Position numbers and translations under genes: made by a program
The notes under the pieces: model-generated
Told to the model about the DNA's origin: nothing
What the model saw: the letters and a program-made list of their open reading frames with translations, nothing else
Databases searched by the model: none
In this document: one piece after another, positions 1 to 63,532 of the stretch
Numbering within the stretch: position 1 is the stretch's first letter
How the letters are laid out: the number at the start of each line of letters is the position of its first letter
Source: Syntrophorhabdaceae bacterium
Lineage (GTDB): Bacteria; Desulfobacterota; Syntrophorhabdia; Syntrophorhabdales; Syntrophorhabdaceae
NCBI GenBank assembly: GCA_017992765.1
Contig: JAGOOA010000011.1
Coordinates: 1 to 63,532, forward strand
Direction of reading: 5' to 3'
DNA: 63,532 nucleotides

Positions 1-487
1 ATTGCACGTTCACCTTTTTCTGAATAAAAGAAAATATGAGAGCACGTATCTCATCATTATAAACTATAGGCTTGCCGTTCTCATCTGTTATTTTCAGTGA
101 AAGGCTCACGGGGCTTATGACCTGGCCTCTCACAGACCTCCATGCCGAGAGGTCAAGCGAAAGGAAGTGCCCGTAAACTCTGGAAAACTTTGTTGAGAAC
201 CTGTACAGCTCCGGGTCATCCTCCCTTTCAAGATATTGCGGCAGGTCATGGAGGAATTTCCCGCTGTCGATAGATATCCTCATATGCTCCTCGTCGATGA
301 CGGCGCCCGGGAACATCTCCATAGCCTGTACATACATGTCTTCGTAGTATGACAGCTTGGGCAGCTGCGGCCAGAAGGGGATATCCATTTGGAGCGCAGC
401 GTCCAACGCCTCCAGGACGTCCTCGTGGGGCATGATCCCCATGGCCGTTGTGGAAAGGTCACCTCTGAAATTCAGCCTGTCATGCAT
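1..487 (-). CDS. MetE/UROD-like methyltransferase family protein, N-terminal part (3' end outside window)
   Basis: The frame opens with ATG at 487 and stays open to the left edge, so only the first 162 codons are visible. The start of the protein contains TTAMGIMPH, then IPFWPQLPKLSYYEDMYVQ and later GQVISPVSLSL and NDEIRALIFSFIQKKVN. From memory this pattern is that of the cobalamin-independent methionine synthase/uroporphyrinogen decarboxylase-like proteins common in anaerobic deltaproteobacteria, which share the MetE barrel and usually act in methyl transfer. The Zn-binding and catalytic residues of such proteins lie further C-terminal and cannot be checked here. It is divergent from the lytic transglycosylase gene, with a 206-bp gap that holds a repeat hairpin. 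Confidence 0.72.
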   Translation of the reverse strand, partial: MHDRLNFRGDLSTTAMGIMPHEDVLEALDAALQMDIPFWPQLPKLSYYEDMYVQAMEMFPGAVIDEEHMRISIDSGKFLHDLPQYLEREDDPELYRFSTKFSRVYGHFLSLDLSAWRSVRGQVISPVSLSLKITDENGKPIVYNDEIRALIFSFIQKKVNVQ

Positions 488-563
488 AGTAAATCCTTAA
501 CAGAAGCGATATAAATTGTCAATCATGGCGAAAGAACCGTGAGTCGTGAGGCAAAAAAGAGCA

Positions 564-642
564 GTAAATAGTATATCGTATATAGTATATAGTGAACTGC
601 AAAAACTTTTTGCGATATACGATATACGAATGACGATATACG
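564..642. repeat. Heptad AT-rich hairpin repeat, family A
   Basis: The left arm is made of TATATCG/TATATAG heptads. The right arm reads CGATATACGATATACGAA and then ACGATATACGG, largely complementary to the left arm, with a short A/T-rich loop between them. It fills most of the gap between the divergent MetE-like and lytic transglycosylase genes. The same words recur at 1377-1502, 17464-17560, 20934-20966, 37026-37052, 38859-38896, 41651-41758 and 44460-44500. A GTGAGTC/GTGAGGC heptad pair precedes it near 539-551. Confidence 0.8.
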
Positions 643-693
643 GTTATCTCCGGCAAGGTAAAAATAGTTTGACTCCCGTGCCCGTTTATAGTA

Positions 694-1323
694 TTGAAAT
701 ATGCCATGCTGTCTTTTAAAGGAATGAAAAACATCTTCCTTCCCGCTTTTCTGGTTATTTTCTCTCTCATGGCCTTTCTTCCCGCTACGCTTGCCGCTGA
801 AGAGGACAGCGACCAGAAAGGGCTGATCGTTGCAAAAACATTCGAGTATCTGAAAGATAAAAAGGTCAGGGGGAGCGACGAAAAGCTCATGACCATTGCC
901 AACAGCGTCTACGAAGAGTCGCAAAAATTTGATATAGACTACAGGCTCATACTTGCCGTCATGAAGGTCGAGAGCAATTTCAGGAACGACGCGGTCTCCA
1001 GAAAGGGTGCGCGCGGACTCCTCCAGATAAAGCCGTCCCTCGCGAGGCATATCTCCAGAACCTCTGACATATCCGTAAAGAGCGTCAAATGCCTCTATGA
1101 GCCTGAAAAGAATATCAAGATCGGCGTCAACTATCTCTCAAGGCTTATAGAGAGATTCGAGAATATCTATACAGCCCTCCATGCATACAATGTCGGACCG
1201 AGAAAGGTAAAACGCAACACCTCCGGTGATGAGGACGGGGCGCCGAACAGCCGTTTTACAAAGAAGGTTATGAAGGAATACCGGCAGATCGCCGGTATCC
1301 TGCCCGAACCTGAAGCAGAGTAG
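694..1323 (+). CDS. Lytic murein transglycosylase (SLT domain)
   Basis: A 209-residue product if the TTG at 694 is used. The more natural signal peptide begins at the ATG at 724 (MKNIFLPAFLVIF, cleavage after ATLA), so the true start may be 706 or 724. The mature part is a Slt-type lysozyme-like fold: the catalytic Glu sits in AVMKVESNFR, followed by GARGLLQIKP and ALHAYNVGP, the three hallmark blocks of family 1 lytic transglycosylases (MltC/MltE/Slt-like). It should cleave peptidoglycan glycan strands in the periplasm, forming 1,6-anhydromuramic acid. It stands alone between two repeat hairpins, so no operon partner is evident. Confidence 0.88.
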   Translation: MKYAMLSFKGMKNIFLPAFLVIFSLMAFLPATLAAEEDSDQKGLIVAKTFEYLKDKKVRGSDEKLMTIANSVYEESQKFDIDYRLILAVMKVESNFRNDAVSRKGARGLLQIKPSLARHISRTSDISVKSVKCLYEPEKNIKIGVNYLSRLIERFENIYTALHAYNVGPRKVKRNTSGDEDGAPNSRFTKKVMKEYRQIAGILPEPEAE

Positions 1324-1376
1324 ATTCCCGCAAACAAATCCGTAATTCATATAAGAGGCTAAATCGCCGAACTTTT

Positions 1377-1502
1377 AGTATATCGTATGTCGTATGTCGT
1401 ATGTCGTAAAAGACCTTAGAGTGTTCTTCTGTAGTTCACTATATACGATATACTATCTACGGCTCTTCTTGCCGTTTACGATATACGAACTACGATATAC
1501 GG
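1377..1502. repeat. Heptad AT-rich hairpin repeat, family A (full copy)
   Basis: TATATCGTATGTCGTATGTC heptads form the left arm. A loop containing ACCTTAG, TGTT and TGTAGTTCAC follows, then two right arms, the last reading ACGATATACGAACTACGATATAC. The loop words and the final arm recur in the copy at 17464-17560, so this is a dispersed element and not only local slippage. It separates the convergent lytic transglycosylase and FAD oxidoreductase genes and could act as a bidirectional transcription barrier. Confidence 0.85.
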
Positions 1503-1507
1503 TCTGT

Positions 1508-2881
1508 TTATTCCGGGAAGATCTTTCCGGGATTGAGGATGTTGTTGGGGTCGAAAAGCTCTTTGATCCTCTTCATCGTCGCGATCACCTCCGGGGAAAG
1601 CTCCATTCCGAGATAGGCCGACTTTGAGGTCCCTATGCCGTGTTCGCCGGAGAGCGTACCTCCGAGCCTTATCGTCTCTGCGAACAGGGCCTCCACCGCC
1701 CTTTCCGCCTTTTCCCTGTCCTCCTGCGTGTCCTTTATCATAATGCTCACGTGAAAATTGCCATCCCCCGCATGGCCAAAGCTCAGGATAGGCACTCCGA
1801 ACCTCTTCTCCATCTCTTCAAGCGCCCTGATGAGCGTCGGTATGTGAGACCTTGGGACTACAACGTCCTCTGCGATCTTGACCGGATTAAGATTGTACGT
1901 CGCCTGGGAAAGGACCCGTCTTGCCTGCCAGAGTCTGTCGGCCTCCTGCGGGTCTTCGGTCACGTCGCACCGGATCGCCTTTTTATCGAGGACGATCTTT
2001 CTGACCTTCTCTACCTGCGGCTGGATCGACTCCCTGTCGCCGTCGACCTCGATGAGCAGCAGCCCGCCTATGCCTTCAGGCAGGCCCATCGGAGATGCCT
2101 GCTCGCTGCATTGTATCGATGCCTTATCCATGAACTCGATCGTCGAAGGCACGACCTTTGCGGCTATGATCGCCGAAACTGCCGAGGCAGCGTCTTCGAC
2201 CTCCTGGAAAAGGGCAAGGATCGTGGCCTTTGCCTCCGGCAGCGGGATAAGCTTCAAAACGATCTTCGTGACGATACCGAGCGTCCCTTCGCTCCCCACA
2301 AAAAGGCGCGTCAGGTCATACCCGACGACGCCTTTCATGGTCCTTACCCCTGTTTTGATGATCTCTCCCGTTGGCTTCACCACCTCAAGGCCGAGGACAT
2401 AATCCCTCGTGACGCCGTATTTCAACGAATTGGGGCCGCCTGCGCACTCAGCAACATTCCCGCCTATGCTCGAATATTTGAATGAGGCCGGGTCGGGCGG
2501 ATAAAAGAGTCCCTGCTTCGCCATCTCCTGCTGCAGATCAAAGGTGATGACGCCCGGCTCTACGGTAACGGTAAGGTTTTCCGTATCGACCTCAAGAATG
2601 CGGTTCATTCTTGTAAAGACCAGCACAACCCCTCCATGGACCGGTATGGAGCCGCCGGTCAGTCCCGATCCCTGGCCGCGCGGTATCACGGGAAAACGAT
2701 GCCGGTTCGCAAGCTTTAATATCTTCGATACATCTTCCGCAGAGGACGGGAAGACCACAAGGTCAGGGATTACCCCTTCGTTCCTTGCGTCATAGGAGTA
2801 GCATTTTCTCTCCTCCAGAGATGCCAATACATTTTCCTTACCAACAGCTCGTACGATCTCATCTACAATCTTGTCTTCCAT
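1508..2881 (-). CDS. FAD-binding oxidoreductase, GlcD/D-lactate dehydrogenase type
   Basis: 457 residues. The N-terminal PCMH-type FAD domain (about 40-215) carries IPRGQGSGLTGG and the following hydrophobic strand typical of FAD_binding_4. The C-terminal FAD-oxidase domain (about 220-455) ends with FGHAGDGNFHV and LSGEHGIGTSK, the conserved blocks of the GlcD/D-lactate/2-hydroxyglutarate dehydrogenase family. The reaction is oxidation of a 2-hydroxyacid to a 2-oxoacid, with electrons passed to an acceptor that the sequence does not reveal. No GlcE/GlcF-like Fe-S partner is next to it, so the electron route is open. It lies downstream of ilvD on the same strand, but a large hairpin (2900-2968) separates the two. 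The exact substrate cannot be told. Confidence 0.88.
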   Translation of the reverse strand: MEDKIVDEIVRAVGKENVLASLEERKCYSYDARNEGVIPDLVVFPSSAEDVSKILKLANRHRFPVIPRGQGSGLTGGSIPVHGGVVLVFTRMNRILEVDTENLTVTVEPGVITFDLQQEMAKQGLFYPPDPASFKYSSIGGNVAECAGGPNSLKYGVTRDYVLGLEVVKPTGEIIKTGVRTMKGVVGYDLTRLFVGSEGTLGIVTKIVLKLIPLPEAKATILALFQEVEDAASAVSAIIAAKVVPSTIEFMDKASIQCSEQASPMGLPEGIGGLLLIEVDGDRESIQPQVEKVRKIVLDKKAIRCDVTEDPQEADRLWQARRVLSQATYNLNPVKIAEDVVVPRSHIPTLIRALEEMEKRFGVPILSFGHAGDGNFHVSIMIKDTQEDREKAERAVEALFAETIRLGGTLSGEHGIGTSKSAYLGMELSPEVIATMKRIKELFDPNNILNPGKIFPE

Positions 2882-2899
2882 ATAAATCCTTTAACAAAG

Positions 2900-2968
2900 C
2901 AGGCTAAGGTTTAGGCTAAGGTTAAGCAAATCCTATTTTTTCTTAACCTTGACCTTAACCTCAGCCTG
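2900..2968. repeat. Hexad hairpin repeat, family C (possible terminator)
   Basis: Two 27-nt arms (2900-2926 and 2942-2968) built of GGCTAA/GGTTAA hexads are inverted copies of each other with a few mismatches. They enclose a short T-rich loop. The element lies between ilvD and the FAD oxidoreductase gene and would fold as a long stem in RNA from either strand. A second copy with the same architecture is at 28476-28544. Confidence 0.85.
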
Positions 2969-2973
2969 ATCTT

Positions 2974-4635
2974 TTATTCTTTAAACACCGCCCCCGTCGC
3001 CGCCGAGGTCACGAGCTTCGCGTAACGCGCCATGTAGCCCTCTTTGATCTTCGGCTCAGGGCGCCTCCACGCCTTCCTGCGTTTCGCCAGTTCGCTCTTA
3101 TCGACACGGAGGCGTATGCTCTTTTTCACCAGGTCTATCTCGACGGCATCCCCGTTCTTCACGAACGCGATGGGGCCTCCTTCCGCCGCCTCAGGCGACA
3201 CGTGCCCTATGCAAAGGCCTCTTGTCCCTCCGGAGAATCTCCCGTCGGTGATCAGGGCGCACACCGTGTCAAGCCCCCTGCCGGCAAGGATGCTCGTGGG
3301 GGTGAGCATCTCGCGCATTCCGGGCCCGCCCTTCGGCCCTTCGTAGCGGATTATGACCGCGTCGCCCGCCCGTATCTTCCCTTCCATGATGGCGCGTCCC
3401 GCCTCCTCCTCGCTCTCGAAGACCTTTGCCTTCCCCTCAAAATGCCACAGGCTCTCCGACACCCCGATCCTCTTAACTATTGAACCCTGGGGCGCAAGGC
3501 TCCCCGTCAATACGGCGAGGCCGCCTTTTTCGTGATAAGGCGCGTCGATGCGGTGGATAACCTCATGGCCGGCGACATTGACGCTCTTAAGGATATCGCC
3601 AACCCTGCCGCCGGTCACGGTTAAGCATTTCTTGTTGATCAGGTTCTTTTTTGTCAGTTCCTTCATGATCCCATAAACACCGCCTGCCTCAAAAAGGTCT
3701 TCAAGGTGGTGCGGTCCGGCCGGGCTCATATTGCAGACGTGCGGAACCTTCTCCGACAACTCGTCGAAAAGCGTCAAGGGCAGCTTGATGCCCCCTTCAT
3801 TCGCAATCGCAGGGAGGTGGAGCGCCGTGTTCGATGAACCGCCGAAGGCCATATCGACCGTGATGGCATTTTTAAAGGCTTCAAGGGTCATAACATCCCG
3901 CGGCTTTATATCCTTCTTTACAAGCTCAACGACCTTCTGCCCTGCCAGCTTGGCAAGCCTTATCCGGGCAGCGTGGACCGCCGGTATCGTGCCGTTTCCG
4001 GGCAGGCCTATGCCAAGCGCCTCTGAAAGGCAGTTCATTGAGTTCGCCGTGAACATGCCGGAGCATGAACCGGCGCCCGGGCATGCGCACTCCTCGAGCA
4101 TTGAAAGCTCAACTTCGGTCATAAGGCCGCCTGCGACCTTGCCTACGCCTTCGAAGACAGAGATAAGGTCTACGGCCTTCCCTTGAAAACGGCCTGCGAG
4201 CATGGGCCCCCCGCTTACCATGATGGCCGGAATATTAAGCCGCATGGCTGCCATCATCATTCCCGGTATGATCTTGTCGCAGTTCGGCACCAGCACGATA
4301 CCGTCAAAGGGGTATGCCTTCGCCATTACCTCAACGGAATCACAGATAAGCTCCCTTGATCCGAGAGAGTATTTCATCCCCTCATGGTTCATGGCGATCC
4401 CATCGCATACGCCGATCGTCGAAAACTCCATCGGTGTCCCACCCGCCATCCTGATGCCGTCCTTGACGGCCTGAGAGACCCTGTTAAGGTGAATATGCCC
4501 CGGTATCAGCTCGTTCGCAGAGTTTGCTACGCCGATGATCGGCCTTTCTATCTCCTGGGATGTATACCCCATGGCGCCGAAAAGGCTCCGGTGCGGCGCC
4601 TTCTCAACCCCTTTTTTCATTCTGTCGGACCTCAT
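2974..4635 (-). CDS. ilvD: Dihydroxy-acid dehydratase
   Basis: Full-length IlvD (about 553 residues), which converts 2,3-dihydroxy-isovalerate and -methylvalerate to the 2-oxoacids, the third common step of valine and isoleucine synthesis. The iron-sulfur ligand blocks are present: [11 protein letters not shown] and [16 protein letters not shown], plus [12 protein letters not shown] near the N terminus and [16 protein letters not shown] near the C terminus. An AGGAGG is best spaced for the ATG at 4635; an ATG two codons upstream (4641) overlaps that ribosome binding site too closely. No other branched-chain amino acid gene is adjacent. The gene is divergent from phoB. Confidence 0.95.
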
Positions 4636-4669
4636 TGCCATACCTCCTCCTTGAAAAAAAATACCTTCC

Positions 4670-4686
4670 TTAATTAAAAATTAACA
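4670..4686 (+). promoter_or_regulatory. Possible PhoB half-box pair upstream of phoB
   Basis: TTAATT at 4670 and TTAACA at 4681 are direct repeats with the 11-bp period typical of PhoB/PhoP-type sites, 125 bp before phoB. A TATACA at 4701 could be the -10. Only two hexamers match, in A/T-rich DNA, so autoregulation is a weak inference. Confidence 0.3.
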
Positions 4687-4810
4687 ATCTACCGCTAAGT
4701 TATACAAGATTATTATACGGGGGCTCACTTTGCAACAGAATATTACGGGGCATAACGTATTGGCCCAGAAAAGGCTTTTCAAAAATCGGGCAATGGAGTA
4801 ATCTGGTCGT

Positions 4811-5494
4811 ATGGGCAGCCAATTGATAGCCATCGTAGATGACGAGCCCGACATCCTTGAGCTCGTCGGGATCAATCTAAAAAAATCAGGATTTAAAGTA
4901 AGCGGATTTTCCGACGTGGAAGGTTTTTACAGATCCCTCCATGCCTCCTCTCCAGACCTGATAATCCTTGACCTTATGCTCCCCGGCATCGACGGTTTCG
5001 AGGTTTGCAAATATTTGAAAAATAACGAAAGATATGCATCCATCCCAATTATTATGCTTACCGCAAAGACCGCGGAGGCCGAAAAGGTCCTCGGCCTGGA
5101 GCTGGGAGCCGACGATTATGTCACCAAGCCTTTTTCACCCATGGAGCTCACAGCAAGGGTCAAGGCAGTCCTGAGAAGGCATGAACACAAGATAGGATCG
5201 AAGATGATCGAGGTCAAGGATATCCTCAGGATCGACCTGGAAAAATACGAAGTAGAGGTGGAAGGCAGAAAGGTTGATCTTACTCCCGCAGAATTCAAGA
5301 TCTTGAACCTTCTTGCTGCAAGGTCCGGCAGAACATATTCCCGTGATCAGATCCTCGATCACCTTTGGGGAAAAGAAAAATTTGTCATCGACAGGACCGT
5401 GGACGTCCATATCAGGCACCTCAGGGAAAAGCTCGGCAGCGCCGGCCGGTTCATTAAAAATATTCGGAGCATAGGATATAAATTCGAAGCATGA
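4811..5494 (+). CDS. phoB: Phosphate regulon response regulator PhoB
   Basis: 227 residues. Receiver domain 1-120: acidic pocket DDEPD, phosphoacceptor Asp in IILDLMLPGIDG, switch Thr in IIMLTAKT, conserved Lys in DYVTKPFSP. C-terminal OmpR/PhoB winged helix about 130-225, with LTPAEFKIL, DQILDHLWG and RTVDVHIRHLREKLG. Its stop overlaps the phoR start by 4 bp, so the pair is translationally coupled. The PhoB assignment (rather than another OmpR-family regulator) rests on the PhoR-like partner and the pst genes downstream. It should bind direct-repeat Pho boxes such as those at 8992-9019. Confidence 0.88.
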   Translation: MGSQLIAIVDDEPDILELVGINLKKSGFKVSGFSDVEGFYRSLHASSPDLIILDLMLPGIDGFEVCKYLKNNERYASIPIIMLTAKTAEAEKVLGLELGADDYVTKPFSPMELTARVKAVLRRHEHKIGSKMIEVKDILRIDLEKYEVEVEGRKVDLTPAEFKILNLLAARSGRTYSRDQILDHLWGKEKFVIDRTVDVHIRHLREKLGSAGRFIKNIRSIGYKFEA

Positions 5495-7236
5495 AGAGAA
5501 CACTGTTCTTTAAGATATTTGGCGGGTATTTTGTTCTAACGATAGCGCTCTCAGCCTTGATACTCGCATTTTCATTCACCGTGATACGCCACTATCACAT
5601 AGAAACCATTGCGGGCGGCCTGAGAGACCTCGCCACCGTGATCAGGGCGCAAATCTCTCAACCCCTTATTGACGGCAATTTCCAGAAGCTCGATGCCATT
5701 GCAAAATCCTCAGGAAAAGATACCGGTACGCGGATAACCATCATAGCGCTTAACGGAGCCGTTCTTGCCGATTCTGAAGAAGACCCTAAAAAGATGGAGA
5801 ACCACCGGACAAGGGCCGAGGTCGCTTCCGCCCTCGAGGGGTCTCCGGGGAGGTTCGTAAGGTTCAGCGACACCCTGAAAAGGGAGATGCTCTATGTTGC
5901 CGTTCCCGTCTATCAAGACAAAAAGGTAATGGGCGCCCTCAGGCTGAGCCGGTATTTAAAAAATATTGATACTATTGCCGGCCGGATCAGATTGTCAATC
6001 GTTCAGATCACCCTCTTTATCATTGGCGCATCCCTCGTTGCAGCCTTTATCTTTTCGAACAGCCTCTCGAAGCCGATCCACGAGCTGATCGCCGCTTCAC
6101 AGAGGGTCGCAAAGAACGATTTCAATGTGAAGGTCTTCCTTAAGAACAGGGATGAGCTCAGAGACCTTGCCGATAATTTTAATGACATGGTCAGCCGCAT
6201 AAAAATGCTTTTCTCCGAGCTGTCCAGGCAGAAGGAAGAATGGAACAGCGTCATACTGTCACTGCGGGAAGGGTTCCTTATACTCGACAAAGAGGAAAAG
6301 GTCGTTTTCTTCAATGAAAGCTTCAGATCGATCATAAACGCAAACCCCGACAAAGGGAAGTTCTACTGGGAAGTAATCAGGGAGCCGAAGCTGAGCGAAT
6401 TGATAAAGAATGTCCGCGAAACAAAGCATAACCACATTAAAGAGATCGAGTTTAACAACAGGATATTCTCTTGCAGCGCTACGTACTTGAATGTGCAGGA
6501 AGAGATCGCAATTGTGTTCCATGATATTACAGATATAAAAAACCTGGAAAAGATCAAGACCGACTTCGTCCAGAATGTATCCCATGAATTACGGACGCCT
6601 TTGACGTCAATTCAAGGCTTCATCGAAACCCTTGGAGAGGCGGTAAGCAGCACAGAACAAAAACATTACATCGACATCGTGAAACGGAACACTAACAGAC
6701 TGATCAATATAATCAACGACCTTCTCCTTTTATCTGAGCTTGAAGAAAAACACATGGAACCCGAGCGTGAAAAGGTTGACCTGAAGGTCTTGATGGAAAA
6801 CTCGGTAAAGATCTTCGGGCAGCAGCTTGCCGAAAAGGGTTTGGACCTCGCATTCGCGATCAATCCCAGCGCGCCTATCGTGAAAGGCGACGCCTTCAAG
6901 CTTGAGCAGATGATCATCAACCTTCTCGATAACGCCGTCAAATACACGGAAAAAGGCGTGATCGCCCTATCCCTCGAGCCCGGGAAAAATACGGTAATAT
7001 TCACCATACAGGATACGGGCATCGGAATCCCGGGCGACCATCTTTCAAGGATATTTGAAAGGTTCTATGTCGTTGACAAATCACGGTCAAAGAGGCTCGG
7101 CGGAACCGGCCTGGGCCTCTCTATCGTGAAGCATATTGTCTTGCTCCATAACGGGAAGATAGACGTGCAAAGCACCCCGGGGGTGGGGACCAAAGTTACC
7201 GTTGCGCTGCCGCTTGACCCTGCTTTGCCACTATGA
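5491..7236 (+). CDS. phoR: PhoR-type sensor histidine kinase
   Basis: 581 residues. TM1 (about 8-32), an extracytoplasmic domain of about 130 residues, TM2 (about 168-188), HAMP (190-245), PAS (250-350, with EGFLILDKEEKVVFFN), HisKA with the phospho-His in NVSHELRTPLTSIQGF (about 370), then HATPase_c with the N box INLLDNAVKYT, DTGIGIP and GGTGLGLSIVKHI. This is the long PhoR form with a periplasmic sensing loop, unlike the short enterobacterial PhoR. It phosphorylates PhoB when phosphate is scarce, and PhoU/Pst normally restrain it. Coupled to phoB by a 4-bp overlap. Confidence 0.86.
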   Translation: MKRTLFFKIFGGYFVLTIALSALILAFSFTVIRHYHIETIAGGLRDLATVIRAQISQPLIDGNFQKLDAIAKSSGKDTGTRITIIALNGAVLADSEEDPKKMENHRTRAEVASALEGSPGRFVRFSDTLKREMLYVAVPVYQDKKVMGALRLSRYLKNIDTIAGRIRLSIVQITLFIIGASLVAAFIFSNSLSKPIHELIAASQRVAKNDFNVKVFLKNRDELRDLADNFNDMVSRIKMLFSELSRQKEEWNSVILSLREGFLILDKEEKVVFFNESFRSIINANPDKGKFYWEVIREPKLSELIKNVRETKHNHIKEIEFNNRIFSCSATYLNVQEEIAIVFHDITDIKNLEKIKTDFVQNVSHELRTPLTSIQGFIETLGEAVSSTEQKHYIDIVKRNTNRLINIINDLLLLSELEEKHMEPEREKVDLKVLMENSVKIFGQQLAEKGLDLAFAINPSAPIVKGDAFKLEQMIINLLDNAVKYTEKGVIALSLEPGKNTVIFTIQDTGIGIPGDHLSRIFERFYVVDKSRSKRLGGTGLGLSIVKHIVLLHNGKIDVQSTPGVGTKVTVALPLDPALPL

Positions 7237-7332
7237 GCGGCAAGAATGCTTTTTTCTCACTTGATCGAACCCGGATAGCATAAAAGCGCTTTTTATGGTA
7301 GCATAGTATAAAATTGCATAAAGGGGGCAGCA

Positions 7333-7605
7333 ATGAAAAAGAAAGAAGCCAAAAAACGGGTAACCTTCAAATTGGAAAATCCTTCCGCCGGAGAGGTCTT
7401 TCTTGCCGGCTCCTTTAACGCCTGGAGCCCTACGGCAAAAGCCCTCAAGAAGGATGCCAGGGGCATCTGGAAAACGACGATGATGCTGTCTCAGGGCGTC
7501 TATGAATACCGGTTCATTGTCGATGGCGTGTGGCAGGACGACCCTGCAAATCCGGAAAAAAGCATGAACGAGTTCGGCTCGCATAATTCTGTTTTGAAGG
7601 TATAA
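7333..7605 (+). CDS. Stand-alone glycogen-binding (CBM48/AMPK1) domain protein
   Basis: A 90-residue protein that is almost only a CBM48 (isoamylase N-terminal/AMPK beta-type) module: FLAGSFNAWSP, then GIWKTTMML, GVYEYRFIVDGVW and NPEKSMNEFGSHNSVLKV. The two Trp of the usual glucan-binding face (in NAWSP and GIWK) are present. A GGGGGC ribosome binding site precedes the ATG. No catalytic domain is attached. Such lone modules are known in deltaproteobacteria; binding to alpha-glucan is inferred from the family. The perfect palindrome AAAAGCGCTTTT (7282-7293) lies just upstream. A GH13-type gene is in the window but 52 kb away. Confidence 0.8.
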   Translation: MKKKEAKKRVTFKLENPSAGEVFLAGSFNAWSPTAKALKKDARGIWKTTMMLSQGVYEYRFIVDGVWQDDPANPEKSMNEFGSHNSVLKV

Positions 7606-7629
7606 TATCGAAAAATCCTAAAAAGCCCG

Positions 7630-8922
7630 TCAGGCCCTTTTTGGCCTGTCAAGCTTCACTTTGGTGATCCTTCTCCCTTCGACACCCACCACAGTAAACC
7701 TGTGAATACCATGGATGATGATTTCTCCACCTTTAGGCATTTCCTGAAGCTGTGTGAGTATAAAACCTCCAAGGGTTTCGTAATCAGGAGATTCCGACAG
7801 CTCGAGATTAAATCGATTGTTCAGGTCTCTTATTGAATATGAAGCGTCTATAATAACAGAGCCGTCCTTCAACCTTTCTATGCGGTCATCTACATCAGTC
7901 TCATCCATTATTTCGCCGAATATCTCTTCCATAATATCTTCGAGCGTGACGATCCCCACCGTTGTCCCGTACTCATCGACTACGATAGCAAGGTGCTGGC
8001 GTCTTTTCTGCATTTCCTTCAGCAGAACGCTTATCCCCATTGTTTCCGGAACAAAATAGGGCTTTTTGAGCAGCTTGTCCAGGTTGAAGGGGGACTGAAG
8101 CCATATCTGTTTTGTTATGTCCTTCTGGTAAACAACGCCGATGACCTTATCAAGGTTTTCCCTGTAGACGGGATATCGGGAAAACTCATTTTCCACGATA
8201 TATTGCACTATCTCATCTTTGCCATCATCGATATTGATGCTATAAACATTAGGCCTTGGGACCATGATCTCTTTCACTGACCTGTCCGCAAATTCAAAAA
8301 CACCGTGGATCAGCTTCTCTTCTGTCTCGTCAAAGACCCCTTTGCGCCTTCCCTCCTCAAGAAGCACTTTTATTTCTCCCTCACCTATATGCTCCTCTCC
8401 CTTTTTGAGATTCAACGCCCTAACAACGATCGAGGTGGAAAAGGAGAGAAAATCAACAAAAACAAAAAATACCTTTGCGATGAAGTGCAGGAAAGGGGCG
8501 ATCCACAGGGCAACTCTTTCTTTATAATTGATCCCTATGTACTTCGGAACCAGTTCGCCGAGCACAAGGAAGAGGTAAGTCAGTATTACGACTATGATGA
8601 CAACCGACAGGGTTTCATCAAGGGCGCCGATATAAGGGATCCGGCTGATATAAGGTTTAATGTAATGTACAGAAATAATGCCTCCGATAGCAGACGCGAG
8701 GGTCCCGCAAAGGGTGATGCCTATCTGAACGGCGGACAGAAATCTTTCCGGGTTCTCTTTCATTTCGAGAAGCATATCCGCCCTGCGCTCTTTGTCCTTT
8801 TTCGCGATCTCCTTTATCTTGCTTTTTCTCGAAGAAACGATCGCAAACTCACCGGCAGAAAAAATACCATTCAGAATTATTAGTGCTAAAATAAAAAAGA
8901 ACGCTAAGAGAGCTTTATCCAT
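7630..8922 (-). CDS. CNNM/CorC-type membrane protein with CBS domains (TlyC/HlyC family)
   Basis: About 430 residues. The N-terminal DUF21/CNNM transmembrane region (about 1-190) contains LNGIFSAGEFAIVSSRKSKI and GITLCGTLASAIGG. A CBS pair follows (about 205-325, with VKEIMVPRPNV and HLAIVVDEYGTTVGIVTLEDI), then a CorC_HlyC C-terminal domain (about 340-425). Family members move or sense Mg2+ (or Co2+/Na+); the 'hemolysin' name is historical. GGAGGGG fits the ATG at 8922; a GTG four codons upstream (8934) would sit on top of it. Convergent with the CBM48 gene. CAGGCC/GGCCTG at 7631-7648 could form a small terminator at the gene end. Confidence 0.88.
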   Translation of the reverse strand: MDKALLAFFFILALIILNGIFSAGEFAIVSSRKSKIKEIAKKDKERRADMLLEMKENPERFLSAVQIGITLCGTLASAIGGIISVHYIKPYISRIPYIGALDETLSVVIIVVILTYLFLVLGELVPKYIGINYKERVALWIAPFLHFIAKVFFVFVDFLSFSTSIVVRALNLKKGEEHIGEGEIKVLLEEGRRKGVFDETEEKLIHGVFEFADRSVKEIMVPRPNVYSINIDDGKDEIVQYIVENEFSRYPVYRENLDKVIGVVYQKDITKQIWLQSPFNLDKLLKKPYFVPETMGISVLLKEMQKRRQHLAIVVDEYGTTVGIVTLEDIMEEIFGEIMDETDVDDRIERLKDGSVIIDASYSIRDLNNRFNLELSESPDYETLGGFILTQLQEMPKGGEIIIHGIHRFTVVGVEGRRITKVKLDRPKRA

Positions 8923-8991
8923 ATATCTTCTCACCCCTCCGCAAAATAATTAACATTATTCTTTATTATATCATGAGTGGCATATTCATTA

Positions 8992-9045
8992 TTAACCAAA
9001 TCTTAACAAAATATTCACCGAACAATAACATACATTTCGTATTGT
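8992..9045 (+). promoter_or_regulatory. Pho box array and promoter of the pst1 operon
   Basis: Three hexamers TTAACC (8992), TTAACA (9003) and TTCACC (9014) repeat with an exact 11-bp period, the geometry of PhoB/PhoP sites, where dimers bind direct repeats one helix turn apart. A further TTAACA is at 8950. A candidate -10 TATTGT lies at 9040-9045 and no good -35 is present, as expected for an activator-dependent Pho promoter. It lies 65-92 bp before the pstS1 ATG. Confidence 0.6.
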
Positions 9046-9083
9046 TATCTCTGAGCAGCAAATATTTTCATGAGGAGGAAAGC

Positions 9084-10139
9084 ATGTTAAAAAGGTTCGG
9101 TATGTTGTTAATGCCTGGATTGATCTTCTGTCTGGTCTTTTTCGGAACCGGCTCGGCCGCCGCAGACCAGGAGCTCCTTGGTGCCGGAGCCACGTTCCCA
9201 CAGCCGCTTTACTCAAAGATGTTCGATGTTTACAACCAGCAGCATAAAGTAAAGATCAACTACCAGGGGATCGGCTCTGGCGGCGGGATCAACCAGCTTA
9301 TCAAAAAAACCGTCGATTTCGGGGGAACAGACGCGTTCATGACAGAAAAAGAGCTGAGGGAGGCAGCCGCCACGGTACTCCATATCCCCACCTGCCTTGG
9401 CGCTGTCGTCGTTACCTACAATCTTCCGGGAAACCCCAAGCTTAACTTTACCCCTGATGTGATCGCCGGGATCTTCACGGGCAAGATCAAAAAATGGAAC
9501 GACCCGCAGATCGCCTCCGTCAATCCCAACGTTACATTGCCCGATCTCCCCATCAGCGCTGTACACCGCGCCGACGGCAGCGGCACAACCTATATCTTCA
9601 GCGAATATCTGACAAGGGCGAACAAGGAGTGGAAAGAGAGCATGGGTACGGGAAAATCCCTTAAATGGCCTGCAGGGATGATCGGCCAAAAGGGCAACCC
9701 CGGCGTGGCCGGGTACGTAAAGCAGACGCCGGGCGCAGCAGGATATGTTGAGCTTCTCTATGCCCTTCATAACAAGATGGCTTTTGGGAATGTCAGGAAC
9801 AAGTCCGGCAGGGTCATTGAACCTACTATCAGGGCGGTCAGCGCCGCCGCAAATGTGAAGATACCGGACGATACGAACGTATCCCTTACCGACACCGGTG
9901 CGGCAGACGGCTACCCCATAAGCGGCTTTACGTGGCTGATATTCTACAAAGAGCAGAACTATGGCGGAAGAAGCCTTGAAAGAGCCGAGGCCCTTGCCAG
10001 GATGCTTCTATGGATGGTAAGCGACGGCCAGAAATACGTGGAGCCTCTCCAGTATGCGCCTCTTTCAAAGGAAGCTGCAGCCAAATCATTGAAGCTCGTC
10101 CGCTCTATGACCTACAATGGAAAACCGGTCCTGAAATGA
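9084..10139 (+). CDS. pstS: Phosphate ABC transporter, periplasmic phosphate-binding protein PstS
   Basis: 351 residues from the ATG at 9084, which follows GAGGAGGAAAGC; an upstream in-frame start at 8973 would run through the promoter and is rejected. Signal peptide about 1-25 (MLKRFGMLLMPGLIFCLVFF, then cleavage after SAAA). The mature part has the enterobacterial-type PstS signatures LLGAGATFPQPLY, INYQGIGSGGGINQL, DFGGTDAFMT and HRADGSGTTYIFSEYL, which form the phosphate pocket. It delivers phosphate to PstC1/A1. It is the longer PstS type and clearly differs from PstS2 at 13439. Confidence 0.95.
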   Translation: MLKRFGMLLMPGLIFCLVFFGTGSAAADQELLGAGATFPQPLYSKMFDVYNQQHKVKINYQGIGSGGGINQLIKKTVDFGGTDAFMTEKELREAAATVLHIPTCLGAVVVTYNLPGNPKLNFTPDVIAGIFTGKIKKWNDPQIASVNPNVTLPDLPISAVHRADGSGTTYIFSEYLTRANKEWKESMGTGKSLKWPAGMIGQKGNPGVAGYVKQTPGAAGYVELLYALHNKMAFGNVRNKSGRVIEPTIRAVSAAANVKIPDDTNVSLTDTGAADGYPISGFTWLIFYKEQNYGGRSLERAEALARMLLWMVSDGQKYVEPLQYAPLSKEAAAKSLKLVRSMTYNGKPVLK

Positions 10140-10181
10140 ATTCATGGTCAGCGCCCATAAACCCGTAGATAATTTTTCGTC

Positions 10182-11102
10182 ATGGATATAAATAGAAAAG
10201 ATAAACAGCGAAGCGGGGCCGACCGCACCGAAAGAAGATTTACAAGGGCCCTGATGATCTCCGCGGTGTTCATAGCGTGCCTCCTCCTTGCAATTGCGCT
10301 GACGCTTTTTATTCAGGCCATGCCCTCAATAAAAACCTTCGGTTTTGGCTTTTTCGTATCAAAGACCTGGAATACAGCAGCAGAGCAGTTCGGCGCCCTT
10401 CCGTTTCTTGTTGGAACGCTTTTAACATCATTCCTTGCCTTGATCATCTCCATCCCCTTTTCCATCTCCATTTCGATCTTTCTCGGCGAGTATTTCAAGG
10501 AAAGTGTTGTTTCAACATTCCTCAGGAGCTCGGTCGAGGTCCTCGCCGGGATCCCCTCCGTCATATACGGCCTGTGGGGCCTTTTCTTCCTCATGCCCAT
10601 GGTGCGCGTTATCGAGACAAGGCTCGGCGTCCCCCCTCACGGCGTCGGCATCTTCACATCCGCCCTCATACTGGCGATCATGATCATACCATTCTCGGCC
10701 TCAATTGGCAGGGAAGTCATCACGCTCGTGCCTTCCGATCTGAAAGAGGCGGCATATTCGCTCGGGGCCACACGTTTTGAGGTCCTGAAGAACATCATCA
10801 TCCCCTATGCCCGTTCAGGCATCATCGCGGGAATACTGCTTGCGCTGGGAAGGGCTATAGGCGAAACAATGGCCGTTACCATGCTGATCGGCAACAGCAG
10901 CTTTCTGCCCACGAGCATCTTCAGCCCTGCTAACACCATGGCAAGCGTCATAGCGAATGAGTTCGCAGAGGCAACGGGGCTCGTTTCCTCTTCCCTTATC
11001 TATATCGCCTTGGTGCTTTTCATTGTCACAATGCTCGTGAACATTATCGGCAATTATGTCATCCAGAAGATCAGCGTCGAAGCATCGAAAGAGGTCACGT
11101 GA
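10182..11102 (+). CDS. pstC: Phosphate ABC transporter permease PstC (system 1)
   Basis: 306 residues with six predicted transmembrane segments (first at about 24-46). The binding-protein-dependent permease motif EAAYSLGATRFEVLKNIIIPYARSG is the coupling (EAA) loop, and GRAIGETMAVTMLIGN is a family hallmark. Its stop codon overlaps the pstA start by 4 bp. No strong ribosome binding site is seen before the ATG at 10182, 42 bp after pstS. Confidence 0.94.
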   Translation: MDINRKDKQRSGADRTERRFTRALMISAVFIACLLLAIALTLFIQAMPSIKTFGFGFFVSKTWNTAAEQFGALPFLVGTLLTSFLALIISIPFSISISIFLGEYFKESVVSTFLRSSVEVLAGIPSVIYGLWGLFFLMPMVRVIETRLGVPPHGVGIFTSALILAIMIIPFSASIGREVITLVPSDLKEAAYSLGATRFEVLKNIIIPYARSGIIAGILLALGRAIGETMAVTMLIGNSSFLPTSIFSPANTMASVIANEFAEATGLVSSSLIYIALVLFIVTMLVNIIGNYVIQKISVEASKEVT

Positions 11103-11947
11103 TGGAAGGTCATGTGCGTGCAAGGCTTATAAAAAATCATATATTCAAAGGGGCGGTCATGCTCTTTGCATTTATCTCCCTGCTCCCGCTTTTGCTCATC
11201 CTCTATTACATAACAAAGAACGGCATCTCCGTTATCAACTGGGATTTTCTGTCTCAGCTTCCCCGCCCTATAGGAGAGGCGGGAGGCGGGGTCGTGAACG
11301 CCATCACGGGAACGGTCATGCTCATCGTTCTTTCCTGCGTCCTTTCGGTACCCTTCGGAATAGCCGCCGGCATATACCTTGCTGAAAATAAAGAAGGCAG
11401 GCTGAGCAGCATCGTAAGGCTCTGCGTCGTCGTCCTTCAGGGGACGCCCTCTATCGTGATCGGGATCATAGCATATGTCTGGATCGTTGCGCCTCTTAGA
11501 ACATTTTCAGCACTCTCCGGGGGCATTGCGCTGAGCATCATGATGCTGCCCGTGATCATTAAAACGACCGAGGAGACACTCAAATTGATACCTTATCATC
11601 TCAAGGAAGCCTCACTTGCCCTTGGTGTGCCCTACTACAAGACGATCCTGAAAGTTATCCTGCCTTCAGGGCTAAGCGGCATTCTTACGGGCATTCTCCT
11701 CAGCGTTGCAAGGATCACCGGTGAAACCGCCCCCCTGCTCTTCACTGCCTTCGGGAACCAGTTCATGAACTGGAGCATATTCAAGCCTATCGACTCGCTC
11801 CCTTACCGGATCTTCTACTACGCTATGAGCCCCTACCCTGAATGGCACACATTCGCATGGGGGGCATCGTTTATCCTTGTGGTACTTACATTGGCCTTCA
11901 ACCTTGTTGCAAGAGGGGTTTCGATCAAATGGAAAATTCGGTTCTGA
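11099..11947 (+). CDS. pstA: Phosphate ABC transporter permease PstA (system 1)
   Basis: 282 residues. Start GTG at 11099 (overlapping the pstC stop) or ATG at 11102. Six membrane segments; the coupling loop is LKEASLALGVPYYKTILKVILP, followed by GILTGILLSVARITGETAPLLFTA, the usual PstA block. Forms the membrane channel with PstC1. The end overlaps the pstB start by 19 bp, so translation is coupled. Confidence 0.94.
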   Translation: MMEGHVRARLIKNHIFKGAVMLFAFISLLPLLLILYYITKNGISVINWDFLSQLPRPIGEAGGGVVNAITGTVMLIVLSCVLSVPFGIAAGIYLAENKEGRLSSIVRLCVVVLQGTPSIVIGIIAYVWIVAPLRTFSALSGGIALSIMMLPVIIKTTEETLKLIPYHLKEASLALGVPYYKTILKVILPSGLSGILTGILLSVARITGETAPLLFTAFGNQFMNWSIFKPIDSLPYRIFYYAMSPYPEWHTFAWGASFILVVLTLAFNLVARGVSIKWKIRF

Positions 11948-12687
11948 CGGTAGATGCCTTTTCCGCCTTCTTCGGCGATCACCAGGTCTTGAAAGATGTT
12001 AATTTTTCAGTGCCGAAAAATGTCGTTGCGGCCCTTATGGGCCCTTCGGGGTGCGGCAAGACCACGCTCATACGCTGTGTGAACCGGATGCACGAACTCC
12101 TCCCCGACACAAAGGTTGCGGGCAGGATGTTTCTCAATGAAAAGGATATCTACACCATGGAACCGATCGTCCTTAGAAGAAAGGTCGGCATGGTCTTTCA
12201 GAAGCCAAATCCCTTCCCTACGATGAGCATTTACGATAACGTCATCGCCGGGTATAAACTGAATGGCATAGGACGTTCAAGGGAAGACTTCAATAATATC
12301 GTCGAACAATCTCTTCGGAGCGCAGCCCTTTGGGATGAGGTCAAGGATTTCCTCCACAGGAAGGGCACTTTTCTTTCGGGCGGGCAGCAGCAGAGGCTTT
12401 GCATAGCCCGGGCGCTTGCAATGAACCCCGAAATACTTCTTCTTGATGAGCCGACGTCTGCCCTTGACCCCAAATCTACCTCTCAGATCGAGGAGCTCTT
12501 CGTTGAGCTGAAAAAGAACGTCACGATGCTCCTCGTAACGCACAACATCGGCCAGGCCGCCCGCGTTTCGGATTTTACCGCTTTCATTTATATCGGCGAG
12601 CTGATTGAATACGGCCCCACGGAAAAGATGTTCACTGTCCCGAAAGACAAAAGAACTGAAGAGTACCTCACCGGCAAATTTGGCTGA
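11929..12687 (+). CDS. pstB: Phosphate ABC transporter ATPase PstB (system 1, canonical)
   Basis: 252 residues from the ATG at 11929, preceded by GAGGGG. All ABC motifs are canonical: Walker A GPSGCGKTT (about 38-46), Q-loop VFQKPNPFP (Gln91), signature LSGGQQQRL, Walker B LLLDEP, D-loop SALDP and H-loop VTHN. As a homodimer it should hydrolyse two ATP to drive import through PstC1/A1. It is the reference against which the altered PstB2 and PstB3 below stand out. The in-frame upstream extension to 11842 lies inside pstA and is not used. Confidence 0.95.
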   Translation: MENSVLTVDAFSAFFGDHQVLKDVNFSVPKNVVAALMGPSGCGKTTLIRCVNRMHELLPDTKVAGRMFLNEKDIYTMEPIVLRRKVGMVFQKPNPFPTMSIYDNVIAGYKLNGIGRSREDFNNIVEQSLRSAALWDEVKDFLHRKGTFLSGGQQQRLCIARALAMNPEILLLDEPTSALDPKSTSQIEELFVELKKNVTMLLVTHNIGQAARVSDFTAFIYIGELIEYGPTEKMFTVPKDKRTEEYLTGKFG

Positions 12688-12699
12688 CCCAAAATCTCA

Positions 12700-12728
12700 T
12701 TGTAATCAACGGCAAAAATTACTATACT
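12700..12728 (+). promoter_or_regulatory. Sigma-70-type promoter for phoU and the pst2 genes
   Basis: TTGTAA (12700-12705), a 17-bp spacer and TATACT (12723-12728) lie in the 67-bp gap between pstB1 and phoU, 27 bp before the phoU ATG. It could give basal expression of phoU-pst2 independent of the Pho promoter. Confidence 0.5.
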
Positions 12729-12754
12729 CTGTTTACCTGCTATAAGGAGGATGT

Positions 12755-13435
12755 ATGCTTGAAGGACACATTTACAAGGCCTTTGATCTGGAATTAAAAG
12801 AATTAAAAGAAAAACTCCTTTATGAAGGCGGCCTCGTCGAAAAGGCCATTCAGAACGCAATAAGGTCGCTCCTCGAAAGAGATTCAGACCGCGCAAAGGG
12901 CGTCATCGACAATGACGATATTGTCAACAGCATCGAGATCGAGGTGGATGAGCTTTGCTTAAAGCTTTTGGCGCTCCGCCAGCCGGCCGCGAGAGACCTC
13001 AGATTTATAACAACGGCCATTAAGATCAATTACGACTTAGAGCGGATAGGCGACATGGCGGTCAACATCTGCGAAAGGGTCCAGGAATTAAACCAGGAGC
13101 CCCAGCTAAAACCCTATATTGATCTGCCGAAGATGGCCGAGATCGTACAGATCATGGTAAAGGAAAGCCTCGACGCCTTTGTAAGGGAAGATGTGCAGCT
13201 CGCCCTGAAGGTGACAAGGGACGACGAGCAGGTGGACCAATTGCTCGACCAGATATTCCGGGAACTGCTCACTTATATGATGCAGGACATGCGGACGATC
13301 TCCAGGGCGACAAGGCTCCTTTTTATATCAAAATACCTTGAAAGAATGGCTGACCACGCGGTAAATATTGCCGAGCTGGTAATATTTATGGTAGAGGGGA
13401 AGATCATACGGCACCTGAAAGACCCCGAGGAATAA
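12755..13435 (+). CDS. phoU: Phosphate transport regulator PhoU
   Basis: 226 residues, ATG preceded by AAGGAGG. All-helical two-repeat PhoU protein with the metal-binding/fingerprint motifs: AARDLRFITTAIKINYDLERIGDMAVNI in the first repeat (broken here as AARDLRFI, then DLERIGD) and LERMADHAVNIAE in the second. It links Pst activity to PhoR, keeping the kinase inactive when phosphate is plentiful. It sits between the two pst systems and may serve both. The next gene starts 3 bp after its stop. Confidence 0.95.
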   Translation: MLEGHIYKAFDLELKELKEKLLYEGGLVEKAIQNAIRSLLERDSDRAKGVIDNDDIVNSIEIEVDELCLKLLALRQPAARDLRFITTAIKINYDLERIGDMAVNICERVQELNQEPQLKPYIDLPKMAEIVQIMVKESLDAFVREDVQLALKVTRDDEQVDQLLDQIFRELLTYMMQDMRTISRATRLLFISKYLERMADHAVNIAELVIFMVEGKIIRHLKDPEE

Positions 13436-13438
13436 CAA

Positions 13439-14254
13439 ATGGTCAGAAAATTTGGTATTATCGTTGTTGCGCTTGCAACACTGTTAATCTCCTGCAGCGG
13501 CAAGCCTGCCGACAGGACAAAAAAGGACAAGCACACAATTACCATTGCAGGGTCTACATCGGTAATGCCTTTTACTGAAAAGCTCGCGGAACACTTTATG
13601 ATCGACAACAGAAAATTTGTTATTGATGTTCAGGGAGGAGGGTCCACAGCGGGGATCCAGGCGTGCCTTAACAACACCGTCAGCATAGGAATGTCATCGA
13701 GGGAATTAAAAGAAGAAGAGAAGATGCTCAACACGATCATAATCTGCTATGACGGCATTGCCATTGTGGTAAACCCGAAAAATCCCCTGAAGGCCCTGAC
13801 GCTGCAACAGGCAAGCAGAATATTCAGCGGCGAGATCACGAACTGGAACCAGCTGGGGTGGATCAACAGGAAGATAGACGCGGTGACGCGCGAGGAAGGT
13901 TCCGGCACGAGGGGCTCCTTTGAAGAGCTTGTGATGAAAGGAAGCGAAATAGACGACGGCATCATGGTACAGGATTCAAACGGATCGGTAAAGGAAGTAG
14001 TCGCCACCGATCCCTATGCGATCGGATATATATCTCTCGGACTGATCGACCAGAGGGTAAGGCCATTGACCATCAACGGCGTTATTCCCAGTATCAGAAG
14101 CATCAAGGTGGGAAGATACAAGATCGTAAGGCCGTTCATCTATGTAACAAACGGCGAGCTTGACGAAGATGGCAGGAAATTTGTCAACTTTGTACTTTCA
14201 AAGGACGGACAGAATATCCTGAAGAAGGAGGGCCTGGTCGGTTTTTATGACTAA
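13439..14254 (+). CDS. Phosphate-binding lipoprotein PstS2
   Basis: 271 residues. A lipoprotein signal ends in LLISC (lipid-anchored Cys about 19). The body is the short PstS type seen in Gram-positive bacteria and many deltaproteobacteria: ITIAGSTSVMPF, DVQGGGSTAGIQ, IGMSSRELKEEE, REEGSGTRGSFEELV and AIGYISLG. These correspond to the phosphate-binding loops. It differs in size and anchoring from PstS1, so the two pst systems are of separate origin rather than a recent duplication. It overlaps pstC2 by 8 bp. Confidence 0.9.
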   Translation: MVRKFGIIVVALATLLISCSGKPADRTKKDKHTITIAGSTSVMPFTEKLAEHFMIDNRKFVIDVQGGGSTAGIQACLNNTVSIGMSSRELKEEEKMLNTIIICYDGIAIVVNPKNPLKALTLQQASRIFSGEITNWNQLGWINRKIDAVTREEGSGTRGSFEELVMKGSEIDDGIMVQDSNGSVKEVVATDPYAIGYISLGLIDQRVRPLTINGVIPSIRSIKVGRYKIVRPFIYVTNGELDEDGRKFVNFVLSKDGQNILKKEGLVGFYD

Positions 14255-15104
14255 AAATCCTGCCAAAAAGGAGCAATTCGTAAAGTGGGTGCTGGTAGCC
14301 TTCGCCCTTTCGTCGCTTTTGTTTCTCTTTCTCATCTTTATCTTCATCCTCTTTGAGGGATTGCCCCTCTTCCACAAGGTCGGCTTGAAGAATATTATTA
14401 TGGGCTCCAAGTGGGCCCCGACAAAAGGCTTCTTCGGCATATATCCAATGATCGTGTCTTCCTTTCTCGTTACATTCGGCGCTCTCGTCATTGGCGCCCC
14501 CATGGGTCTTTCCTGCGCCATATACCTCTCGGAATATTCCGGCAAAAGGATGAAGATGTTCCTCAAGCCGGCCCTCGAGCTCCTTGCCGGCATCCCTTCC
14601 GTTGTATACGGGTTTCTCGGCGTCATTTACATCGTGCCGCTTATAAGGAACTACATCGGGGGGTCAGGGTTCTCGCTCCTTGCCACCTCCATCATCCTCG
14701 GGATCATGATCCTGCCCACCATCATCAGCATCTCCTTCGATTCCCTGATGAGCGTTCCGAAAACATACCGGGAGGGCTCCTTTGCAATGGGAGCGACAAA
14801 ATGGCAAACGATCTACAAGGTCGTTATCCCTGCGGCAAGATCGGGCATCCTCGCAAGTTTTATACTCGGCATGGGGAGGGCCATCGGGGAAACAATGGCC
14901 GTCATCATGATCGCCGGGAATGCCCTCAGGATACCCACGAGCATCCTCGATCCCCTGCGGACCCTTACGGGCAACATTGCCCTGGAGCTCGCATATGCAA
15001 CAGGGGATCACCGGCTCGGGCTCTTTTCCACCGGCGTCGTTCTGCTCGTTATCATTATGATACTCAACTATATAGCCAATTTCGGGATCAAGAGAAAGAT
15101 GTGA
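14247..15104 (+). CDS. Phosphate ABC transporter permease PstC2
   Basis: 285 residues, six predicted membrane segments (first at about 13-35). Motifs: GIPSVVYGFLGV, coupling loop YREGSFAMGATKWQTIYKVV and GRAIGETMAVIMIAGN. Second-system PstC, overlapping the end of pstS2 and one base short of pstA2. A GGAGGG sits about 14 nt before the ATG. Confidence 0.92.
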   Translation: MTKNPAKKEQFVKWVLVAFALSSLLFLFLIFIFILFEGLPLFHKVGLKNIIMGSKWAPTKGFFGIYPMIVSSFLVTFGALVIGAPMGLSCAIYLSEYSGKRMKMFLKPALELLAGIPSVVYGFLGVIYIVPLIRNYIGGSGFSLLATSIILGIMILPTIISISFDSLMSVPKTYREGSFAMGATKWQTIYKVVIPAARSGILASFILGMGRAIGETMAVIMIAGNALRIPTSILDPLRTLTGNIALELAYATGDHRLGLFSTGVVLLVIIMILNYIANFGIKRKM

Positions 15105-15105
15105 C

Positions 15106-15942
15106 ATGAGGATAAATCCAAGGTTCACCAACAAACTCGTACAGCTCGGCCTGAATTTCCAGGCCTTCTTCACCGTAGGCATCCTGGTCATCATCGTCGC
15201 CATTATCTGCTTCAAAGGGTTCCCCTACGTAAATTTCGAGTTCATCTTTGCTTATCCTGAAGACATGGGGAGGCTCGGCGGCATCTTCCCGTCCATAGCC
15301 GGCACAATACTGCTCGCTCTCCTTTCTATTCTCTTCGCCACTCCCCTTGGCGTGGGAACCGCCATATTCCTCACAGAATATACAAAAGAATCTGTCTTTA
15401 CCAAGATCATACGCTTCGGCGTTGAATCTCTTGCCGGGATACCGTCTATCCTGTATGGCCTTTTCGGCTTCATATTCTTCGTCATTAAGCTCAAGATGGG
15501 CTGGTCCTTGCTTGCAGGGGTGCTGACCATAACGATCATGATACTGCCGACAATAATAAGGACCAGCGAAGAGGCTATCAAGGCCGTACCGAGAAATCTG
15601 AGGATCGTGAGCTACTCGCTGAGCGCTACAAAATGGGAAACGGTGACAAAGGTCGTGCTGCCCTCGGCGATCCCGGGGATACTTACAGGCATCATGCTAA
15701 GCGTTGGGAGGGCCGTCGGTGAGACTGCGGCGGTAATATTTACCATGGGCAGCTCGCTGAGGCTGCCAACTTCCCTCATGGACTCGGGCAGGACCATGGC
15801 AGTCCATTTTTACATACTGGCCCGCGAGGGCATCTCCATGGAAAAGGCCTATGGCACTGCATTGGTGCTTGTCGTGAGCATATTATTGATCAATGTTGTG
15901 GCGTACTACCTTATGAATAAGGCAATATCGAAATATTCCTGA
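15106..15942 (+). CDS. Phosphate ABC transporter permease PstA2
   Basis: 278 residues with six predicted membrane segments. Motifs: GIPSILYGLFGF, coupling loop LRIVSYSLSATKWETVTKVV and GRAVGETAAVIFTMGS. The coupling region reads 'YSLSATKWET', close to PstC2's 'FAMGATKWQT', so the two half-channels have similar docking sites for the two ATPases. The stop TGA shares its last base with the ATG of pstB2. Confidence 0.92.
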   Translation: MRINPRFTNKLVQLGLNFQAFFTVGILVIIVAIICFKGFPYVNFEFIFAYPEDMGRLGGIFPSIAGTILLALLSILFATPLGVGTAIFLTEYTKESVFTKIIRFGVESLAGIPSILYGLFGFIFFVIKLKMGWSLLAGVLTITIMILPTIIRTSEEAIKAVPRNLRIVSYSLSATKWETVTKVVLPSAIPGILTGIMLSVGRAVGETAAVIFTMGSSLRLPTSLMDSGRTMAVHFYILAREGISMEKAYGTALVLVVSILLINVVAYYLMNKAISKYS

Positions 15943-16703
15943 TGATTATGAACGTAAAGATCGCGATCAAAAAACTCCGCGTCGCTTTTGCAAAAAATGA
16001 GATCCTGAAGAGCGTCTCAGTCGATGTCTACAAAAATACCATCACCGGATTCATGGGGCCTTCCGGCAGTGGCAAGTCTTCGCTTATCTCGGTCATCAAC
16101 CGTATGATCGATTTTGAAGAGGGCGCCCATATAGAAGGCGAAGTGCATATAGACGGCCAAAACATCCTGGACGGAGGGCACGATGCCGTCGAACTGAGAA
16201 GGCGCATCGGTACCGTCTTTGCCGTTCCCATCCCCCTCCCCCGTTCCATATACGAGAACATCGCCTATGGCCCGAGGCTGAGAGGGATAAGAGACCGCAT
16301 CATGCTTCACTACATCGTGGAGGACGGCCTCAAAAAGGCATTCCTCTGGGATGAGGTAAAAGACAGGCTCAGCATGTCCGCGCTTAAATTGTCGGGGGGG
16401 CAGCAGCAAAGGCTCTGCCTTGCGAGGACGCTTGCCCTGAAGCCCGAGATCATTCTTCTCGATGAGCCCTGCTCGGGGCTTGACCCCATCTCGACGGCAA
16501 AGATCGAGGACGCTTTGAGCGAACTGAAAAAGGACATTACGATAATACTTGTCTCCAACAATACAAAACAGATCGCCCGCATTACAGACTTCTCGGCCTT
16601 TTTCTACCTGGGGGAGCTTATCGAATACGGAACGACGGAAAAGCTTTTCACTACGCCGTCAATGAAGAAAACAGAGGATTACATCCAGGGGAAATTCGGA
16701 TAA
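15942..16703 (+). CDS. PstB2: Pst-type ATPase lacking Q-loop Gln and H-loop His
   Basis: 253 residues, PstB family. Intact: Walker A GPSGSGKS (39-46), signature LSGGQQQRL (150-158), Walker B IILLDEP with catalytic Glu175, D-loop SGLDP. Altered: the Q-loop reads VFAVPIPLP where PstB1 has VFQKPNPFP, so the coupling Gln is Ala94; the H-loop reads VSNN where PstB1 has VTHN, so the switch His is Asn206. The A-loop aromatic is Phe. These are point substitutions in an otherwise well conserved, uninterrupted frame with the surrounding residues kept, so sequencing error or decay is unlikely. It overlaps pstA2 and pstB3 by one base each. Probably one half of a heterodimer with PstB3. Confidence 0.9.
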
Positions 16704-17455
16704 TGAATGATTTTGTACTGAAAACAAGCGACCTCAATCTTTACTACGGTACATTTCACGCGTTGAAGAACATCAACTTCAACGTCCATAAGAACTCGAT
16801 CACGGCGCTGATCGGCCCTTCCGGGTGCGGAAAATCCACCCTTTTGCGCTGTTTTAACCGGATGAACGATCTCATCGACGACATCCGGATATCGGGCGAC
16901 ATCTTCGTGCATGATCAAAGGATCGAGGACGTTGATATTATCGAGCTCCGCAAGAAGGTGGGCATGGTGTTTCAAAGGCCCAACCCTTTCCCCTTCACCG
17001 TCTACGGGAACATGGTCTACGGGCTGAAGATACACGGCCTGGGAAACAAGAAGAAGAAAAGGAATATGGCGGAAAACTGCCTCCGGGCCGTCGGCCTCTG
17101 GGAGGAGCTGAAAGATAAGCTCTCCACGCCTGCGCTCGATCTCTCCGAGGAGATAAAGCAAAGGCTCTGCATTGCGCGCCTTTTAACCGTCGAGCCCGAG
17201 ATCATCCTTCTCGATGAACCCTGCTCTGCGCTGGACCCCATCGCCACCATGAGGGTCGAAGAGCTTATGATGGAGCTGAAACAAAAGTACACGATACTGA
17301 TCGTAACTCACAACATGCAGCAGGCCGCAAGGGTATCAGACTATACCGGCTTCATGCTCCTCGGCGACCTCGTGGAGTTCGGCGAAACCTCCCAGATCTT
17401 TACATCGCCCTCGGATGAAAGGACCGAAGGATACATAACGGGACGCTTCGGATAA
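16703..17455 (+). CDS. PstB3: Pst-type ATPase with degenerate ABC signature
   Basis: 250 residues, PstB family. Intact: A-loop LNLYYG, Walker [10 protein letters not shown] (38-46), Q-loop VFQRPNPFP with Gln91, Walker B IILLDEP with Glu172, D-loop SALDP and H-loop VTHN with His203. Altered: the signature reads LSEEIKQRL where PstB1 has LSGGQQQRL, so the GGQ that contacts the gamma-phosphate is EEI (149-151). The losses are the exact complement of those in PstB2. A homodimer would have two defective sites, whereas PstB2/PstB3 would have one good and one defective site. The start codon overlaps the pstB2 stop (TAATG). Last gene of the operon, followed by a repeat hairpin. Confidence 0.9.
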
Positions 17456-17463
17456 ATCCGCAG

Positions 17464-17560
17464 TATTATAGTATATAGTATATCGTATATAGTATATCGT
17501 GAAAAACCTTAGTATGTTTGTGTAGTCCACGATATACGATATACGAACTGCGATATACTG
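17464..17560. repeat. Heptad AT-rich hairpin repeat, family A (full copy)
   Basis: GTATATAGTATATCG heptads, a loop with ACCTTAG, TATGTTTG and TGTAGTCCAC, then CGATATACGATATACGAACT and GCGATATAC as the right arm. The loop and right arm match the copy at 1377-1502. It starts within 10 bp of the pstB3 stop and lies in the convergent gap before the CoA-transferase gene. Confidence 0.85.
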
Positions 17561-17591
17561 ATTTTAAAGAACCAGGATCCAAGGGAAAAAA

Positions 17592-17606
17592 GGGGGGGTG
17601 GGGGGG
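17592..17606 (+). other. G7-T-G7 homopolymer tract
   Basis: Seven G, one T and seven G, followed by TTGGTTG, in the convergent gap between pstB3 and the CoA-transferase gene. The tract could form a G-quadruplex on the plus strand and is an obvious slippage site, but it lies in no recognised gene. The rest of the 191-bp gap is the family A hairpin. Confidence 0.75.
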
Positions 17607-17646
17607 TTGGTTGATAAAAACCCTTGAACCCTGGCAAGAATGTCAT

Positions 17647-18933
17647 TTAAAGAAGGACATGGTAGATCTCGTAGGCCTTTTTCGTCAGATCTTCCCTGAG
17701 CTTCGGGTCCGCAATATTAATGAGCGCCTTCATTCTTTCGCGTACCGTTTTGCCTTTTAACGCAGCGATACCGTAGTCGGTAACGACATAGTCGACGTCG
17801 TTCCGCGATGTCGTGACGGCAGCGCCCGCCTTCAATACGGGCACTATCCTCGATACTCCGCCCTTAGCAGAGCTTGGCAGGGCGATGATCGCCTTTCCTT
17901 CATGCGACATGCGCGCGCCTCTTACAAAATCAACCTGGCCCCCGACGCCGCTGAACTGTTTCGGGCCCAGGGTATCGGCGCATACCTGCCCCAGCAGATC
18001 GATCTCAAGGGCGGAGTTGATGGCGACCATCTTTTTATTTTGCGCCACTATGTAAGGATTATTTGTGTAATCAACGGTTCTCATCTCAATGATAGGGTTA
18101 TCGTCCACCCAGTCGTAAAATTCGCGGGAGCCCATGAGGAAGTTGACGATGATCTTTCCTTTATGAAGCGTCTTTTGCCTTCCCGTTATGACCCCTTTTT
18201 CGACCAGGTGCTTTACGCCGTCCGACACCATTTCCGAGTGTATGCCGAGGTCTTTGAAGTTGGTAAGGTTTTTGAGAACCGCATCGGGTATCCCGCCGAT
18301 GCCGAGCTGGAGGGTGCAGCCGTCTTCGATAAGCTCGGCGGCGTGCCTTCCGATATTTTCCTCGACCTCTGTCAGCTTCCCGTTCTTCAGTTCGTGGATA
18401 GGCATGTTCACTTCCACAAAGCAGTCGATCTGCGAGACATGGATAAATGAATCGCCGTGCGTCCTCGGCATGGTCGGGTTCACCTCAGCTATGACCGTTC
18501 GCGCACACTCTACCGCCTTTTTTGTATAATCCACAGAAACGCCGAGGCTGCAGAACCCTTTCTTATCGGGAGGCGATACGGTCACCATGGCTACGTCTAC
18601 CGGCAGAACGGTCTCAAAAAGAAAGGGTATCTCACTAAAAAAGTACGGAATATAATCGGCCCTGTTTTCCCAGATCGCTTCCCTTGTGGGCCCTCCTGTA
18701 AAAAGCGCGACATGGCGGAAGCTCCCCGCATATTCAGGCTTGCAATACAAGGCTTCCCCCATGGGGACCATATGGACGATCTCAACTCCCTTGAGCTCAT
18801 CCACCCTCTGCATGAGCGCACCGGGAAGGACCAGGGGCTCTCCGGCCGCATGTGAAAATACAATTCTATCCCCTGATTTTACTCTTTTGACCGCCTCTTC
18901 GGCAGTGCAGTTCTTCCCGCCATAATGTTCCAT
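17647..18933 (-). CDS. Acetyl-CoA hydrolase/transferase family CoA-transferase (probable 4-hydroxybutyrate CoA-transferase)
   Basis: 428 residues, class I CoA-transferase of the Cat1/Cat2/AbfT family. N-terminal GDRIVFSHAAGEP, central LGIGGIPDAVL, catalytic Glu in NSALEIDLLGQV, and the glycine-rich CoA-binding loop SGVGGQVDFVRGA; the C terminus has VTDYGIAALKGKTVRERM. It exchanges CoA between an acyl-CoA (commonly acetyl-CoA) and a carboxylate. Being one gene away from 4-hydroxybutyryl-CoA dehydratase, the likely acceptor is 4-hydroxybutyrate; butyrate or crotonate are alternatives. The ATG overlaps the stop of the small Cys-rich gene and has a GAGGAGG site. Cytoplasmic. Confidence 0.88.
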   Translation of the reverse strand: MEHYGGKNCTAEEAVKRVKSGDRIVFSHAAGEPLVLPGALMQRVDELKGVEIVHMVPMGEALYCKPEYAGSFRHVALFTGGPTREAIWENRADYIPYFFSEIPFLFETVLPVDVAMVTVSPPDKKGFCSLGVSVDYTKKAVECARTVIAEVNPTMPRTHGDSFIHVSQIDCFVEVNMPIHELKNGKLTEVEENIGRHAAELIEDGCTLQLGIGGIPDAVLKNLTNFKDLGIHSEMVSDGVKHLVEKGVITGRQKTLHKGKIIVNFLMGSREFYDWVDDNPIIEMRTVDYTNNPYIVAQNKKMVAINSALEIDLLGQVCADTLGPKQFSGVGGQVDFVRGARMSHEGKAIIALPSSAKGGVSRIVPVLKAGAAVTTSRNDVDYVVTDYGIAALKGKTVRERMKALINIADPKLREDLTKKAYEIYHVLL

Positions 18934-19172
18934 TACTTTCCTCCTCTGTCAACACGACGATTCTCTTGCTCAAACACCTGGCGTACAAACAGATCTAATC
19001 TCTTTTGTGAGCTGTCAGATCTCGTCTTCTTTGTCATGCACATCCTGGAGCACCCGTTGACGCATATAAGCACATCGTCATCTGTATCGTTTGCAATTCT
19101 TTCAATAGCCTTTCTTATCTTTCTCGGGTCTACCTCGGGGTTGCAATTGCCGCAATATCTTACACGTCCCAC
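18933..19172 (-). CDS. Small Cys-rich protein of unknown function between dehydratase and CoA-transferase
   Basis: 79 residues, start GTG at 19172, 16 bp after the dehydratase gene, stop overlapping the next ATG. I do not recognise a named family. The N terminus is RYCGNCNPEVDP (Cys7 and Cys10), and a second cluster CVNGCSRMC brings Cys37, Cys41 and Cys45. Between them lies a charged helix followed by a hydrophobic strand (DDVLICVNGC). The pattern suggests a metal or Fe-S site and a small alpha/beta fold; the tail after residue 48 is polar. Its tight position in the operon argues for a role linked to the oxygen-sensitive Fe-S dehydratase (electron supply, cluster repair or assembly), but this is inference only. 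Confidence 0.7.
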   Translation of the reverse strand: MGRVRYCGNCNPEVDPRKIRKAIERIANDTDDDVLICVNGCSRMCMTKKTRSDSSQKRLDLFVRQVFEQENRRVDRGGK

Positions 19173-19188
19173 GGATCGGCCCGGACGG

Positions 19189-20646
19189 TCAGTCTCTCTT
19201 TATCCCTGCCAGCTCTTCTGCCAGCCCCGCCTTGTAATCGAAGTTCGCCAGCCTCCCTATCATGATCTTCTGCGCCTGGGGAGAGCCTGCTCCGTGCAGC
19301 GACTCCGTAAGATAGCCCACGGCACCCATCCCGAGGGTAAGGTTCTCTACCAGCCTCTGCATCCTGCATCTGTCCTCTGTGCTGTATGCCGTTGCGCTTC
19401 TGAAATACTTTTCAAGGTACCCGCCTATTTCAGGGCTCTTGAAGTCCTGCTCTCCGGGCAGGGTCACGACAAGCCCTCCTGCTATATCCTGGGCCAGCCT
19501 GGAGATCAGGTACGGCAGGTGAGTTACATGCAGCTTGCATACGTTCGCGAGCATCAGATCGATAAGGTACGTCCCTGAATTTGTCGGCCTTCCTTCCGCT
19601 GAACATGCTACGCCGCAGGCATAGATCGTCTCGTTCAGGTGTGTCATTTCTACCAGCTTATCTTTCACGTGCGAGGCCTTTTCGGTGCCCTGTATCTTTG
19701 CAATGGCCTGAGCAGCCCCTATCAGGACGTCTCCTACCCCGCTTTTGCATCCTCCGTAGCTCTGTCTGTGGTATCCGGCAAAGCGTTCTACGAGCGCCCC
19801 TGAGTACTGGTATTCGCCGCACATAAAAACCCTTTCCCAGGGCACGAATACGTCGTTAAAGACGATAAGCGCTTCCTGGCCGCCGAACATCGCATTTCCC
19901 ACATCGATAGTGCCTTCTTCGAGCCTCCTTGTATCGCAGGACTGCCTTCCGTATATGTAGAGTATCCCCTGGGCGTCGGCAGGAACTGCGAAAGAAACGG
20001 CATAGTCCTTGTCCGCCTCGCGCATCGTCTGGGTAGGCATAACGAGTATCTCGTGGGAATTTACCGCCCCTGTCTGGTGCGCCTTCGCGCCCCTGACCAC
20101 GATCCCATTAGGCTTTCTTTCTGCAACGTGGACAAACTGATCAGGGTCTTTCTGCTCTGAAGGGGCGAGCTTTCTGTCGCCTTTCGTGTCTGTCATCGCG
20201 CCGTCCACAACAAGATCGTTTTCCTGCACATACTCAAGGTATGCCCGGAACCTTTTATTATAGTCTGTCCCAAACTCCTGGTCCATCTCGTACGTTACAG
20301 AGTCAACTGCATTAAAACCGTCAAAACCGACGCAGCGCTGGAAACAGCAGCCGGTCTTCTGGCCCAGCACCCTCTGCATCTTCACCTTTTTTATAAGGTC
20401 TTCGGCGCTCTGGTGGAGATGCGTAAAGCGGTTGATCTTTTTTCCCGTAAGGCTTGATGTTGCTGTAAGAAGCTCCTCATATTCGGGATAGCCGCTCAGC
20501 TCATAGGTCATTGCGCAGGAATTTATCGAAGGCCTTATTATGGGGTGGTCAATATAATTATCTATCAGCTTGCCGCCAAGGTATACGCGCTTTTTTACCT
20601 TTTTCAGGCTTTCGACATATTCTTCAGAAGAAGTCATCCGTGCCAT
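19189..20646 (-). CDS. abfD: 4-hydroxybutyryl-CoA dehydratase / vinylacetyl-CoA isomerase
   Basis: 485 residues, related to 4-hydroxyphenylacetate 3-hydroxylase but with the [4Fe-4S] ligands of the Clostridium aminobutyricum enzyme. Its Cys99/Cys103/His292/Cys299 correspond to Cys101 and Cys105 in GCCFQRCVGF and His293 and Cys300 in GYHRQSYGGC, with identical spacing. It dehydrates 4-hydroxybutyryl-CoA to crotonyl-CoA through a ketyl radical using FAD and the cluster, and isomerises vinylacetyl-CoA. Together with the CoA-transferase it forms a 4-hydroxybutyrate to crotonyl-CoA module. It has its own perfect sigma-54 promoter 37-52 bp upstream. First gene of a three-gene operon. Confidence 0.93.
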   Translation of the reverse strand: MARMTSSEEYVESLKKVKKRVYLGGKLIDNYIDHPIIRPSINSCAMTYELSGYPEYEELLTATSSLTGKKINRFTHLHQSAEDLIKKVKMQRVLGQKTGCCFQRCVGFDGFNAVDSVTYEMDQEFGTDYNKRFRAYLEYVQENDLVVDGAMTDTKGDRKLAPSEQKDPDQFVHVAERKPNGIVVRGAKAHQTGAVNSHEILVMPTQTMREADKDYAVSFAVPADAQGILYIYGRQSCDTRRLEEGTIDVGNAMFGGQEALIVFNDVFVPWERVFMCGEYQYSGALVERFAGYHRQSYGGCKSGVGDVLIGAAQAIAKIQGTEKASHVKDKLVEMTHLNETIYACGVACSAEGRPTNSGTYLIDLMLANVCKLHVTHLPYLISRLAQDIAGGLVVTLPGEQDFKSPEIGGYLEKYFRSATAYSTEDRCRMQRLVENLTLGMGAVGYLTESLHGAGSPQAQKIMIGRLANFDYKAGLAEELAGIKRD

Positions 20647-20682
20647 AATTTCCTCCTTGCGTGATTTTCTTATAATGAATAT

Positions 20683-20698
20683 AGCAATTTATGTGCCA
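20683..20698 (-). promoter_or_regulatory. Sigma-54 (-24/-12) promoter of the abfD operon
   Basis: On the minus strand the sequence is TGGCACATAAATTGCT, a full match to the consensus TGGCAC-R-N4-TTGCW, with GG and GC at the right spacing. It ends 37 bp before the abfD ATG, which leaves a short leader with a GAGGAAAT ribosome binding site. Expression must need an enhancer-binding activator; the obvious candidate is encoded at 25766-27166. Confidence 0.88.
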
Positions 20699-20879
20699 CC
20701 GTAAAGACCGTGAGGAGTGAGGCGTTAGGCGTAAAGGGAATATAATATAAAATGATATAACGTCATGAATTAACACGATATTTTTGTCAATAAGCATCTG
20801 AATGTATTTCTTTTTTTCTTGACAACTGCCATCATCTATTACATTTCGTCCACGCTGTCATGCAAAGATGAATTATGCC

Positions 20880-20895
20880 GATGCATTATTGCATC
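20880..20895. promoter_or_regulatory. Palindromic upstream activator site GATGCA-N4-TGCATC (abfD)
   Basis: GATGCATTATTGCATC is a perfect 6-bp inverted repeat with a 4-bp spacer, about 180-195 bp upstream of the sigma-54 promoter. The same arms occur at 25722-25737 upstream of livK. Distance and symmetry fit an enhancer site for a dimeric sigma-54 activator. Confidence 0.65.
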
Positions 20896-20968
20896 AGCTT
20901 AACTTTCAGTAGAAGTACTTTCCCGTTCTATGTTGCGATATTCGATATACAAAGTACGATATACGATT

Positions 20969-21004
20969 AATAAACCAGCAATGTATTTTCATTGCCGGTT
21001 TATT
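20969..21004 (-). terminator. Hairpin terminator at the end of livF
   Basis: The arms AATAAACCAGCAATG (20969-20983) and CATTGCCGGTTTATT (20990-21004) pair over 15 bp with one mismatch and a 6-nt loop, directly on the livF stop. It would end the liv transcript before the separate abfD promoter; the following T-run is short. Between here and the abfD start (358 bp) lie a partial family A repeat (20934-20966), the palindrome at 20880, the promoter at 20683 and a GTGAGGA/GTGAGGC heptad run near 20711; no gene is seen. Confidence 0.65.
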
Positions 21005-21714
21005 TATACTGCGAGATACTGCTTCTTGATCGCGTCATCCCCTTTAAAGGTCTCTATATCGGACTCGTACCTGATATATCCCTTATCGATGATTGCAACG
21101 CGGTCTGAAACGGCCATGGCGAACTTGATGTTCTGTTCTGACAGGAGGATCGTCGTTCCGACATCTTTCAGTTTGAGGACAAGGTCTTTCAGGGTCTTTA
21201 CCATAACGGGGCTCAAGCCCTCGGTAGGCTCGTCAAGGAGAAGCACAAGCGGATTTCCCATAAGGGTCCTCGCTATGGTAAGCATCTGCTGCTCGCCTCC
21301 GGACAGGGTCCCGCCCGGCCGTGCCTGGAAATCCTTCAAAACAGGGAAGAACTCGTACACAAGGTCAAGGTTCCAGATGCCTTTTCTTTCCTTGCCCATT
21401 GCCGTACCAAGGATCAGATTCTCCTTCACCGTGAGAGGCCCGAATATCTTGCGGTCCTCAGGTACAAGGCCGAGGCCAAGACGTGCGGTCCTGTAAGGTT
21501 TCATTCCGGTGATATCTTTACCCTTGAAATACACCCTCCCCTTTTTCGGCACAATATCCATAACGAGGGTTTTGAAGGTTGTGCTCTTGCCGGCGCCGTT
21601 CCGCCCCATAAGGCAAAGCGTCTCTCCTTCACGCACCGCAAAGCTTACGTCGAACAAAATGTGGCTTTTGCCGTAATAGGAATTTATTTTTTCCGCAACA
21701 AGGATATCGGCCAT
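21004..21714 (-). CDS. livF: Liv-type ABC transporter ATPase LivF
   Basis: 236 residues from the ATG at 21714, which has GAGGTG 9 nt upstream; an ATG seven codons earlier (21735) lies inside livG. Motifs: Walker A GRNGAGKST, signature LSGGEQQML, Walker B VLLLDEP and H-loop LLSEQN, as in the HAAT family LivF subunits. Pairs with LivG to power LivH/LivM. It overlaps livG tightly and is the last gene of the liv operon. Confidence 0.92.
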   Translation of the reverse strand: MADILVAEKINSYYGKSHILFDVSFAVREGETLCLMGRNGAGKSTTFKTLVMDIVPKKGRVYFKGKDITGMKPYRTARLGLGLVPEDRKIFGPLTVKENLILGTAMGKERKGIWNLDLVYEFFPVLKDFQARPGGTLSGGEQQMLTIARTLMGNPLVLLLDEPTEGLSPVMVKTLKDLVLKLKDVGTTILLSEQNIKFAMAVSDRVAIIDKGYIRYESDIETFKGDDAIKKQYLAV

Positions 21715-21715
21715 T

Positions 21716-22471
21716 TTATAGCACCTCTTTTCCAAGATAGGCTTCGATTACCGTCTCGTGATTGCGTATGTAATCCGGCGGGCCTTCAGCGATAAGTTGG
21801 CCCTGCACGAGTACCCTGATGATCTCCGCGATGCCGAAGACCATATCCATGTCGTGCTCTATAAAGATCGTCGTCAGCTGAAAAAACTCGTGGAGCTCTT
21901 TCAGGAGGCCCATCATCTTTATCCTTTCATCAGGGGCCATCCCGGCAGTCGGTTCATCGAGAAGCAGTATCTTTGGCTGCAGCGTCAGGGCTATCGCTAT
22001 ATCGAGGACCTTCATATCGCCGTGTGATAATTCCGAGGCCTTCAGGTCCTTGCAATTATAAAGCCCTATCTTGTTCAGTATAAATTCTGAGTGTTCGCGG
22101 GCGTCCTTAAAGGCCATCCTGTTTATAAAGATCTTTGCATTCTCCTGAAAGTGAGCGAGGGATGCCAGGTATATATTGTCGTAAACTGACTCTTCCAGGA
22201 AAACACTTGCCACCTGGAAGGCCCTTACCATCCCGAGTTTAACAATGGTCTCGGGCTTCGCCTTTGTTATGTCCTGGCCTTCATAGAGCACTGCCCCGTC
22301 ATCGGAAGGTATGAAGCCCGATATGAGGTTAAAAAGGGTCGTCTTCCCTGCCCCGTTAGGCCCGATGATCGCTGACATCTCGCCCTTTTTGAAGCCGATA
22401 TTGACGCGGTTGGTCACATGGATACCGCCAAAATGTTTGTCAAGGTTTTTAATTTCCAGAATTGCAGGCAA
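21716..22471 (-). CDS. livG: Liv-type ABC transporter ATPase LivG
   Basis: 251 residues. Walker A GPNGAGKTT, signature region ELSHGDMKVLDIAIAL, Walker B ILLLDEPTAG and H-loop FIEHDMDMV. The signature is LSHGDMKV rather than LSGGQ or LSYGEQR. LivG proteins commonly vary here (LSYGxQR), so I do not treat it as a defect. It overlaps livM by 23 bp. Confidence 0.92.
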   Translation of the reverse strand: MPAILEIKNLDKHFGGIHVTNRVNIGFKKGEMSAIIGPNGAGKTTLFNLISGFIPSDDGAVLYEGQDITKAKPETIVKLGMVRAFQVASVFLEESVYDNIYLASLAHFQENAKIFINRMAFKDAREHSEFILNKIGLYNCKDLKASELSHGDMKVLDIAIALTLQPKILLLDEPTAGMAPDERIKMMGLLKELHEFFQLTTIFIEHDMDMVFGIAEIIRVLVQGQLIAEGPPDYIRNHETVIEAYLGKEVL

Positions 22472-23420
22472 CCTCGGTCTCCTTTTCCTCGTTGTTTTTT
22501 CCGGCCCCTGTCTTTTTGATCCCTAAAACGCCGTTCGGGAACAAAAGGACAACGATAAGCACAACAACACCGATATAGAACGACCAGTATTCGGTGTATT
22601 TTCCTACTATCTCTTCCAGCCCCGTAAGTATCCCGGCGCCCACTACAGGCCCGAAGAACGTGCCCATTCCGCCTATGGTCGCCATAAGGATCGCGTTTCC
22701 CGATGTCGGCCAGTGGAGCATGTCAGGATGGATGCTCCCGTCAAGCCCTGCATAGAGCCCGCCGGCTATGCCTGCAAAGAAGGCCGATATGACAAAAGCC
22801 TTGAGCTGGTTCTTATACACGTTCAAGCCGAGGAATGTGATCCTCTGCGGATTCTGCCTGATGCTGTTGAGGACAGCCCCGAAAGGGGACCTCCTGATCC
22901 TCCACAGTATGTATATGCAGATGGTTACCACTGCGAAGCTGAAGAGGTAGTATTTTGTTACGCCTCCTGCGAGGATCTCAGGCTTTGCGATCGCCTGGAT
23001 GCCATCATCCCCGCCGGTAAAGTGGTAGAGCTTGAAGGTCAGGCCCCATACCAGCTGTGCAAAGGCAAGGGTCAGCATGGTGAAATATATACCCGTCAGC
23101 CTTAACGTTAAAAGTCCGATGAAGAAAGAGACGAATGCCGCGCCTACGGCCCCCAGCAAGATATAAAGGAGGAACAATTCCGGGCTCGTTGCCTTGACGA
23201 GCATGCCGGTGATATATGCCCCGACCCCATAAAAGAGCGCGTGCCCGAAGGATACAAGCCCCGTCGTGCCATATAAAAGATTGAAAGCGACGGCATAAAG
23301 GCTGAAGATAATGACTCTGGACACAAGATGGATGTAGTGAGAGCCGGGGTTGACGACAAGTATCCCGAGAAAGAACACGAAATAAACGATCCAGGGCAGA
23401 TATTCTTTTATCTTCTTCAA
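22449..23420 (-). CDS. livM: Liv-type ABC transporter permease LivM
   Basis: About 323 residues, around nine membrane segments. Motif GLVSFGHALFYGVGAYITG near the N terminus and the coupling-loop region RRSPFGAVLNSIRQNPQRITFLG are typical of LivM. The best start is the TTG at 23420, which has GGGGAGGA upstream at good spacing and follows the livH stop by 4 bp. An ATG at 23453 would overlap livH and place that ribosome binding site inside the gene. Confidence 0.9.
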   Translation of the reverse strand: MKKIKEYLPWIVYFVFFLGILVVNPGSHYIHLVSRVIIFSLYAVAFNLLYGTTGLVSFGHALFYGVGAYITGMLVKATSPELFLLYILLGAVGAAFVSFFIGLLTLRLTGIYFTMLTLAFAQLVWGLTFKLYHFTGGDDGIQAIAKPEILAGGVTKYYLFSFAVVTICIYILWRIRRSPFGAVLNSIRQNPQRITFLGLNVYKNQLKAFVISAFFAGIAGGLYAGLDGSIHPDMLHWPTSGNAILMATIGGMGTFFGPVVGAGILTGLEEIVGKYTEYWSFYIGVVVLIVVLLFPNGVLGIKKTGAGKNNEEKETEVACNSGN

Positions 23421-23424
23421 CGTG

Positions 23425-24309
23425 CTATTTCCTCCCCACCGCTTTTTTTGCAAGAAGCCCTTCGGGCTTTACGATCAACACGATGATCATAACGATAAAG
23501 GTCAGGACCGTGGCCAGCTCAGGCATCCATAAGATCCCGAAAGAAAGGACCTCGCCTATTATGAGCGCGCCCAGCAAGGCGCCCCAGAAATTACCGAAGC
23601 CCCCGATCACCACCACGATCATCGAGTCGATAATGAATTCAACGCCCGCGCCGGGAGTAACGGTTCTTAACGGCGCCGCCAGCACGCCGGCAAGGCCGCC
23701 CATTGCCGTAGCAACGCCAAATACAACCGTCATGATCATGGGGACATTCGTCCCCAGAAGGCCGAGCATGATCCTGTCGAGGGATGACGCCCTGACCATC
23801 TTGCCCGTGTCGGTCCTTGTGAGAAAATACCATGCGAAGAGGACAACGAGCAATCCTACGATAATAATGAATATGTTATAGATCGGAACTGTTACCGTTC
23901 CTATATTCAGAGAACCTGCAAGGGAAGCCGGCTTAGGTATGGTCTTGTATTCAGTGCCCCAGATGAATTTTACCACGTCGTCAAGGATGAGGATGAACGC
24001 GAAGGTCATAAGCAACTGGAAAGCGCCTTCCTGCGCCCGGCCGTAAATGCGCCTGAGGAATAAGAATTCGATCACCATCCCCACTATCCCCGCACCGACA
24101 GCGCCGACAAGCAGCCCTACCCAGAAGTTGTTGAACAACTGCATGAGCTGATAGGCAAAGTAGGTACCGAGAAGATAAAAAGACCCGTGGGCGAAGTTCA
24201 GGACGTTCACTACCCCGAAGATCAGCGTTAGACCGCTGGAGATGAGAAAAAGCAACATGGCAGTTGAAAGCCCGCTTAAAAACTGCGCGATGAAAGTATT
24301 TATATCCAT
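23425..24309 (-). CDS. livH: Liv-type ABC transporter permease LivH
   Basis: 294 residues, about eight membrane segments. GLTLIFGVVNVLNFAHGSFY at the N terminus and the region DTGKMVRASSLDRIMLGLLG followed by VFGVATAMGGLAGVLAAP are standard LivH blocks. It forms the channel with LivM. Starts 27 bp after livK. Substrates of this family in anaerobes include amino acids, amides, urea and carboxylates. Confidence 0.92.
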   Translation of the reverse strand: MDINTFIAQFLSGLSTAMLLFLISSGLTLIFGVVNVLNFAHGSFYLLGTYFAYQLMQLFNNFWVGLLVGAVGAGIVGMVIEFLFLRRIYGRAQEGAFQLLMTFAFILILDDVVKFIWGTEYKTIPKPASLAGSLNIGTVTVPIYNIFIIIVGLLVVLFAWYFLTRTDTGKMVRASSLDRIMLGLLGTNVPMIMTVVFGVATAMGGLAGVLAAPLRTVTPGAGVEFIIDSMIVVVIGGFGNFWGALLGALIIGEVLSFGILWMPELATVLTFIVMIIVLIVKPEGLLAKKAVGRK

Positions 24310-24336
24310 ACCTAAGCCCTGCTCCCTTTGCTAAAT

Positions 24337-25581
24337 TTATTTACCTTTTACTTTTGTCATATAGTCAATATATTCAAAGCTCGGCCACAGCTTGTCTGCC
24401 GGATATACTTTGAAATTGCCGAGCATGTATTTTGCCGGCGGGAACTTGTCGTTCTTTACCGTTGTGCCGATGGCCTGGACCTGGACTATCTGGTGCGTCT
24501 TCGGGTCGATATAGGAGGTAAATCCCGGCGGATCTTCGGGACATTGGATCTTCATGCCTTCCAGGGCCTTGACAAGCGCCTCTGTGTCGTTGGCGTTGCC
24601 GACCTTCCTTATCGCCTCGGCGATCATGTGGACGCCCACATAGGCGCCTTCCGCTGCATATGATGGATACCTTCCGGCGGCTTTGTAGAATTTCTGCACA
24701 TATGTCTTGTTTGCCGGTGTTTCAGGCCAGTTGTTGTGGTGCCGCGCAGACATGATGATCCCTGCGGGCATATCGGCGCCAAGCCCTGCAAGCGCTTCAT
24801 AGTTGCCGCCGGCATCGACGTGGAAATATTTCATCTTGCTGAAAAGGCCATAGGGCTTAGCCTGTTTGATAAAGGCGACGGTGTCTCCGCCCCACATGCC
24901 GTTCACGAGGATATCCGGCGCTGCCTTTATGATAGCGGTGATATATGACGTATAGTCGGGCTCATAGAGCTTCGGCCAGTATTCTCCTACAACCTCATAC
25001 TTGACACCCAGTTTGTCGAGGCCCCATTTCAGCTCCATCCACTGGTCTCTTCCGTACGCATAGTCAGGGCCGATGTAGGCGATCTTTTTCCAGTTCTTTA
25101 CATCGTCTTTCAGGTAGTACGCCCCTGCCATCATAGACTGGAACGTGTTGTTGCTGCTTCGGAAATAATATTTCTGGAATTTGTTCGCAGTGAGGTCGGT
25201 CCCGGCGTGGTCAGTGCCTATAAAGATAACCTTATGCTCTTTGCTCACCTCTGTGACCGCAAGGCCTATCGCTGTAGAGATGATGCCAAAAAGGAACTTG
25301 CATTTTTCATCGGTGATGTACCGCTTTGCCACGCTGACCGCATACTGCGGGTTCTTATCGTCAGTGATAATGACGTCCAGCTTTGCCCCGCCCGGCAGCC
25401 CTTTGGCGTTGACCTCGTCAAGGGCGATCTTGATGGCAACCTCTGAATCCTTTCCATACTGGCCTCCGCGGCCGGTCATGGTGTAGAGCGCGCCGACCTT
25501 GATCGTTTCAGCGGCCTGCACGATCGTAAAGGGGATCAGGATAGCTGCGATGATGAATAACAAAATAATTTTGTGTCTCAT
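24337..25581 (-). CDS. livK: Periplasmic substrate-binding protein LivK-type
   Basis: 414 residues from the ATG at 25581, which has AAGGAGG 5 nt upstream. An in-frame start at 25638 would cover the sigma-54 promoter and is rejected. Signal peptide about 1-24 (MRHKIILLFIIAAILIPF, cleavage near VQAA). Type I periplasmic-binding fold: KVGALYTMTGRGGQYGKD, IITDDKNPQ, GTDHAG and AYIGPDYAYGRDQW. The ligand cannot be read from sequence. Being co-regulated with 4-hydroxybutyryl-CoA dehydratase, a C4 acid or its precursor (4-hydroxybutyrate, 4-aminobutyrate) is a reasonable guess; branched-chain amino acids are the default alternative. Confidence 0.88.
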   Translation of the reverse strand: MRHKIILLFIIAAILIPFTIVQAAETIKVGALYTMTGRGGQYGKDSEVAIKIALDEVNAKGLPGGAKLDVIITDDKNPQYAVSVAKRYITDEKCKFLFGIISTAIGLAVTEVSKEHKVIFIGTDHAGTDLTANKFQKYYFRSSNNTFQSMMAGAYYLKDDVKNWKKIAYIGPDYAYGRDQWMELKWGLDKLGVKYEVVGEYWPKLYEPDYTSYITAIIKAAPDILVNGMWGGDTVAFIKQAKPYGLFSKMKYFHVDAGGNYEALAGLGADMPAGIIMSARHHNNWPETPANKTYVQKFYKAAGRYPSYAAEGAYVGVHMIAEAIRKVGNANDTEALVKALEGMKIQCPEDPPGFTSYIDPKTHQIVQVQAIGTTVKNDKFPPAKYMLGNFKVYPADKLWPSFEYIDYMTKVKGK

Positions 25582-25621
25582 ACAAACCTCCTTAAGGTTT
25601 TTGATATATGTCCACACATAA

Positions 25622-25637
25622 AGCAATTTATATGCCA
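25622..25637 (-). promoter_or_regulatory. Sigma-54 (-24/-12) promoter of the liv operon
   Basis: Minus strand TGGCATATAAATTGCT, 15 of 16 consensus positions and nearly identical to the abfD promoter (only C to T in the -24 block and C to T in the spacer differ). It ends 41 bp before the livK ATG. The near identity suggests that both promoters are read together. Confidence 0.85.
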
Positions 25638-25668
25638 TAGTCCAATAATGATATAAAACCTGCCAAAT

Positions 25669-25750
25669 CAGATGCTTACGGCGATCTCTCCATCAAAAAC
25701 ATAACAAATAGACAAGCATCTGATGCATATTTGCATCATTTTGATGCAAT
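25669..25750. promoter_or_regulatory. Activator-binding region upstream of livK, with GATGCA-N4-TGCATC
   Basis: GATGCATATTTGCATC at 25722-25737 is the same palindrome as at 20880-20895. Around it are a 9-bp inverted pair CAGATGCTT (25669-25677) and AAGCATCTG (25714-25722), and a half-site GATGCAA at 25743. It lies about 85-115 bp upstream of the sigma-54 promoter, in the 184-bp gap behind the activator gene, a typical enhancer position. Confidence 0.65.
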
Positions 25751-25765
25751 AAGAAATCGTAAAGG

Positions 25766-27166
25766 TCACTCGTTGTTGCGAATCTTGATGTTCAATCTCT
25801 TCATTTTTCTTACAATGGTGCTCTGGCTTATCTTTAAATTCTTTGCAGCCTTGTGGGTACTGCCGTATTTCTCGACAGCATTTTTGATTATTTTATACTC
25901 CATGAGGTCCACGATCTCGCTGTATGTCTTATTGCCGCTTTCAAACATCAGGCTGTGTGAGTCAACGATGTCTCGTACCTGGATCGGCAATTCATCAGCT
26001 TCTACCGTGTCCCTCTTGCTTATAAGAAATGCCTGCTCGACAATGTTCGACAGCTCCCTCACGTTGCCGGGGAAATTATAGGACATAAGAAGTTGGGCCG
26101 CCCCGGAGCTAAAATGTTTCTTCATGCCATAGCGCTCATTGATCCGCTGCGTGAAGTGCTGGACCAGCGGTATCACGTCCTCCGTTCTCTCCCTTAATGG
26201 AGGGATAACGATCGAGATGGTATTGATACGAAAAAAGAGGTCCTGCCTGAATTTTTTGCTTTCGATAAGGGCATCGATATCCTGGTTTGTGGCCGCTATG
26301 ATCCTTACGTTGAGCTTGATCGTCTTTGTCGACCCCAGCCTGTTCATCTCTTTTTCCTCGATGACACGGAGCAGCTTTGCCTGCAGCCGCAAGCTCATAT
26401 CGCCTATCTCGTCGAGAAACACCGTTCCTTTATCGGCAACCTCAAGGAGGCCCTTTTTCCCTTTTATGCTGGCGCCCGAAAAGGCGCCCGGCTCGTATCC
26501 GAAGAGCTCGCTTTCAAAAAGGTCCTCCGGTATCCCCGCGCAGTTGATAATGATGAACGGCTGGTCCTTCCTGCCGCTTGACTCGTGTATCAATTTTGCC
26601 ATAAGCCCTTTGCCGACACCCGATTCACCGGTTATCAGGATGTTCGAATCGAACTGGGATGCCTTTATTGCCGTTTCGAGGATCTCTATCATCTTTTTGC
26701 TCTTCGTCGCAAACTTCGTCTGCTGCTGCTGCAGCCTTTTTATCTTGTCGAGCTCCGCCAGGTAGCGGTTCACCTCCAGCGTTGTCTCGTGGAGCTTGTC
26801 CTTCAGCTCAATAAGTTCGGTAATATCCCTCACATTCGTTACGACAAGGGTGATCTCCATCTTTGCCATATCAAAAACCGGGGTCCCCGTGACCAGCACC
26901 TTTTTGCCGCCTCTTAACTCCTGCATGATCGTTACGGGCGAGCGCTTCTCGATAACTTCAAGGCTCACCGAACGGTCTATAGCGCCTGAGGCAACAAGCT
27001 CCCGCATGTTCTTGCCAAGGACCTCTTCCCGCTTGATGCCTGTTATCCGCTCATATGCCTTGTTGATCATTATGGTGTTCGCATCACCGTCGGTTATATA
27101 AAGCCCGTCATAGGCATGTTCGATGATCGCTTCAAGGTCCTTCATTGAATGCATCGATGGATCCAT
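25766..27166 (-). CDS. Sigma-54-dependent transcriptional activator (PAS-AAA+-HTH)
   Basis: 466 residues. PAS domain about 10-118 (DGLYITDGDANTIMINKAYERITG, cut here, then GKNMREL), a coiled-coil linker about 118-155, AAA+ domain about 160-395 and a C-terminal HTH (about 425-460, GSTHKAAKNLKISQSTIVRK) of the TyrR/Fis-like kind. Walker A is GESGVGKG (180-187), Walker B is VFLDEIGD, and the sigma-54 contact loop is GAFSGA (227-232) instead of GAFTGA, a conservative Thr to Ser change. No receiver domain, so it probably senses a ligand through PAS. Located directly upstream of liv with the shared palindromes nearby, it is the likely regulator of liv and abfD. Confidence 0.9.
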   Translation of the reverse strand: MDPSMHSMKDLEAIIEHAYDGLYITDGDANTIMINKAYERITGIKREEVLGKNMRELVASGAIDRSVSLEVIEKRSPVTIMQELRGGKKVLVTGTPVFDMAKMEITLVVTNVRDITELIELKDKLHETTLEVNRYLAELDKIKRLQQQQTKFATKSKKMIEILETAIKASQFDSNILITGESGVGKGLMAKLIHESSGRKDQPFIIINCAGIPEDLFESELFGYEPGAFSGASIKGKKGLLEVADKGTVFLDEIGDMSLRLQAKLLRVIEEKEMNRLGSTKTIKLNVRIIAATNQDIDALIESKKFRQDLFFRINTISIVIPPLRERTEDVIPLVQHFTQRINERYGMKKHFSSGAAQLLMSYNFPGNVRELSNIVEQAFLISKRDTVEADELPIQVRDIVDSHSLMFESGNKTYSEIVDLMEYKIIKNAVEKYGSTHKAAKNLKISQSTIVRKMKRLNIKIRNNE

Positions 27167-27273
27167 TGTGTTACGACAACCTCCCTTTTTAGGGTAAATT
27201 ACCGGAAATATCTATTTTTATCAACGTAAATCGACATGGATGCCCGCAGCATCACCTTCGACATCGGTCGCTG

Positions 27274-27303
27274 TTGACTTTACAGCCGTGAACATAGTAT
27301 TGT
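27274..27303 (+). promoter_or_regulatory. Sigma-70-type promoter for the SPFH gene
   Basis: TTGACT (27274-27279), an 18-bp spacer and TATTGT (27298-27303), with the SPFH ATG 26 bp downstream. The 163-bp gap between this gene and the divergent sigma-54 activator otherwise shows only A/T-rich DNA. Confidence 0.5.
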
Positions 27304-27329
27304 GTTTGCAACAATATACGGGGGTCAAG

Positions 27330-28445
27330 ATGGGAAAAAACAACGTTATCTTTTTAGAGGTCATCGAGTGGTTTGACGACACGGGAAGAGAGATAGCCCA
27401 CAGGATTCCCGAGGGCGGCTCCGGCGAAATAAAGTACGGCGCCCAATTAATCGTCCGGGAGAGCCAGTCAGCGGTATTTTTCTATCAGGGCAAGGCCTAC
27501 GACGCCGTCGGCGCGGGAAGGCACACCCTGACAACCCTCAATATCCCGGTCATTACAAAGATATTGAGCCTGCCCTGGGGTTTTACGAGCCCCCTCAGGG
27601 CAGAGGTTTACTTCACCAACATGAAGGTATTCCCGAACCTGGCATGGGGCACAAGGGACCCTGTTGCGTTCAAGGACTCCAGCCTTGGGCTCATCAGGCT
27701 GAGGGCCTTCGGCGTCTTCAACATACAGGTCGTCCAGCCGACCCTTTTTATCAATACCATTGTCGGGACGAAAAATACCTATACCGTTTCTGATATAGAA
27801 GAATATCTCAGCAGCGTCATTGTCTCCCGCTTTAATGACTACCTCGGGGAGAAGCTCGACACGGTCTTTGATCTTCCCGGCCAGTATGATGCTATATCAG
27901 AGGGCTTGAAAAAGGTCCTTGAAGAAGATTTTTCCCGCTTCGGCCTCATGCTTTCCAATCTCTACATCAACTCCATCACTCCTCCCCTTGAAGTACAGAA
28001 GGCGATCGACGACAAGAGCAGGCTTGGCATTTTTGATGATCTAAATAAGCTCCTGCAGATGAAGGCCGCCATGGCCATTGAAAGCGCTTCTCAAAATCAG
28101 GGCGGGGCCGGTGCCGGCCTCGGCATGGGCCTTGGCTTTATGATGCCCGCCATGTTCGCAGAATCTCTTAAAAAGACAGGGCTGGCGGTCCAGGATTCAT
28201 TGAAATGTCCTGACTGCGGGAACCCGATCAGCGAAGATGCGAAGTTCTGCCCTTCCTGCGGGCACCAGCTGCTCGTATATCAGCAGTGCGTCAGATGCGG
28301 CAAGAACCTCCCGCCCCATGCGAAGTTCTGCCCTTCCTGCGGGCACCAGGCCTCAGAAAAGCCGCTTCCTGCAAAATGCCCCCATTGCAATGCCGAGAAC
28401 CTCGCCGGTTCGGTTTACTGCAATCAGTGTGGGGAGAAGATATAA
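27330..28445 (+). CDS. SPFH-domain protein with three C-terminal zinc ribbons
   Basis: 371 residues from the ATG at 27330 behind GGGGGTC; the longer in-frame form from 27240 would include the promoter. Residues about 1-270 form an SPFH (virion-core-protein/YdjI-like) domain: QLIVRESQSAVFFYQGKAYD, AGRHTLTT and RAFGVFNIQV. A Gly/Met-rich stretch (AGAGLGMGLGFMMP) follows, then three CxxC-x10-11-CxxC zinc ribbons: CPDCG...FCPSCG, CVRCG...FCPSCG and CPHCN...YCNQCG. Such proteins are thought to be membrane- or stress-associated scaffolds; the function here is unknown. The first two ribbons share an identical 32-bp DNA stretch (28237-28268, 28318-28349), which points to recent duplication of one 27-codon unit. 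Confidence 0.85.
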   Translation: MGKNNVIFLEVIEWFDDTGREIAHRIPEGGSGEIKYGAQLIVRESQSAVFFYQGKAYDAVGAGRHTLTTLNIPVITKILSLPWGFTSPLRAEVYFTNMKVFPNLAWGTRDPVAFKDSSLGLIRLRAFGVFNIQVVQPTLFINTIVGTKNTYTVSDIEEYLSSVIVSRFNDYLGEKLDTVFDLPGQYDAISEGLKKVLEEDFSRFGLMLSNLYINSITPPLEVQKAIDDKSRLGIFDDLNKLLQMKAAMAIESASQNQGGAGAGLGMGLGFMMPAMFAESLKKTGLAVQDSLKCPDCGNPISEDAKFCPSCGHQLLVYQQCVRCGKNLPPHAKFCPSCGHQASEKPLPAKCPHCNAENLAGSVYCNQCGEKI

Positions 28446-28475
28446 AAACGGCTCATGGCTCATAGCAAGAAGAAT

Positions 28476-28544
28476 CAGGTTAAGGTTAAGGCTGAGGTTA
28501 AGGAAAAACAGTATTTGCTCAACCTTAGCCTCAACCTTAGCCTG
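28476..28544. repeat. Hexad hairpin repeat, family C (possible terminator)
   Basis: Inverted 27-nt arms (28476-28502, 28518-28544) built of GGTTAA/GGCTGA/GGCTAA hexads, with the loop GAAAAACAGTATTTG. The right arm is followed by CTTTTTAC, so on the plus strand it looks like a rho-independent terminator of the SPFH gene. Same architecture as 2900-2968. Confidence 0.8.
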
Positions 28545-28567
28545 CTTTTTACTAACCGGGTTTAGCG

Positions 28568-29863
28568 TTGAAGATCGAACATGAATGCCCTCAGTGCGGA
28601 GCGCCTGTCGTCCTTGAGGAAACGGACAGGCTTTTATCATGCAATTTCTGCCGCACAAGGCTTTCAATCCAGGCCAGAGGCTGCTTTCAGTATTATTTTC
28701 CCCCCGCAGACAACATAAAGGAAGACGTCTTTTTTATTCCTTACTGGCGTTTTCGCGGAATGCATTTTCTCTGTATAACGGACCGGATAGAACAGGGCCT
28801 GCTCGACAAAACGATCCCTGCGGTAAACAGTCCATCCGTGCAGCCTTCGATGGGCCTGCGGCCGCAAACCCTGAAGCCGAGGTTTGTCCGGCCTTCGGAC
28901 AAGAGGATATTCCTGAAGCCGCAGTTGTCATTCGAAGAATCCTATGTAATGACAGAACAGAAAATATCTTTCGAGCAGGTGACCGTCCGTAAAAAACTCA
29001 CTCTGTTCGAATCGTTCGATATCCCCATTACCGAAACGATCATCAAAGAGGATGTGCTCTTTTATGAATCCTTTATCGGCGAAACGTTAAGCCTTCTGTA
29101 TACTCCCGTATACATGCGGAACAATGCGGTCTATGACGCCATAGTAAACGAGCCTGCATCACACCATCCCTGCGATGGCAGCTTTGACCTTCGGGACGCC
29201 GGGAAAAACTTTGAAACCGTGTTTCTTCCCACTATCTGTCCGAACTGCGGCCGGGATATGATCGCGGAAAGGGACAGCTGTATCCTTGCTTGTTCCCATT
29301 GCAGCTCACTCTGGGAAACAGGCGCGGAAGGCTTCTCGGCGACAGATTTTGCGGTTATGATGGCGGCAAAGGATAGCGCGGCAGATCTCATGTACCTGCC
29401 GTTCTGGAGAATGAAGGCAGATGTCCGGGGGATCGACCTGAGATCATATGCCGACCTGGTTCGATACGCCAATCTGCCAAAGTCGATCAGGCGGGAATGG
29501 GAAGAATCTGTACTATATTTCTGGGCGCCGGCCTTTAAAGTTCCACCGTCAACATTCCTGATGCTTTCAAGGCAGCTGACATTGCTGCAGCCGAACAAAA
29601 AGATCGATAATAATCTTCAGGGACTACGGGTGTCTCCTGTCAATCTGACAAGACGGGAGGCTATAGAAAGCGTAAAAATAACCATTGCCAACATGTCCGC
29701 CAGAAAAAAGATCCTCTTCCCCCAGTTGAACCATATCGACGCTGAGTGCTCTGAATCTCTGCTTGTCTATTATCCCTTCACAGAAACAAAGAATGAATTT
29801 ATTCAAAAAGAACTGCGGTTGGGGATACAGAAGAATGCGCTCGCGCTGGGGCAGAGGATATAA
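28568..29863 (+). CDS. Unknown protein with duplicated zinc-ribbon / PYWRF-like modules
   Basis: 431 residues, probable TTG start at 28568 with only a weak ribosome binding site. I do not recognise a named family. It has an internal two-fold pattern. Half one has CPQCG (Cys7, Cys10) and CNFC (Cys25, Cys28), followed by DVFFIPYWRFRGMHF. Half two has CPNCGRDM and CSHC (about 222-245), followed by DLMYLPFWRMKADV. There are no clear membrane segments. The module 'zinc ribbon plus hydrophobic strand ending in YWRF/FWRM' suggests a protein-binding scaffold. It lies downstream of the SPFH/zinc-ribbon gene on the same strand, separated by a hairpin, so the two may act together. Function unknown. Confidence 0.75.
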   Translation: MKIEHECPQCGAPVVLEETDRLLSCNFCRTRLSIQARGCFQYYFPPADNIKEDVFFIPYWRFRGMHFLCITDRIEQGLLDKTIPAVNSPSVQPSMGLRPQTLKPRFVRPSDKRIFLKPQLSFEESYVMTEQKISFEQVTVRKKLTLFESFDIPITETIIKEDVLFYESFIGETLSLLYTPVYMRNNAVYDAIVNEPASHHPCDGSFDLRDAGKNFETVFLPTICPNCGRDMIAERDSCILACSHCSSLWETGAEGFSATDFAVMMAAKDSAADLMYLPFWRMKADVRGIDLRSYADLVRYANLPKSIRREWEESVLYFWAPAFKVPPSTFLMLSRQLTLLQPNKKIDNNLQGLRVSPVNLTRREAIESVKITIANMSARKKILFPQLNHIDAECSESLLVYYPFTETKNEFIQKELRLGIQKNALALGQRI

Positions 29864-29864
29864 A

Positions 29865-30007
29865 ATCAGCAGTCAGCTATCAGCTTGCAGCACACAGCAA
29901 AATCTGTTCAACGTTCAAGGTTCTACGTTCAACGTTAAAACGGAGCGGACAAAACAGACCCGATAGACCAAACAGACATCTTTGTATTGGTTATAGCTGA
30001 TTGCTGT
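29865..30007 (+). repeat. Composite dispersed repeat, family B/F (copy 1)
   Basis: From the stop of the zinc-ribbon gene: AGTCAGCTATCAGC heptads, then CAGCAAAATCTGTTCA, a GTTCAAC/GTTCAAG/GTTCTAC/GTTCAAC heptad run, GTTAAAACGG, ACAGACCCGATAGACC, ATTGGTT and GCTGATTGCTG. The same order of words, inverted and without the GTTCAAC run, is at 47263-47420. It fills the gap before the promoter at 30023. Confidence 0.8.
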
Positions 30008-30022
30008 TCTTTAATCTTCCGC

Positions 30023-30050
30023 TTGACTAATGCTGTATTCGCACTATAAT
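30023..30050 (+). promoter_or_regulatory. Strong sigma-70-type promoter
   Basis: TTGACT (30023-30028), a 16-bp spacer and a perfect TATAAT (30045-30050). It drives the small basic protein gene at 30103, whose transcript would have a leader of roughly 45 nt. Confidence 0.65.
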
Positions 30051-30102
30051 GAAAAATATAGAGTGGAATGTAAACTGCCCACAGAATAAAAAGGGGGTCA
30101 TC

Positions 30103-30384
30103 ATGGCGGTAAAAAAACAAAAAACTGCTCCAAATGCAAAAAAGGCACCTTCCAAAAAGAACAAGGGTAAAAATTTCGACGCTGCGTTAGCGGCTTTCGC
30201 CCTTCTGGCGATGGAGCGGGTACGTAATGCCAAGGATCCATTCGCAACGGGCATAAAGATCGCAGAGCAGATAAGAAAGATAGCGGAACAGGTAGAATAT
30301 GAGGTGCGCGCCGAATCCATGGCGCTCACAGAGGCCGGGTACGTTTCCGGAGATATTGTCGGCGTCGGTATAGGTGTTTTCTAA
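30103..30384 (+). CDS. Small protein with Lys/Ala-rich N terminus, function unknown
   Basis: 93 residues from the ATG at 30103 behind AAAGGGGGTC; an in-frame ATG at 30049 overlaps the promoter -10 and is unlikely. Residues 1-26 are very basic (MAVKKQKTAPNAKKAPSKK), followed by an amphipathic helical region (about 28-75, with FALLAMERVRNA and AEQIRKIAEQVEYEV) and a short Gly/Val tail (GDIVGVGIGVF). No family recognised. The basic tail recalls histone H1-like or phasin-like proteins, but neither is supported by a motif. It has the best promoter in the window, so it may be abundant. Confidence 0.65.
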   Translation: MAVKKQKTAPNAKKAPSKKNKGKNFDAALAAFALLAMERVRNAKDPFATGIKIAEQIRKIAEQVEYEVRAESMALTEAGYVSGDIVGVGIGVF

Positions 30385-30416
30385 GCCACTATCGCTATAC
30401 AGCGTGAGCACCGGGG

Positions 30417-31502
30417 TTAGCTGAAGCGGATGTGGAGTATATCCCCGTCCTTCACGATATAGTCGCGGCCTTCAAGCCGCAGCAATCCCTTCTCTTTCGC
30501 AGCATGTTCGGATCCGCACCGGATAAAATCATCGGCATTCATAACGTCGGCCTTTATAAAACCCTTTTCCATGTCTGTATGGATCTTGCCGGCCGCCTTT
30601 ACGCATGCGGTGTTTGCCGGGATCGTCCACGCCCTCATCTCTTTGCCCACAACAGTATAGAACGTGATGAGGTTCAGCGCCTCGTAGCCGACCCGGATGA
30701 CATTCTCAATGGACATCTTTTCCATGTTGTAAAGTTCCATATATGAAACCTTTTCCTGGTCAGGCAATGCGGAAAGGTCTTCCTCGAGCTTTCCGCAGAT
30801 ATAGACGGCCCTTCTTCTGTTTTTTTTCACAAGCTCTTCGATCATCGGGAGGGGCAGGTTGTTCCATGCCTCTTCATCAACATTTGCTATGTAGAAAAGG
30901 GGCTTCGTTGCGATCAGATTGAACGACCGGATCAGCTGCCTTTCATTTTCGTCGTATTGCTCCATATCCACAAAGGCGCCTCTTTCAAGCGCCTCCCTGA
31001 TCTTAAGGAGCAGGCCGTGCTCTGCTTCGCCTTTTTCTTTTGAGACCTTCGCAAGCCTTTCGATCTTCCGCAACCTGTCCTCGACGATCTCGAGGTCAGA
31101 GATGAGGATCTCGGTTTCAACGATCTCCGCATCCCTTTTCGGGTCTATACCGCTGTATACATGGGGGATGTTCTCTGTTCCGAAACACCTTACCACGTGG
31201 GCTATCGCGTCAACGTTCCTGATATGGGAAAGAAATTTGTTGCCAAGCCCCTCGCCTTTATGGGCATCTTTTATAAGTCCTGCAATATCCACAAACTCTA
31301 TCGTCGTCGGCGTTACCTTCTCCGGCTTCAGCACCCGTGCCAGCCCCGTCAGCCGCTCATCCGGTACCGGGATAACGCCGACGTTGGGCTCGATGGTGCA
31401 AAAGGGATAAGGATGGCAGGGAACGGACAAAGTTGTCAGGGCATTAAATATCGTTGACTTGCCGGAGTTCGGCAATCCGATCATTCCGCAGGAAAAACTC
31501 AC
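30417..31502 (-). CDS. ychF: Ribosome-binding ATPase YchF
   Basis: 361 residues, Obg-family P-loop protein: G1 GLPNSGKSTIFNAL, G3 FVDIAGLIKDAHKGEGLGN, NVDEE in place of NKxD (YchF is ATP- rather than GTP-specific), a helical arm and a C-terminal TGS-like domain ending KDGDILHIRF. It binds 70S ribosomes and is linked to stress and translation control. First in a minus-strand run with pth-rplY-prs further upstream, an order common in deltaproteobacteria. Confidence 0.95.
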   Translation of the reverse strand: MSFSCGMIGLPNSGKSTIFNALTTLSVPCHPYPFCTIEPNVGVIPVPDERLTGLARVLKPEKVTPTTIEFVDIAGLIKDAHKGEGLGNKFLSHIRNVDAIAHVVRCFGTENIPHVYSGIDPKRDAEIVETEILISDLEIVEDRLRKIERLAKVSKEKGEAEHGLLLKIREALERGAFVDMEQYDENERQLIRSFNLIATKPLFYIANVDEEAWNNLPLPMIEELVKKNRRRAVYICGKLEEDLSALPDQEKVSYMELYNMEKMSIENVIRVGYEALNLITFYTVVGKEMRAWTIPANTACVKAAGKIHTDMEKGFIKADVMNADDFIRCGSEHAAKEKGLLRLEGRDYIVKDGDILHIRFS

Positions 31503-31651
31503 TAAGCAACCCCTTTCAGCGGACGGCTATCAGCTCTCAGCCAAAAGCCTTTTTTTGTTTTCGCTGACAACTAGTTTGGCTATATATGATATGCCTTTCA
31601 TTTCGTCCTTCGTCCTAGCGAAGCGGACGTCCTTCGTCCTTCGGCAATCAG

Positions 31652-32200
31652 CTACCTTCTATTATACATGCTCATCGCTTTTGACTTGCTCTCGAAGATA
31701 AAGACCCTTGCCGCCTCAACAGCGTTCTCTATCGTTTCGTCGAGCAGTTTCTTCTCATGGTCCCCGAAATTGGACAGCACGTAATCTTCAGGCTGGATAA
31801 CAGGGTCCCTGCCGATGCCCAGTTTCAACCTGTAGAATTGCGAAGATCCCAGGGTCTCTATAACGGACCTTACCCCTTTATGTCCGCCATCGCTCCCGCC
31901 CAGCCTTATCCTTATCCTGCCCAGCTCCATGTCAAGGTCATCGTGGATCAGCAGAAAATCATCAACGGCTATGTCCATCTTTTTCATGAGGGAAAAAACC
32001 GGCCCGCCGGAGAGGTTCATGTATGTAACCGGTTTTGCAAGGATCAGGCTTTCGGTATAGCCGATCCTGCAGCCGGATAATTTTTTGCTGAAGGGGATGT
32101 TCAATACCCTGGAGAAGCGATCTATAACAAGGTATCCGGCATTATGCCTCGTACCTTCATACTCAGAGCCTTTATTGCCAAGTCCGCATAGAAGGAACAA
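31652..32200 (-). CDS. pth: Peptidyl-tRNA hydrolase
   Basis: 182 residues. GLGNKGSEYEGTRHNAGY contains the catalytic His (about 20) and Asn; PVTYMNLSG, LIHDDLDMELGRIRIRLGG (catalytic Asp) and GHKGVRSV complete the family blocks. It releases peptides from stalled peptidyl-tRNA. It starts 8 bp after rplY. The 149-bp gap to ychF holds degenerate GGCTATCAGC/TCTCAGC words and AGCGAAGCGGACGTCC-like repeats but no gene. Confidence 0.95.
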   Translation of the reverse strand: MFLLCGLGNKGSEYEGTRHNAGYLVIDRFSRVLNIPFSKKLSGCRIGYTESLILAKPVTYMNLSGGPVFSLMKKMDIAVDDFLLIHDDLDMELGRIRIRLGGSDGGHKGVRSVIETLGSSQFYRLKLGIGRDPVIQPEDYVLSNFGDHEKKLLDETIENAVEAARVFIFESKSKAMSMYNRR

Positions 32201-32208
32201 TAATACCT

Positions 32209-32862
32209 CTATTCCTCTTTTTCTTTCTTATCCTCTTTCTTGTCCTTCTCCGGTTCCGCAGCAACTGCAGCCTCTTCCGCCACTACAGGCTTTTCTTCCA
32301 CTGTCGGCGGGATGATCGTGATCACCGCAACGTTTGCGTTCTCAAGCAATTTAACACCGGGAATGGATATCTGGCTTATATGGTAGGAATCGCCGATGTC
32401 AAGGTCCGTTATGTCTATTTCGATCTTCTCGGGTATCTGGGTTGGGAGACACTCCACCTTGATCGATCTCAGGTGCTGATCGATAATACCGTCCTTTGTT
32501 TCACCTTTTGAGCGCCCGACAAGGTGGACGGGTATCTCCACCTCTACGGTTCTTTCCATCGATACCTGCAGAAAATCTATGTGAAGGATCTCGTTCTTGA
32601 GAACGCCCTTTTGAATATGCTTTATCATGACCGGCCTGTTCTCTGCCTTTTTCTTAAGGCCATGCACTTCCATATCAAGGATCACGTTGCTCTTTAATTG
32701 TTTGCCCAGTTTCTCCCAATCTCTCGAAGAAACGGCTATGGATATCGGATCTACCTCTCTGCCATATAATACTGCCGGTATTTTGCCTTCCTTTCTCAGC
32801 CGCCTCGCTACGCTTTTCCCTTTCTCCGCCCTTATATCTGCCTTTATTAATATCTTTTCCAT
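32209..32862 (-). CDS. rplY: 50S ribosomal protein L25 (CTC family)
   Basis: 217 residues. The N-terminal L25 domain (about 1-92) has RAEKGKSVARRLRKEGKIPAV and LHIDFLQV; the C-terminal CTC domain (95-185) follows, then a Pro/Glu/Lys-rich acidic tail (EKDKKEDKKEKEE). It binds 5S rRNA. The long CTC form is usual outside enterobacteria. Part of the prs-rplY-pth cluster. Confidence 0.95.
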   Translation of the reverse strand: MEKILIKADIRAEKGKSVARRLRKEGKIPAVLYGREVDPISIAVSSRDWEKLGKQLKSNVILDMEVHGLKKKAENRPVMIKHIQKGVLKNEILHIDFLQVSMERTVEVEIPVHLVGRSKGETKDGIIDQHLRSIKVECLPTQIPEKIEIDITDLDIGDSYHISQISIPGVKLLENANVAVITIIPPTVEEKPVVAEEAAVAAEPEKDKKEDKKEKEE

Positions 32863-32891
32863 TACAAACCTCCTCGCGTGCCTGTATGTGC

Positions 32892-33830
32892 CTATATGAA
32901 TAACGAACTCACCGATTCATAATTATGGATCCTCTTGATCGCCTCTCCCAGTGTCGGCGAAACATCGAGTACTTTTATCTTCTTTGATCTTCTGGCGCTC
33001 TCTGTAAGCGGTATGGTATTCGTTGCCACCATCTCCTTGAGGGGAGAGCCATCGATCTTCTCCACGGCGTTCCCCGAGAGCACAGGGTGCGAACAGCAGG
33101 CATAGACCTCCCTGGCGCCGTTGTCCATGATCGCTTCGGCAGCCTTTACGATCGTACCGCCCGTATCTATCATATCGTCAAGGAGGATCGCTACCTTGTT
33201 CTTTACGTCCCCTATGACATGCATGACCTTGGCGACGTTCGCCTTTTCACGCCGCTTGTCTATGATCGCGATTGAGGCGTTCAGCCGCTTGCCGAGCTCC
33301 CTTGCCCTTTCTACGCCTCCTGCATCGGGCGATACGACGACTATCTCGCCCTTGATCTTTTTGAGGTAGGCAAGCTGTACCGGCAGCGCGTAAAGGTGGT
33401 CTACCGGTATATCGAAGAAACCCTGTATCTGCCCTGCGTGAAGGTCCATGGCCAGTATCCTTGACGCCCCCGCCACCGTGATCAGGTTTGCCACAAGCCT
33501 TGCCGATATCGATGTCCTTGGGACAACCTTTCTGTCCTGCCGCGCATAGCCGTAATAAGGAATAACGACCGTTATCCTGTCCGCAGACGCCCTTTTCAAG
33601 GCATCGAGCATGACAAGGAGCTCCATCAGGTTCTGGTTGACCGGCGGACATGTCGGCTGGACGACAAACGTATCCATTCCCCTCACGCTTTCATCGATCT
33701 CCACCTGTATCTCGCCGTCGCTAAAATGGCTGACCCCCGCCTTGCCCAGGCCTACTCCCAGAAATTTGCATATCTTCTGCGCAAGCTCGGGATTCGCGTT
33801 TCCCGTAAATATTCTTAACCTGTCCAACAA
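32892..33830 (-). CDS. prs: Ribose-phosphate pyrophosphokinase
   Basis: 312 residues. Makes PRPP from ribose 5-phosphate and ATP. Class I signatures: [41 protein letters not shown], flexible-loop region and the PRPP loop [10 protein letters not shown]. An AAGGAGG-like site precedes the ATG. It follows the tRNA-Gln gene, which may share its promoter. Confidence 0.96.
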
Positions 33831-33848
33831 GGTCCTCCTTAAAAAATT

Positions 33849-33920
33849 CTGGGGCGGGAGGATTCGAACCTCCGAATGCAGGCTCCAAAGGCCTGTGTCT
33901 TACCGCTTGACGACACCCCA
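33849..33920 (-). tRNA. tRNA-Gln (anticodon TTG)
   Basis: The minus strand folds as a cloverleaf. The acceptor TGGGGTG pairs with CGCCCCA, and the D arm contains AAGCGGTAAG. The anticodon stem CAGGC/GCCTG encloses loop CTTTGGA with anticodon TTG, and the T arm is GGAGG-TTCGAAT-CCTCC. The discriminator is G, the identity base of tRNA-Gln; CCA is not encoded. A run of T follows. Confidence 0.95.
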
Positions 33921-33929
33921 ATATAATAT

Positions 33930-34199
33930 TTATTGAGATGGCTGTTTGCTTATCTCTTTTTCGTACGCTTCGAGAACGCTCGATTCTATCTTCTGCCTGG
34001 TGGCATTGTTCAGGGGATGTACGGTGTCCCTGTATGAGCCGTCTTTCATCTTCTTGCTCGGCATGGCCACGAAAAGCTTACTGTCGCCATGAATAACCTT
34101 CAGGTCCCTAACGATAAAACAATCATCGAAAACTATTGATGCATAGGCTTTAACACGTTTTTCGTTTACCGGGAATATTTTGACGTCAGTAATTTCCAT
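33930..34199 (-). CDS. spoVG: SpoVG family regulator
   Basis: 89 residues. MEITDVKIFPVNEKRVKAYA, FDDCFIVRDLKVIHG and FVAMPSKKMKDGSYRDTVHP cover the whole conserved SpoVG fold. In Firmicutes it affects septation and binds nucleic acid; in deltaproteobacteria it is conserved next to ispE, role unknown. GGAGGG lies upstream. It sits 13 bp after ispE on the same strand. Confidence 0.95.
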   Translation of the reverse strand: MEITDVKIFPVNEKRVKAYASIVFDDCFIVRDLKVIHGDSKLFVAMPSKKMKDGSYRDTVHPLNNATRQKIESSVLEAYEKEISKQPSQ

Positions 34200-34212
34200 A
34201 TACCCATCCCTC

Positions 34213-35049
34213 CTATAAACTATGCGCTAAAAAAACTTCTCCCAGGTCTTTCGCATGGGCCAAGGCCTTCTCTGCATCGTTTTCGCTTTTAAAAATACCA
34301 AACACGGAGGAACCGCTTCCGCTCATCAAGGAACCAACCGCTCCACTTTGTTCTAATATCCTTTTTATGGTCTTAATTTGTGGGCACATTATGGTTCCGA
34401 CTCTTTCCAGATCATTCTCTAAGATATTCGCTACATCATATAAGGTCTTGAATTTTCCCAACAATCTAATATCATTTTCGGTATTTGTCAACACGATTTT
34501 TAGGCGGCCGTAGACCTCTTTCGTCGGTATTTCCACGCCCGGATACACGACAAGGTACCATATGCGGGGCAGCTCTACGGGGGAGATGATGTCGCCTATT
34601 CCGCGCATCACGCAGGGCCTGCCATAGAGAAAGAGCGGAACGTCGGCCCCAACCGTCCTGCCGATATCAAATATCTCGTCCTCCCTGACATCAAGCCCCC
34701 ATATCCGGACGAGTTCCCTGAGCACCGTCGCAGCGTTGCTGCTTGGCCCCCCGAGACCGCTTCCGATGGGTATGTTCTTTTCTACGAAGATCTCTATCCC
34801 CTGTCTGACGCTGTGGCGCTCCCGCAAAAGTTCGACTGCCCTGAATATTGTATTGCCCCTGCCTTCGGGCAAGATGCCCTTATCGTCCCTTACGGCTATT
34901 CCGCCGTTCCTTGCTTCTCTTATATGTATTACGTCATAGATAGATATGGGGTCAACAATACTTTCAATATTATGGTAACCGTCCGGTCTTTTCGAAAGCA
35001 CTTTGAGGTAAAGATTAACCTTGGCAGGAGATAGGGCCGTATGTTCCAT
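34213..35049 (-). CDS. ispE: 4-diphosphocytidyl-2-C-methyl-D-erythritol kinase
   Basis: 278 residues, GHMP kinase. LSPAKVNLYLKVLSKRPDGYH at the N terminus, ATP loop PIGSGLGGPSSNAA (about 96-109) and C-terminal LMSGSGSSVFGIF. It phosphorylates CDP-methylerythritol in the MEP isoprenoid pathway. It is followed by spoVG and preceded by the RNase gene with a 9-bp gap, an operon conserved in deltaproteobacteria. Confidence 0.95.
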   Translation of the reverse strand: MEHTALSPAKVNLYLKVLSKRPDGYHNIESIVDPISIYDVIHIREARNGGIAVRDDKGILPEGRGNTIFRAVELLRERHSVRQGIEIFVEKNIPIGSGLGGPSSNAATVLRELVRIWGLDVREDEIFDIGRTVGADVPLFLYGRPCVMRGIGDIISPVELPRIWYLVVYPGVEIPTKEVYGRLKIVLTNTENDIRLLGKFKTLYDVANILENDLERVGTIMCPQIKTIKRILEQSGAVGSLMSGSGSSVFGIFKSENDAEKALAHAKDLGEVFLAHSL

Positions 35050-35058
35050 ATCGAATGG

Positions 35059-36540
35059 CTAATAGATCCCTTCCACATGAAATTTATCGATACTGAAGCC
35101 GGCGTTTGCGATAAGGTTTATCTTTGTTTTATGCGTATTTTCGATGAACTCGATCGAGCTTTTTTCTTCTTCATAAAGCAGGCTCGCCACCTCCGGGGCG
35201 ACATAGACGTTAAATATTCTGCCTTCGCCCTTTTTGCATGAACTTCTGAGCTCTCGCAAAACCTCATAGCATACGGTATGCCTTGACTTGATGTAGCCCG
35301 AGCCGTCGCAGTTCGGGCATGTCTCCGTGAGGAGGTTGGTGATGTTGTGCCGCGTTCTCTTTCTCGTGATCTGCACGAGGCCTATCTCGCTGATGGGATA
35401 GACAAAGGTCTTTATCCTGTCCTTTTTCAGCACTTCGACGAGGGCCTGGAAAACGGTCTCCCTCGATTCCTTCCTCTCCATATCGATAAAATCCACGATA
35501 ATAATGCCGCCGATGTTCCTCAGCCGTATCTGGTAGGCGATCTCTTTCACCGCTTCGAGGTTTGTCCGGAGTATGGTGTCTTCAAGGTCCTTTTTTCCGA
35601 GGTACCTCCCTGTATTGACGTCGATAACCGTGAGCGCCTCGGTATAATCAAGGACGATATAGCCTCCCGATTTTAACCAGATCTTTTTCTGCAGCAGCTT
35701 CGCGATCTCCATCTCGATGCCGAACACCTCAAATATGGGGTCTTTTTCTTCGAAGTATTCAACATCGCACCTTTCTTCAGGGAGATATTCCTTGATGAAG
35801 ACCTCGACGTTCTTATATACAAAGGGGTCGTCAACGATGATCTTCTTCAGGTTATGGGAATGGAGGTCCCTGATAACCCTGAAGATGATGCCAAGGTCCT
35901 GGTGGAGTATCGATGGCGCCCTGACGTCTTTTGCCTTTTCCTGGATGCTTTCCCATATCCTCCGCAGAAAGCTCAGGTCGCTCTGGATCTCGTCGCTCGA
36001 CTTGCCCTCGGATGCGGTCCGCGCGATCAGCCCATAGCCCTTCGGGCATATCTCCTTCAGCAGCGCTGCAAGCCGTTTCCGCTCGTCTTCCTGTTCGATC
36101 CGGCGCGATACCCCGATGTGGTCGGTTGCGGGCATCAGCACCAGGAGCCTTCCGGGCAGCGTTATCTTTGACGTGACCCGCGTTCCTTTCTGACCTATCG
36201 GTTCCCTCGAAACCTGGACGATCAGCTCCTGCCCGTCTTCCAGAACGCCCTCGATCCTCTCCCCCAGCTCCACGGGAAATCCCGAATCTTCGTACTCTTC
36301 GTACATCAGCCTGTCAAGGATGATGTCCCCGACATACAGGAAGGCGGACTTTTCAAGACCGATGTCAATAAACGCCGCATCCATTCCGGGAACGATCCTC
36401 ACCACCTTGCCTTTATAGATGCTCCCGACCATGCTGTTGTCGTTCTTCTTCTCGATAAAAAACTCAACAAGAACGCCGTTTTCCAGAAATGCGATCCTCT
36501 TCTCGTTAAACGTCACATTTATTATTAGTTCAGATGCCAT
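35059..36540 (-). CDS. rng: Ribonuclease E/G family protein
   Basis: 493 residues, RNase G-like size. S1 domain about 35-120 (GSIYKGKVVRIVPGMDAAFIDIG, cut here, then FLYVGD). The catalytic DNase I-like domain carries Mg ligands in TVIDVNTGRYLG and IIIVDFIDM. The Zn-link CPNCDGSGYI lies near 415, and a C-terminal small domain follows without the long RNase E scaffold. It processes rRNA and decays mRNA. Its end is 9 bp from ispE, and its start overlaps the radical SAM gene by 11 bp, a pairing typical of the family. Confidence 0.93.
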   Translation of the reverse strand: MASELIINVTFNEKRIAFLENGVLVEFFIEKKNDNSMVGSIYKGKVVRIVPGMDAAFIDIGLEKSAFLYVGDIILDRLMYEEYEDSGFPVELGERIEGVLEDGQELIVQVSREPIGQKGTRVTSKITLPGRLLVLMPATDHIGVSRRIEQEDERKRLAALLKEICPKGYGLIARTASEGKSSDEIQSDLSFLRRIWESIQEKAKDVRAPSILHQDLGIIFRVIRDLHSHNLKKIIVDDPFVYKNVEVFIKEYLPEERCDVEYFEEKDPIFEVFGIEMEIAKLLQKKIWLKSGGYIVLDYTEALTVIDVNTGRYLGKKDLEDTILRTNLEAVKEIAYQIRLRNIGGIIIVDFIDMERKESRETVFQALVEVLKKDRIKTFVYPISEIGLVQITRKRTRHNITNLLTETCPNCDGSGYIKSRHTVCYEVLRELRSSCKKGEGRIFNVYVAPEVASLLYEEEKSSIEFIENTHKTKINLIANAGFSIDKFHVEGIY

Positions 36541-38848
36541 GCACTCTCCCGGTTGGTACCTTTACTATCCTTATAAACTGTCCCTGCAGCCAAAGCTGCT
36601 TGATGCCCTTGCCCTGCCAGAGAAAAAAAGACCTTTTCCCATATTCTCTCCATTTCAAGGCTTCTCTGTTAGTATACCCTTCTGCCACTAAAATGTAAGA
36701 AAAATCTTTTGTCCTGTCATCCAGGCTTCCTTCAACATAACCGTAGATCTTCATCCCTTCCGGCAGCAGCCTGTTCATTCTTCCCATGATCGCTTCATCG
36801 ATCCCGGCGCCGCCCTCCGTTTCTATCTCAATAAATTCCCAGGTGCTTTCAATGCCGACCGGCAGGGCTTCCGTTAATCTGATCCTCGGGAGAGGGTGGT
36901 ATCTGCCGTGCATCCTGATCGCGACCCCCGACGCCCTGAAGGCGCGCAAGAGGATATTCATCGCGTCGATGTGCCCGATATAGCGGGAATCCCCATACTT
37001 CCCGTAGCGGAAGGTGAACTTCTTGGTATTTCGTATATCGTATATCGTAGATCGCGGTTCGGCCTTCGGCGTTCGGAGATCTTCACACTCTTCTCCTCTC
37101 ACCTTCTGCTTCTCTGCTCTTCTCACCCTCTGCTCTTCTGATCTTATGTCCGTAACGCATTCCATCCCGCACCCGGCGCAGCCGTTGTAGCAATCGACGC
37201 TTCTCTCGCTCTCAAGGGCCTTCTCATATTCATCCTTCAGAAAACCGCCGTTTATCCCCGTATCGATAATATCCCACGGCAATGACGCATCCCGCTCTCT
37301 CCCGCCGGTGTAATCCGTCATCTGCAGCCCGTTATCGCCAAACCATCTTTCATAAATGTCGAAATGAAAATATTCACGCCACGCTTCAAGTTTGGCCCCT
37401 TCCCGGAAGAGATATTCGAAAAGCCCGGAGAGTTTCCCGTCCCCCCTCGACAACACCCCCTCAATGATGCTGAGCTTAATGTCCCTGTATTTTATCCTCG
37501 CCCCCTTTCCTTTGAGCAGCCCCTTAAGAAGCTTCATCTTCTCATACAAGACATGCTCGTCGTCCATAGGCAGCCACTGGAAAGGGGTATGCGGCTTCGG
37601 AACAAAGGGAGAAACCGAAAGGTTCACTTCGATCCCCTCCTTCTTGAATGGGAGAAGGATCTCAGCGACATTTCTGAGATCTTCTTCTTTTTCCCATGGG
37701 AAGCCGAGCATAAGATAAAGTTTTATCCTCTTCCAGCCATATCTCTTGAGAAGGGGCAGCTGGTTGAGGAGCATTTCTATATCGATGTTTTTGTTAAGCC
37801 TGCAGCGCATTTCCGCGGTAGCCGCCTCGAGGGCAAAGGTAAACCCCGTTCGCGCCACGCTGCCTATCACGCCGATCTCCTGTTCGCCTATGCTGCCGAT
37901 CTTTAATGACGGCAACGAGATCGATATCCCCCTGTGCCTGTCCCTTACGTGCTCCATCACATCAAAAAGGCCGCTGTAATCTCCCGAGCTGAGTGAAAGA
38001 AGCGATACCTCTTCGTAGCCTGTCCTGCCTATCCCTTCGTCAATTATCCTGCACACATTTCCAACGGACCTCTCCCTGTAAGGCCTGTACCCGAACCCCG
38101 CAAGGCAGAACCTGCAGCCGTTTCCGCAGCCCCTTGATATCTCGACATTGAGCCTGTTATGGACGCTTCCGACAACGGGGATCGGGGGGCTTACGGGGTG
38201 GTAAGCGCCATCAAGGTCTTTCACGTAGAGGCGCTTTACTCTTTCCTTCGGGAACAACGGCGAATAGACGCCCTCAAGCTTAGATAGCTCTTGGATCAGA
38301 TGTTCCCTTTTCATACCCTTTAAAGACCTTGTCACATCAAGAATGTCCGGCAGGACTTCGTCTGCCTCCCCTGCAACAACGAGGTCAAAAAACCTCTCGT
38401 AAGGTTTCGGGTTCAGCATCAGGGGGCCGCCGCCGATGACGACCGGCTCCTGCTCAGCCCTTTCGTCCGACCTGATCGTTATGCCGCCAAGATCCAGCAT
38501 GTTGAGCACGTTCGTCATATTCAGCTCATAGGTCAACGAAAAACCGACAAGGTCCATCTTGCAAAGAGGCGTCTTTGATTCCAGGGTACGAAGATACAGC
38601 CTGTTTTCCCTGATGTGCCTGTCCATATCGCTCCATGGCGCAAAGCACCTTTCGCACCACACGCCCCGGACGTTGTTCGCCAGCTCATAGAGCAGAAAAT
38701 GGCCGTAATAGGACATCCCGATCTCGTAGACATCGGGGTAGCAGAGGGCAAAGCGAACGCTTGCTTCGCTTCTGTCCTTCATGACCCTGCCCGGCTCATT
38801 CCCCGTGTACCGTGCAGGCCTCATTATCGTTTGCGGTATGCTCAGCAT
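36530..38848 (-). CDS. TIGR03960-type radical SAM protein fused to DUF2344 domain
   Basis: 772 residues. The N-terminal B12-binding-like region (about 1-190) is followed by a radical SAM core with EISRGCGNGCRFCLAGFGYR (CxxxCxxC near 240) and a C-terminal DUF2344/TIGR03936 domain (about 608-772, FRYGKYGDSRYIGHIDAMN). Between them, residues about 568-607 are encoded by repeat-type DNA (37026-37146). The frame is intact. The pairing of this protein with RNase E/G is conserved in anaerobes, and a role in tRNA/rRNA or RNase-linked modification has been assumed; the reaction is not known to me. Confidence 0.9.
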   Translation of the reverse strand: MLSIPQTIMRPARYTGNEPGRVMKDRSEASVRFALCYPDVYEIGMSYYGHFLLYELANNVRGVWCERCFAPWSDMDRHIRENRLYLRTLESKTPLCKMDLVGFSLTYELNMTNVLNMLDLGGITIRSDERAEQEPVVIGGGPLMLNPKPYERFFDLVVAGEADEVLPDILDVTRSLKGMKREHLIQELSKLEGVYSPLFPKERVKRLYVKDLDGAYHPVSPPIPVVGSVHNRLNVEISRGCGNGCRFCLAGFGYRPYRERSVGNVCRIIDEGIGRTGYEEVSLLSLSSGDYSGLFDVMEHVRDRHRGISISLPSLKIGSIGEQEIGVIGSVARTGFTFALEAATAEMRCRLNKNIDIEMLLNQLPLLKRYGWKRIKLYLMLGFPWEKEEDLRNVAEILLPFKKEGIEVNLSVSPFVPKPHTPFQWLPMDDEHVLYEKMKLLKGLLKGKGARIKYRDIKLSIIEGVLSRGDGKLSGLFEYLFREGAKLEAWREYFHFDIYERWFGDNGLQMTDYTGGRERDASLPWDIIDTGINGGFLKDEYEKALESERSVDCYNGCAGCGMECVTDIRSEEQRVRRAEKQKVRGEECEDLRTPKAEPRSTIYDIRNTKKFTFRYGKYGDSRYIGHIDAMNILLRAFRASGVAIRMHGRYHPLPRIRLTEALPVGIESTWEFIEIETEGGAGIDEAIMGRMNRLLPEGMKIYGYVEGSLDDRTKDFSYILVAEGYTNREALKWREYGKRSFFLWQGKGIKQLWLQGQFIRIVKVPTGRVHGI
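37026..37146. repeat. Heptad repeat tract inside the radical SAM gene
   Basis: TCGTATATCGTATATCGTAG (family A), then a CGGTTCGGCCTTCGGCGTTC-type run and a CTCTTCT/CTGCTCT/CACCCTC heptad run lie within an open reading frame. They encode a charged linker whose residues include IYDIRNTK, from the family A words, and EEQRVRRAEKQKVRGEE, from the purine-rich run. Outside genes the same words occur only in intergenic gaps. Confidence 0.85.
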
Positions 38849-38858
38849 CTTAGATCCA

Positions 38859-38896
38859 TAGTATTTCGTATATAGTATATCGTATGTCCTATATCG
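38859..38896. repeat. Partial heptad repeat, family A
   Basis: ATAGTATTTCGTATATAG and ATATCGTATGTCCTATATCG words just upstream of the radical SAM gene start. No complementary right arm is seen, so it is a half element. Confidence 0.7.
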
Positions 38897-38951
38897 AGAT
38901 TCTAAGAAATCCCTTTGGCTTCAGTCATTCGGATCCCGGTTCAAAGAAAAA

Positions 38952-38990
38952 ATTAAGAATGGAGATACCCAACGAGTCCCCATTCTTAAT
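38952..38990 (-). terminator. Hairpin terminator after the phosphomannomutase gene
   Basis: ATTAAGAATGG (38952-38962) and CCATTCTTAAT (38980-38990) form an 11-bp perfect stem. On the minus strand it is followed by TTTTTTCTTT, as in an intrinsic terminator for the ROK-TIGR04076-phosphomannomutase operon that ends at 39018. Confidence 0.75.
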
Positions 38991-39017
38991 GTGTAGATCA
39001 GTATTGAAACGCCTGCG

Positions 39018-40376
39018 CTAATTTCCTTTCATCATCCTATCCAGATCTTTCATGACCATGTCCTGGATACGCTTCATCGCTTCGGGAGTTTCTGCCTCAA
39101 AGCGCAGCACGAGAATCGGCCCCGTGTTCGACGGCCTCACGAGCCCCCACCCGTCGTTCATGACCACCCTTACCCCGTCTATGTCAATGACCTGGTAGCG
39201 CTCCCTGTAATATTCGGTCAGCCTTTTTACAACATCGAACTTCACTGTGTCAGGGCAGTCCATCCGTATCTCCGGCGTCGAATACATTTTCGGGATATCC
39301 TTCAAGAACTCCGATACGGGCCTTTCGTCCCTGCACATGATCTCGAGAAGCCGGAGCGATGCGTAGACGGCGTCATCGTAGCCGAAGAACTTGTCGGCAA
39401 AGAAGACGTGGCCGCTCATCTCGCCGCCGAGGAGCGCCCCCGTTTCCTTCATCTTCTGCTTGATAAGCGAATGGCCCGCCTTCCACATGATGGGAACGCC
39501 GCCGTGCTTCTCCACTTCCTCGTAAAGGTTCTTCGAGCACTTCACCTCCGAGACAAAGGCGGCACCTTTATGGTCCTTCAGGACATCCCTTGCGAATATG
39601 ATCATGAGGTAGTCGCCCCATATGATGGTCCCTTCGTTGTCTATCACGCCGATCCTGTCCGCGTCGCCGTCGTAGCCTATTCCTATGTCGGCCTTATTCT
39701 CCAGCACCGTCTTTCTCAGCGCCTCTATGTTCTTCTCGACGGTGGGGTCGGGGAAATGGTTGGGGAAATGACCGTCCATGTCGCAAAAGAGGGGTATAAC
39801 ATCCTGCCCCATCTCCTGCATTATGGGAACCGCTATAACGCCGCCGGTCCCGTTGCCTGCGTCAATGACCACCTTGAGCCTCTTCGTAAGCCTGATATTG
39901 GACCTCAGGAAATTATAGTAATCCTCAACGAGGTTCTTGTACTCCCTGTACGACCCATTCCCTTTTACGAACCTCTTCTCTTCTATGATCTTCCGCACGT
40001 ACTGGATCTGCTGCCCGTAGAGGGTCGCCTTGCCTACCGCCACTTTGAAACCGTTCTGGTCTGCCGGGTTGTGGCTGCCCGTGATCATTATTCCGCCTTC
40101 GACGTCGAGGTTGAAGAGCGAATAATAGAACAGGCCTGTCGGGAGCACGCCGAGATCGGTCACATCGAGGCCGCCCTCGACCATCCCCTGAACAAGCAGG
40201 TCCCTATAATGTTCCGAGCTTAACCGGCAGTCCCTGCACACCGAAGCCTTCCGCTTCCCCTCCTCGCTCATGAGCGTTGCGAAGCCTCTCGCTATGTCGG
40301 TGACCACATCGTCGGTGAGGTCCTTTTCGACTTTTCCGCGAATATCGTATTCCCGGAATATCGCTGGATTCATCAA
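39018..40376 (-). CDS. Phosphomannomutase/phosphoglucomutase
   Basis: 452 residues, alpha-D-phosphohexomutase family, AlgC-like. The phosphoserine loop is GGIMITGSHNPADQNGFK, the Mg loop GYDGDADRIGV, the sugar-binding loop GGEMSGHVFF and the phosphate-binding loop RPSNTGPILVLRFE. It interconverts hexose 1- and 6-phosphates for polysaccharide or glycogen precursors. It follows a TIGR04076 gene and a ROK kinase, which would supply glucose 6-phosphate. Confidence 0.93.
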   Translation of the reverse strand: MMNPAIFREYDIRGKVEKDLTDDVVTDIARGFATLMSEEGKRKASVCRDCRLSSEHYRDLLVQGMVEGGLDVTDLGVLPTGLFYYSLFNLDVEGGIMITGSHNPADQNGFKVAVGKATLYGQQIQYVRKIIEEKRFVKGNGSYREYKNLVEDYYNFLRSNIRLTKRLKVVIDAGNGTGGVIAVPIMQEMGQDVIPLFCDMDGHFPNHFPDPTVEKNIEALRKTVLENKADIGIGYDGDADRIGVIDNEGTIIWGDYLMIIFARDVLKDHKGAAFVSEVKCSKNLYEEVEKHGGVPIMWKAGHSLIKQKMKETGALLGGEMSGHVFFADKFFGYDDAVYASLRLLEIMCRDERPVSEFLKDIPKMYSTPEIRMDCPDTVKFDVVKRLTEYYRERYQVIDIDGVRVVMNDGWGLVRPSNTGPILVLRFEAETPEAMKRIQDMVMKDLDRMMKGN

Positions 40377-40387
40377 ATGCCCCCTCC

Positions 40388-40684
40388 TTATTTTGTTTCA
40401 GTTATGCGTCTCAGCTCAACTGTAACGCAGTTCATCTTGTCAATACAGTCTATCTCAACTACGTCCGGGTTGCCCCACTCAACGGGAAAACCGCCGCCGA
40501 ACTGAAGCATGATCAAATAGGGGAAAACACTATGGTACAGATAGCCGCACATGCCTCCGGTGCTGCGCCCGCTCAGGTCCATCACGTCCCCTGCCCTATG
40601 CCCCGCGCTGCAGGTGCCTTTCACTGACTTTATCGTGCCCTTCACGCGGTATCCCGCCTCATTTGCCTCCGCCATGCATCTCAC
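40388..40684 (-). CDS. TIGR04076 family small protein
   Basis: 98 residues. VKGTCSAGHRAGDVMDL, GMCGYLYHSVFPYLIMLQFG and the C-terminal IDCIDKMNCVTVEL match what I recall of the TIGR04076 family, common in anaerobes and of unknown function. Five Cys, three of them in the family's conserved positions, suggest a metal site. It lies 11 bp from the mutase and 9 bp from the ROK gene, within one operon. Confidence 0.75.
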   Translation of the reverse strand: MRCMAEANEAGYRVKGTIKSVKGTCSAGHRAGDVMDLSGRSTGGMCGYLYHSVFPYLIMLQFGGGFPVEWGNPDVVEIDCIDKMNCVTVELRRITETK

Positions 40685-40693
40685 CTCCCCGTA

Positions 40694-41632
40694 TTACTCT
40701 ACAAAGGCAGCTCCGATGATCGCCGCCTCGTCGCCGAGCTTGCCTTTTTCCACGCTGAGCCCTTTCAGCGATGCCCTCATGGCCCTCTTCTCCATGGCCT
40801 TTTTTGCTTCATCAACAAGATATTTTGTGCCGTACACCACGCCTCCGCCCATTACGATAACCTCCGGGTTCAGCAGGTTCACAAGGCTCGCCATTCCTGC
40901 TCCCATATATTCTATAACCTCTCCCCATATTCTGCCACACAAATCATCTCCCATCATCCAGGCCTCTTCGATGTGCCCGGCGTGGAGCCCCTTTAGATCA
41001 CCCCCGGAGATCTCCCAGATCTTCCCCCTGTAGCCCTCCCGCATAACGCGCCTTACCCTTTCAACAATATAAGAGCCTCCGCAATAGGCCTCAAAACAGC
41101 CATAGTTCCCGCAATTGCACCGGTAGCCGTAAGGGTTGAGGATGATATGTCCAACCTCGCCCCCGACATTTGCAAAGCCGCGGCAGAGCGCTCCGTTCGT
41201 TATGATGCCCCCTCCGATACCGGTTCCGGGGTATATCCCGATCATATCCTTCGGTCTGCCCTTCAACCCGAAGCGCCACTCTCCATATGTTGCGGCGTTC
41301 ACGTCGTTCTCAACGAACACGCTGACCCTGAAGCGTTCTTCCATATCCCTTTTCAAGGGGGCGTCCTTCCATCTCAGGTTCGGCGAGAAAAGTATCTTTT
41401 GTGTGTCTTTCTCGATCTGGCCGGCGCAGGCTATCCCTATCTTGCTCATTGACCTTCCGCGAAGACCTTTCTCCCGCAGCATATCGTTCAGGAGATCGAT
41501 GATGACTGCCCTGACTTTCTCATACCGCTTATCCCGGCCGACGGGAACCTTCCTTTTGCTTATCACTGACCCGCTGTCGTCGATAAGCCCCGCCAGTATC
41601 TTTGTCCCGCCTATATCGATGCCGACCCTCAT
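40694..41632 (-). CDS. ROK family glucokinase
   Basis: About 312 residues from the ATG at 41632 (MRVGIDIGGTK); a TTG four codons upstream is possible. The ATP-binding DIGGTK, the sugar/catalytic ENDVNAATYGEWRFG, PGTGIGGGII and the ROK zinc motif CNCGNYGCFEAYC are all present. It phosphorylates glucose or a related hexose. First gene of the operon with TIGR04076 and phosphomannomutase. Confidence 0.92.
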   Translation of the reverse strand: MRVGIDIGGTKILAGLIDDSGSVISKRKVPVGRDKRYEKVRAVIIDLLNDMLREKGLRGRSMSKIGIACAGQIEKDTQKILFSPNLRWKDAPLKRDMEERFRVSVFVENDVNAATYGEWRFGLKGRPKDMIGIYPGTGIGGGIITNGALCRGFANVGGEVGHIILNPYGYRCNCGNYGCFEAYCGGSYIVERVRRVMREGYRGKIWEISGGDLKGLHAGHIEEAWMMGDDLCGRIWGEVIEYMGAGMASLVNLLNPEVIVMGGGVVYGTKYLVDEAKKAMEKRAMRASLKGLSVEKGKLGDEAAIIGAAFVE

Positions 41633-41650
41633 ATCCTCACCCAAAGCTTA

Positions 41651-41758
41651 ATAGTATATCGTAGTTCGTATATCGTATATCGAAAAACCCGTGCTGGATA
41701 CTCGATACTCGTCGCTGGATATTTGTCTCTCACTATCCACTATATACTATATACTATC
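41651..41758. repeat. Heptad AT-rich hairpin repeat, family A, with GATACTC heptads
   Basis: AGTATATCGTAGTTCGTATA and TCGTATATCG words, then GGATACTCGATACTCG (GATACTC heptads), then ACTATATACTATATACTATC. The right end supplies the TAG stop codon of the DUF72 gene (41754-41756), so the element abuts and perhaps trimmed that gene. It fills the gap between the ROK and DUF72 genes. Confidence 0.8.
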
Positions 41759-42533
41759 GACCGCTCTTAAGCATTTCTATCAACATCATGGCGTTCTTCA
41801 CCGCCTTGCCTGCGTGGCAATTGTTAAAGAAGACGAAGGTCGTCTTTGCCTGCCGGGATACATGCTGTATGGGGGCAACAAATTGTTCGATCTCCTTTTC
41901 TGAATAGAGGTAATCGTAACGGACGTCCACCGGCTCCCTGAACCAGGCCCTGTTTCTGCCGTGGAAGCGAAAATATCCCGTTGATGATGTCAATGCCGGC
42001 GTGAAAGGCAGGAGCCCTTTCAGCTTCGGTTCATCGACGATGCAGTATCCAAGCGACAGGCTTCTCATCATGTCGAGGTGCTCCCCGCCCGACCACTGCA
42101 CGTTCCTGAACTCGACGACCGATTCATAATCCGCGAACCGCTCTCTCAGCTCCTTCAGGTAGTTGATGTTCTCATCGCTGGGAACGAACGAATAGGGGAA
42201 CTGGAAAAGGACCGCCTTCAGATTACCGTCCAGCGGCGCTACTCCCTGTTGAAAAAGCCTGCACTGCGCCCTCAGGTCCCTGCCCTTCTCATGCGTCAGG
42301 CCCTTGTAAGCCTTCACGACAAAAGAAAATCCCTCCGACGTCCTCTTTGCAAAAGATTCCATGGTCCTGGCCGAAGGCATGGCGTAATAGGTATAGTTTA
42401 CCTCGAGCGCCGTAAACCCAAGGTTCACCTCATAATACCGGAGCATATCCTGCTTCTTGATCCCCGGCGGGTATACCTCTCCTATCCAGTCGTCAAATGA
42501 AAAGCCGCTTGTCCCGACGAACATCTCGCCCAT
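41754..42533 (-). CDS. DUF72 (YecE-like) protein
   Basis: 259 residues. FVGTSGFSFDDWIGEVYPPG, FTALEVNYTYYAMPSARTM, FSFVVKAYKGLTH and VEFRNVQW are the DUF72 TIM-barrel blocks; YFRFHGRN and FFNNCHAGKAVKNA are near the C terminus. The function of the family is not established. The stop codon lies in repeat DNA. Divergent from the LOG-family gene. Confidence 0.92.
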   Translation of the reverse strand: MGEMFVGTSGFSFDDWIGEVYPPGIKKQDMLRYYEVNLGFTALEVNYTYYAMPSARTMESFAKRTSEGFSFVVKAYKGLTHEKGRDLRAQCRLFQQGVAPLDGNLKAVLFQFPYSFVPSDENINYLKELRERFADYESVVEFRNVQWSGGEHLDMMRSLSLGYCIVDEPKLKGLLPFTPALTSSTGYFRFHGRNRAWFREPVDVRYDYLYSEKEIEQFVAPIQHVSRQAKTTFVFFNNCHAGKAVKNAMMLIEMLKSGR

Positions 42534-42543
42534 GAGTTTTAGT

Positions 42544-42572
42544 TTGACATCTCCTATCCATCTACATAATAT
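42544..42572 (+). promoter_or_regulatory. Sigma-70-type promoter for the LOG-family gene
   Basis: TTGACA (42544-42549), a 17-bp spacer and TAATAT (42567-42572), 38 bp before the ATG. AAAGGGGAA serves as ribosome binding site. Confidence 0.55.
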
Positions 42573-42610
42573 ATGTGAATACCTAAAATCTCAAGGTAAA
42601 AGGGGAATCG

Positions 42611-43261
42611 ATGAGCAAACAATACGTATTAGATGACATGACCCTGAAGGAGTCCTGGAGGCTTTTTCACATTATGGCCGAGTTCGTTGAAGGCTTCGAA
42701 AACCTAACCGAAGTTCACCCTGCCGTTACCATATTCGGAAGCGCCCGGTGTAAGAAAGGCGACCCCCTGTATGAAAAGGCATACAACCTCACAAAGCTGC
42801 TTGCCGTGAACGGCTTCAACATCATTACCGGGGGCGGCCCCGGCGTCATGGAGGCCGCCAACAAGGGCGCCAAGGACGGTGGCACAAAGTCCGTGGGGAT
42901 CAACATTGAGCTGCCCTATGAACAGAGGCCGAACCCTTACTCGAACGTAAGGCTCAGCTTCAGGTACTTCTTCATCAGAAAGGTCATGTTCCTTAAATAC
43001 GGCATGGCCTATGTCGTCATGCCTGGGGGGTTCGGCACCCTCGACGAGTTCTTCGAGGCCATAACGCTCGTCCAGACAAAGAAGATGAAGCCCTTCCCGA
43101 TCATCCTCGTCGATTCGTCGTACTGGAGCGGCCTCCTGGAATGGATGAAAATAAATCTTCTAAGCCAGCAGAAGATCAGCGAAGAGGACATGGACATCTT
43201 CAAGGTCATGGATGACCCGAAGGAGATCGTCGACTACATAAAAAAGTTCGTCATACTGTAA
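42611..43261 (+). CDS. LOG family (TIGR00730) nucleotide 5'-monophosphate phosphoribohydrolase
   Basis: 216 residues, Rossmann-like. IFGSARCKKGDPLYEKAY, IITGGGPGVMEAANKGA and the catalytic MPGGFGTLDEFFEAITL (PGGxGTxxE) are diagnostic. Members split the N-glycosidic bond of nucleoside monophosphates (PpnN/YgdH, cytokinin-activating LOG). A short unknown gene follows 14 bp later on the same strand. Confidence 0.9.
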   Translation: MSKQYVLDDMTLKESWRLFHIMAEFVEGFENLTEVHPAVTIFGSARCKKGDPLYEKAYNLTKLLAVNGFNIITGGGPGVMEAANKGAKDGGTKSVGINIELPYEQRPNPYSNVRLSFRYFFIRKVMFLKYGMAYVVMPGGFGTLDEFFEAITLVQTKKMKPFPIILVDSSYWSGLLEWMKINLLSQQKISEEDMDIFKVMDDPKEIVDYIKKFVIL

Positions 43262-43275
43262 ACGGAGCGAAAGAT

Positions 43276-43593
43276 ATGAGAACCGTGAAGCAACCGAAAT
43301 GGGACAAGCAGGAAGGCGCGCCGATCATTCTGACAAACCCTGAAGGCCAAAATAGAAATCCTTCGCTTTTGGAAGCATTAACGGCAGGCCAGGAGGCGAT
43401 AGGGACTATTGGAGGAGTAGAGATAGCCGTTCTGCTTACCGAGATCCTCACCCCTACCAGGGCCCAGGGCGAGATCGTGCGCATCCTGGACGGCCGCGAC
43501 GACCTGGAGCGCCTGGGCGAACTGTCTATAGGCGATATCGTCCTTATCAGGCGAGAAGATATGTACAGTCTCGACGTTGATACGGGCAGCTAA
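43276..43593 (+). CDS. Conserved-looking hypothetical protein
   Basis: 105 residues, not recognised. A polar N terminus (QPKWDKQEGAPIIL) is followed by an alternating beta-rich body: IGGVEIAVLLTEILT, QGEIVRILDG and LGELSIGDIVLIRRED. No membrane segment or Cys. It follows the LOG gene by 14 bp and ends 4 bp inside the convergent trmI gene. It may bind nucleotide or RNA, but nothing in the sequence shows this. Confidence 0.6.
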   Translation: MRTVKQPKWDKQEGAPIILTNPEGQNRNPSLLEALTAGQEAIGTIGGVEIAVLLTEILTPTRAQGEIVRILDGRDDLERLGELSIGDIVLIRREDMYSLDVDTGS

Positions 43594-44357
43594 CCCTGCT
43601 TCGCTGCCTGATCCAGCTTCCTCGCGAAGACAAGGTATCCCGTGTGGGCGACCATGCGGTCCGTCGGGCGCACCCTTTCCGCTACGGTCTTGTATTTTCT
43701 GAGGAGTATCTCGATAACTTCGACCAGGCCGAACCCGGCCTCAAGCCCCTTTAAAAGCTCTGATATCTGGTTTGCCGTAGGCACGATCATGCCGATGGGC
43801 GCGCTGTCTTTTATGAGCCTCCCTGCCGTTTCAAGACAAAGCCACGGCTCTCTCACGTCTATGAACGCCGCATCGAAAGGCGATCCGCAGGCGTATTCTT
43901 CAACGTTCTCATTGCGCAGCTCCGCGTTGTTCCATTCCGCGAAACGCTCGATATTCTTCTTCGCATTCTTATAATGCCTCTCTTCCTGCTCAAAAGAGAC
44001 CACCGCCCCGTCGGGACCAACCACCTTCGAAAAAAGGTAGGTCATGGCCCCGCTCCCCGTACCGATCTCCACGATCCTCGACCCGTTCCTGAGGCCAAGC
44101 TTGAGGCATATGAACGCGCTGTCCTTGGGGAAGACGATCTGCGTCTCACGCCTCAGGCCGTACATGATGATGTCCTCCATGGTCGGCTCGTATACCTCGT
44201 ACTGGCCATATCTCGCGCCGTATCTCTTGCCTATCAGCGAGGCGTAGTCGAGGATCCCGCCTTTTCCGTGGAATGCCTGGCCTGCTATGATCTTCTTGAA
44301 ATAGCTCTTATCCTTGTAAATGATCCTGATATAATCGTTCTCTTCGATCATCTTCAT
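43590..44357 (-). CDS. trmI: tRNA (adenine-58-N1)-methyltransferase TrmI
   Basis: 255 residues. An N-terminal beta domain with GKRYGARYGQYEVYEPT is followed by a Rossmann methyltransferase with IVEIGTGSGAMTYLFSK (SAM motif I, about 110) and VVSFEQEERHYKNAKKN. C-terminal DAAFIDVREPW and IGMIVPTANQISELL. Bacterial/archaeal TrmI makes m1A58 in the T loop as a tetramer. Overlaps the unknown plus-strand gene by 4 bp at its end. Confidence 0.9.
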   Translation of the reverse strand: MKMIEENDYIRIIYKDKSYFKKIIAGQAFHGKGGILDYASLIGKRYGARYGQYEVYEPTMEDIIMYGLRRETQIVFPKDSAFICLKLGLRNGSRIVEIGTGSGAMTYLFSKVVGPDGAVVSFEQEERHYKNAKKNIERFAEWNNAELRNENVEEYACGSPFDAAFIDVREPWLCLETAGRLIKDSAPIGMIVPTANQISELLKGLEAGFGLVEVIEILLRKYKTVAERVRPTDRMVAHTGYLVFARKLDQAAKQG

Positions 44358-44367
44358 CGTCGATCCT

Positions 44368-44581
44368 TTTTAAGCTATCAGCATTCAGCTATCAGCTATC
44401 AGCCAGGAACTATGAACTGTATTTCTCGCCGAACGCCGAACGCATCACGACGAACGGTTTTTTGTAGTCCCTGCGATATACGAACTACGATATACAATCC
44501 CGATGAGCCATGCGCTTTACGCTATGCCGCAGTCCTCTCACCCTCCGCTCTTAGCCCTCAGCCCTCCGCTCTTAGCCGCCT
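44368..44581. repeat. Mosaic of heptad repeats between trmI and tonB
   Basis: This 224-bp gap without a gene is made of successive tracts: AGCTATC/AGCATTC heptads (44377-44402), CGCCGAACGCCGAACGC (about 44427-44443), TGTAGTCC with GCGATATACGAACTACGATA (family A, 44463-44497) and CCGCTCT/TAGCCCT/CAGCCCT heptads (44535-44578). No promoter or gene is seen in it. Confidence 0.8.
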
Positions 44582-45340
44582 TTACTCCAGCCTGTACTCA
44601 ACAGGCAGGACCACGGCCATCCGGTAAGGTATCCTTTGGGAGAACCTGGTCTTCAAGACCGCTTCTTTTGCGTTCTCATCGAGGGCCCTGATGCCGGAGC
44701 TGTTGACGATCTTCAGCGCTTCTACCGTGCCGTTTTCCAGGACCACAAATGACAGGAGCACCTTTCCTTCCCACCCCATCCTTCTGGCGCGCTCCGGGTA
44801 TGTAATATTCCTCATGATGTTCTCCCTGATGAAGGCAAAGCTCCGTTCCGCCGCGCCCCCGCGTCCGTAGTCAAGGGTTCCCCCCCACCCTCCTCCCACA
44901 GCGCCAGGCATCCCTTTTTCAGCCGAATCGCTTCCCTGCTTCCCTGTCCCGGCCCCAGGGGTTCCAATGTTTCCGCGCACAACCACCTGCCCCTCCGGGT
45001 CGGAATAATGACCTTCCGCTTTGTGTGTCTCAATCATTTTCGATGTTTGGACGCCAGCTTTCACTGCCGGCGGCTCTGTTTCTCCACGCCCAGGTTCCAC
45101 CGTTCTTCCTCGTCCCTCGTCCCTCGTCCCTCGTCCCTCGGTCCGCCCTCTCCCGCGCCCTTCCTTTACGCCCGCCGCATCACCGCCGTAGGCCCCGGTC
45201 CTGCCGCTCTTTTCAAGGGTAAAATCGATCAGCATATTTTTTGGCTTGCTGTATTTTTCAACGGGCAGCATGAAAAAGGCGGCGACAATAAGGATGTGCA
45301 CAGCTGCGGAGAAGGTAAAGCCTGTACAATGCTCTCTCAT
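44582..45340 (-). CDS. TonB-like energy transducer
   Basis: 252 residues. N-terminal membrane anchor about 8-24 (FSAAVHILIVAAFFMLP), a Gly/Arg/Glu-rich periplasmic linker (about 45-165) and a C-terminal TonB domain (about 168-252: YPERARRMGWEGKVLLSF, LDENAKEAVLK, LPVEYRLE). The linker is unusually Gly-rich instead of Pro-rich and includes a run coded by (CCTCGTC)4. With ExbB/ExbD it passes proton-motive force to an outer-membrane receptor; no receptor gene is nearby. The start overlaps the exbD stop by 4 bp. Confidence 0.85.
   Translation of the reverse strand: MREHCTGFTFSAAVHILIVAAFFMLPVEKYSKPKNMLIDFTLEKSGRTGAYGGDAAGVKEGRGRGRTEGRGTRDEGRGRTVEPGRGETEPPAVKAGVQTSKMIETHKAEGHYSDPEGQVVVRGNIGTPGAGTGKQGSDSAEKGMPGAVGGGWGGTLDYGRGGAAERSFAFIRENIMRNITYPERARRMGWEGKVLLSFVVLENGTVEALKIVNSSGIRALDENAKEAVLKTRFSQRIPYRMAVVLPVEYRLE
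45108..45140. repeat. (CCTCGTC)4 heptanucleotide tract within the tonB-like gene
   Basis: Four perfect CCTCGTC units (45108-45135) plus a partial fifth, coding on the minus strand for EGRGTRDEGRGR. Unit length 7 is not a multiple of 3, so gain or loss of one unit shifts the frame and removes the TonB C-terminal domain. Confidence 0.85.
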
Positions 45341-45738
45341 TGTAATGCTTCTTCTGTCTGGAGGCTGACCCTTCTGAAACCCATGGTCTTCACTACGTCG
45401 AGGACCTCAACGAAGCTCTGAAGGGGTATGTCCCTGTCAGCCCTTATGAGAAATGGCGTGTCCCTTGAAACATCGCTGAGCCGGCTCTTCAGGGAAATGA
45501 GGTCAACCGGCCTGCCCTGATAGTACACATCCCCTTTTCCATCGATCTCGATCATGCCCGTCTTCATCGCCTTTTCGTGCTTGCCGGCGACCTTCGGCAA
45601 TTCAACGGGTATGATCCCGCTTGCCACGAAGGTGCTCGTCATCAGCACGATCGTGAGAAGGACGAGCATGACGTCGATGAAAGGTATCATGTTGATGTAA
45701 TCAAACTCTCTTTCTTCCATTCTCTCTGTCCCATTCAA
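45337..45738 (-). CDS. exbD: Biopolymer transport protein ExbD
   Basis: 133 residues. One N-terminal membrane segment with the conserved Asp in MIPFIDVMLVLLTIVLMT (about 17-40), followed by a periplasmic ExbD/TolR domain with FLIRADRDIPLQSFVEVLD. Proton-channel partner of ExbB. It overlaps exbB by 38 bp and tonB by 4 bp. Confidence 0.93.
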   Translation of the reverse strand: MNGTERMEEREFDYINMIPFIDVMLVLLTIVLMTSTFVASGIIPVELPKVAGKHEKAMKTGMIEIDGKGDVYYQGRPVDLISLKSRLSDVSRDTPFLIRADRDIPLQSFVEVLDVVKTMGFRRVSLQTEEALQ

Positions 45739-46144
45739 GGAGCTTGACCTTCACTTTGCGCACGAGAAGGTTGTAAAAGACTATTGACGGTATGGCGACG
45801 AGCAATCCAACGGCCGTCGCCTTCAGGGCAAGGGCGAGGCCCACCATTATCCTCGTGGCATCAACATACCCTTCAGCGCCTATCGTATAAAAGGTCAGCA
45901 TGATGCCGAGGACCGTCCCAAGGAGGCCGATGTAGGGCGCGTTGCTCCCCACCGTCGCTATGAAGGATAATCTGCGCGTCATGTCTATTTCGAGAGACTT
46001 TCTGTCGTCTTCATAGTTGCGGATATCCAGCCTTTTCAGAAAAAGGACCCGCTCGATAAAGATGGCAAGGGCCACAAATGAAAGGATCACCAGTATGATG
46101 ATAATTCCGTAATCTATTGAATATGCCAGCCAGTTCATTTCCAT
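45701..46144 (-). CDS. exbB: Biopolymer transport protein ExbB
   Basis: 147 residues, a short ExbB/MotA-TolQ family protein with three membrane segments. LSFIATVGSNAPYIGLLGTVLGIM and GLALALKATAVGLLVAIPSIVFYN are the conserved blocks. Start ATG at 46144 or the in-frame ATG at 46138. First gene of exbB-exbD-tonB, divergent from the gene at 46229. Confidence 0.93.
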   Translation of the reverse strand: MEMNWLAYSIDYGIIIILVILSFVALAIFIERVLFLKRLDIRNYEDDRKSLEIDMTRRLSFIATVGSNAPYIGLLGTVLGIMLTFYTIGAEGYVDATRIMVGLALALKATAVGLLVAIPSIVFYNLLVRKVKVKLLEWDRENGRKRV

Positions 46145-46166
46145 AATCTATTATAAATGCTGCGGC

Positions 46167-46196
46167 TTGTCAAAACTTCTCATTCTGTGGTATTAT
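46167..46196 (+). promoter_or_regulatory. Sigma-70-type promoter for the gene at 46229
   Basis: TTGTCA (46167-46172), an 18-bp spacer and TATTAT (46191-46196). The complementary TTGACA on the minus strand (46174-46169) may serve the exbB operon, but no well-spaced -10 is seen for it. Confidence 0.45.
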
Positions 46197-46228
46197 CAGG
46201 TCCGTGAACCATACAAAAGGAGCTGGAA

Positions 46229-46603
46229 ATGGATACCACCGACAATAACGAATGCCGGGAAACCGGACTTTTAGAAAAGCCTGAGCTGGCAGAGATCAGC
46301 ATTTCTCCTGGAATAGAGTTGAAAAGCCATATATTGCTCCTGTCTCCCGCGCCATGCTGCGCGCAGTCAGCCCTGCCTTTCTGGGGAAAGGTCCAGGGGA
46401 AGCTTCGCAGCAGCAAGCCTGAGGACGTCCTTGCGAGCGCCATTGTTACGCTCTACGACGACGGCGGTTCGAATATTATCCAATATTCAGATACCTTCGC
46501 GATCGAAGCAGGCGCAACAACAGAATTTGAGGTCAAGCTTTTGGACTTTCGCGACCTGACAAAAAGCTACAGCATCACCATTACAGAAAGAGGGTCCCTG
46601 TAA
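46229..46603 (+). CDS. Hypothetical protein, FxLYD-like beta-sandwich
   Basis: 124 residues, ATG after AAAAGGAGC. Not firmly recognised. The C-terminal half, ASAIVTLYDDGGSNIIQYSD followed by IEAGATTEFEVKLLDF, has the 'V-x-LYD-x-G' then 'G-x-x-x-F-x-V' pattern of FxLYD-type beta sandwiches, usually found in exported proteins. No signal peptide is seen here, and the N-terminal third is acidic, so it is likely cytoplasmic. It is followed 11 bp later by the Smr gene. Confidence 0.6.
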   Translation: MDTTDNNECRETGLLEKPELAEISISPGIELKSHILLLSPAPCCAQSALPFWGKVQGKLRSSKPEDVLASAIVTLYDDGGSNIIQYSDTFAIEAGATTEFEVKLLDFRDLTKSYSITITERGSL

Positions 46604-46614
46604 AGACAACACCG

Positions 46615-47259
46615 GTGGACAAAAAGAGGCCGGCATACCGGCCATTCTCAAACCTTCCCGAATTTATAAAAAAGACCATGATCCCTGTCGCCGAAGGCCA
46701 GGCGGATGGCAGCATGACGTTCTCCGAGGCAATGAAGGATGTTAAGGCCATTGACCGGCAGAAGAAAATGCGCATTGAAAAGCGGCAGCGCAAACAGGCA
46801 AAACCCCGCATCGAAGAGGATGCGAACAAGGTCCTCGAAAAGGCTGTCAACGGGGCTCAAGCCTTCAACGTCTCCAACATGCCTGAATATATGGAAGGCC
46901 ACGTTGAAGGCTTGAGCCCCGTTGTCCTTGAGAAGCTCCGCAGCGGTGAGTTTTCCGTACAAAAGGTTCTCGACCTCCACGGCTGCGCGATCGACGAGGC
47001 AAGGCAGCGCTTCGAGTCGTTTATCAGGGAGATAATCCGTTCCGGCCACAACTGCGTGAAGGTCGTCCACGGCCGGGGGCTGAAATCAAAGAATGCACCG
47101 CTGCTAAAGGAAAATCTCAAGAAATGGATCGTGAAGGCAATGCACAGAAAATGGGTGGCCGCCTTTTCCAGCGCGACAATGCCCGACGGCGGCCCCGGCG
47201 CCACGTATATCCTTATCAGGAAAAGACCGGAAAAAAAGAAGATACATATCATCGGGTGA
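46615..47259 (+). CDS. Smr domain protein
   Basis: 214 residues, start GTG at 46615. A basic helical N-terminal region (about 35-80, KKMRIEKRQRKQAKPR) is followed by a Smr domain about 118-205 with VLDLHGCAIDEARQRFESF, VKVVHGRGLKSK and LLKENLKKWI. Smr domains (MutS2, YdaL-type) are endonuclease or ribosome-collision nuclease modules. The motif LDLHG is intact. Followed by a composite repeat. Confidence 0.9.
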   Translation: MDKKRPAYRPFSNLPEFIKKTMIPVAEGQADGSMTFSEAMKDVKAIDRQKKMRIEKRQRKQAKPRIEEDANKVLEKAVNGAQAFNVSNMPEYMEGHVEGLSPVVLEKLRSGEFSVQKVLDLHGCAIDEARQRFESFIREIIRSGHNCVKVVHGRGLKSKNAPLLKENLKKWIVKAMHRKWVAAFSSATMPDGGPGATYILIRKRPEKKKIHIIG

Positions 47260-47262
47260 TAA

Positions 47263-47420
47263 AAGCAGCTATCAGCTAACAGCACACAGCTATCAGCTAA
47301 CAGCAACAACCAATAAAGCCTGTCTATTTTGTCTATCAGGCCTGTTTGGTTTACGCCGTTTTAACGCTGAACAGATTTTGCTGAAAGCTGACTGCTGATA
47401 GCTGATAGCTGAAAGCTCTC
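47263..47420 (-). repeat. Composite dispersed repeat, family B (copy 2)
   Basis: Read on the minus strand: AGCTATCAGCTATCAGCAGT, CAGCAAAATCTGTTCA, GCGTTAAAACGG, AAACAGGCCTGATAGAC, AAAATAGACAGGC, ATTGGTT, then GCTGTTAGCTGATAGCTG heptads. Word order matches 29865-30007 except for the GTTCAAC run inserted there. The two ends are inverted to each other, so the whole gap between the Smr gene and proC can fold as one large hairpin. Confidence 0.8.
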
Positions 47421-47478
47421 AGTAGAATTAGCTTTAAAATAATTCTCCTATTTGTTATAAGAAACAAGGAGGTCGGGG

Positions 47479-48279
47479 ATGAAAACAATCGGCATCATCG
47501 GCGTCGGGAATATGGGCGAGTCCATAATCAAGGCGCTCCTGAAAAAGGGCGTTAAAAAAGAATCGATCATATTTTCTGAAATCAAAAAGGAAAGGGCACG
47601 CGCTGTCAAAAGAAGTTTTGGCATCAAGGAGTCCGGAAAGCTGAGCGGGCTTGTGTCGGGCGCCGATTATATCATCCTTGCCGTCAAGCCGCAGGATTCA
47701 AAAACGGTGCTCGCGGAGATCGCTCCTCTTATTGATCCCAGCAAGGTCATCATTACGATAATGGCCGGGGTAACGACCTCAAATATACTTTCAGCCATAG
47801 GGAAGCCCGTTAAGATCGTCAAGGTAATGCCGAACATCTGCGTCAAGGTCGGCGAAGGGGTGATCGGCATTGCGCACAATAAGGCCGTAAAAAAGGAAGA
47901 GCTGAAAAAGGTCAAAGACCTCTTCGAGCCTCTTGGAAAGGTCGTTGAGATCGGGGAGGAGCTTATGGACGCGATGACGGCGCTTGGCGCCAGCGGCCCC
48001 GCATTTTTTCTTCTCTTTCTCGAGGCGATGATCGACGCCGGCCTGAAGGTCGGCATCCCGAGGGAAAAGGCAAGGGTCATCGCCGCCCAGGTTGTTAAAG
48101 GCACCCTCAAGATGCTTGAAGAGGAAGGGATACACCCTGCGGTCATGAGGGACATGATCACATCGCCCGGCGGAACAACCATTTCCGGCATCGCCGTCCT
48201 CGAAGAAAAGGCCTTCAAGGGGATCGTTATTGAAGCGATAGAGAAGGCAAGCAAGAGGGCAAAAGAACTTTCATTATAA
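47479..48279 (+). CDS. proC: Pyrroline-5-carboxylate reductase
   Basis: 266 residues, ATG after AAGGAGG. N-terminal Rossmann GIIGVGNMGESIIKAL, ILAVKPQ, VKVMPNICVKVGEG, and the C-terminal P5CR dimer block DMITSPGGTTISGIAVLEE. Last step of proline synthesis with NAD(P)H. The stop shares a base with the pcm start. Confidence 0.96.
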   Translation: MKTIGIIGVGNMGESIIKALLKKGVKKESIIFSEIKKERARAVKRSFGIKESGKLSGLVSGADYIILAVKPQDSKTVLAEIAPLIDPSKVIITIMAGVTTSNILSAIGKPVKIVKVMPNICVKVGEGVIGIAHNKAVKKEELKKVKDLFEPLGKVVEIGEELMDAMTALGASGPAFFLLFLEAMIDAGLKVGIPREKARVIAAQVVKGTLKMLEEEGIHPAVMRDMITSPGGTTISGIAVLEEKAFKGIVIEAIEKASKRAKELSL

Positions 48280-48929
48280 TGCTGAACAACTTCCAGAGCA
48301 AAAGACAGCAGATGGTCGACGCCCAGCTTACCCCGCGGGGGATCCGGGATAAACGGGTAATAGATGCGATGAAGAAGGTGCCGCGCCATCTTTTTCTCGA
48401 CGAGGCCCTCTGGCCGCAGGCCTATGAGGATCATCCCCTCCCTATCGGCGAAAAGCAGACGATCTCCCAACCTTACATAGTGGCGCTCATGACGGAACTT
48501 CTCCGGCTTACGGGCAGGGAAAAGGTCCTTGAGATAGGGAGCGGGTCAGGCTACCAGACAGCCGTCCTGGCCGAGCTCGCCGAACAGGTTTACACCATCG
48601 AGAGGATACCGTCGATCGCGAAACGAGCCAGGAAGCTTTTCGACGCCCTGAAATACCGCAATATAGTTATTACCATCGGGGACGGGACGCTGGGCTGGAA
48701 GGAGCACAGCCCCTATGACGGCATAATTGTGACTGCCGCCGCCCCCAATCCTCCTCAGCCCCTGCTCGAACAGCTAAGCATCGGGGGCAGGCTTGTGATC
48801 CCCATCGGGAATGAGTTCTCGCAGGACCTTATCGTGTATACCTGCGAAGAAACCAACCATTACAGCGAGGAAAATTACGGCGGTTGCAGGTTTGTAAAGC
48901 TGATAGGAGAGCGCGGTTGGAGAGATTGA
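48279..48929 (+). CDS. pcm: Protein-L-isoaspartate O-methyltransferase
   Basis: 216 residues. [42 protein letters not shown] motif [17 protein letters not shown] and [10 protein letters not shown] are the family blocks. It repairs isoaspartyl residues in aged proteins. It overlaps rpoS downstream; the pcm-rpoS neighbourhood is also known from gammaproteobacteria. Confidence 0.95.
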
Positions 48930-49792
48930 ACGGAGAAGGCCGCAGCGCATATTCCTCTGTAGATGAAGAGATGAAGGTTGAAAGGCTCTACATGAGGGAT
49001 CTCAGGAAGCTTCCCATCATCTCCTTTGAGGAAGAAAAGGCCTATGCGACAAGGATAGCGCAGGGCGATCCCGAGGCCAGAAGAAAACTGATAGAGGCAA
49101 ACCTGAGGCTCGTCGTCAAGATAGCGCGGAAATATACAAATCAGGGCATATCGATCCTTGACCTCATCGAAGAGGGGAATATCGGCCTCATCAGGGCAGT
49201 TGAAAAATTCGACCCCGCAAGGGAATGCAGGTTCTCTACCTATGCGACATGGTGGATAAAGCAGGCGGTAGAGAGGTCGATTGCGAACCACTCGCGGACG
49301 ATACGCCTCCCCGTACACGTTTCTTCAAGGATCCATAAGATATCAAAGCTGACGAGCCATTACATGGAAAAGGAGGGAAGAGAGCCTTCGATAGAAGAGC
49401 TGGCAAGGGATACAGGCCTCAAAACAGAGTTCATAAAAAATCTCTTCTCCATGATAATCAAGACCTATTCCCTGGAGACGCTCATCGATGAAGAGGGCAA
49501 GCTCACCCTTGAAGAGGTGCTGGCAGACCCTTTCATCGAGGAGCCCCTTTCGGTCCTTGAGCACACAAAGAGGGCGGAAGAGGTAGCCTCCTGGCTCGAT
49601 ACCCTCACCACCGACGAAAAGAAGGTCGTAACCCTTAGGTACGGCCTCGATGGCGAAGAGCCCCAAACCCTCGAATCTATCGGCAAGACGTTCGGCGTCA
49701 CAAGAGAGCGGATCCGCCAGATAGAGCAGAAGGCGCTCAACAAACTTCGCCGCACAGTTAAGAGAAAAAATATTGGAACAGAAAACATCTGA
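48884..49792 (+). CDS. rpoS: RNA polymerase sigma factor, RpoS/group 2 type
   Basis: Up to 302 residues. The start is uncertain: TTG codons at 48884 or about 48917, or the ATG at 48971; sigma region 1.2 begins near residue 33 ([13 protein letters not shown]). Region 2 has [32 protein letters not shown] and [18 protein letters not shown]; region 4 has LRYGLDG and [20 protein letters not shown]. It lacks the long region 1.1 of RpoD. The pcm neighbour supports the RpoS assignment over other group 2 factors. Overlaps murJ by 20 bp. Confidence 0.85.
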
Positions 49793-51296
49793 AACACGCT
49801 CCCCGGGCAACCCCGCCCGGGATATCGTCAAAAAAGGCTCCGTTATAACACTGGTAACGCTTATCAGCAGGCCGCTGGGCTACATCCGGGAGGCGATCCA
49901 GGCATATCTTTTCGGCGCCACCCTTCTCGTCGACGCATTCATCGTCGCCTTCAATTTCCCCGAGCTTGTTCAAACCCTCTTCTTTTCCGGGGCGACGAGC
50001 GCTTTTCTCATACCCGTCTGCACAAAGTACCTGCATGACAACGACGAGTATTCAAAGATCTATTCCACGTTCATCAACCTCTCCCTGCTGATCACCTTTT
50101 TTGTCTCGATCGTATTTTTTGTATTCAGCGCAGCCATCACGGGCATGATCGCACCGGGCTTCAGCCCCGAGGCAAAGGAGATCACGAAAAACCTCTTTGT
50201 CATCATGATACCCGTCATCTTGCTCCACACCCTGCTGTCGGTCATGAAGGCCTTCCTCAACGCAAAAGAGCACTTCGCCGCGCCGGAGATGTCGGGCATT
50301 CTCTGGAACATCGCCTTTATCGCTGCGGCGCTCACCCTGAAAGACAGGTTCGGCATATACAGCCTCGCTATCGGGGTCACCGCAGGCGCCTTTATGCAGA
50401 TCATCATGCAGTACCCTTACCTCAGAAGGCTGGGCATCCGCTACAGCCTCTCCATGGATTTCAGCCACCCTTCCTTTCCGGAAGCCAGGAACCTCTTTCT
50501 GGGCGCGCTGATAGCTACGTCTATCGTCCCCATCAACAGCTTTATCGGCAGGATCATCGCCTCCTATCTTCCCCAGGGCGAGGTTGCCTCCCTATCCTAC
50601 GCGTTCAGGATATTTATCCTGCCCTTCAGTCTTTTTGCGGTGCCTGTCTATACGGTCACGTTCTCGAAGATCTCCAGGTTTTACCACAACGGGGATTGGC
50701 GCGGCATAACCGCGCATATCGACAGCTCGATCATTCTCCTGTGCATCACGCTGATACCCTCGACCATACTGCTTTGTACGGTCGGGGACACCTGCACAAA
50801 GATCCTTTACGAGAGGGGCGCCTTCGGGGCGCATGAAACGTATATCACGAACCGCGCCCTTTTTGGCTACAGCATAGGGATCATCTTTTACGCCCTCTCT
50901 ATTTCGCTGGTAAGGGTATTTAACGCCCTCCACGACATGAAGACCCCTGCCCTCGTGGGCATAACATCGATATTCCTCAATGCCTTGCTTGCGTCTCTCC
51001 TTATGGCCCCCCTTAAAAACCTCGGGATATCCCTTGCCACCTCGATCGTATCGCTTTACAACTTCGCATTCCTCTATGTCCTTCTCAGGAAAAAGATCCA
51101 ATACCGCATGGCAAAAAGGACTGTCAGGGATATCATCAAGACGCTCCTCGCGGGCATAATCCTTGTGTTCGCCATCGCCCTTGCGCGATACATCTTCACC
51201 AACATTTATGCCGTACTCTTTTCCTCCGTACTTCTCACGGCAGTGGTCTACGGTCTATTCTTCAAAAGCTACTACCTCTCAATTCTTAAAAAATGA
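49773..51296 (+). CDS. murJ: Lipid II flippase MurJ
   Basis: 507 residues, MOP superfamily with about 14 membrane segments. The N terminus has [18 protein letters not shown] followed by [40 protein letters not shown] (here SFIGRIIAS) and [23 protein letters not shown] are the mid-protein blocks of MurJ/MviN. It moves the peptidoglycan precursor across the inner membrane. Its start lies inside the rpoS coding end. Confidence 0.93.
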
Positions 51297-51329
51297 CCGG
51301 TTGGTGATCACATTGTCAAGCCCCGCGCA

Positions 51330-52925
51330 TTACTTTGCCTTGCGATATTTTTCCCTCAGTTCCTTTTTCAATATCTTCCCCTGAGGGTTCTTGGGCAGGG
51401 ATTCGACAAACTCTACTGAACGCGGCGCCTTGTACCGCGCAAGGTTTTCTTTGCAAAAATCGGAGATCTCCTCTCCGGTGGCGGACTGTCCAGGTTTCAG
51501 GACAACCACGGCATGGACCCTTTCCACCCATTTCTCATCGGGGATGCCTATTACGGCGCACTCCATCACTGCCGGATGGCGGTAGAGCACTTCTTCCACT
51601 TCGCGCGGATAGATGTTCTCTCCCCCGGATATCACCAGGTCCTTCTTCCTGTCGACGATATACATATATCCCTGGTCGTCGTAGTACCCCATATCGCCGG
51701 TATGGAGCCATCCATCTACGATCGTTTCTCTGGTAAGGTCCGGTTTGCGCCAGTAGCCGACCATAACGGACTTGCTCTGAACGATGATCTCGCCCACAAC
51801 GCCCGGCTCCACATCATTGTCGTTATCATCCACGATCCTCGCATGGACCCACAGACAGGGCTGTCCGCAGGAGGCAAGGACCTTTTGCTCCTCAGGGGAT
51901 TTGTTGACGACGTCGTGCGATTCCATCGACAGGATCGAGATATCGGGACCCGACTCTGTCTGACCGTAGCCCTGGGCAAAGATGGGGCCGAACTTGTCCA
52001 TCCCTTTGCGAAGCAGCTCCACGGGCATGGGGGAGGCCGCATACCATATCCGGTTCAGCCTTTTGAGGTCATAACGTTCCATCCCGGGCACGTTGAGCAT
52101 GCTTACCAGGTGGGTGGGGACGATATGGATGTCCGTTGCCTGCTCGTCCGCGAGGGCCTGCATGGTGGCTGCGGCGTCGAAGGAACGCTGCGGCATGATC
52201 ACGTTGCACGCTCCCGCGCTGAAAAAGGCCCAGAAGTGGGACCAGCCGCCGATGTGGAAGAGAGGGAGGATCATGACGTGCCTGTGCTCCGGCCGAACGC
52301 CTATCGTGAACACCTTTGTCCGGGCCTCTTCGAGCTTGCGGTAATGCGTGTAGATGGCGCCCCGCGGCACCCCGGTGGTGCCGCTCGTATAGAAGATGAT
52401 GAAAGGGTCGTCTTCATCAACTACGGCAGGAGGCTCCTCCTGGGGGAAGCGGGCAAGAAGCTCATCGTGATCAAGCATGCCGCCGGCCTTCCCTTCCAAC
52501 GAGATATAATGGAGGACCTGCGGTAAACGCGGACGTATGTTGTTGACGATCTCTACCAATTCGGGGCCGACGAACAATGCACGGACCCCGGAGTCGTTGA
52601 TGATGTAAACAAGCTCATCAGCGCCCATCCTGGGATTGATGGGGCATACGACAAATCCTCCTTTCATTGCGGCCCCGGTCACATCGGTGCACTCGAGGCA
52701 GTTCCAGGAAAGAAGGCCGATCCCGTCTCCCTTTTTAAACTCCAACGACAAAAGGGCGTTTACAAGGCTGTTGACGCGGCCGTTATACTGAGAAAAGGTT
52801 ACCCGCTTTTCGCCATACACAAAGACTTCGCGGTCTGCCCTGAGGAGGGCGTTCCGGTAAATGATATCTGCATAGGTGCCGATGTTGTAGCGGCTCAATT
52901 CTTTTAATATAAGTTTTTTAGACAT
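51330..52925 (-). CDS. Acyl-CoA synthetase (AMP-forming, fatty-acid/aryl-CoA ligase type)
   Basis: 531 residues, ANL superfamily. P-loop IIFYTSGTTGVPRGAIYTH (about 170-188), A5 region QGYGQTESGPDI, A7 GWLHTGDMGYYDDQGYMYIVDR, A8 hinge VISGGENIYPREVEEVL and the catalytic Lys in NPQGKILKKELR. It activates a carboxylic acid with ATP and CoA; the substrate is not readable. ATG after GAGGAGAGCGAG. It could feed the acyl-CoA metabolism implied by the 4-hydroxybutyrate cluster, but it is 31 kb away. Confidence 0.92.
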   Translation of the reverse strand: MSKKLILKELSRYNIGTYADIIYRNALLRADREVFVYGEKRVTFSQYNGRVNSLVNALLSLEFKKGDGIGLLSWNCLECTDVTGAAMKGGFVVCPINPRMGADELVYIINDSGVRALFVGPELVEIVNNIRPRLPQVLHYISLEGKAGGMLDHDELLARFPQEEPPAVVDEDDPFIIFYTSGTTGVPRGAIYTHYRKLEEARTKVFTIGVRPEHRHVMILPLFHIGGWSHFWAFFSAGACNVIMPQRSFDAAATMQALADEQATDIHIVPTHLVSMLNVPGMERYDLKRLNRIWYAASPMPVELLRKGMDKFGPIFAQGYGQTESGPDISILSMESHDVVNKSPEEQKVLASCGQPCLWVHARIVDDNDNDVEPGVVGEIIVQSKSVMVGYWRKPDLTRETIVDGWLHTGDMGYYDDQGYMYIVDRKKDLVISGGENIYPREVEEVLYRHPAVMECAVIGIPDEKWVERVHAVVVLKPGQSATGEEISDFCKENLARYKAPRSVEFVESLPKNPQGKILKKELREKYRKAK

Positions 52926-53101
52926 CTCGCTCTCCTCAAAAAAAACGGTTTATCGCGCCTGGAAGGTCAAGCCTGCATCTTCTTCAATGATACCACCTAA
53001 AAATTATTCAGGTCAAGGACCGGCGTTTTGAACGCCGCCATGCTTGGGATGGTTTGCAACTTTCCTGCAAAAAATAGTATACTTTTTTTCAGCGTGCCCT
53101 T

Positions 53102-53680
53102 ATGGATATTTCAGAAAAAAACGTCACTGGCAACCAAAAGAACGCTGCAGGACAGGAGCGGGGGTATATAGTCGTCCTGACCGGCAACGGGAAGGGAAAG
53201 ACGACCTCTGCCCTGGGCATGGCAATGCGGGCCCTGGGGCACGGGGCCAGGGTTATCATGCTCCAGTTCCTCAAAGGCACGTGGCGATACGGCGAGCTGG
53301 AGACGGCAAAGAGGCTTTCGCCTGACTTTTCTATTCACCCGCTCGGCAAGGGATTTGTCCATGTGGATCCCGAGAACCCCGACCCCGCAGATATAGAGAC
53401 CGCGCGGAAGGCATGGGAGGCCTGCAAAGTGGCCTTGTTTTCCGGAAAATACGGGATGATAATACTGGATGAGATAAACAATGCGATCTCCTATGGGCTG
53501 CTTCCCGTCGACGAGGTGCTGGACGCCCTTGTAAAACGCCCGCAAAACCTGCACGTTGTGCTTACCGGAAGGGACGCCCATCCCCGCCTGCTGGAAATGG
53601 CCGACCTTATAACAGAGGTCACCGAAGTGAGGCACCCTTACCGGAAGGGTGCGGCCGCGCGAAAAGGGATAGAGTACTAA
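53102..53680 (+). CDS. cobO: Cob(I)yrinic acid a,c-diamide adenosyltransferase
   Basis: 192 residues, CobA/CobO/BtuR family: P-loop LTGNGKGKTTSALGMAMRAL, MLQFLKGTWRYGE, MIILDEINNAISYGLL and VLTGRDAHPRLLEMADLITE. It adds the 5'-deoxyadenosyl group to corrinoids. No other cobalamin gene is adjacent, so it may act in B12 salvage or assist B12-dependent enzymes. Confidence 0.94.
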   Translation: MDISEKNVTGNQKNAAGQERGYIVVLTGNGKGKTTSALGMAMRALGHGARVIMLQFLKGTWRYGELETAKRLSPDFSIHPLGKGFVHVDPENPDPADIETARKAWEACKVALFSGKYGMIILDEINNAISYGLLPVDEVLDALVKRPQNLHVVLTGRDAHPRLLEMADLITEVTEVRHPYRKGAAARKGIEY

Positions 53681-53762
53681 TTCCAAATATTTTTCTTTAT
53701 TATTCCTTTTTTTTAATTTAGAATAATGCAAAGTATGACAATTTATCCGGAGGGAATCGCAG

Positions 53763-54614
53763 ATGCCCCCAAACAGCGTCCTGACCCATGAGAACATCCT
53801 GGGAGAGATCAAGGCTATATGCAGGTCGAACTACAACGACGATGATGTCCGCCTCGTCGAACGCGTCTTCAAGGATTCCATAAGCCTGTTCGACGGAAAG
53901 ACAGAGGGCTTTCTTAAATGCGATACCAGGTACCACAACATCATTCATACCCTCCAGACGATCCCGCCCTTCATAGAGATCATCGACGGCTGGAACAAAA
54001 GCAAGAGCGTTCCCTTCGTCTCCAAGGAATACTATATGCTCGGCATTATAGCGGTCATCCTTCACGATACGGGCTACATAAAATGCGATGACGATACAGA
54101 GGGAACGGGCGCAAAATATACCTTCACCCATGTTCAGCGAAGCATTGATTTTGCAGGGGACTACCTTCCCGGGATCGGCCTCGACAAGGACGGCATCGTC
54201 AGCGTCCAGAACGCCATCCGCTGCACCGGGGTCATCTTCGACAACAAGGTGCATTTTCATTCAGACGAGGAAAGGGTGATCGGATACGCCCTCGGCACCG
54301 CAGACCTCCTGGGGCAGATGTCGGCCTCGGACTACGTAGACAAACTCCCCGCCCTCTACCTTGAATTTGAAGAGGCATATAATTTTGAGGGGATGGAAAA
54401 CCTGTACGGCAGGGGATCAACGCTGTTCAACGACAGCGGCCACCTCATCGTGAACACGCCCGTCTTTTTCGAAAAGATCGTCATGGAACGCTTCAAGATG
54501 ATGGGGTCGGTCTATACGTATCTCACATATCATTTTAACAGCAATGATAACCCTTATATCAAAGAGATCGAAAAAAATCTTGAAAAGATCAAGAGCATCG
54601 CTGCCACACAATAG
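53763..54614 (+). CDS. HD-domain metal-dependent phosphohydrolase-like protein
   Basis: 283 residues, ATG after GGAGGG. The likely metal ligands are His in RYHNIIHT (about 58-63), the HD pair in VILHDTGY (about 100) and His in FTHVQRSIDFAGDY (about 120); NAIRCTG follows. This resembles predicted HD-superfamily phosphohydrolases or phosphodiesterases. There is no signal peptide and no second domain. The substrate is unknown. It lies upstream of ubiE with a 26-bp gap and may be co-transcribed. Confidence 0.78.
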   Translation: MPPNSVLTHENILGEIKAICRSNYNDDDVRLVERVFKDSISLFDGKTEGFLKCDTRYHNIIHTLQTIPPFIEIIDGWNKSKSVPFVSKEYYMLGIIAVILHDTGYIKCDDDTEGTGAKYTFTHVQRSIDFAGDYLPGIGLDKDGIVSVQNAIRCTGVIFDNKVHFHSDEERVIGYALGTADLLGQMSASDYVDKLPALYLEFEEAYNFEGMENLYGRGSTLFNDSGHLIVNTPVFFEKIVMERFKMMGSVYTYLTYHFNSNDNPYIKEIEKNLEKIKSIAATQ

Positions 54615-54640
54615 CCGGCACAGATGGTGACAACCCCCCG

Positions 54641-55393
54641 ATGGAAAAACCTCCGAAGAACAGATATCCTTCCGTAAGACACATAAGCAGCGCAGAGCAC
54701 AGGGGGATCGTCAAAGAAATATTTTCAACGATAACCGGGCGCTACGACCTCCTCAATCATGTGCTCAGCATGGGGATCGATATATACTGGCGCAGGTTTG
54801 CCGTAAAGAAGATGCGCTTTTTCAAAACCTTCCGCCTCCTTGACGTTGCCACAGGGACCGGCGACGTTGCCGTCTGCGCCTCGGCCGTACATCCCGATAT
54901 CGGCATAACAGGCCTCGACTTTATACAGAACATGCTTAAGGCGGGCAAGGCGAAGATATCCCGCAAAGGACTTGGCCAAAAGATATCCCTCGTGCAGGGC
55001 GATGCCGAATCCCTTCCCTTTTCCGACAATACCTTTGACGTCGTTTCCATCGCCTTCGGCATCCGGAACATACCAGACAGGAAAGCAGCCATAGAAGAAA
55101 TGATCCGGGTGCTGGTACCTGGCGGCAGGCTCATGGTTCTGGAGATGACATTCGCGAGGCGCTCCCTTTTCAGGAATGCTATCAGGCTCTATCTGAACCG
55201 CATCCTTCCATTTATTGCGGGAAGGATCACGGCAAACCCCGGCGCCTATCACTACCTCGCAGACTCGATCATGAACTTTCCCCCGCCTGCCGAATTCGCA
55301 GGATCCCTTGAAGGCCTCGGCCTCAAAGAGGTCGCTGTGCACTCCCTCACCTTCGGCACCACCTGCCTCTACATAGGCCTGAAGCCTTCATAG
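54641..55393 (+). CDS. ubiE: Ubiquinone/menaquinone biosynthesis C-methyltransferase
   Basis: 250 residues. ITGRYDLLNHVLSMGIDIYWRR, SAM motif LLDVATGTGDVAVCA, VQGDAESLPFSDNTFDVVSIAFGIRN (cut: AFGIRNIPDR) and the C-terminal FGTTCLYIGLKPS define UbiE/MenG. In an anaerobe it would make menaquinone from demethylmenaquinone (MenG role). It overlaps the convergent acyltransferase gene by 6 bp. Confidence 0.92.
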   Translation: MEKPPKNRYPSVRHISSAEHRGIVKEIFSTITGRYDLLNHVLSMGIDIYWRRFAVKKMRFFKTFRLLDVATGTGDVAVCASAVHPDIGITGLDFIQNMLKAGKAKISRKGLGQKISLVQGDAESLPFSDNTFDVVSIAFGIRNIPDRKAAIEEMIRVLVPGGRLMVLEMTFARRSLFRNAIRLYLNRILPFIAGRITANPGAYHYLADSIMNFPPPAEFAGSLEGLGLKEVAVHSLTFGTTCLYIGLKPS

Positions 55394-56560
55394 CACCCTT
55401 TGTGCAAAAGGCAGCCTTCTTATGATGAAACGGCATACGAGAAAGCAGAGCGCGCTGCCGGCAACAAAGGCCGTGATGAACTTTAAGAAAGGGTAGCCGT
55501 TGAGCGCATCCCTGGTAAGGTAGGTATACGCAACGATGACGGGCGCATGAAAGATAAAGACTGCGTATGCGTCTTTAGCCATCTCTTTTACGACCCCCGG
55601 CTGCTTGTTGAAGAATTTTCTGAAGATATACGAGAGGCTTATCGTGCTCCCAATGGCGATAACCGTTTCTACGTACGTTGCCAAAAGCGCCTTCAGCGAA
55701 ACCCCTCCCCTGAGAAATGAAAGGTCCGCCTGTGACGACCATGCAACATAAACAATGATGCAATATGCTAAAGCCGCAGCCGCCGTGATGACCGTCCACC
55801 GCCTGCCTGTGGCCTCCGTGATCCCCTCGAGCCACCCGTTGCGATAGGCCATGATCCCGGCAGCAAAGAACGCTACGTATACCGCGTAGTTGCCTATGCG
55901 CAGGCGAAAGACCTGCCTTGCTGTCGGGAAATAGACGCGGATAACAAAGGTAGCGGCTGCGAGCATAATGATAAACAGCAGGATGGCCCTGTCTTTCGGG
56001 AATGACGTACTCTTTTTTTTGAGTGAGCCGGAAGGCCTTCGCCAAGAGCGCCACAAGGCATACACAACGGAAAAGACCAGGAGCACCTCCAGGAACCACG
56101 CCGGCCCCGGCGCAACGTTTTTCAAAAAGAATATATTTTCCCAGAAAGAATATTCGGCGGCGAGGGTCCCCCTGTTCATGAGGTATACGAGCGAAGGACG
56201 TACCAGGAACGCAAAGATCACAAGAGGTATGCCGAGCCGGATGAACCGGTCCTTCAGGAATGCGGAAGTGCCTTTACGGTCGTATGAGCCGGGAGTGAAG
56301 TATCCCGTTATCATGAAAAAACATCCCAGCACCCACGTCCTGTTCAATGCCATGAGGAGCGTAAGGACAAGGTTCGTGAACGCATCGTCGGTGTTCTCGT
56401 AATAATACCAGCCGCTGCGGGCGCCGTAGGTGAGGGCTACATGGTGGAGGATTACAAGCACCGTGAACAAAAGCCGCATGTTGTCGATATAGAACATCCT
56501 GGTCGGCGACGGCTCTTTTACCGGAGCACCCTTTATGATCAGTTCTGTTGACGAGGACAT
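55388..56560 (-). CDS. Acyltransferase 3 family membrane protein
   Basis: 390 residues with about ten membrane segments. The N terminus FYIDNMRLLFTVLVILHHVAL, with the HH pair, and the block WVLGCFFMITGYFTPGSYDRKG, then FLKDRFIRLGIPL, are typical of Acyl_transf_3 proteins (OpgC/OafA-like), which modify sugars, glycans or lipids with acyl groups at the inner membrane. The substrate is unknown. The 418-bp gap upstream, shared with the divergent MFS gene, holds the 32-bp tandem repeats. Confidence 0.87.
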   Translation of the reverse strand: MSSSTELIIKGAPVKEPSPTRMFYIDNMRLLFTVLVILHHVALTYGARSGWYYYENTDDAFTNLVLTLLMALNRTWVLGCFFMITGYFTPGSYDRKGTSAFLKDRFIRLGIPLVIFAFLVRPSLVYLMNRGTLAAEYSFWENIFFLKNVAPGPAWFLEVLLVFSVVYALWRSWRRPSGSLKKKSTSFPKDRAILLFIIMLAAATFVIRVYFPTARQVFRLRIGNYAVYVAFFAAGIMAYRNGWLEGITEATGRRWTVITAAAALAYCIIVYVAWSSQADLSFLRGGVSLKALLATYVETVIAIGSTISLSYIFRKFFNKQPGVVKEMAKDAYAVFIFHAPVIVAYTYLTRDALNGYPFLKFITAFVAGSALCFLVCRFIIRRLPFAQRVL

Positions 56561-56691
56561 TCTTTCCTTATCTCCTGTTCTGCTTTATTCAACCCGGATG
56601 ATACTCCGCATCGTGCCGCGGGCAACACCTTTCCCTCTCCCCTCGCGAAAGAGGGGTTCACAGATAGATTTCTCGCTGACAGTCTGCTCAT

Positions 56692-56830
56692 TTCCCTCTC
56701 CCCTCGCGGGAAAGCCACGAAAGTCCCCTCTCCCCTCGCGGGAAAGCCACGAAAGTCCCCTCTCCCCTCGCGGGAAAGCCACGAAAGTCCCCTCTCCCCT
56801 CGCGGGAGAGGGCCAGGGAGAGGGGGCATG
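56692..56830. repeat. 32-bp tandem repeat array, GC-rich hairpin units
   Basis: Units start at 56692, 56724, 56756 and 56788 (the last partial), each with CCCTCTCCCCTCGCGGGAAA followed by GCCACGAAAGT. The last unit continues into GGGAGAGGGCCAGGGAGAGG, which closes a hairpin with CCCTCTCCC. A further single unit-like CCCTCTCCCCTCGCGAAAGA is at about 56632-56651. The CCCTCTCCC...GGGAGAGGG palindrome is a well known type of proteobacterial intergenic repeat. The rest of the 418-bp gap shows no gene. Confidence 0.88.
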
Positions 56831-56978
56831 ATCACGCCGTTTCTATCCTCTGATACCCCTCTGCTTGCGGCGGGGTAGTTCATTTGCATGCAATTGTAGT
56901 TAATTTGCGTCCTTTAAACAAGCAAATTCAAAAAACGGCTTGCAAAGGGGCAACAAAAATGAGAACCTTGTGCAGAAA

Positions 56979-58406
56979 ATGATCACCAACAGGTCTCAGC
57001 AGTTCCTCATAGTCATAAGCGTCGCCTTCAGCTCCTTTATGGCAAGATTGAACAACTACACGGTCAACGTCTCTCTGCCGACCATCTCCCATGATTTTAA
57101 CATCGGCACCGGCGAGGCCTCCCGCATTGTCATGTCGTACCTCCTTATAATAACCAGTTCCCTTCTGCTATTCGGAAAGCTGGCTGACAGGGTGGGATTA
57201 AAAAGGATATTCATCATCGGCTACATTGTTTTTGTTGCAGGCTCTTTCTTGTGCGGCATTTCCCATAGCATCGATACGCTGATCGTCTCCCGCTTCGTTC
57301 AGGGCATAGGAAGCGCCATGCTTCTCGCCACAAGCTTTGCGATCATCTCAAAGTTCATACCGCCCGACCGGACGGGGTGGGCCTTCGGCATCACATCCAT
57401 GGCCTCCGCGCTTGGAGTTGCTACGGGAGCCCCTGTCGGCGGCTTGATAACAGGCTATCTCTCCTGGCACTGGGTCTTTCTCATCAACGTACCCATCGGC
57501 ATCATCGCCTTTGTCGTTGCAAGCAAAAAGATACCGGACGAAAAGCCTCAAACAAGGACAGGCGAACCGGAGCGATTCGATCTCATCGGGGCCGCGTTGA
57601 GCTTTTCAGGCCTTGCGCTGCTCCTCTGGGCCCTTAACATGGGAAAGGAGCTGGGCTGGGTCTCCCCGCCCATCGTTTTAAGCTTTCTGGCATCATTTGT
57701 AGCTCTCTCGCTTTTCGTCGTCCGCGAAAAGAGATGCAGGGCCCCGCTGCTGGACTTAGCGCTTTTCAAGGATCTAAGGTTTACCCTCGTGCTGTCCGCA
57801 ACATTCATGGCGTACCTGCTCATCGCGGGCAACGCCTTTCTGCTCCCCTTCTACCTGGAGATCATAAAAGGCCTGAACCCCCAGAAGACGGGCATGGTGC
57901 TCCTGGTGTATTCAATAATTTATGTCCTCATATCGCCATATGCAGGAAGGCTTTCCGACAAGATAAAACCGGGAACGCTATGTTCGATCGCCATGCTTTC
58001 CGCTACGGTGAACGCATTTGTATTTTCCTTCAGCCTTCAGTTCCAGGGCTTTTTGTTCGTCTTCATATTTCTCATCTGGCTTGCGCTGTCCTATGTCCTT
58101 TTTTTCTCCCCGAACAACAACCAGGTAATGAGCCTCGCGCCGGAGAACAAGCACGGCGTTGCCTCCGGGCTATTCAATACTACAACGAATTTAAGCTACG
58201 TCTTCGGGGTTGCCATATTCGAGACGGTCTTTTCCCATGCCATTCCGGGCGCCTCTTCGGCAAAAGCAAGCCTGCTCAATGTCAATATTCCCCACGGGGC
58301 ATTATTAAAGGGATTTCAGGCCACATATATATTTGGTGGATTGTCTTGCCTCGCCGCCTTTGGACTTTCTCTTATGGCAGCTAAAAACGCGATAAAAAAA
58401 TATTAA
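56979..58406 (+). CDS. MFS transporter, DHA2 (14-TM) drug exporter family
   Basis: 475 residues from the ATG at 56979 (MITNRSQQFLIVISVAFSSFM); an in-frame start 13 codons upstream is less likely. About 14 membrane segments. Motif A LLFGKLADRVGLKRIFIIG, motif C-like ALGVATGAPVGGLITGYLSWHW, and NVSLPTISHDFNI at TM1. Family members export drugs or metabolites by proton antiport. The substrate is unknown. It is convergent with the ATPase-GNAT gene. Confidence 0.9.
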   Translation: MITNRSQQFLIVISVAFSSFMARLNNYTVNVSLPTISHDFNIGTGEASRIVMSYLLIITSSLLLFGKLADRVGLKRIFIIGYIVFVAGSFLCGISHSIDTLIVSRFVQGIGSAMLLATSFAIISKFIPPDRTGWAFGITSMASALGVATGAPVGGLITGYLSWHWVFLINVPIGIIAFVVASKKIPDEKPQTRTGEPERFDLIGAALSFSGLALLLWALNMGKELGWVSPPIVLSFLASFVALSLFVVREKRCRAPLLDLALFKDLRFTLVLSATFMAYLLIAGNAFLLPFYLEIIKGLNPQKTGMVLLVYSIIYVLISPYAGRLSDKIKPGTLCSIAMLSATVNAFVFSFSLQFQGFLFVFIFLIWLALSYVLFFSPNNNQVMSLAPENKHGVASGLFNTTTNLSYVFGVAIFETVFSHAIPGASSAKASLLNVNIPHGALLKGFQATYIFGGLSCLAAFGLSLMAAKNAIKKY

Positions 58407-58461
58407 CAGCGATGCCGGGGACAACAGGCCTCCTGCCGGGTATCCACTGCCTTTTACGGGG

Positions 58462-59970
58462 TCAAACGATGTTCGGGTCGTGCGACCTCACGTAATCAAG
58501 GATCTCCTGCGCTGCCCCGGGCGCGACCTGGATCTTCGAGTAATCGATATGAACATTGTTCAGATACTGCAGGATAAGCGTATCACCGATGTGGTAAAAG
58601 GGAAGAACGCCTGCTATAAAAAAACCCAGTTCCTCGAACCGCGAGCAGAGCGCCCCCGTATAAGGATCTTCAAGACACAGGTGGAGCAAGATCTCATCGA
58701 TCTTCTTAATGCAAAGCTCTTTCAGTATAGCCCTGACATCTGACACAGAATTCTTTCCGTAGCGGTGTATTTCGATCGTCGCCCTGTTGTACCCGGGAAG
58801 GACGCTGACCGAAACGTTCGTCCGCTCCTCCATCCCCTCCGTCGATAAAGCCCCTTCCGACGCCTTAAAGATCCTGTCCAGCCCGATATCCTGGTAGACC
58901 TTCCTGATAAAAGAAGCATGATGTTCCGGAGGAAAGAGGGCTATCCCTGGCTGGTTTTCGATAGGGAGGAACCCGTATGCGACGGATTCTCTCTGGGTAA
59001 GAGCTTCCTGGATACCCTTGTAGGTCCTGTCCGCGGGAATGGCGCCGATGGCTATGGCACACCTCTTGAACCCTACTTTGAGGCCGGCTTTCTGCGCATA
59101 GATGTGATTTGTCGTGGCCTTGCTGAAAATGCCCATCAATCCTGCTTTGCGCGCCTCTTCCACGAGTTTCCCGATCATTATGTTCTGGCACCCCTGTCCC
59201 CGAAAATCAGGCTGCACCGCCGCCATGCCCGCCTCGGCAACCTTTTCCTCCAGATCGTCCCTGACGATGGCCACGTGGCCCACCACCTCGTCATCGTCCG
59301 TAACGGTCACGACCGATATGACCTTCCCTTCCCGGTAAAGCTGGGAAAATCTTTCAGGATAATAAATAGTGTCAATGCTGTAGGTGTAACCGTAGGCGCG
59401 GTAGAAGAGCTTTGAAACGGCATGCGCCTCAGAGGGCTTCATCAGGCGCACGGTAAACCTCTTTTTCTCAACCGCATACGATCCTGCCGCATCAGGGGCG
59501 GGGAAAAGCTCGAGTTCGCTCTTTTTGTGGTACTCCTCGATGCTTTTGTAATGAAGGTACTTTATGAGGTGGAGCTCCTTCCCCTCTCTCCCGAGGTTAT
59601 AGAAGTCCAGTTCGTCAACGCTTTTTTTCATAAGGTACAAACCAAGGCCCGCACCGGGGATATCGTCAAGATCTGTTGGGACGCCATATTCAGGGACCAG
59701 GCTCGGGGCGTAGGGAAGGCCCTTGTCCTTAAGGATGATCTTCATCCCCGCCGAGATCGGTTCCAGGATGACCTGATAGGTAGCCTTTTCTGACGGCTCA
59801 AAGGCATGCTTTACGATATTGACTATGGCCTCTTCCAGCGCAAGGAGCATCATCTGAACATCCATCTTTTGGAAGCCAAGCTTCTCTGCTATTTCCCTCG
59901 TATACGCCTGAATTGCAGGCAGGTAAGAGATATCGTTGGGAACGGTAAGCGTGGAGGGTTGTGTCAGCAT
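58462..59970 (-). CDS. Fusion of RsbW-like ATPase domain and GNAT acetyltransferase
   Basis: 502 residues from the ATG at 59970; a TTG seven codons upstream is the alternative. Residues about 5-140 are an anti-sigma-factor type HATPase_c: N box LALEEAIVNIVKHAF, IILKDKGLPYAP and GAGLGLYLMKKSVDEL. Residues about 170-325 are a GNAT fold: VVGHVAIVRDD, AAVQPDFRGQGCQNIMIGKL (acetyl-CoA loop RGQGCQ) and TTNHIYAQKAGLKVGF. The remaining about 170 residues (IEIHRYGKNSVSDVRAI, PFYHIGDTLILQYL) look like a second, degenerate GNAT-like domain. RsbW domains bind or phosphorylate anti-anti-sigma proteins; the fusion suggests switch-controlled acetylation. No partner STAS gene is adjacent. Confidence 0.85.
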   Translation of the reverse strand: MLTQPSTLTVPNDISYLPAIQAYTREIAEKLGFQKMDVQMMLLALEEAIVNIVKHAFEPSEKATYQVILEPISAGMKIILKDKGLPYAPSLVPEYGVPTDLDDIPGAGLGLYLMKKSVDELDFYNLGREGKELHLIKYLHYKSIEEYHKKSELELFPAPDAAGSYAVEKKRFTVRLMKPSEAHAVSKLFYRAYGYTYSIDTIYYPERFSQLYREGKVISVVTVTDDDEVVGHVAIVRDDLEEKVAEAGMAAVQPDFRGQGCQNIMIGKLVEEARKAGLMGIFSKATTNHIYAQKAGLKVGFKRCAIAIGAIPADRTYKGIQEALTQRESVAYGFLPIENQPGIALFPPEHHASFIRKVYQDIGLDRIFKASEGALSTEGMEERTNVSVSVLPGYNRATIEIHRYGKNSVSDVRAILKELCIKKIDEILLHLCLEDPYTGALCSRFEELGFFIAGVLPFYHIGDTLILQYLNNVHIDYSKIQVAPGAAQEILDYVRSHDPNIV

Positions 59971-60113
59971 GAATTCTGCATAATGTAACAAATGAAACCG
60001 GTCCAGGCAAATAGAATCGACAAAAAATGTCCCTTTTATTCGTCTTGCTCTTTGGTCCTATACACCCGGTTGACTAACATCAACGCCCGTGTTATCATGT
60101 GAAATAACATCTC

Positions 60114-63100
60114 ATGAAAGAAAATCCCCGAAAATCAGCGCACGGCACCCCTACAATGGAATTCCACGTCTCCCGGAGATCGCGGGACTTCTACCGTTTC
60201 AGCGAGGCCCTTTTTTCTCTCAGCGGCAACGTCATCTTCACGAACTTTTACGCTGCCCGCGTCTTTGCCCAGAAGATCAACGAAAAAAAAGACCTTATAA
60301 GCTTTCCCGAAGGAGCGGTCAAGGCAGGGCAGCTGATCGCCATGGGGCTCATCGACGAGATCCTCCACTACGTCGCCAGGCAGTACCGGAATGATATCAA
60401 CAAAAAAACGATGGCGCAGGCGCTCTCGTCGCTGAATGAAAGGCTTGGCAGGGAAAACGTCGAGGGCGCAATGCATCATTTTGTTGACGCCTTTCCGCCG
60501 CTTCGGGTGTACAAGAACGAGGTCGGCATCGCAGATTACCTGAACGGCGACACGGAGGGGATCCCGAACAGGCAGATCATCCTTGAGGAGATGCTTCTTC
60601 TGTGGCTTGCGAATATGAATCCGGCCTTTTCTCCGTTCTTCGAGCTTTTCGACGATGTCAGCCTGAAAAAGGAAACGGCCTACCTCCAGATCATATCGGG
60701 GCTGATAGACCATTTTCATTCAGAACCTCCGTTCGGCCCCGACTACCAGAACCTCGTCGATATGCTGAGAAGCCCTGCCCTTGCCGTCCCCCATTCCCTT
60801 TCGGGGCAGCTTGCGTACATCATGGAGCGCTGGGGTTATATCCTTCGCAAATACCTGCCGCTTATCCTCAAGAGCCTCGACCTCTTCAAGGAAGAACAGA
60901 AGCTGCCCTTCATGGGCGCAGGGCCGTCAGAGGTTGCAAGGCTTAAAGAACTTGGGCTTGAGCTCGAACCAGAACACTTCACGCCGGACAGCGAGTGGAT
61001 GCCGCGTCTCGTCCTCATCGCGAAGAACATCTACGTCTGGCTCGACCAGCTTTCTAAAAAATATCAGCGCCATATTACGAGGCTCGACGGGGTCCCCGAC
61101 GAAGAGCTCGATACCCTGCAGCAAAGGGGCATCACAGGCCTATGGCTCATAGGCGTCTGGGAGCGAAGCCCCGCGTCGCAGAAGATCAAGCAGCTCTGCG
61201 GCAACCCCGAGGCCGTTCCGTCCGCCTATTCCCTCTACGACTACATCATCGCCTCTGACCTCGGGGGCGACGAGGCATTCAACGGCCTGAGGGAGCGGGC
61301 CTGGAAGCGCGGTATCAGGCTGGCGAGCGACATGGTTCCCAACCACGTGGGCATCTATTCCAGATGGATGATAGAGCACCCCGACTGGTTCATAGCCCTG
61401 GATCAGAACCCGTTCCCATGGTATTCCTACGGCGGCCTTGACCTCTCCCATGACGAGCGCGTCTCCATCTTTATCGAAGACCACTACTATGAGCGCACTG
61501 ACGCGGCCGTGGTCTTTAAGCGGAAAGACAGGTGGACAGGGGATGAAAAATACGTCTACCACGGCAACGACGGGACGAGCATGCCCTGGAACGATACGGC
61601 ACAGCTCAACTACCTCAACCCGGAAGTGCGTGAGGCAATGGTCAACACGATCATCGCCGTCGCAAAGCAATTCCCCATCATCCGCTTTGACGCCGCCATG
61701 ACGCTCACGAAGCGCCACTACCAGCGCCTGTGGTTCCCCGAACCCGGAACGGGCGGGGCGATCCCCACGCGCGTCGAGCACGGCCTCACGAAACACCAGT
61801 TCAACTCCCTCATGCCCAACGAATTCTGGCGCGAGGTGGTGGACCGCGTTGCGCAGGAGGCGCCGGACACGCTGCTTCTCGCCGAGGCCTTCTGGCTGCT
61901 CGAAGGCTACTTCGTGAGGACCCTGGGAATGCACAGGGTCTACAACAGCGCCTTCATGAACATGCTCCGCGACGAAGAGAATGCCAAGTACCGCCAGGTA
62001 ATGAAGAACACCCTCGAGTTCGACCCGGAGATCCTGAGGCGCTTTGTCAACTTTATGAACAACCCGGACGAGAGGACCGCCGTCGACCAGTTCGGCAAGG
62101 ACAGTAAATATTTTGGCGTCTGCATCCTCATGATAACGCTGCCGGGCCTCCCCATGTTCGGCCACGGCCAGATCGAGGGCTTCACGGAAAAGTACGGCAT
62201 GGAGTACAGGCGCGCATACTGGGAAGAAGAGCCTGACGGATATCTCATCGAAAGGCACGAGAGGGAGATATTCCCGCTGCTCCACAAACGATACCTCTTC
62301 GCGGGGGTCGAGCATTTCCTCCTCTACGACTTTTTCACCCCTGACGGCCATGTGAGCGAGGATGTCTTCGCCTATTCAAACCGGTACGGGAGCGAGGTGT
62401 CGCTTGTCGTCTACAATAACAAGAACGCGCCTCTCAGCGGCTGGATACGCACGTCTGTAGGTTTTGCCGTAAAGGGCGGCGATATGAGCCAGCCGGCCCT
62501 CGCCCGGAAGACGCTCTCCGAGGGCCTCGGGATAAGCGGAAAGCCGGGGCATTTCACCCTGTTCAGGGACCACGCAACAGGCCTCCAGTATATAAGGGAA
62601 AGCGGGGGGCTCGCGGAAAAAGGCCTCTATATAGAGCTTGGCCCTTACCAGCACCACGTCTTCCTCGACATAGCGGAGATCGAGGACAATGCATGGTCTC
62701 ACTACGCCCAGCTGAACACATACCTGAACGGCCTCGGGGTCCCGAACATCGACGACGCGATACGCGAGATATTCCTCCAGCCCATCCACCAGAGCTTCAA
62801 GGAACTCATCAATGTCCATATGCTGAAAGGGATGCTCGACGCAAGGATAGCGATCGCCCTGGAGCAGATCGAAGACGTACCTGCCCCGTTCCTGGATGAG
62901 ATCCGTTGGAAGACAACAAACCTTGTACGGGAGATCAGGCAGTTTGCCAATGGCACCGTGGACGAGGGCCTTGTCGTGGAAGATATTATGAGCGCACTGC
63001 ATGCCGCCCTTCACGGACAAAGAACGCTCGACAGGATCGCAGGTGCAGGCGAAGAGGACGGGAACAAGTTTATCGGGTTCCTGCGGGCAGGCTTCTTCGG

Positions 63101-63532
63101 CGCTGACCACCATGCCCTGTGCCAGCTCAACTGGGTCTTTGTAAGGTCTATGGGCAAGGTCATCGACACCCATACAAACCCCGACGAACAGGGCAGGAGC
63201 TGGATCGACGAGTGGCTCCTCGGCCGCATCATGGGCGACGCCTTACAGGAGCTGGGGTTTACTCCAGATGATGCGTACCGCGGCGTAATGGCGGTAAAGA
63301 TATTCACCGGCCACCAGCACTGGTTCGGCGCTGCGCAGCCGCCCAGCCCGTACCAGGCCCTTACGACCTTCCTCAATGACAGCGAGGTCCAGGGCTTCCT
63401 GCAGGTCAACCGCTACAAGGACATACTCTGGTTCAACAAGGACGCCTTCGAGCTTCTCCTTGCATGGATGGCATTCACCACAATGATATCCATCGCAAGC
63501 GATCCCGCCAGGACAGAAAAGGAACAGGATGA
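60114..63532 (+). CDS. Large GH13-type alpha-amylase family protein (3' end outside window)
   Basis: ATG at 60114 (or 60156), open to the right edge, 1139 codons seen. Residues 1-330 form a helical N-terminal region I cannot assign. A GH13-like barrel spans about 330-720. Region I is SDMVPNHVG; the nucleophile Asp526 is in IIRFDAAM; the acid/base Glu591 is in LLLAEAFW; the third acid Asp652 is in MNNPDER, so the usual NHD is NPD. After it come a beta-rich part (YSNRYGSEVSLVVYNN) and a helical C-terminal region. It probably acts on alpha-glucan, as hydrolase or transferase. The His to Pro change beside the third acid is unusual for GH13, and the activity is unproven. There is no signal peptide, so it is likely cytoplasmic. 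Confidence 0.82.
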   Translation, partial: MKENPRKSAHGTPTMEFHVSRRSRDFYRFSEALFSLSGNVIFTNFYAARVFAQKINEKKDLISFPEGAVKAGQLIAMGLIDEILHYVARQYRNDINKKTMAQALSSLNERLGRENVEGAMHHFVDAFPPLRVYKNEVGIADYLNGDTEGIPNRQIILEEMLLLWLANMNPAFSPFFELFDDVSLKKETAYLQIISGLIDHFHSEPPFGPDYQNLVDMLRSPALAVPHSLSGQLAYIMERWGYILRKYLPLILKSLDLFKEEQKLPFMGAGPSEVARLKELGLELEPEHFTPDSEWMPRLVLIAKNIYVWLDQLSKKYQRHITRLDGVPDEELDTLQQRGITGLWLIGVWERSPASQKIKQLCGNPEAVPSAYSLYDYIIASDLGGDEAFNGLRERAWKRGIRLASDMVPNHVGIYSRWMIEHPDWFIALDQNPFPWYSYGGLDLSHDERVSIFIEDHYYERTDAAVVFKRKDRWTGDEKYVYHGNDGTSMPWNDTAQLNYLNPEVREAMVNTIIAVAKQFPIIRFDAAMTLTKRHYQRLWFPEPGTGGAIPTRVEHGLTKHQFNSLMPNEFWREVVDRVAQEAPDTLLLAEAFWLLEGYFVRTLGMHRVYNSAFMNMLRDEENAKYRQVMKNTLEFDPEILRRFVNFMNNPDERTAVDQFGKDSKYFGVCILMITLPGLPMFGHGQIEGFTEKYGMEYRRAYWEEEPDGYLIERHEREIFPLLHKRYLFAGVEHFLLYDFFTPDGHVSEDVFAYSNRYGSEVSLVVYNNKNAPLSGWIRTSVGFAVKGGDMSQPALARKTLSEGLGISGKPGHFTLFRDHATGLQYIRESGGLAEKGLYIELGPYQHHVFLDIAEIEDNAWSHYAQLNTYLNGLGVPNIDDAIREIFLQPIHQSFKELINVHMLKGMLDARIAIALEQIEDVPAPFLDEIRWKTTNLVREIRQFANGTVDEGLVVEDIMSALHAALHGQRTLDRIAGAGEEDGNKFIGFLRAGFFGADHHALCQLNWVFVRSMGKVIDTHTNPDEQGRSWIDEWLLGRIMGDALQELGFTPDDAYRGVMAVKIFTGHQHWFGAAQPPSPYQALTTFLNDSEVQGFLQVNRYKDILWFNKDAFELLLAWMAFTTMISIASDPARTEKEQD

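Follow-up and report, generated by a model that had tools for sequence, protein, structure and literature searches.

How does repeat DNA of the kind found between genes come to be read in frame inside a conserved protein-coding gene? This question is raised by one gene in the window, the whole stretch of 63,532 nucleotides analysed here, which encodes a B12-binding-type radical SAM protein (TIGR03960) fused to TIGR03936/DUF2344. We found only general radical SAM papers in the literature on this TIGR03960-DUF2344 protein family. The gene and its linker are organised as follows:

36530 to 38848, minus strand: host gene, 772 aa in a single open frame
37019 to 37156, minus strand: interdomain linker of 46 codons, residues 565-610, VTDIRSEEQRVRRAEKQKVRGEECEDLRTPKAEPRSTIYDIRNTKK
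37023 to 37080, minus strand: heptad array in one 7-bp register, with GATATAC words (37026-37054) and CCGAACG words (37055-37080)
37088 to 37153, minus strand: octad array of AGAAGAGC/AGAAGGTG words, purine-rich on the coding strand

Conserved domains and a repeat-derived linker

Profile matches placed TIGR03960 at residues 6-565 of the host protein and TIGR03936 at residues 611-712 (611-726 for TIGR03936/DUF2344), both above their curated cut-offs (541.3 vs 462.3 bits and 74.2 vs 71.9 bits, respectively), and the protein also matched the Pfam families Radical_SAM_N2, Radical_SAM and DUF2344. The radical SAM CxxxCxxC cysteines (C241, C245 and C248) were invariant among 20 sequences, as was a second set of cysteines (C553, C557, C560 and C564) directly ahead of the linker. 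Both domains are under purifying selection, with dN/dS values in four species pairs of 0.09-0.14 for the radical SAM part and 0.11-0.29 for the DUF2344 part. The linker gave values of 0.56-2.1 compared to 0.09-0.29 in the domains, although the linker values come from few, poorly alignable codons, and residues 565-605 are predicted to be disordered (AlphaFold2 pLDDT < 50).

The first-pass annotation had reported that intergenic-type repeat DNA lies in frame within this gene and encodes a charged linker between the radical SAM and DUF2344 domains. We were able to confirm both statements: the linker, with its many K, E and R residues, lies between the TIGR03960 and TIGR03936 matches within the one open frame, and nearly all of it is repeat DNA common to the intergenic regions of its own genome.

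On the coding strand the linker consists of octads (AGAAGAGC AGAGGGTG AGAAGAGC AGAGAAGC AGAAGGTG and so on), followed by a short spacer and then by heptads in one register: TCCGAAC GCCGAAG GCCGAAC CGCGATC TACGATA TACGATA TACGAAA. What had been taken for pyrimidine-rich heptads are in fact octads, as the array at 37088-37153 scored 14.2 at period 8, 21.0 at period 16 and 21.9 at period 24 and had no period-7 signal; intergenic copies of it were found in the window's genome at C68:197-253 and C34:111640. Head-to-tail 7-bp units occurred above chance at 37023-37080, where the period-7 score was 27.8, compared to a maximum of 5.9 in the remaining segments of the host gene. Peptide-preserving recodings (n = 5000), made with synonymous codons weighted by the genome's own codon usage, reached a maximum of 18.4. 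As none of them attained the observed score, a peptide-driven periodicity can be rejected: the 7-bp periodicity belongs to the DNA and is not explained by the peptide. It should be noted that several words share one register within one array, rather than there being one fixed word per family as for the Geobacter, TAACTGA and GGGAATC families.

Repeat words in the genome

The linker stretch matched 62 other places in its own 2.42-Mb genome (G000), in the form of short word runs of ~14-60 nt. Within a 400-kb sample which did not include the host gene there were 40 matches at E ≤ 0.01, of which just 3 fell within called genes. When 48 other 138-bp segments of the host gene were compared to the same sample, 41 had zero matches, and 6 of the 7 with matches overlapped the linker.

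We then counted arrays in 463 kb (the window plus the 400-kb sample), with genes called by a simple script whose starts are approximate. This gave 101 period-7 arrays, compared to 0-4 for each of the control periods 4, 5, 8, 10, 11 and 13. The earlier description of such repeats as normally found only between genes holds for nearly all of them, with 93 of the 101 being intergenic, but not for the 4 at gene edges and the 4 inside genes; at a coding fraction of 0.85, heptad arrays are ~68 times denser between genes than within them. Intergenic composites repeat the word order of the linker, for example CCGAACG words followed by a short spacer and CGATCTACGATATACGAAATACG. Examples of intergenic arrays in the window, listed without strand, are:

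38859 to 38894: heptad array immediately upstream of the host gene, with GTATATC words, the same as in the linker
41651 to 41687: heptad array of GTATATC words
44472 to 44575: composite of GATATAC words and CTCTTAGCC words, with CCGAACG words just upstream

Approximately 41% (231/558) of the strand-frames of intergenic arrays were free of stops, and an array whose length fits the frame can therefore often be read through. Strong self-complementarity was found in 28% of array-bearing intergenic regions vs 9% of array-free ones.

Heptad arrays were often seen as complementary pairs around a spacer, resembling long imperfect hairpins (e.g. 17455-17646 and 47259-47478 of the window). We also observed a perfect 3.6-copy tandem repeat with a 32-bp unit (CCCTCTCCCCTCGCGGGAAAGCCACGAAAGTC) at 56694-56807 of the window, and CCCTCTCCCGCGAGGGGAGAGGG sequences were found in gaps of the related genome G004.

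Arrays within other genes

At least 3 of the 4 in-gene heptad arrays in the 463 kb sit in linkers. As well as the host gene these include the following, where the names used, like Lnt-like and Gmk-like below, were read from translations and not from family searches:

44582 to 45271, minus strand: TonB-like gene, the second case in the window, whose linker contains a heptad array
45106 to 45153, minus strand: GGGACGA heptad array of the TonB-like gene, coding for GRGRTEGRGTRDEGRGR
L089:15128-15922: ferredoxin-like fusion gene, whose linker contains a heptad array at L089:15374-15439

Orthologues of the TonB-like gene in G002 and G004 share the GGGACGA array and have, within that linker, a second heptad array of GAGAGCT type which is absent from the window gene. 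On the coding strand, the linker of the ferredoxin-like fusion contains GAGCGGA heptads and then CCGAACG heptads, and this order of purine-rich words followed by CCGAACG words is common to it and the host gene linker. Further genes, e.g. Lnt- and Gmk-like, had arrays at their N- or C-terminus. A further array, at L075:884-913, was called in-gene; it probably lies upstream of the true start and was left out of the linker cases.

The linker across relatives

We compared the host gene to its homologues, which were present in all 59 relatives searched; the assemblies are MAG-type drafts. One frame spans both domains wherever the region is complete, including in other families of the phylum. The comparison of linkers among relatives which the first-pass annotation had called for agreed with a repeat origin: across 50 genomes the linker was hypervariable, the same linker was not seen in distant homologues, and 16 of the 49 readable linkers (including that of the window) contained heptad arrays, defined by a period-7 score ≥ 14 and all with a recoding p ≤ 0.009. 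The words differ between species. Every readable linker from the window's genus (6 in all) is among these 16, and the others come from six further genera of the same family and from G059, a genome from a distant family with CCCGAAA/CTCTAAA-type words. In the genomes whose surroundings were also sampled, linkers had a mean length of 50 aa with arrays vs 33 aa without. On a tree built without the linker columns, 6 changes of array state were needed, 5 of which were forced by strongly supported branches. Judging from these sequences, the linker has acquired such repeats several times independently, the tree requiring five or more separate changes.

The linkers of relatives also matched their own genomes, at 46 places in G022, 51 in G011 and, more weakly, ~11 in G059, and the repeat-free linker of G026 had no match in its own genome below E = 0.1. 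Genomes whose linkers were heptad-positive had a higher heptad density (Mann-Whitney p = 0.012, with same-genus genomes not being independent); most repeat-bearing relatives were sampled for only 5-20 kb, and in several no array was seen there. All readable members of the genus already bear arrays and no alignable empty linker was found among the relatives, a pattern compatible with both insertion and local growth, and no insertion could be dated. An apparent frameshift in the G001 linker was given no weight, as it coincides with a run of Ns of estimated length. This assembly gap (L016, 3239-3378) lies exactly in the homologous linker and is bordered by the same 18-mer, GAGGCGGGGAAGAGGAGA, on either side.

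Closely related linkers differ by whole words. From G000 to G002 the linker gained 21 bp, equal to three heptads, and between G022 and G013, which are 94.5% identical over the aligned stretch, there was one change of −14 bp and one of +14 bp, each exactly two words long. The sequence separating these two changes is kept and its frame is switched (...SQFSIHNSQALILPKTEQSEISKK vs ...SQFASLNPAEGGTIQNSQSAIFKK). Of all the observations this speaks most clearly for an unconstrained linker peptide and a constrained frame, although it should be noted that any surviving gene has its frame kept by definition. The CCCCCGA words of the G003 linker were found nowhere else in that genome; this favours local slippage over copying in this linker, and a source in other arrays is unsupported. 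GAGCATC words gained in the G002 linker do recur elsewhere in G002, and the G000 and G006 linkers differ by modules, which together with the words shared genome-wide suggests that sequence may be exchanged between arrays.

Gaps between genes also vary among these genomes. The gap between ispE and rng is 9 bp in the window (35049-35058), short in G004 and 213 bp in the close relative G002 (L124:739-952), where two AACCAAT-type heptad arrays in inverted orientation take up the gap, and structures of ~150 bp like this one were seen at three more G002 gaps. Between the window and G002, intergenic regions are wholesale replaced and genes align end to end.

Evaluation of alternative explanations

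We considered four other explanations for the linker repeats. A discrete mobile palindromic element that entered the gene in frame, in the manner of MITEs or Rickettsia palindromic elements, could produce the ~150-bp inverted heptad structures in G002 gaps, which are present at some sites and absent at orthologous ones such as ispE-rng, and the higher frequency of self-complementarity in array-bearing intergenic regions is also in its favour. The likeness to Rickettsia elements proposed by the first-pass annotation is real with regard to in-frame presence within a conserved protein gene, but does not extend to a palindrome or a fixed unit: the linker contains no palindrome (fold z −0.16; self-complementarity 10 vs 8.5 ± 1.0 when shuffled), no second full-length copy, fixed ends or multicopy unit of ~100-150 bp was found, and the linker joins words of different period which vary between species. 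The lack of a fixed palindromic unit indicates that the linker repeat is not a Rickettsia-type element, and we consider a mobile element of this class improbable. The same fold value, showing no stable structure, argues against a regulatory site in DNA or RNA (heptads bound by a protein, an internal terminator or a recoding site) which happens to lie in a gene, as do the lack of any Rfam match to the linker and the fact that most relatives' genes have no array, or a different sequence where one is present. Such a role would have precedent, as the heptamer arrays of Geobacter metallireducens and Beggiatoaceae have been proposed to be regulatory (PMC2700814, PMC4679880), yet we find it decidedly improbable here.

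A K/E/R-rich composition is common among linkers, and the repeat could be incidental to an ordinary charged linker selected as protein. However, the periodicity was beyond all synonymous recodings, the words are shared with non-coding DNA, the linker sequence is not conserved among relatives and G022 and G013 tolerate a frame swap, which makes selection of this kind highly improbable. It had also been suggested that the repeat fused a split gene pair, the two domains being encoded separately in many genomes. This is true of Clostridia, where the genes are separate and abutting, but throughout the phylum sampled there is a single gene, which indicates that the repeat did not fuse the domains. 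Many of the fused genes in the phylum's other families are without the repeat, the lineages with the repeat branch from within those with the fused gene, and the split Clostridia pairs, in which a repeat in the gap had been proposed as a check, have none between them. We therefore reject fusion by the repeat in the sampled taxa and regard it as extremely improbable.

Proposed origin of the linker

In our judgement it is probable that the linker was built from the genome's own tandem words by slippage and copying between arrays, and that such arrays are tolerated in genes where the net change is a multiple of three. The linker is composed of the genome's short tandem repeat words, namely 7-bp words and one 8-bp family, whose arrays fill intergenic DNA and would turn over quickly. 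Whole words are gained and lost, most likely via strand slippage or recombination, and would become common to arrays across the genome most likely via template switching or gene conversion. Within coding DNA, arrays would be retained almost exclusively at the ends of genes and in disordered linkers between domains, positions at which any peptide may be acceptable if the frame is kept, whether by three heptads or by compensating changes such as −14 and +14; selection would remove frame-breaking changes. The TIGR03960-DUF2344 linker would be one such permissive site, which has acquired arrays repeatedly in the family, and the array would be ballast that the protein tolerates and that determines how long and how charged the linker is, and not a new domain. 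Location, DNA-level periodicity, common words, differences between lineages, frame-keeping indels of word size and purifying selection on both domains are directly observed, and the molecular route of copying and the functional neutrality of the array are inferred. A stronger version, in which drifting heptad and octad words are a self-spreading, transposase-free system that is copied from array to array and remodels disordered linkers in frame, including by paired compensating frame swaps, is possible but rather doubtful.

The linker provides a concrete, replicated case of non-coding repeat DNA turned protein sequence. As one homologous linker was struck several times in related genera, alignments directly show both the constraint (frame kept, any peptide) and the size of the steps (7 or 8 bp), making this a system for studying the origin and spread of heptamer arrays, a question which the papers cited here leave open. 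It is also a warning that, in genomes of this kind, charged linkers of low complexity may stem from DNA repeat dynamics and not from selected protein function.

Comparison with known repeat families

Heptanucleotide elements have been reported from Geobacter metallireducens, in which GGGACCG occurs in four tandem copies at 49 places in and between genes (PMC2700814), and G. bemidjiensis has a multicopy family which lies inside genes without frameshift (PMC2996986). The arrays described here resemble the Geobacter elements in having tandem 7-bp units at many intergenic places and inside genes, within the same broad group (former Deltaproteobacteria). However, instead of one consensus word in four copies we found drifting words, several families and joined periods of 7 and 8, and the same linker has been struck independently in several genera. 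The TAACTGA direct repeats of Beggiatoaceae, cyanobacteria and Bacteroidetes are likewise tandem heptamer arrays which are mostly intergenic, with in-gene cases mostly at the protein periphery (PMC4679880), but they have a single dominant word with stops in all frames of one strand and lie mostly just upstream of starts, whereas our arrays contain many words and occur in interdomain linkers. The G-rich heptamer repeats of Xanthomonas and Nostoc, a single G-quadruplex-forming word (PMC4692102), share the 7-bp unit and the mostly non-coding location, but the linker words are not G-tract repeats. Rickettsia palindromic elements, palindromic units of ~150 bp with a conserved peptide (PMC10969869), are similar in that an intergenic-type repeat is read in frame in conserved genes and tolerated by the protein; here there is no palindrome, no unit and no conserved peptide. 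The linker arrays are a variant of the reported heptamer elements, from which they differ in their mixed, drifting words, in the repeated striking of one linker and in their compensating frame changes.
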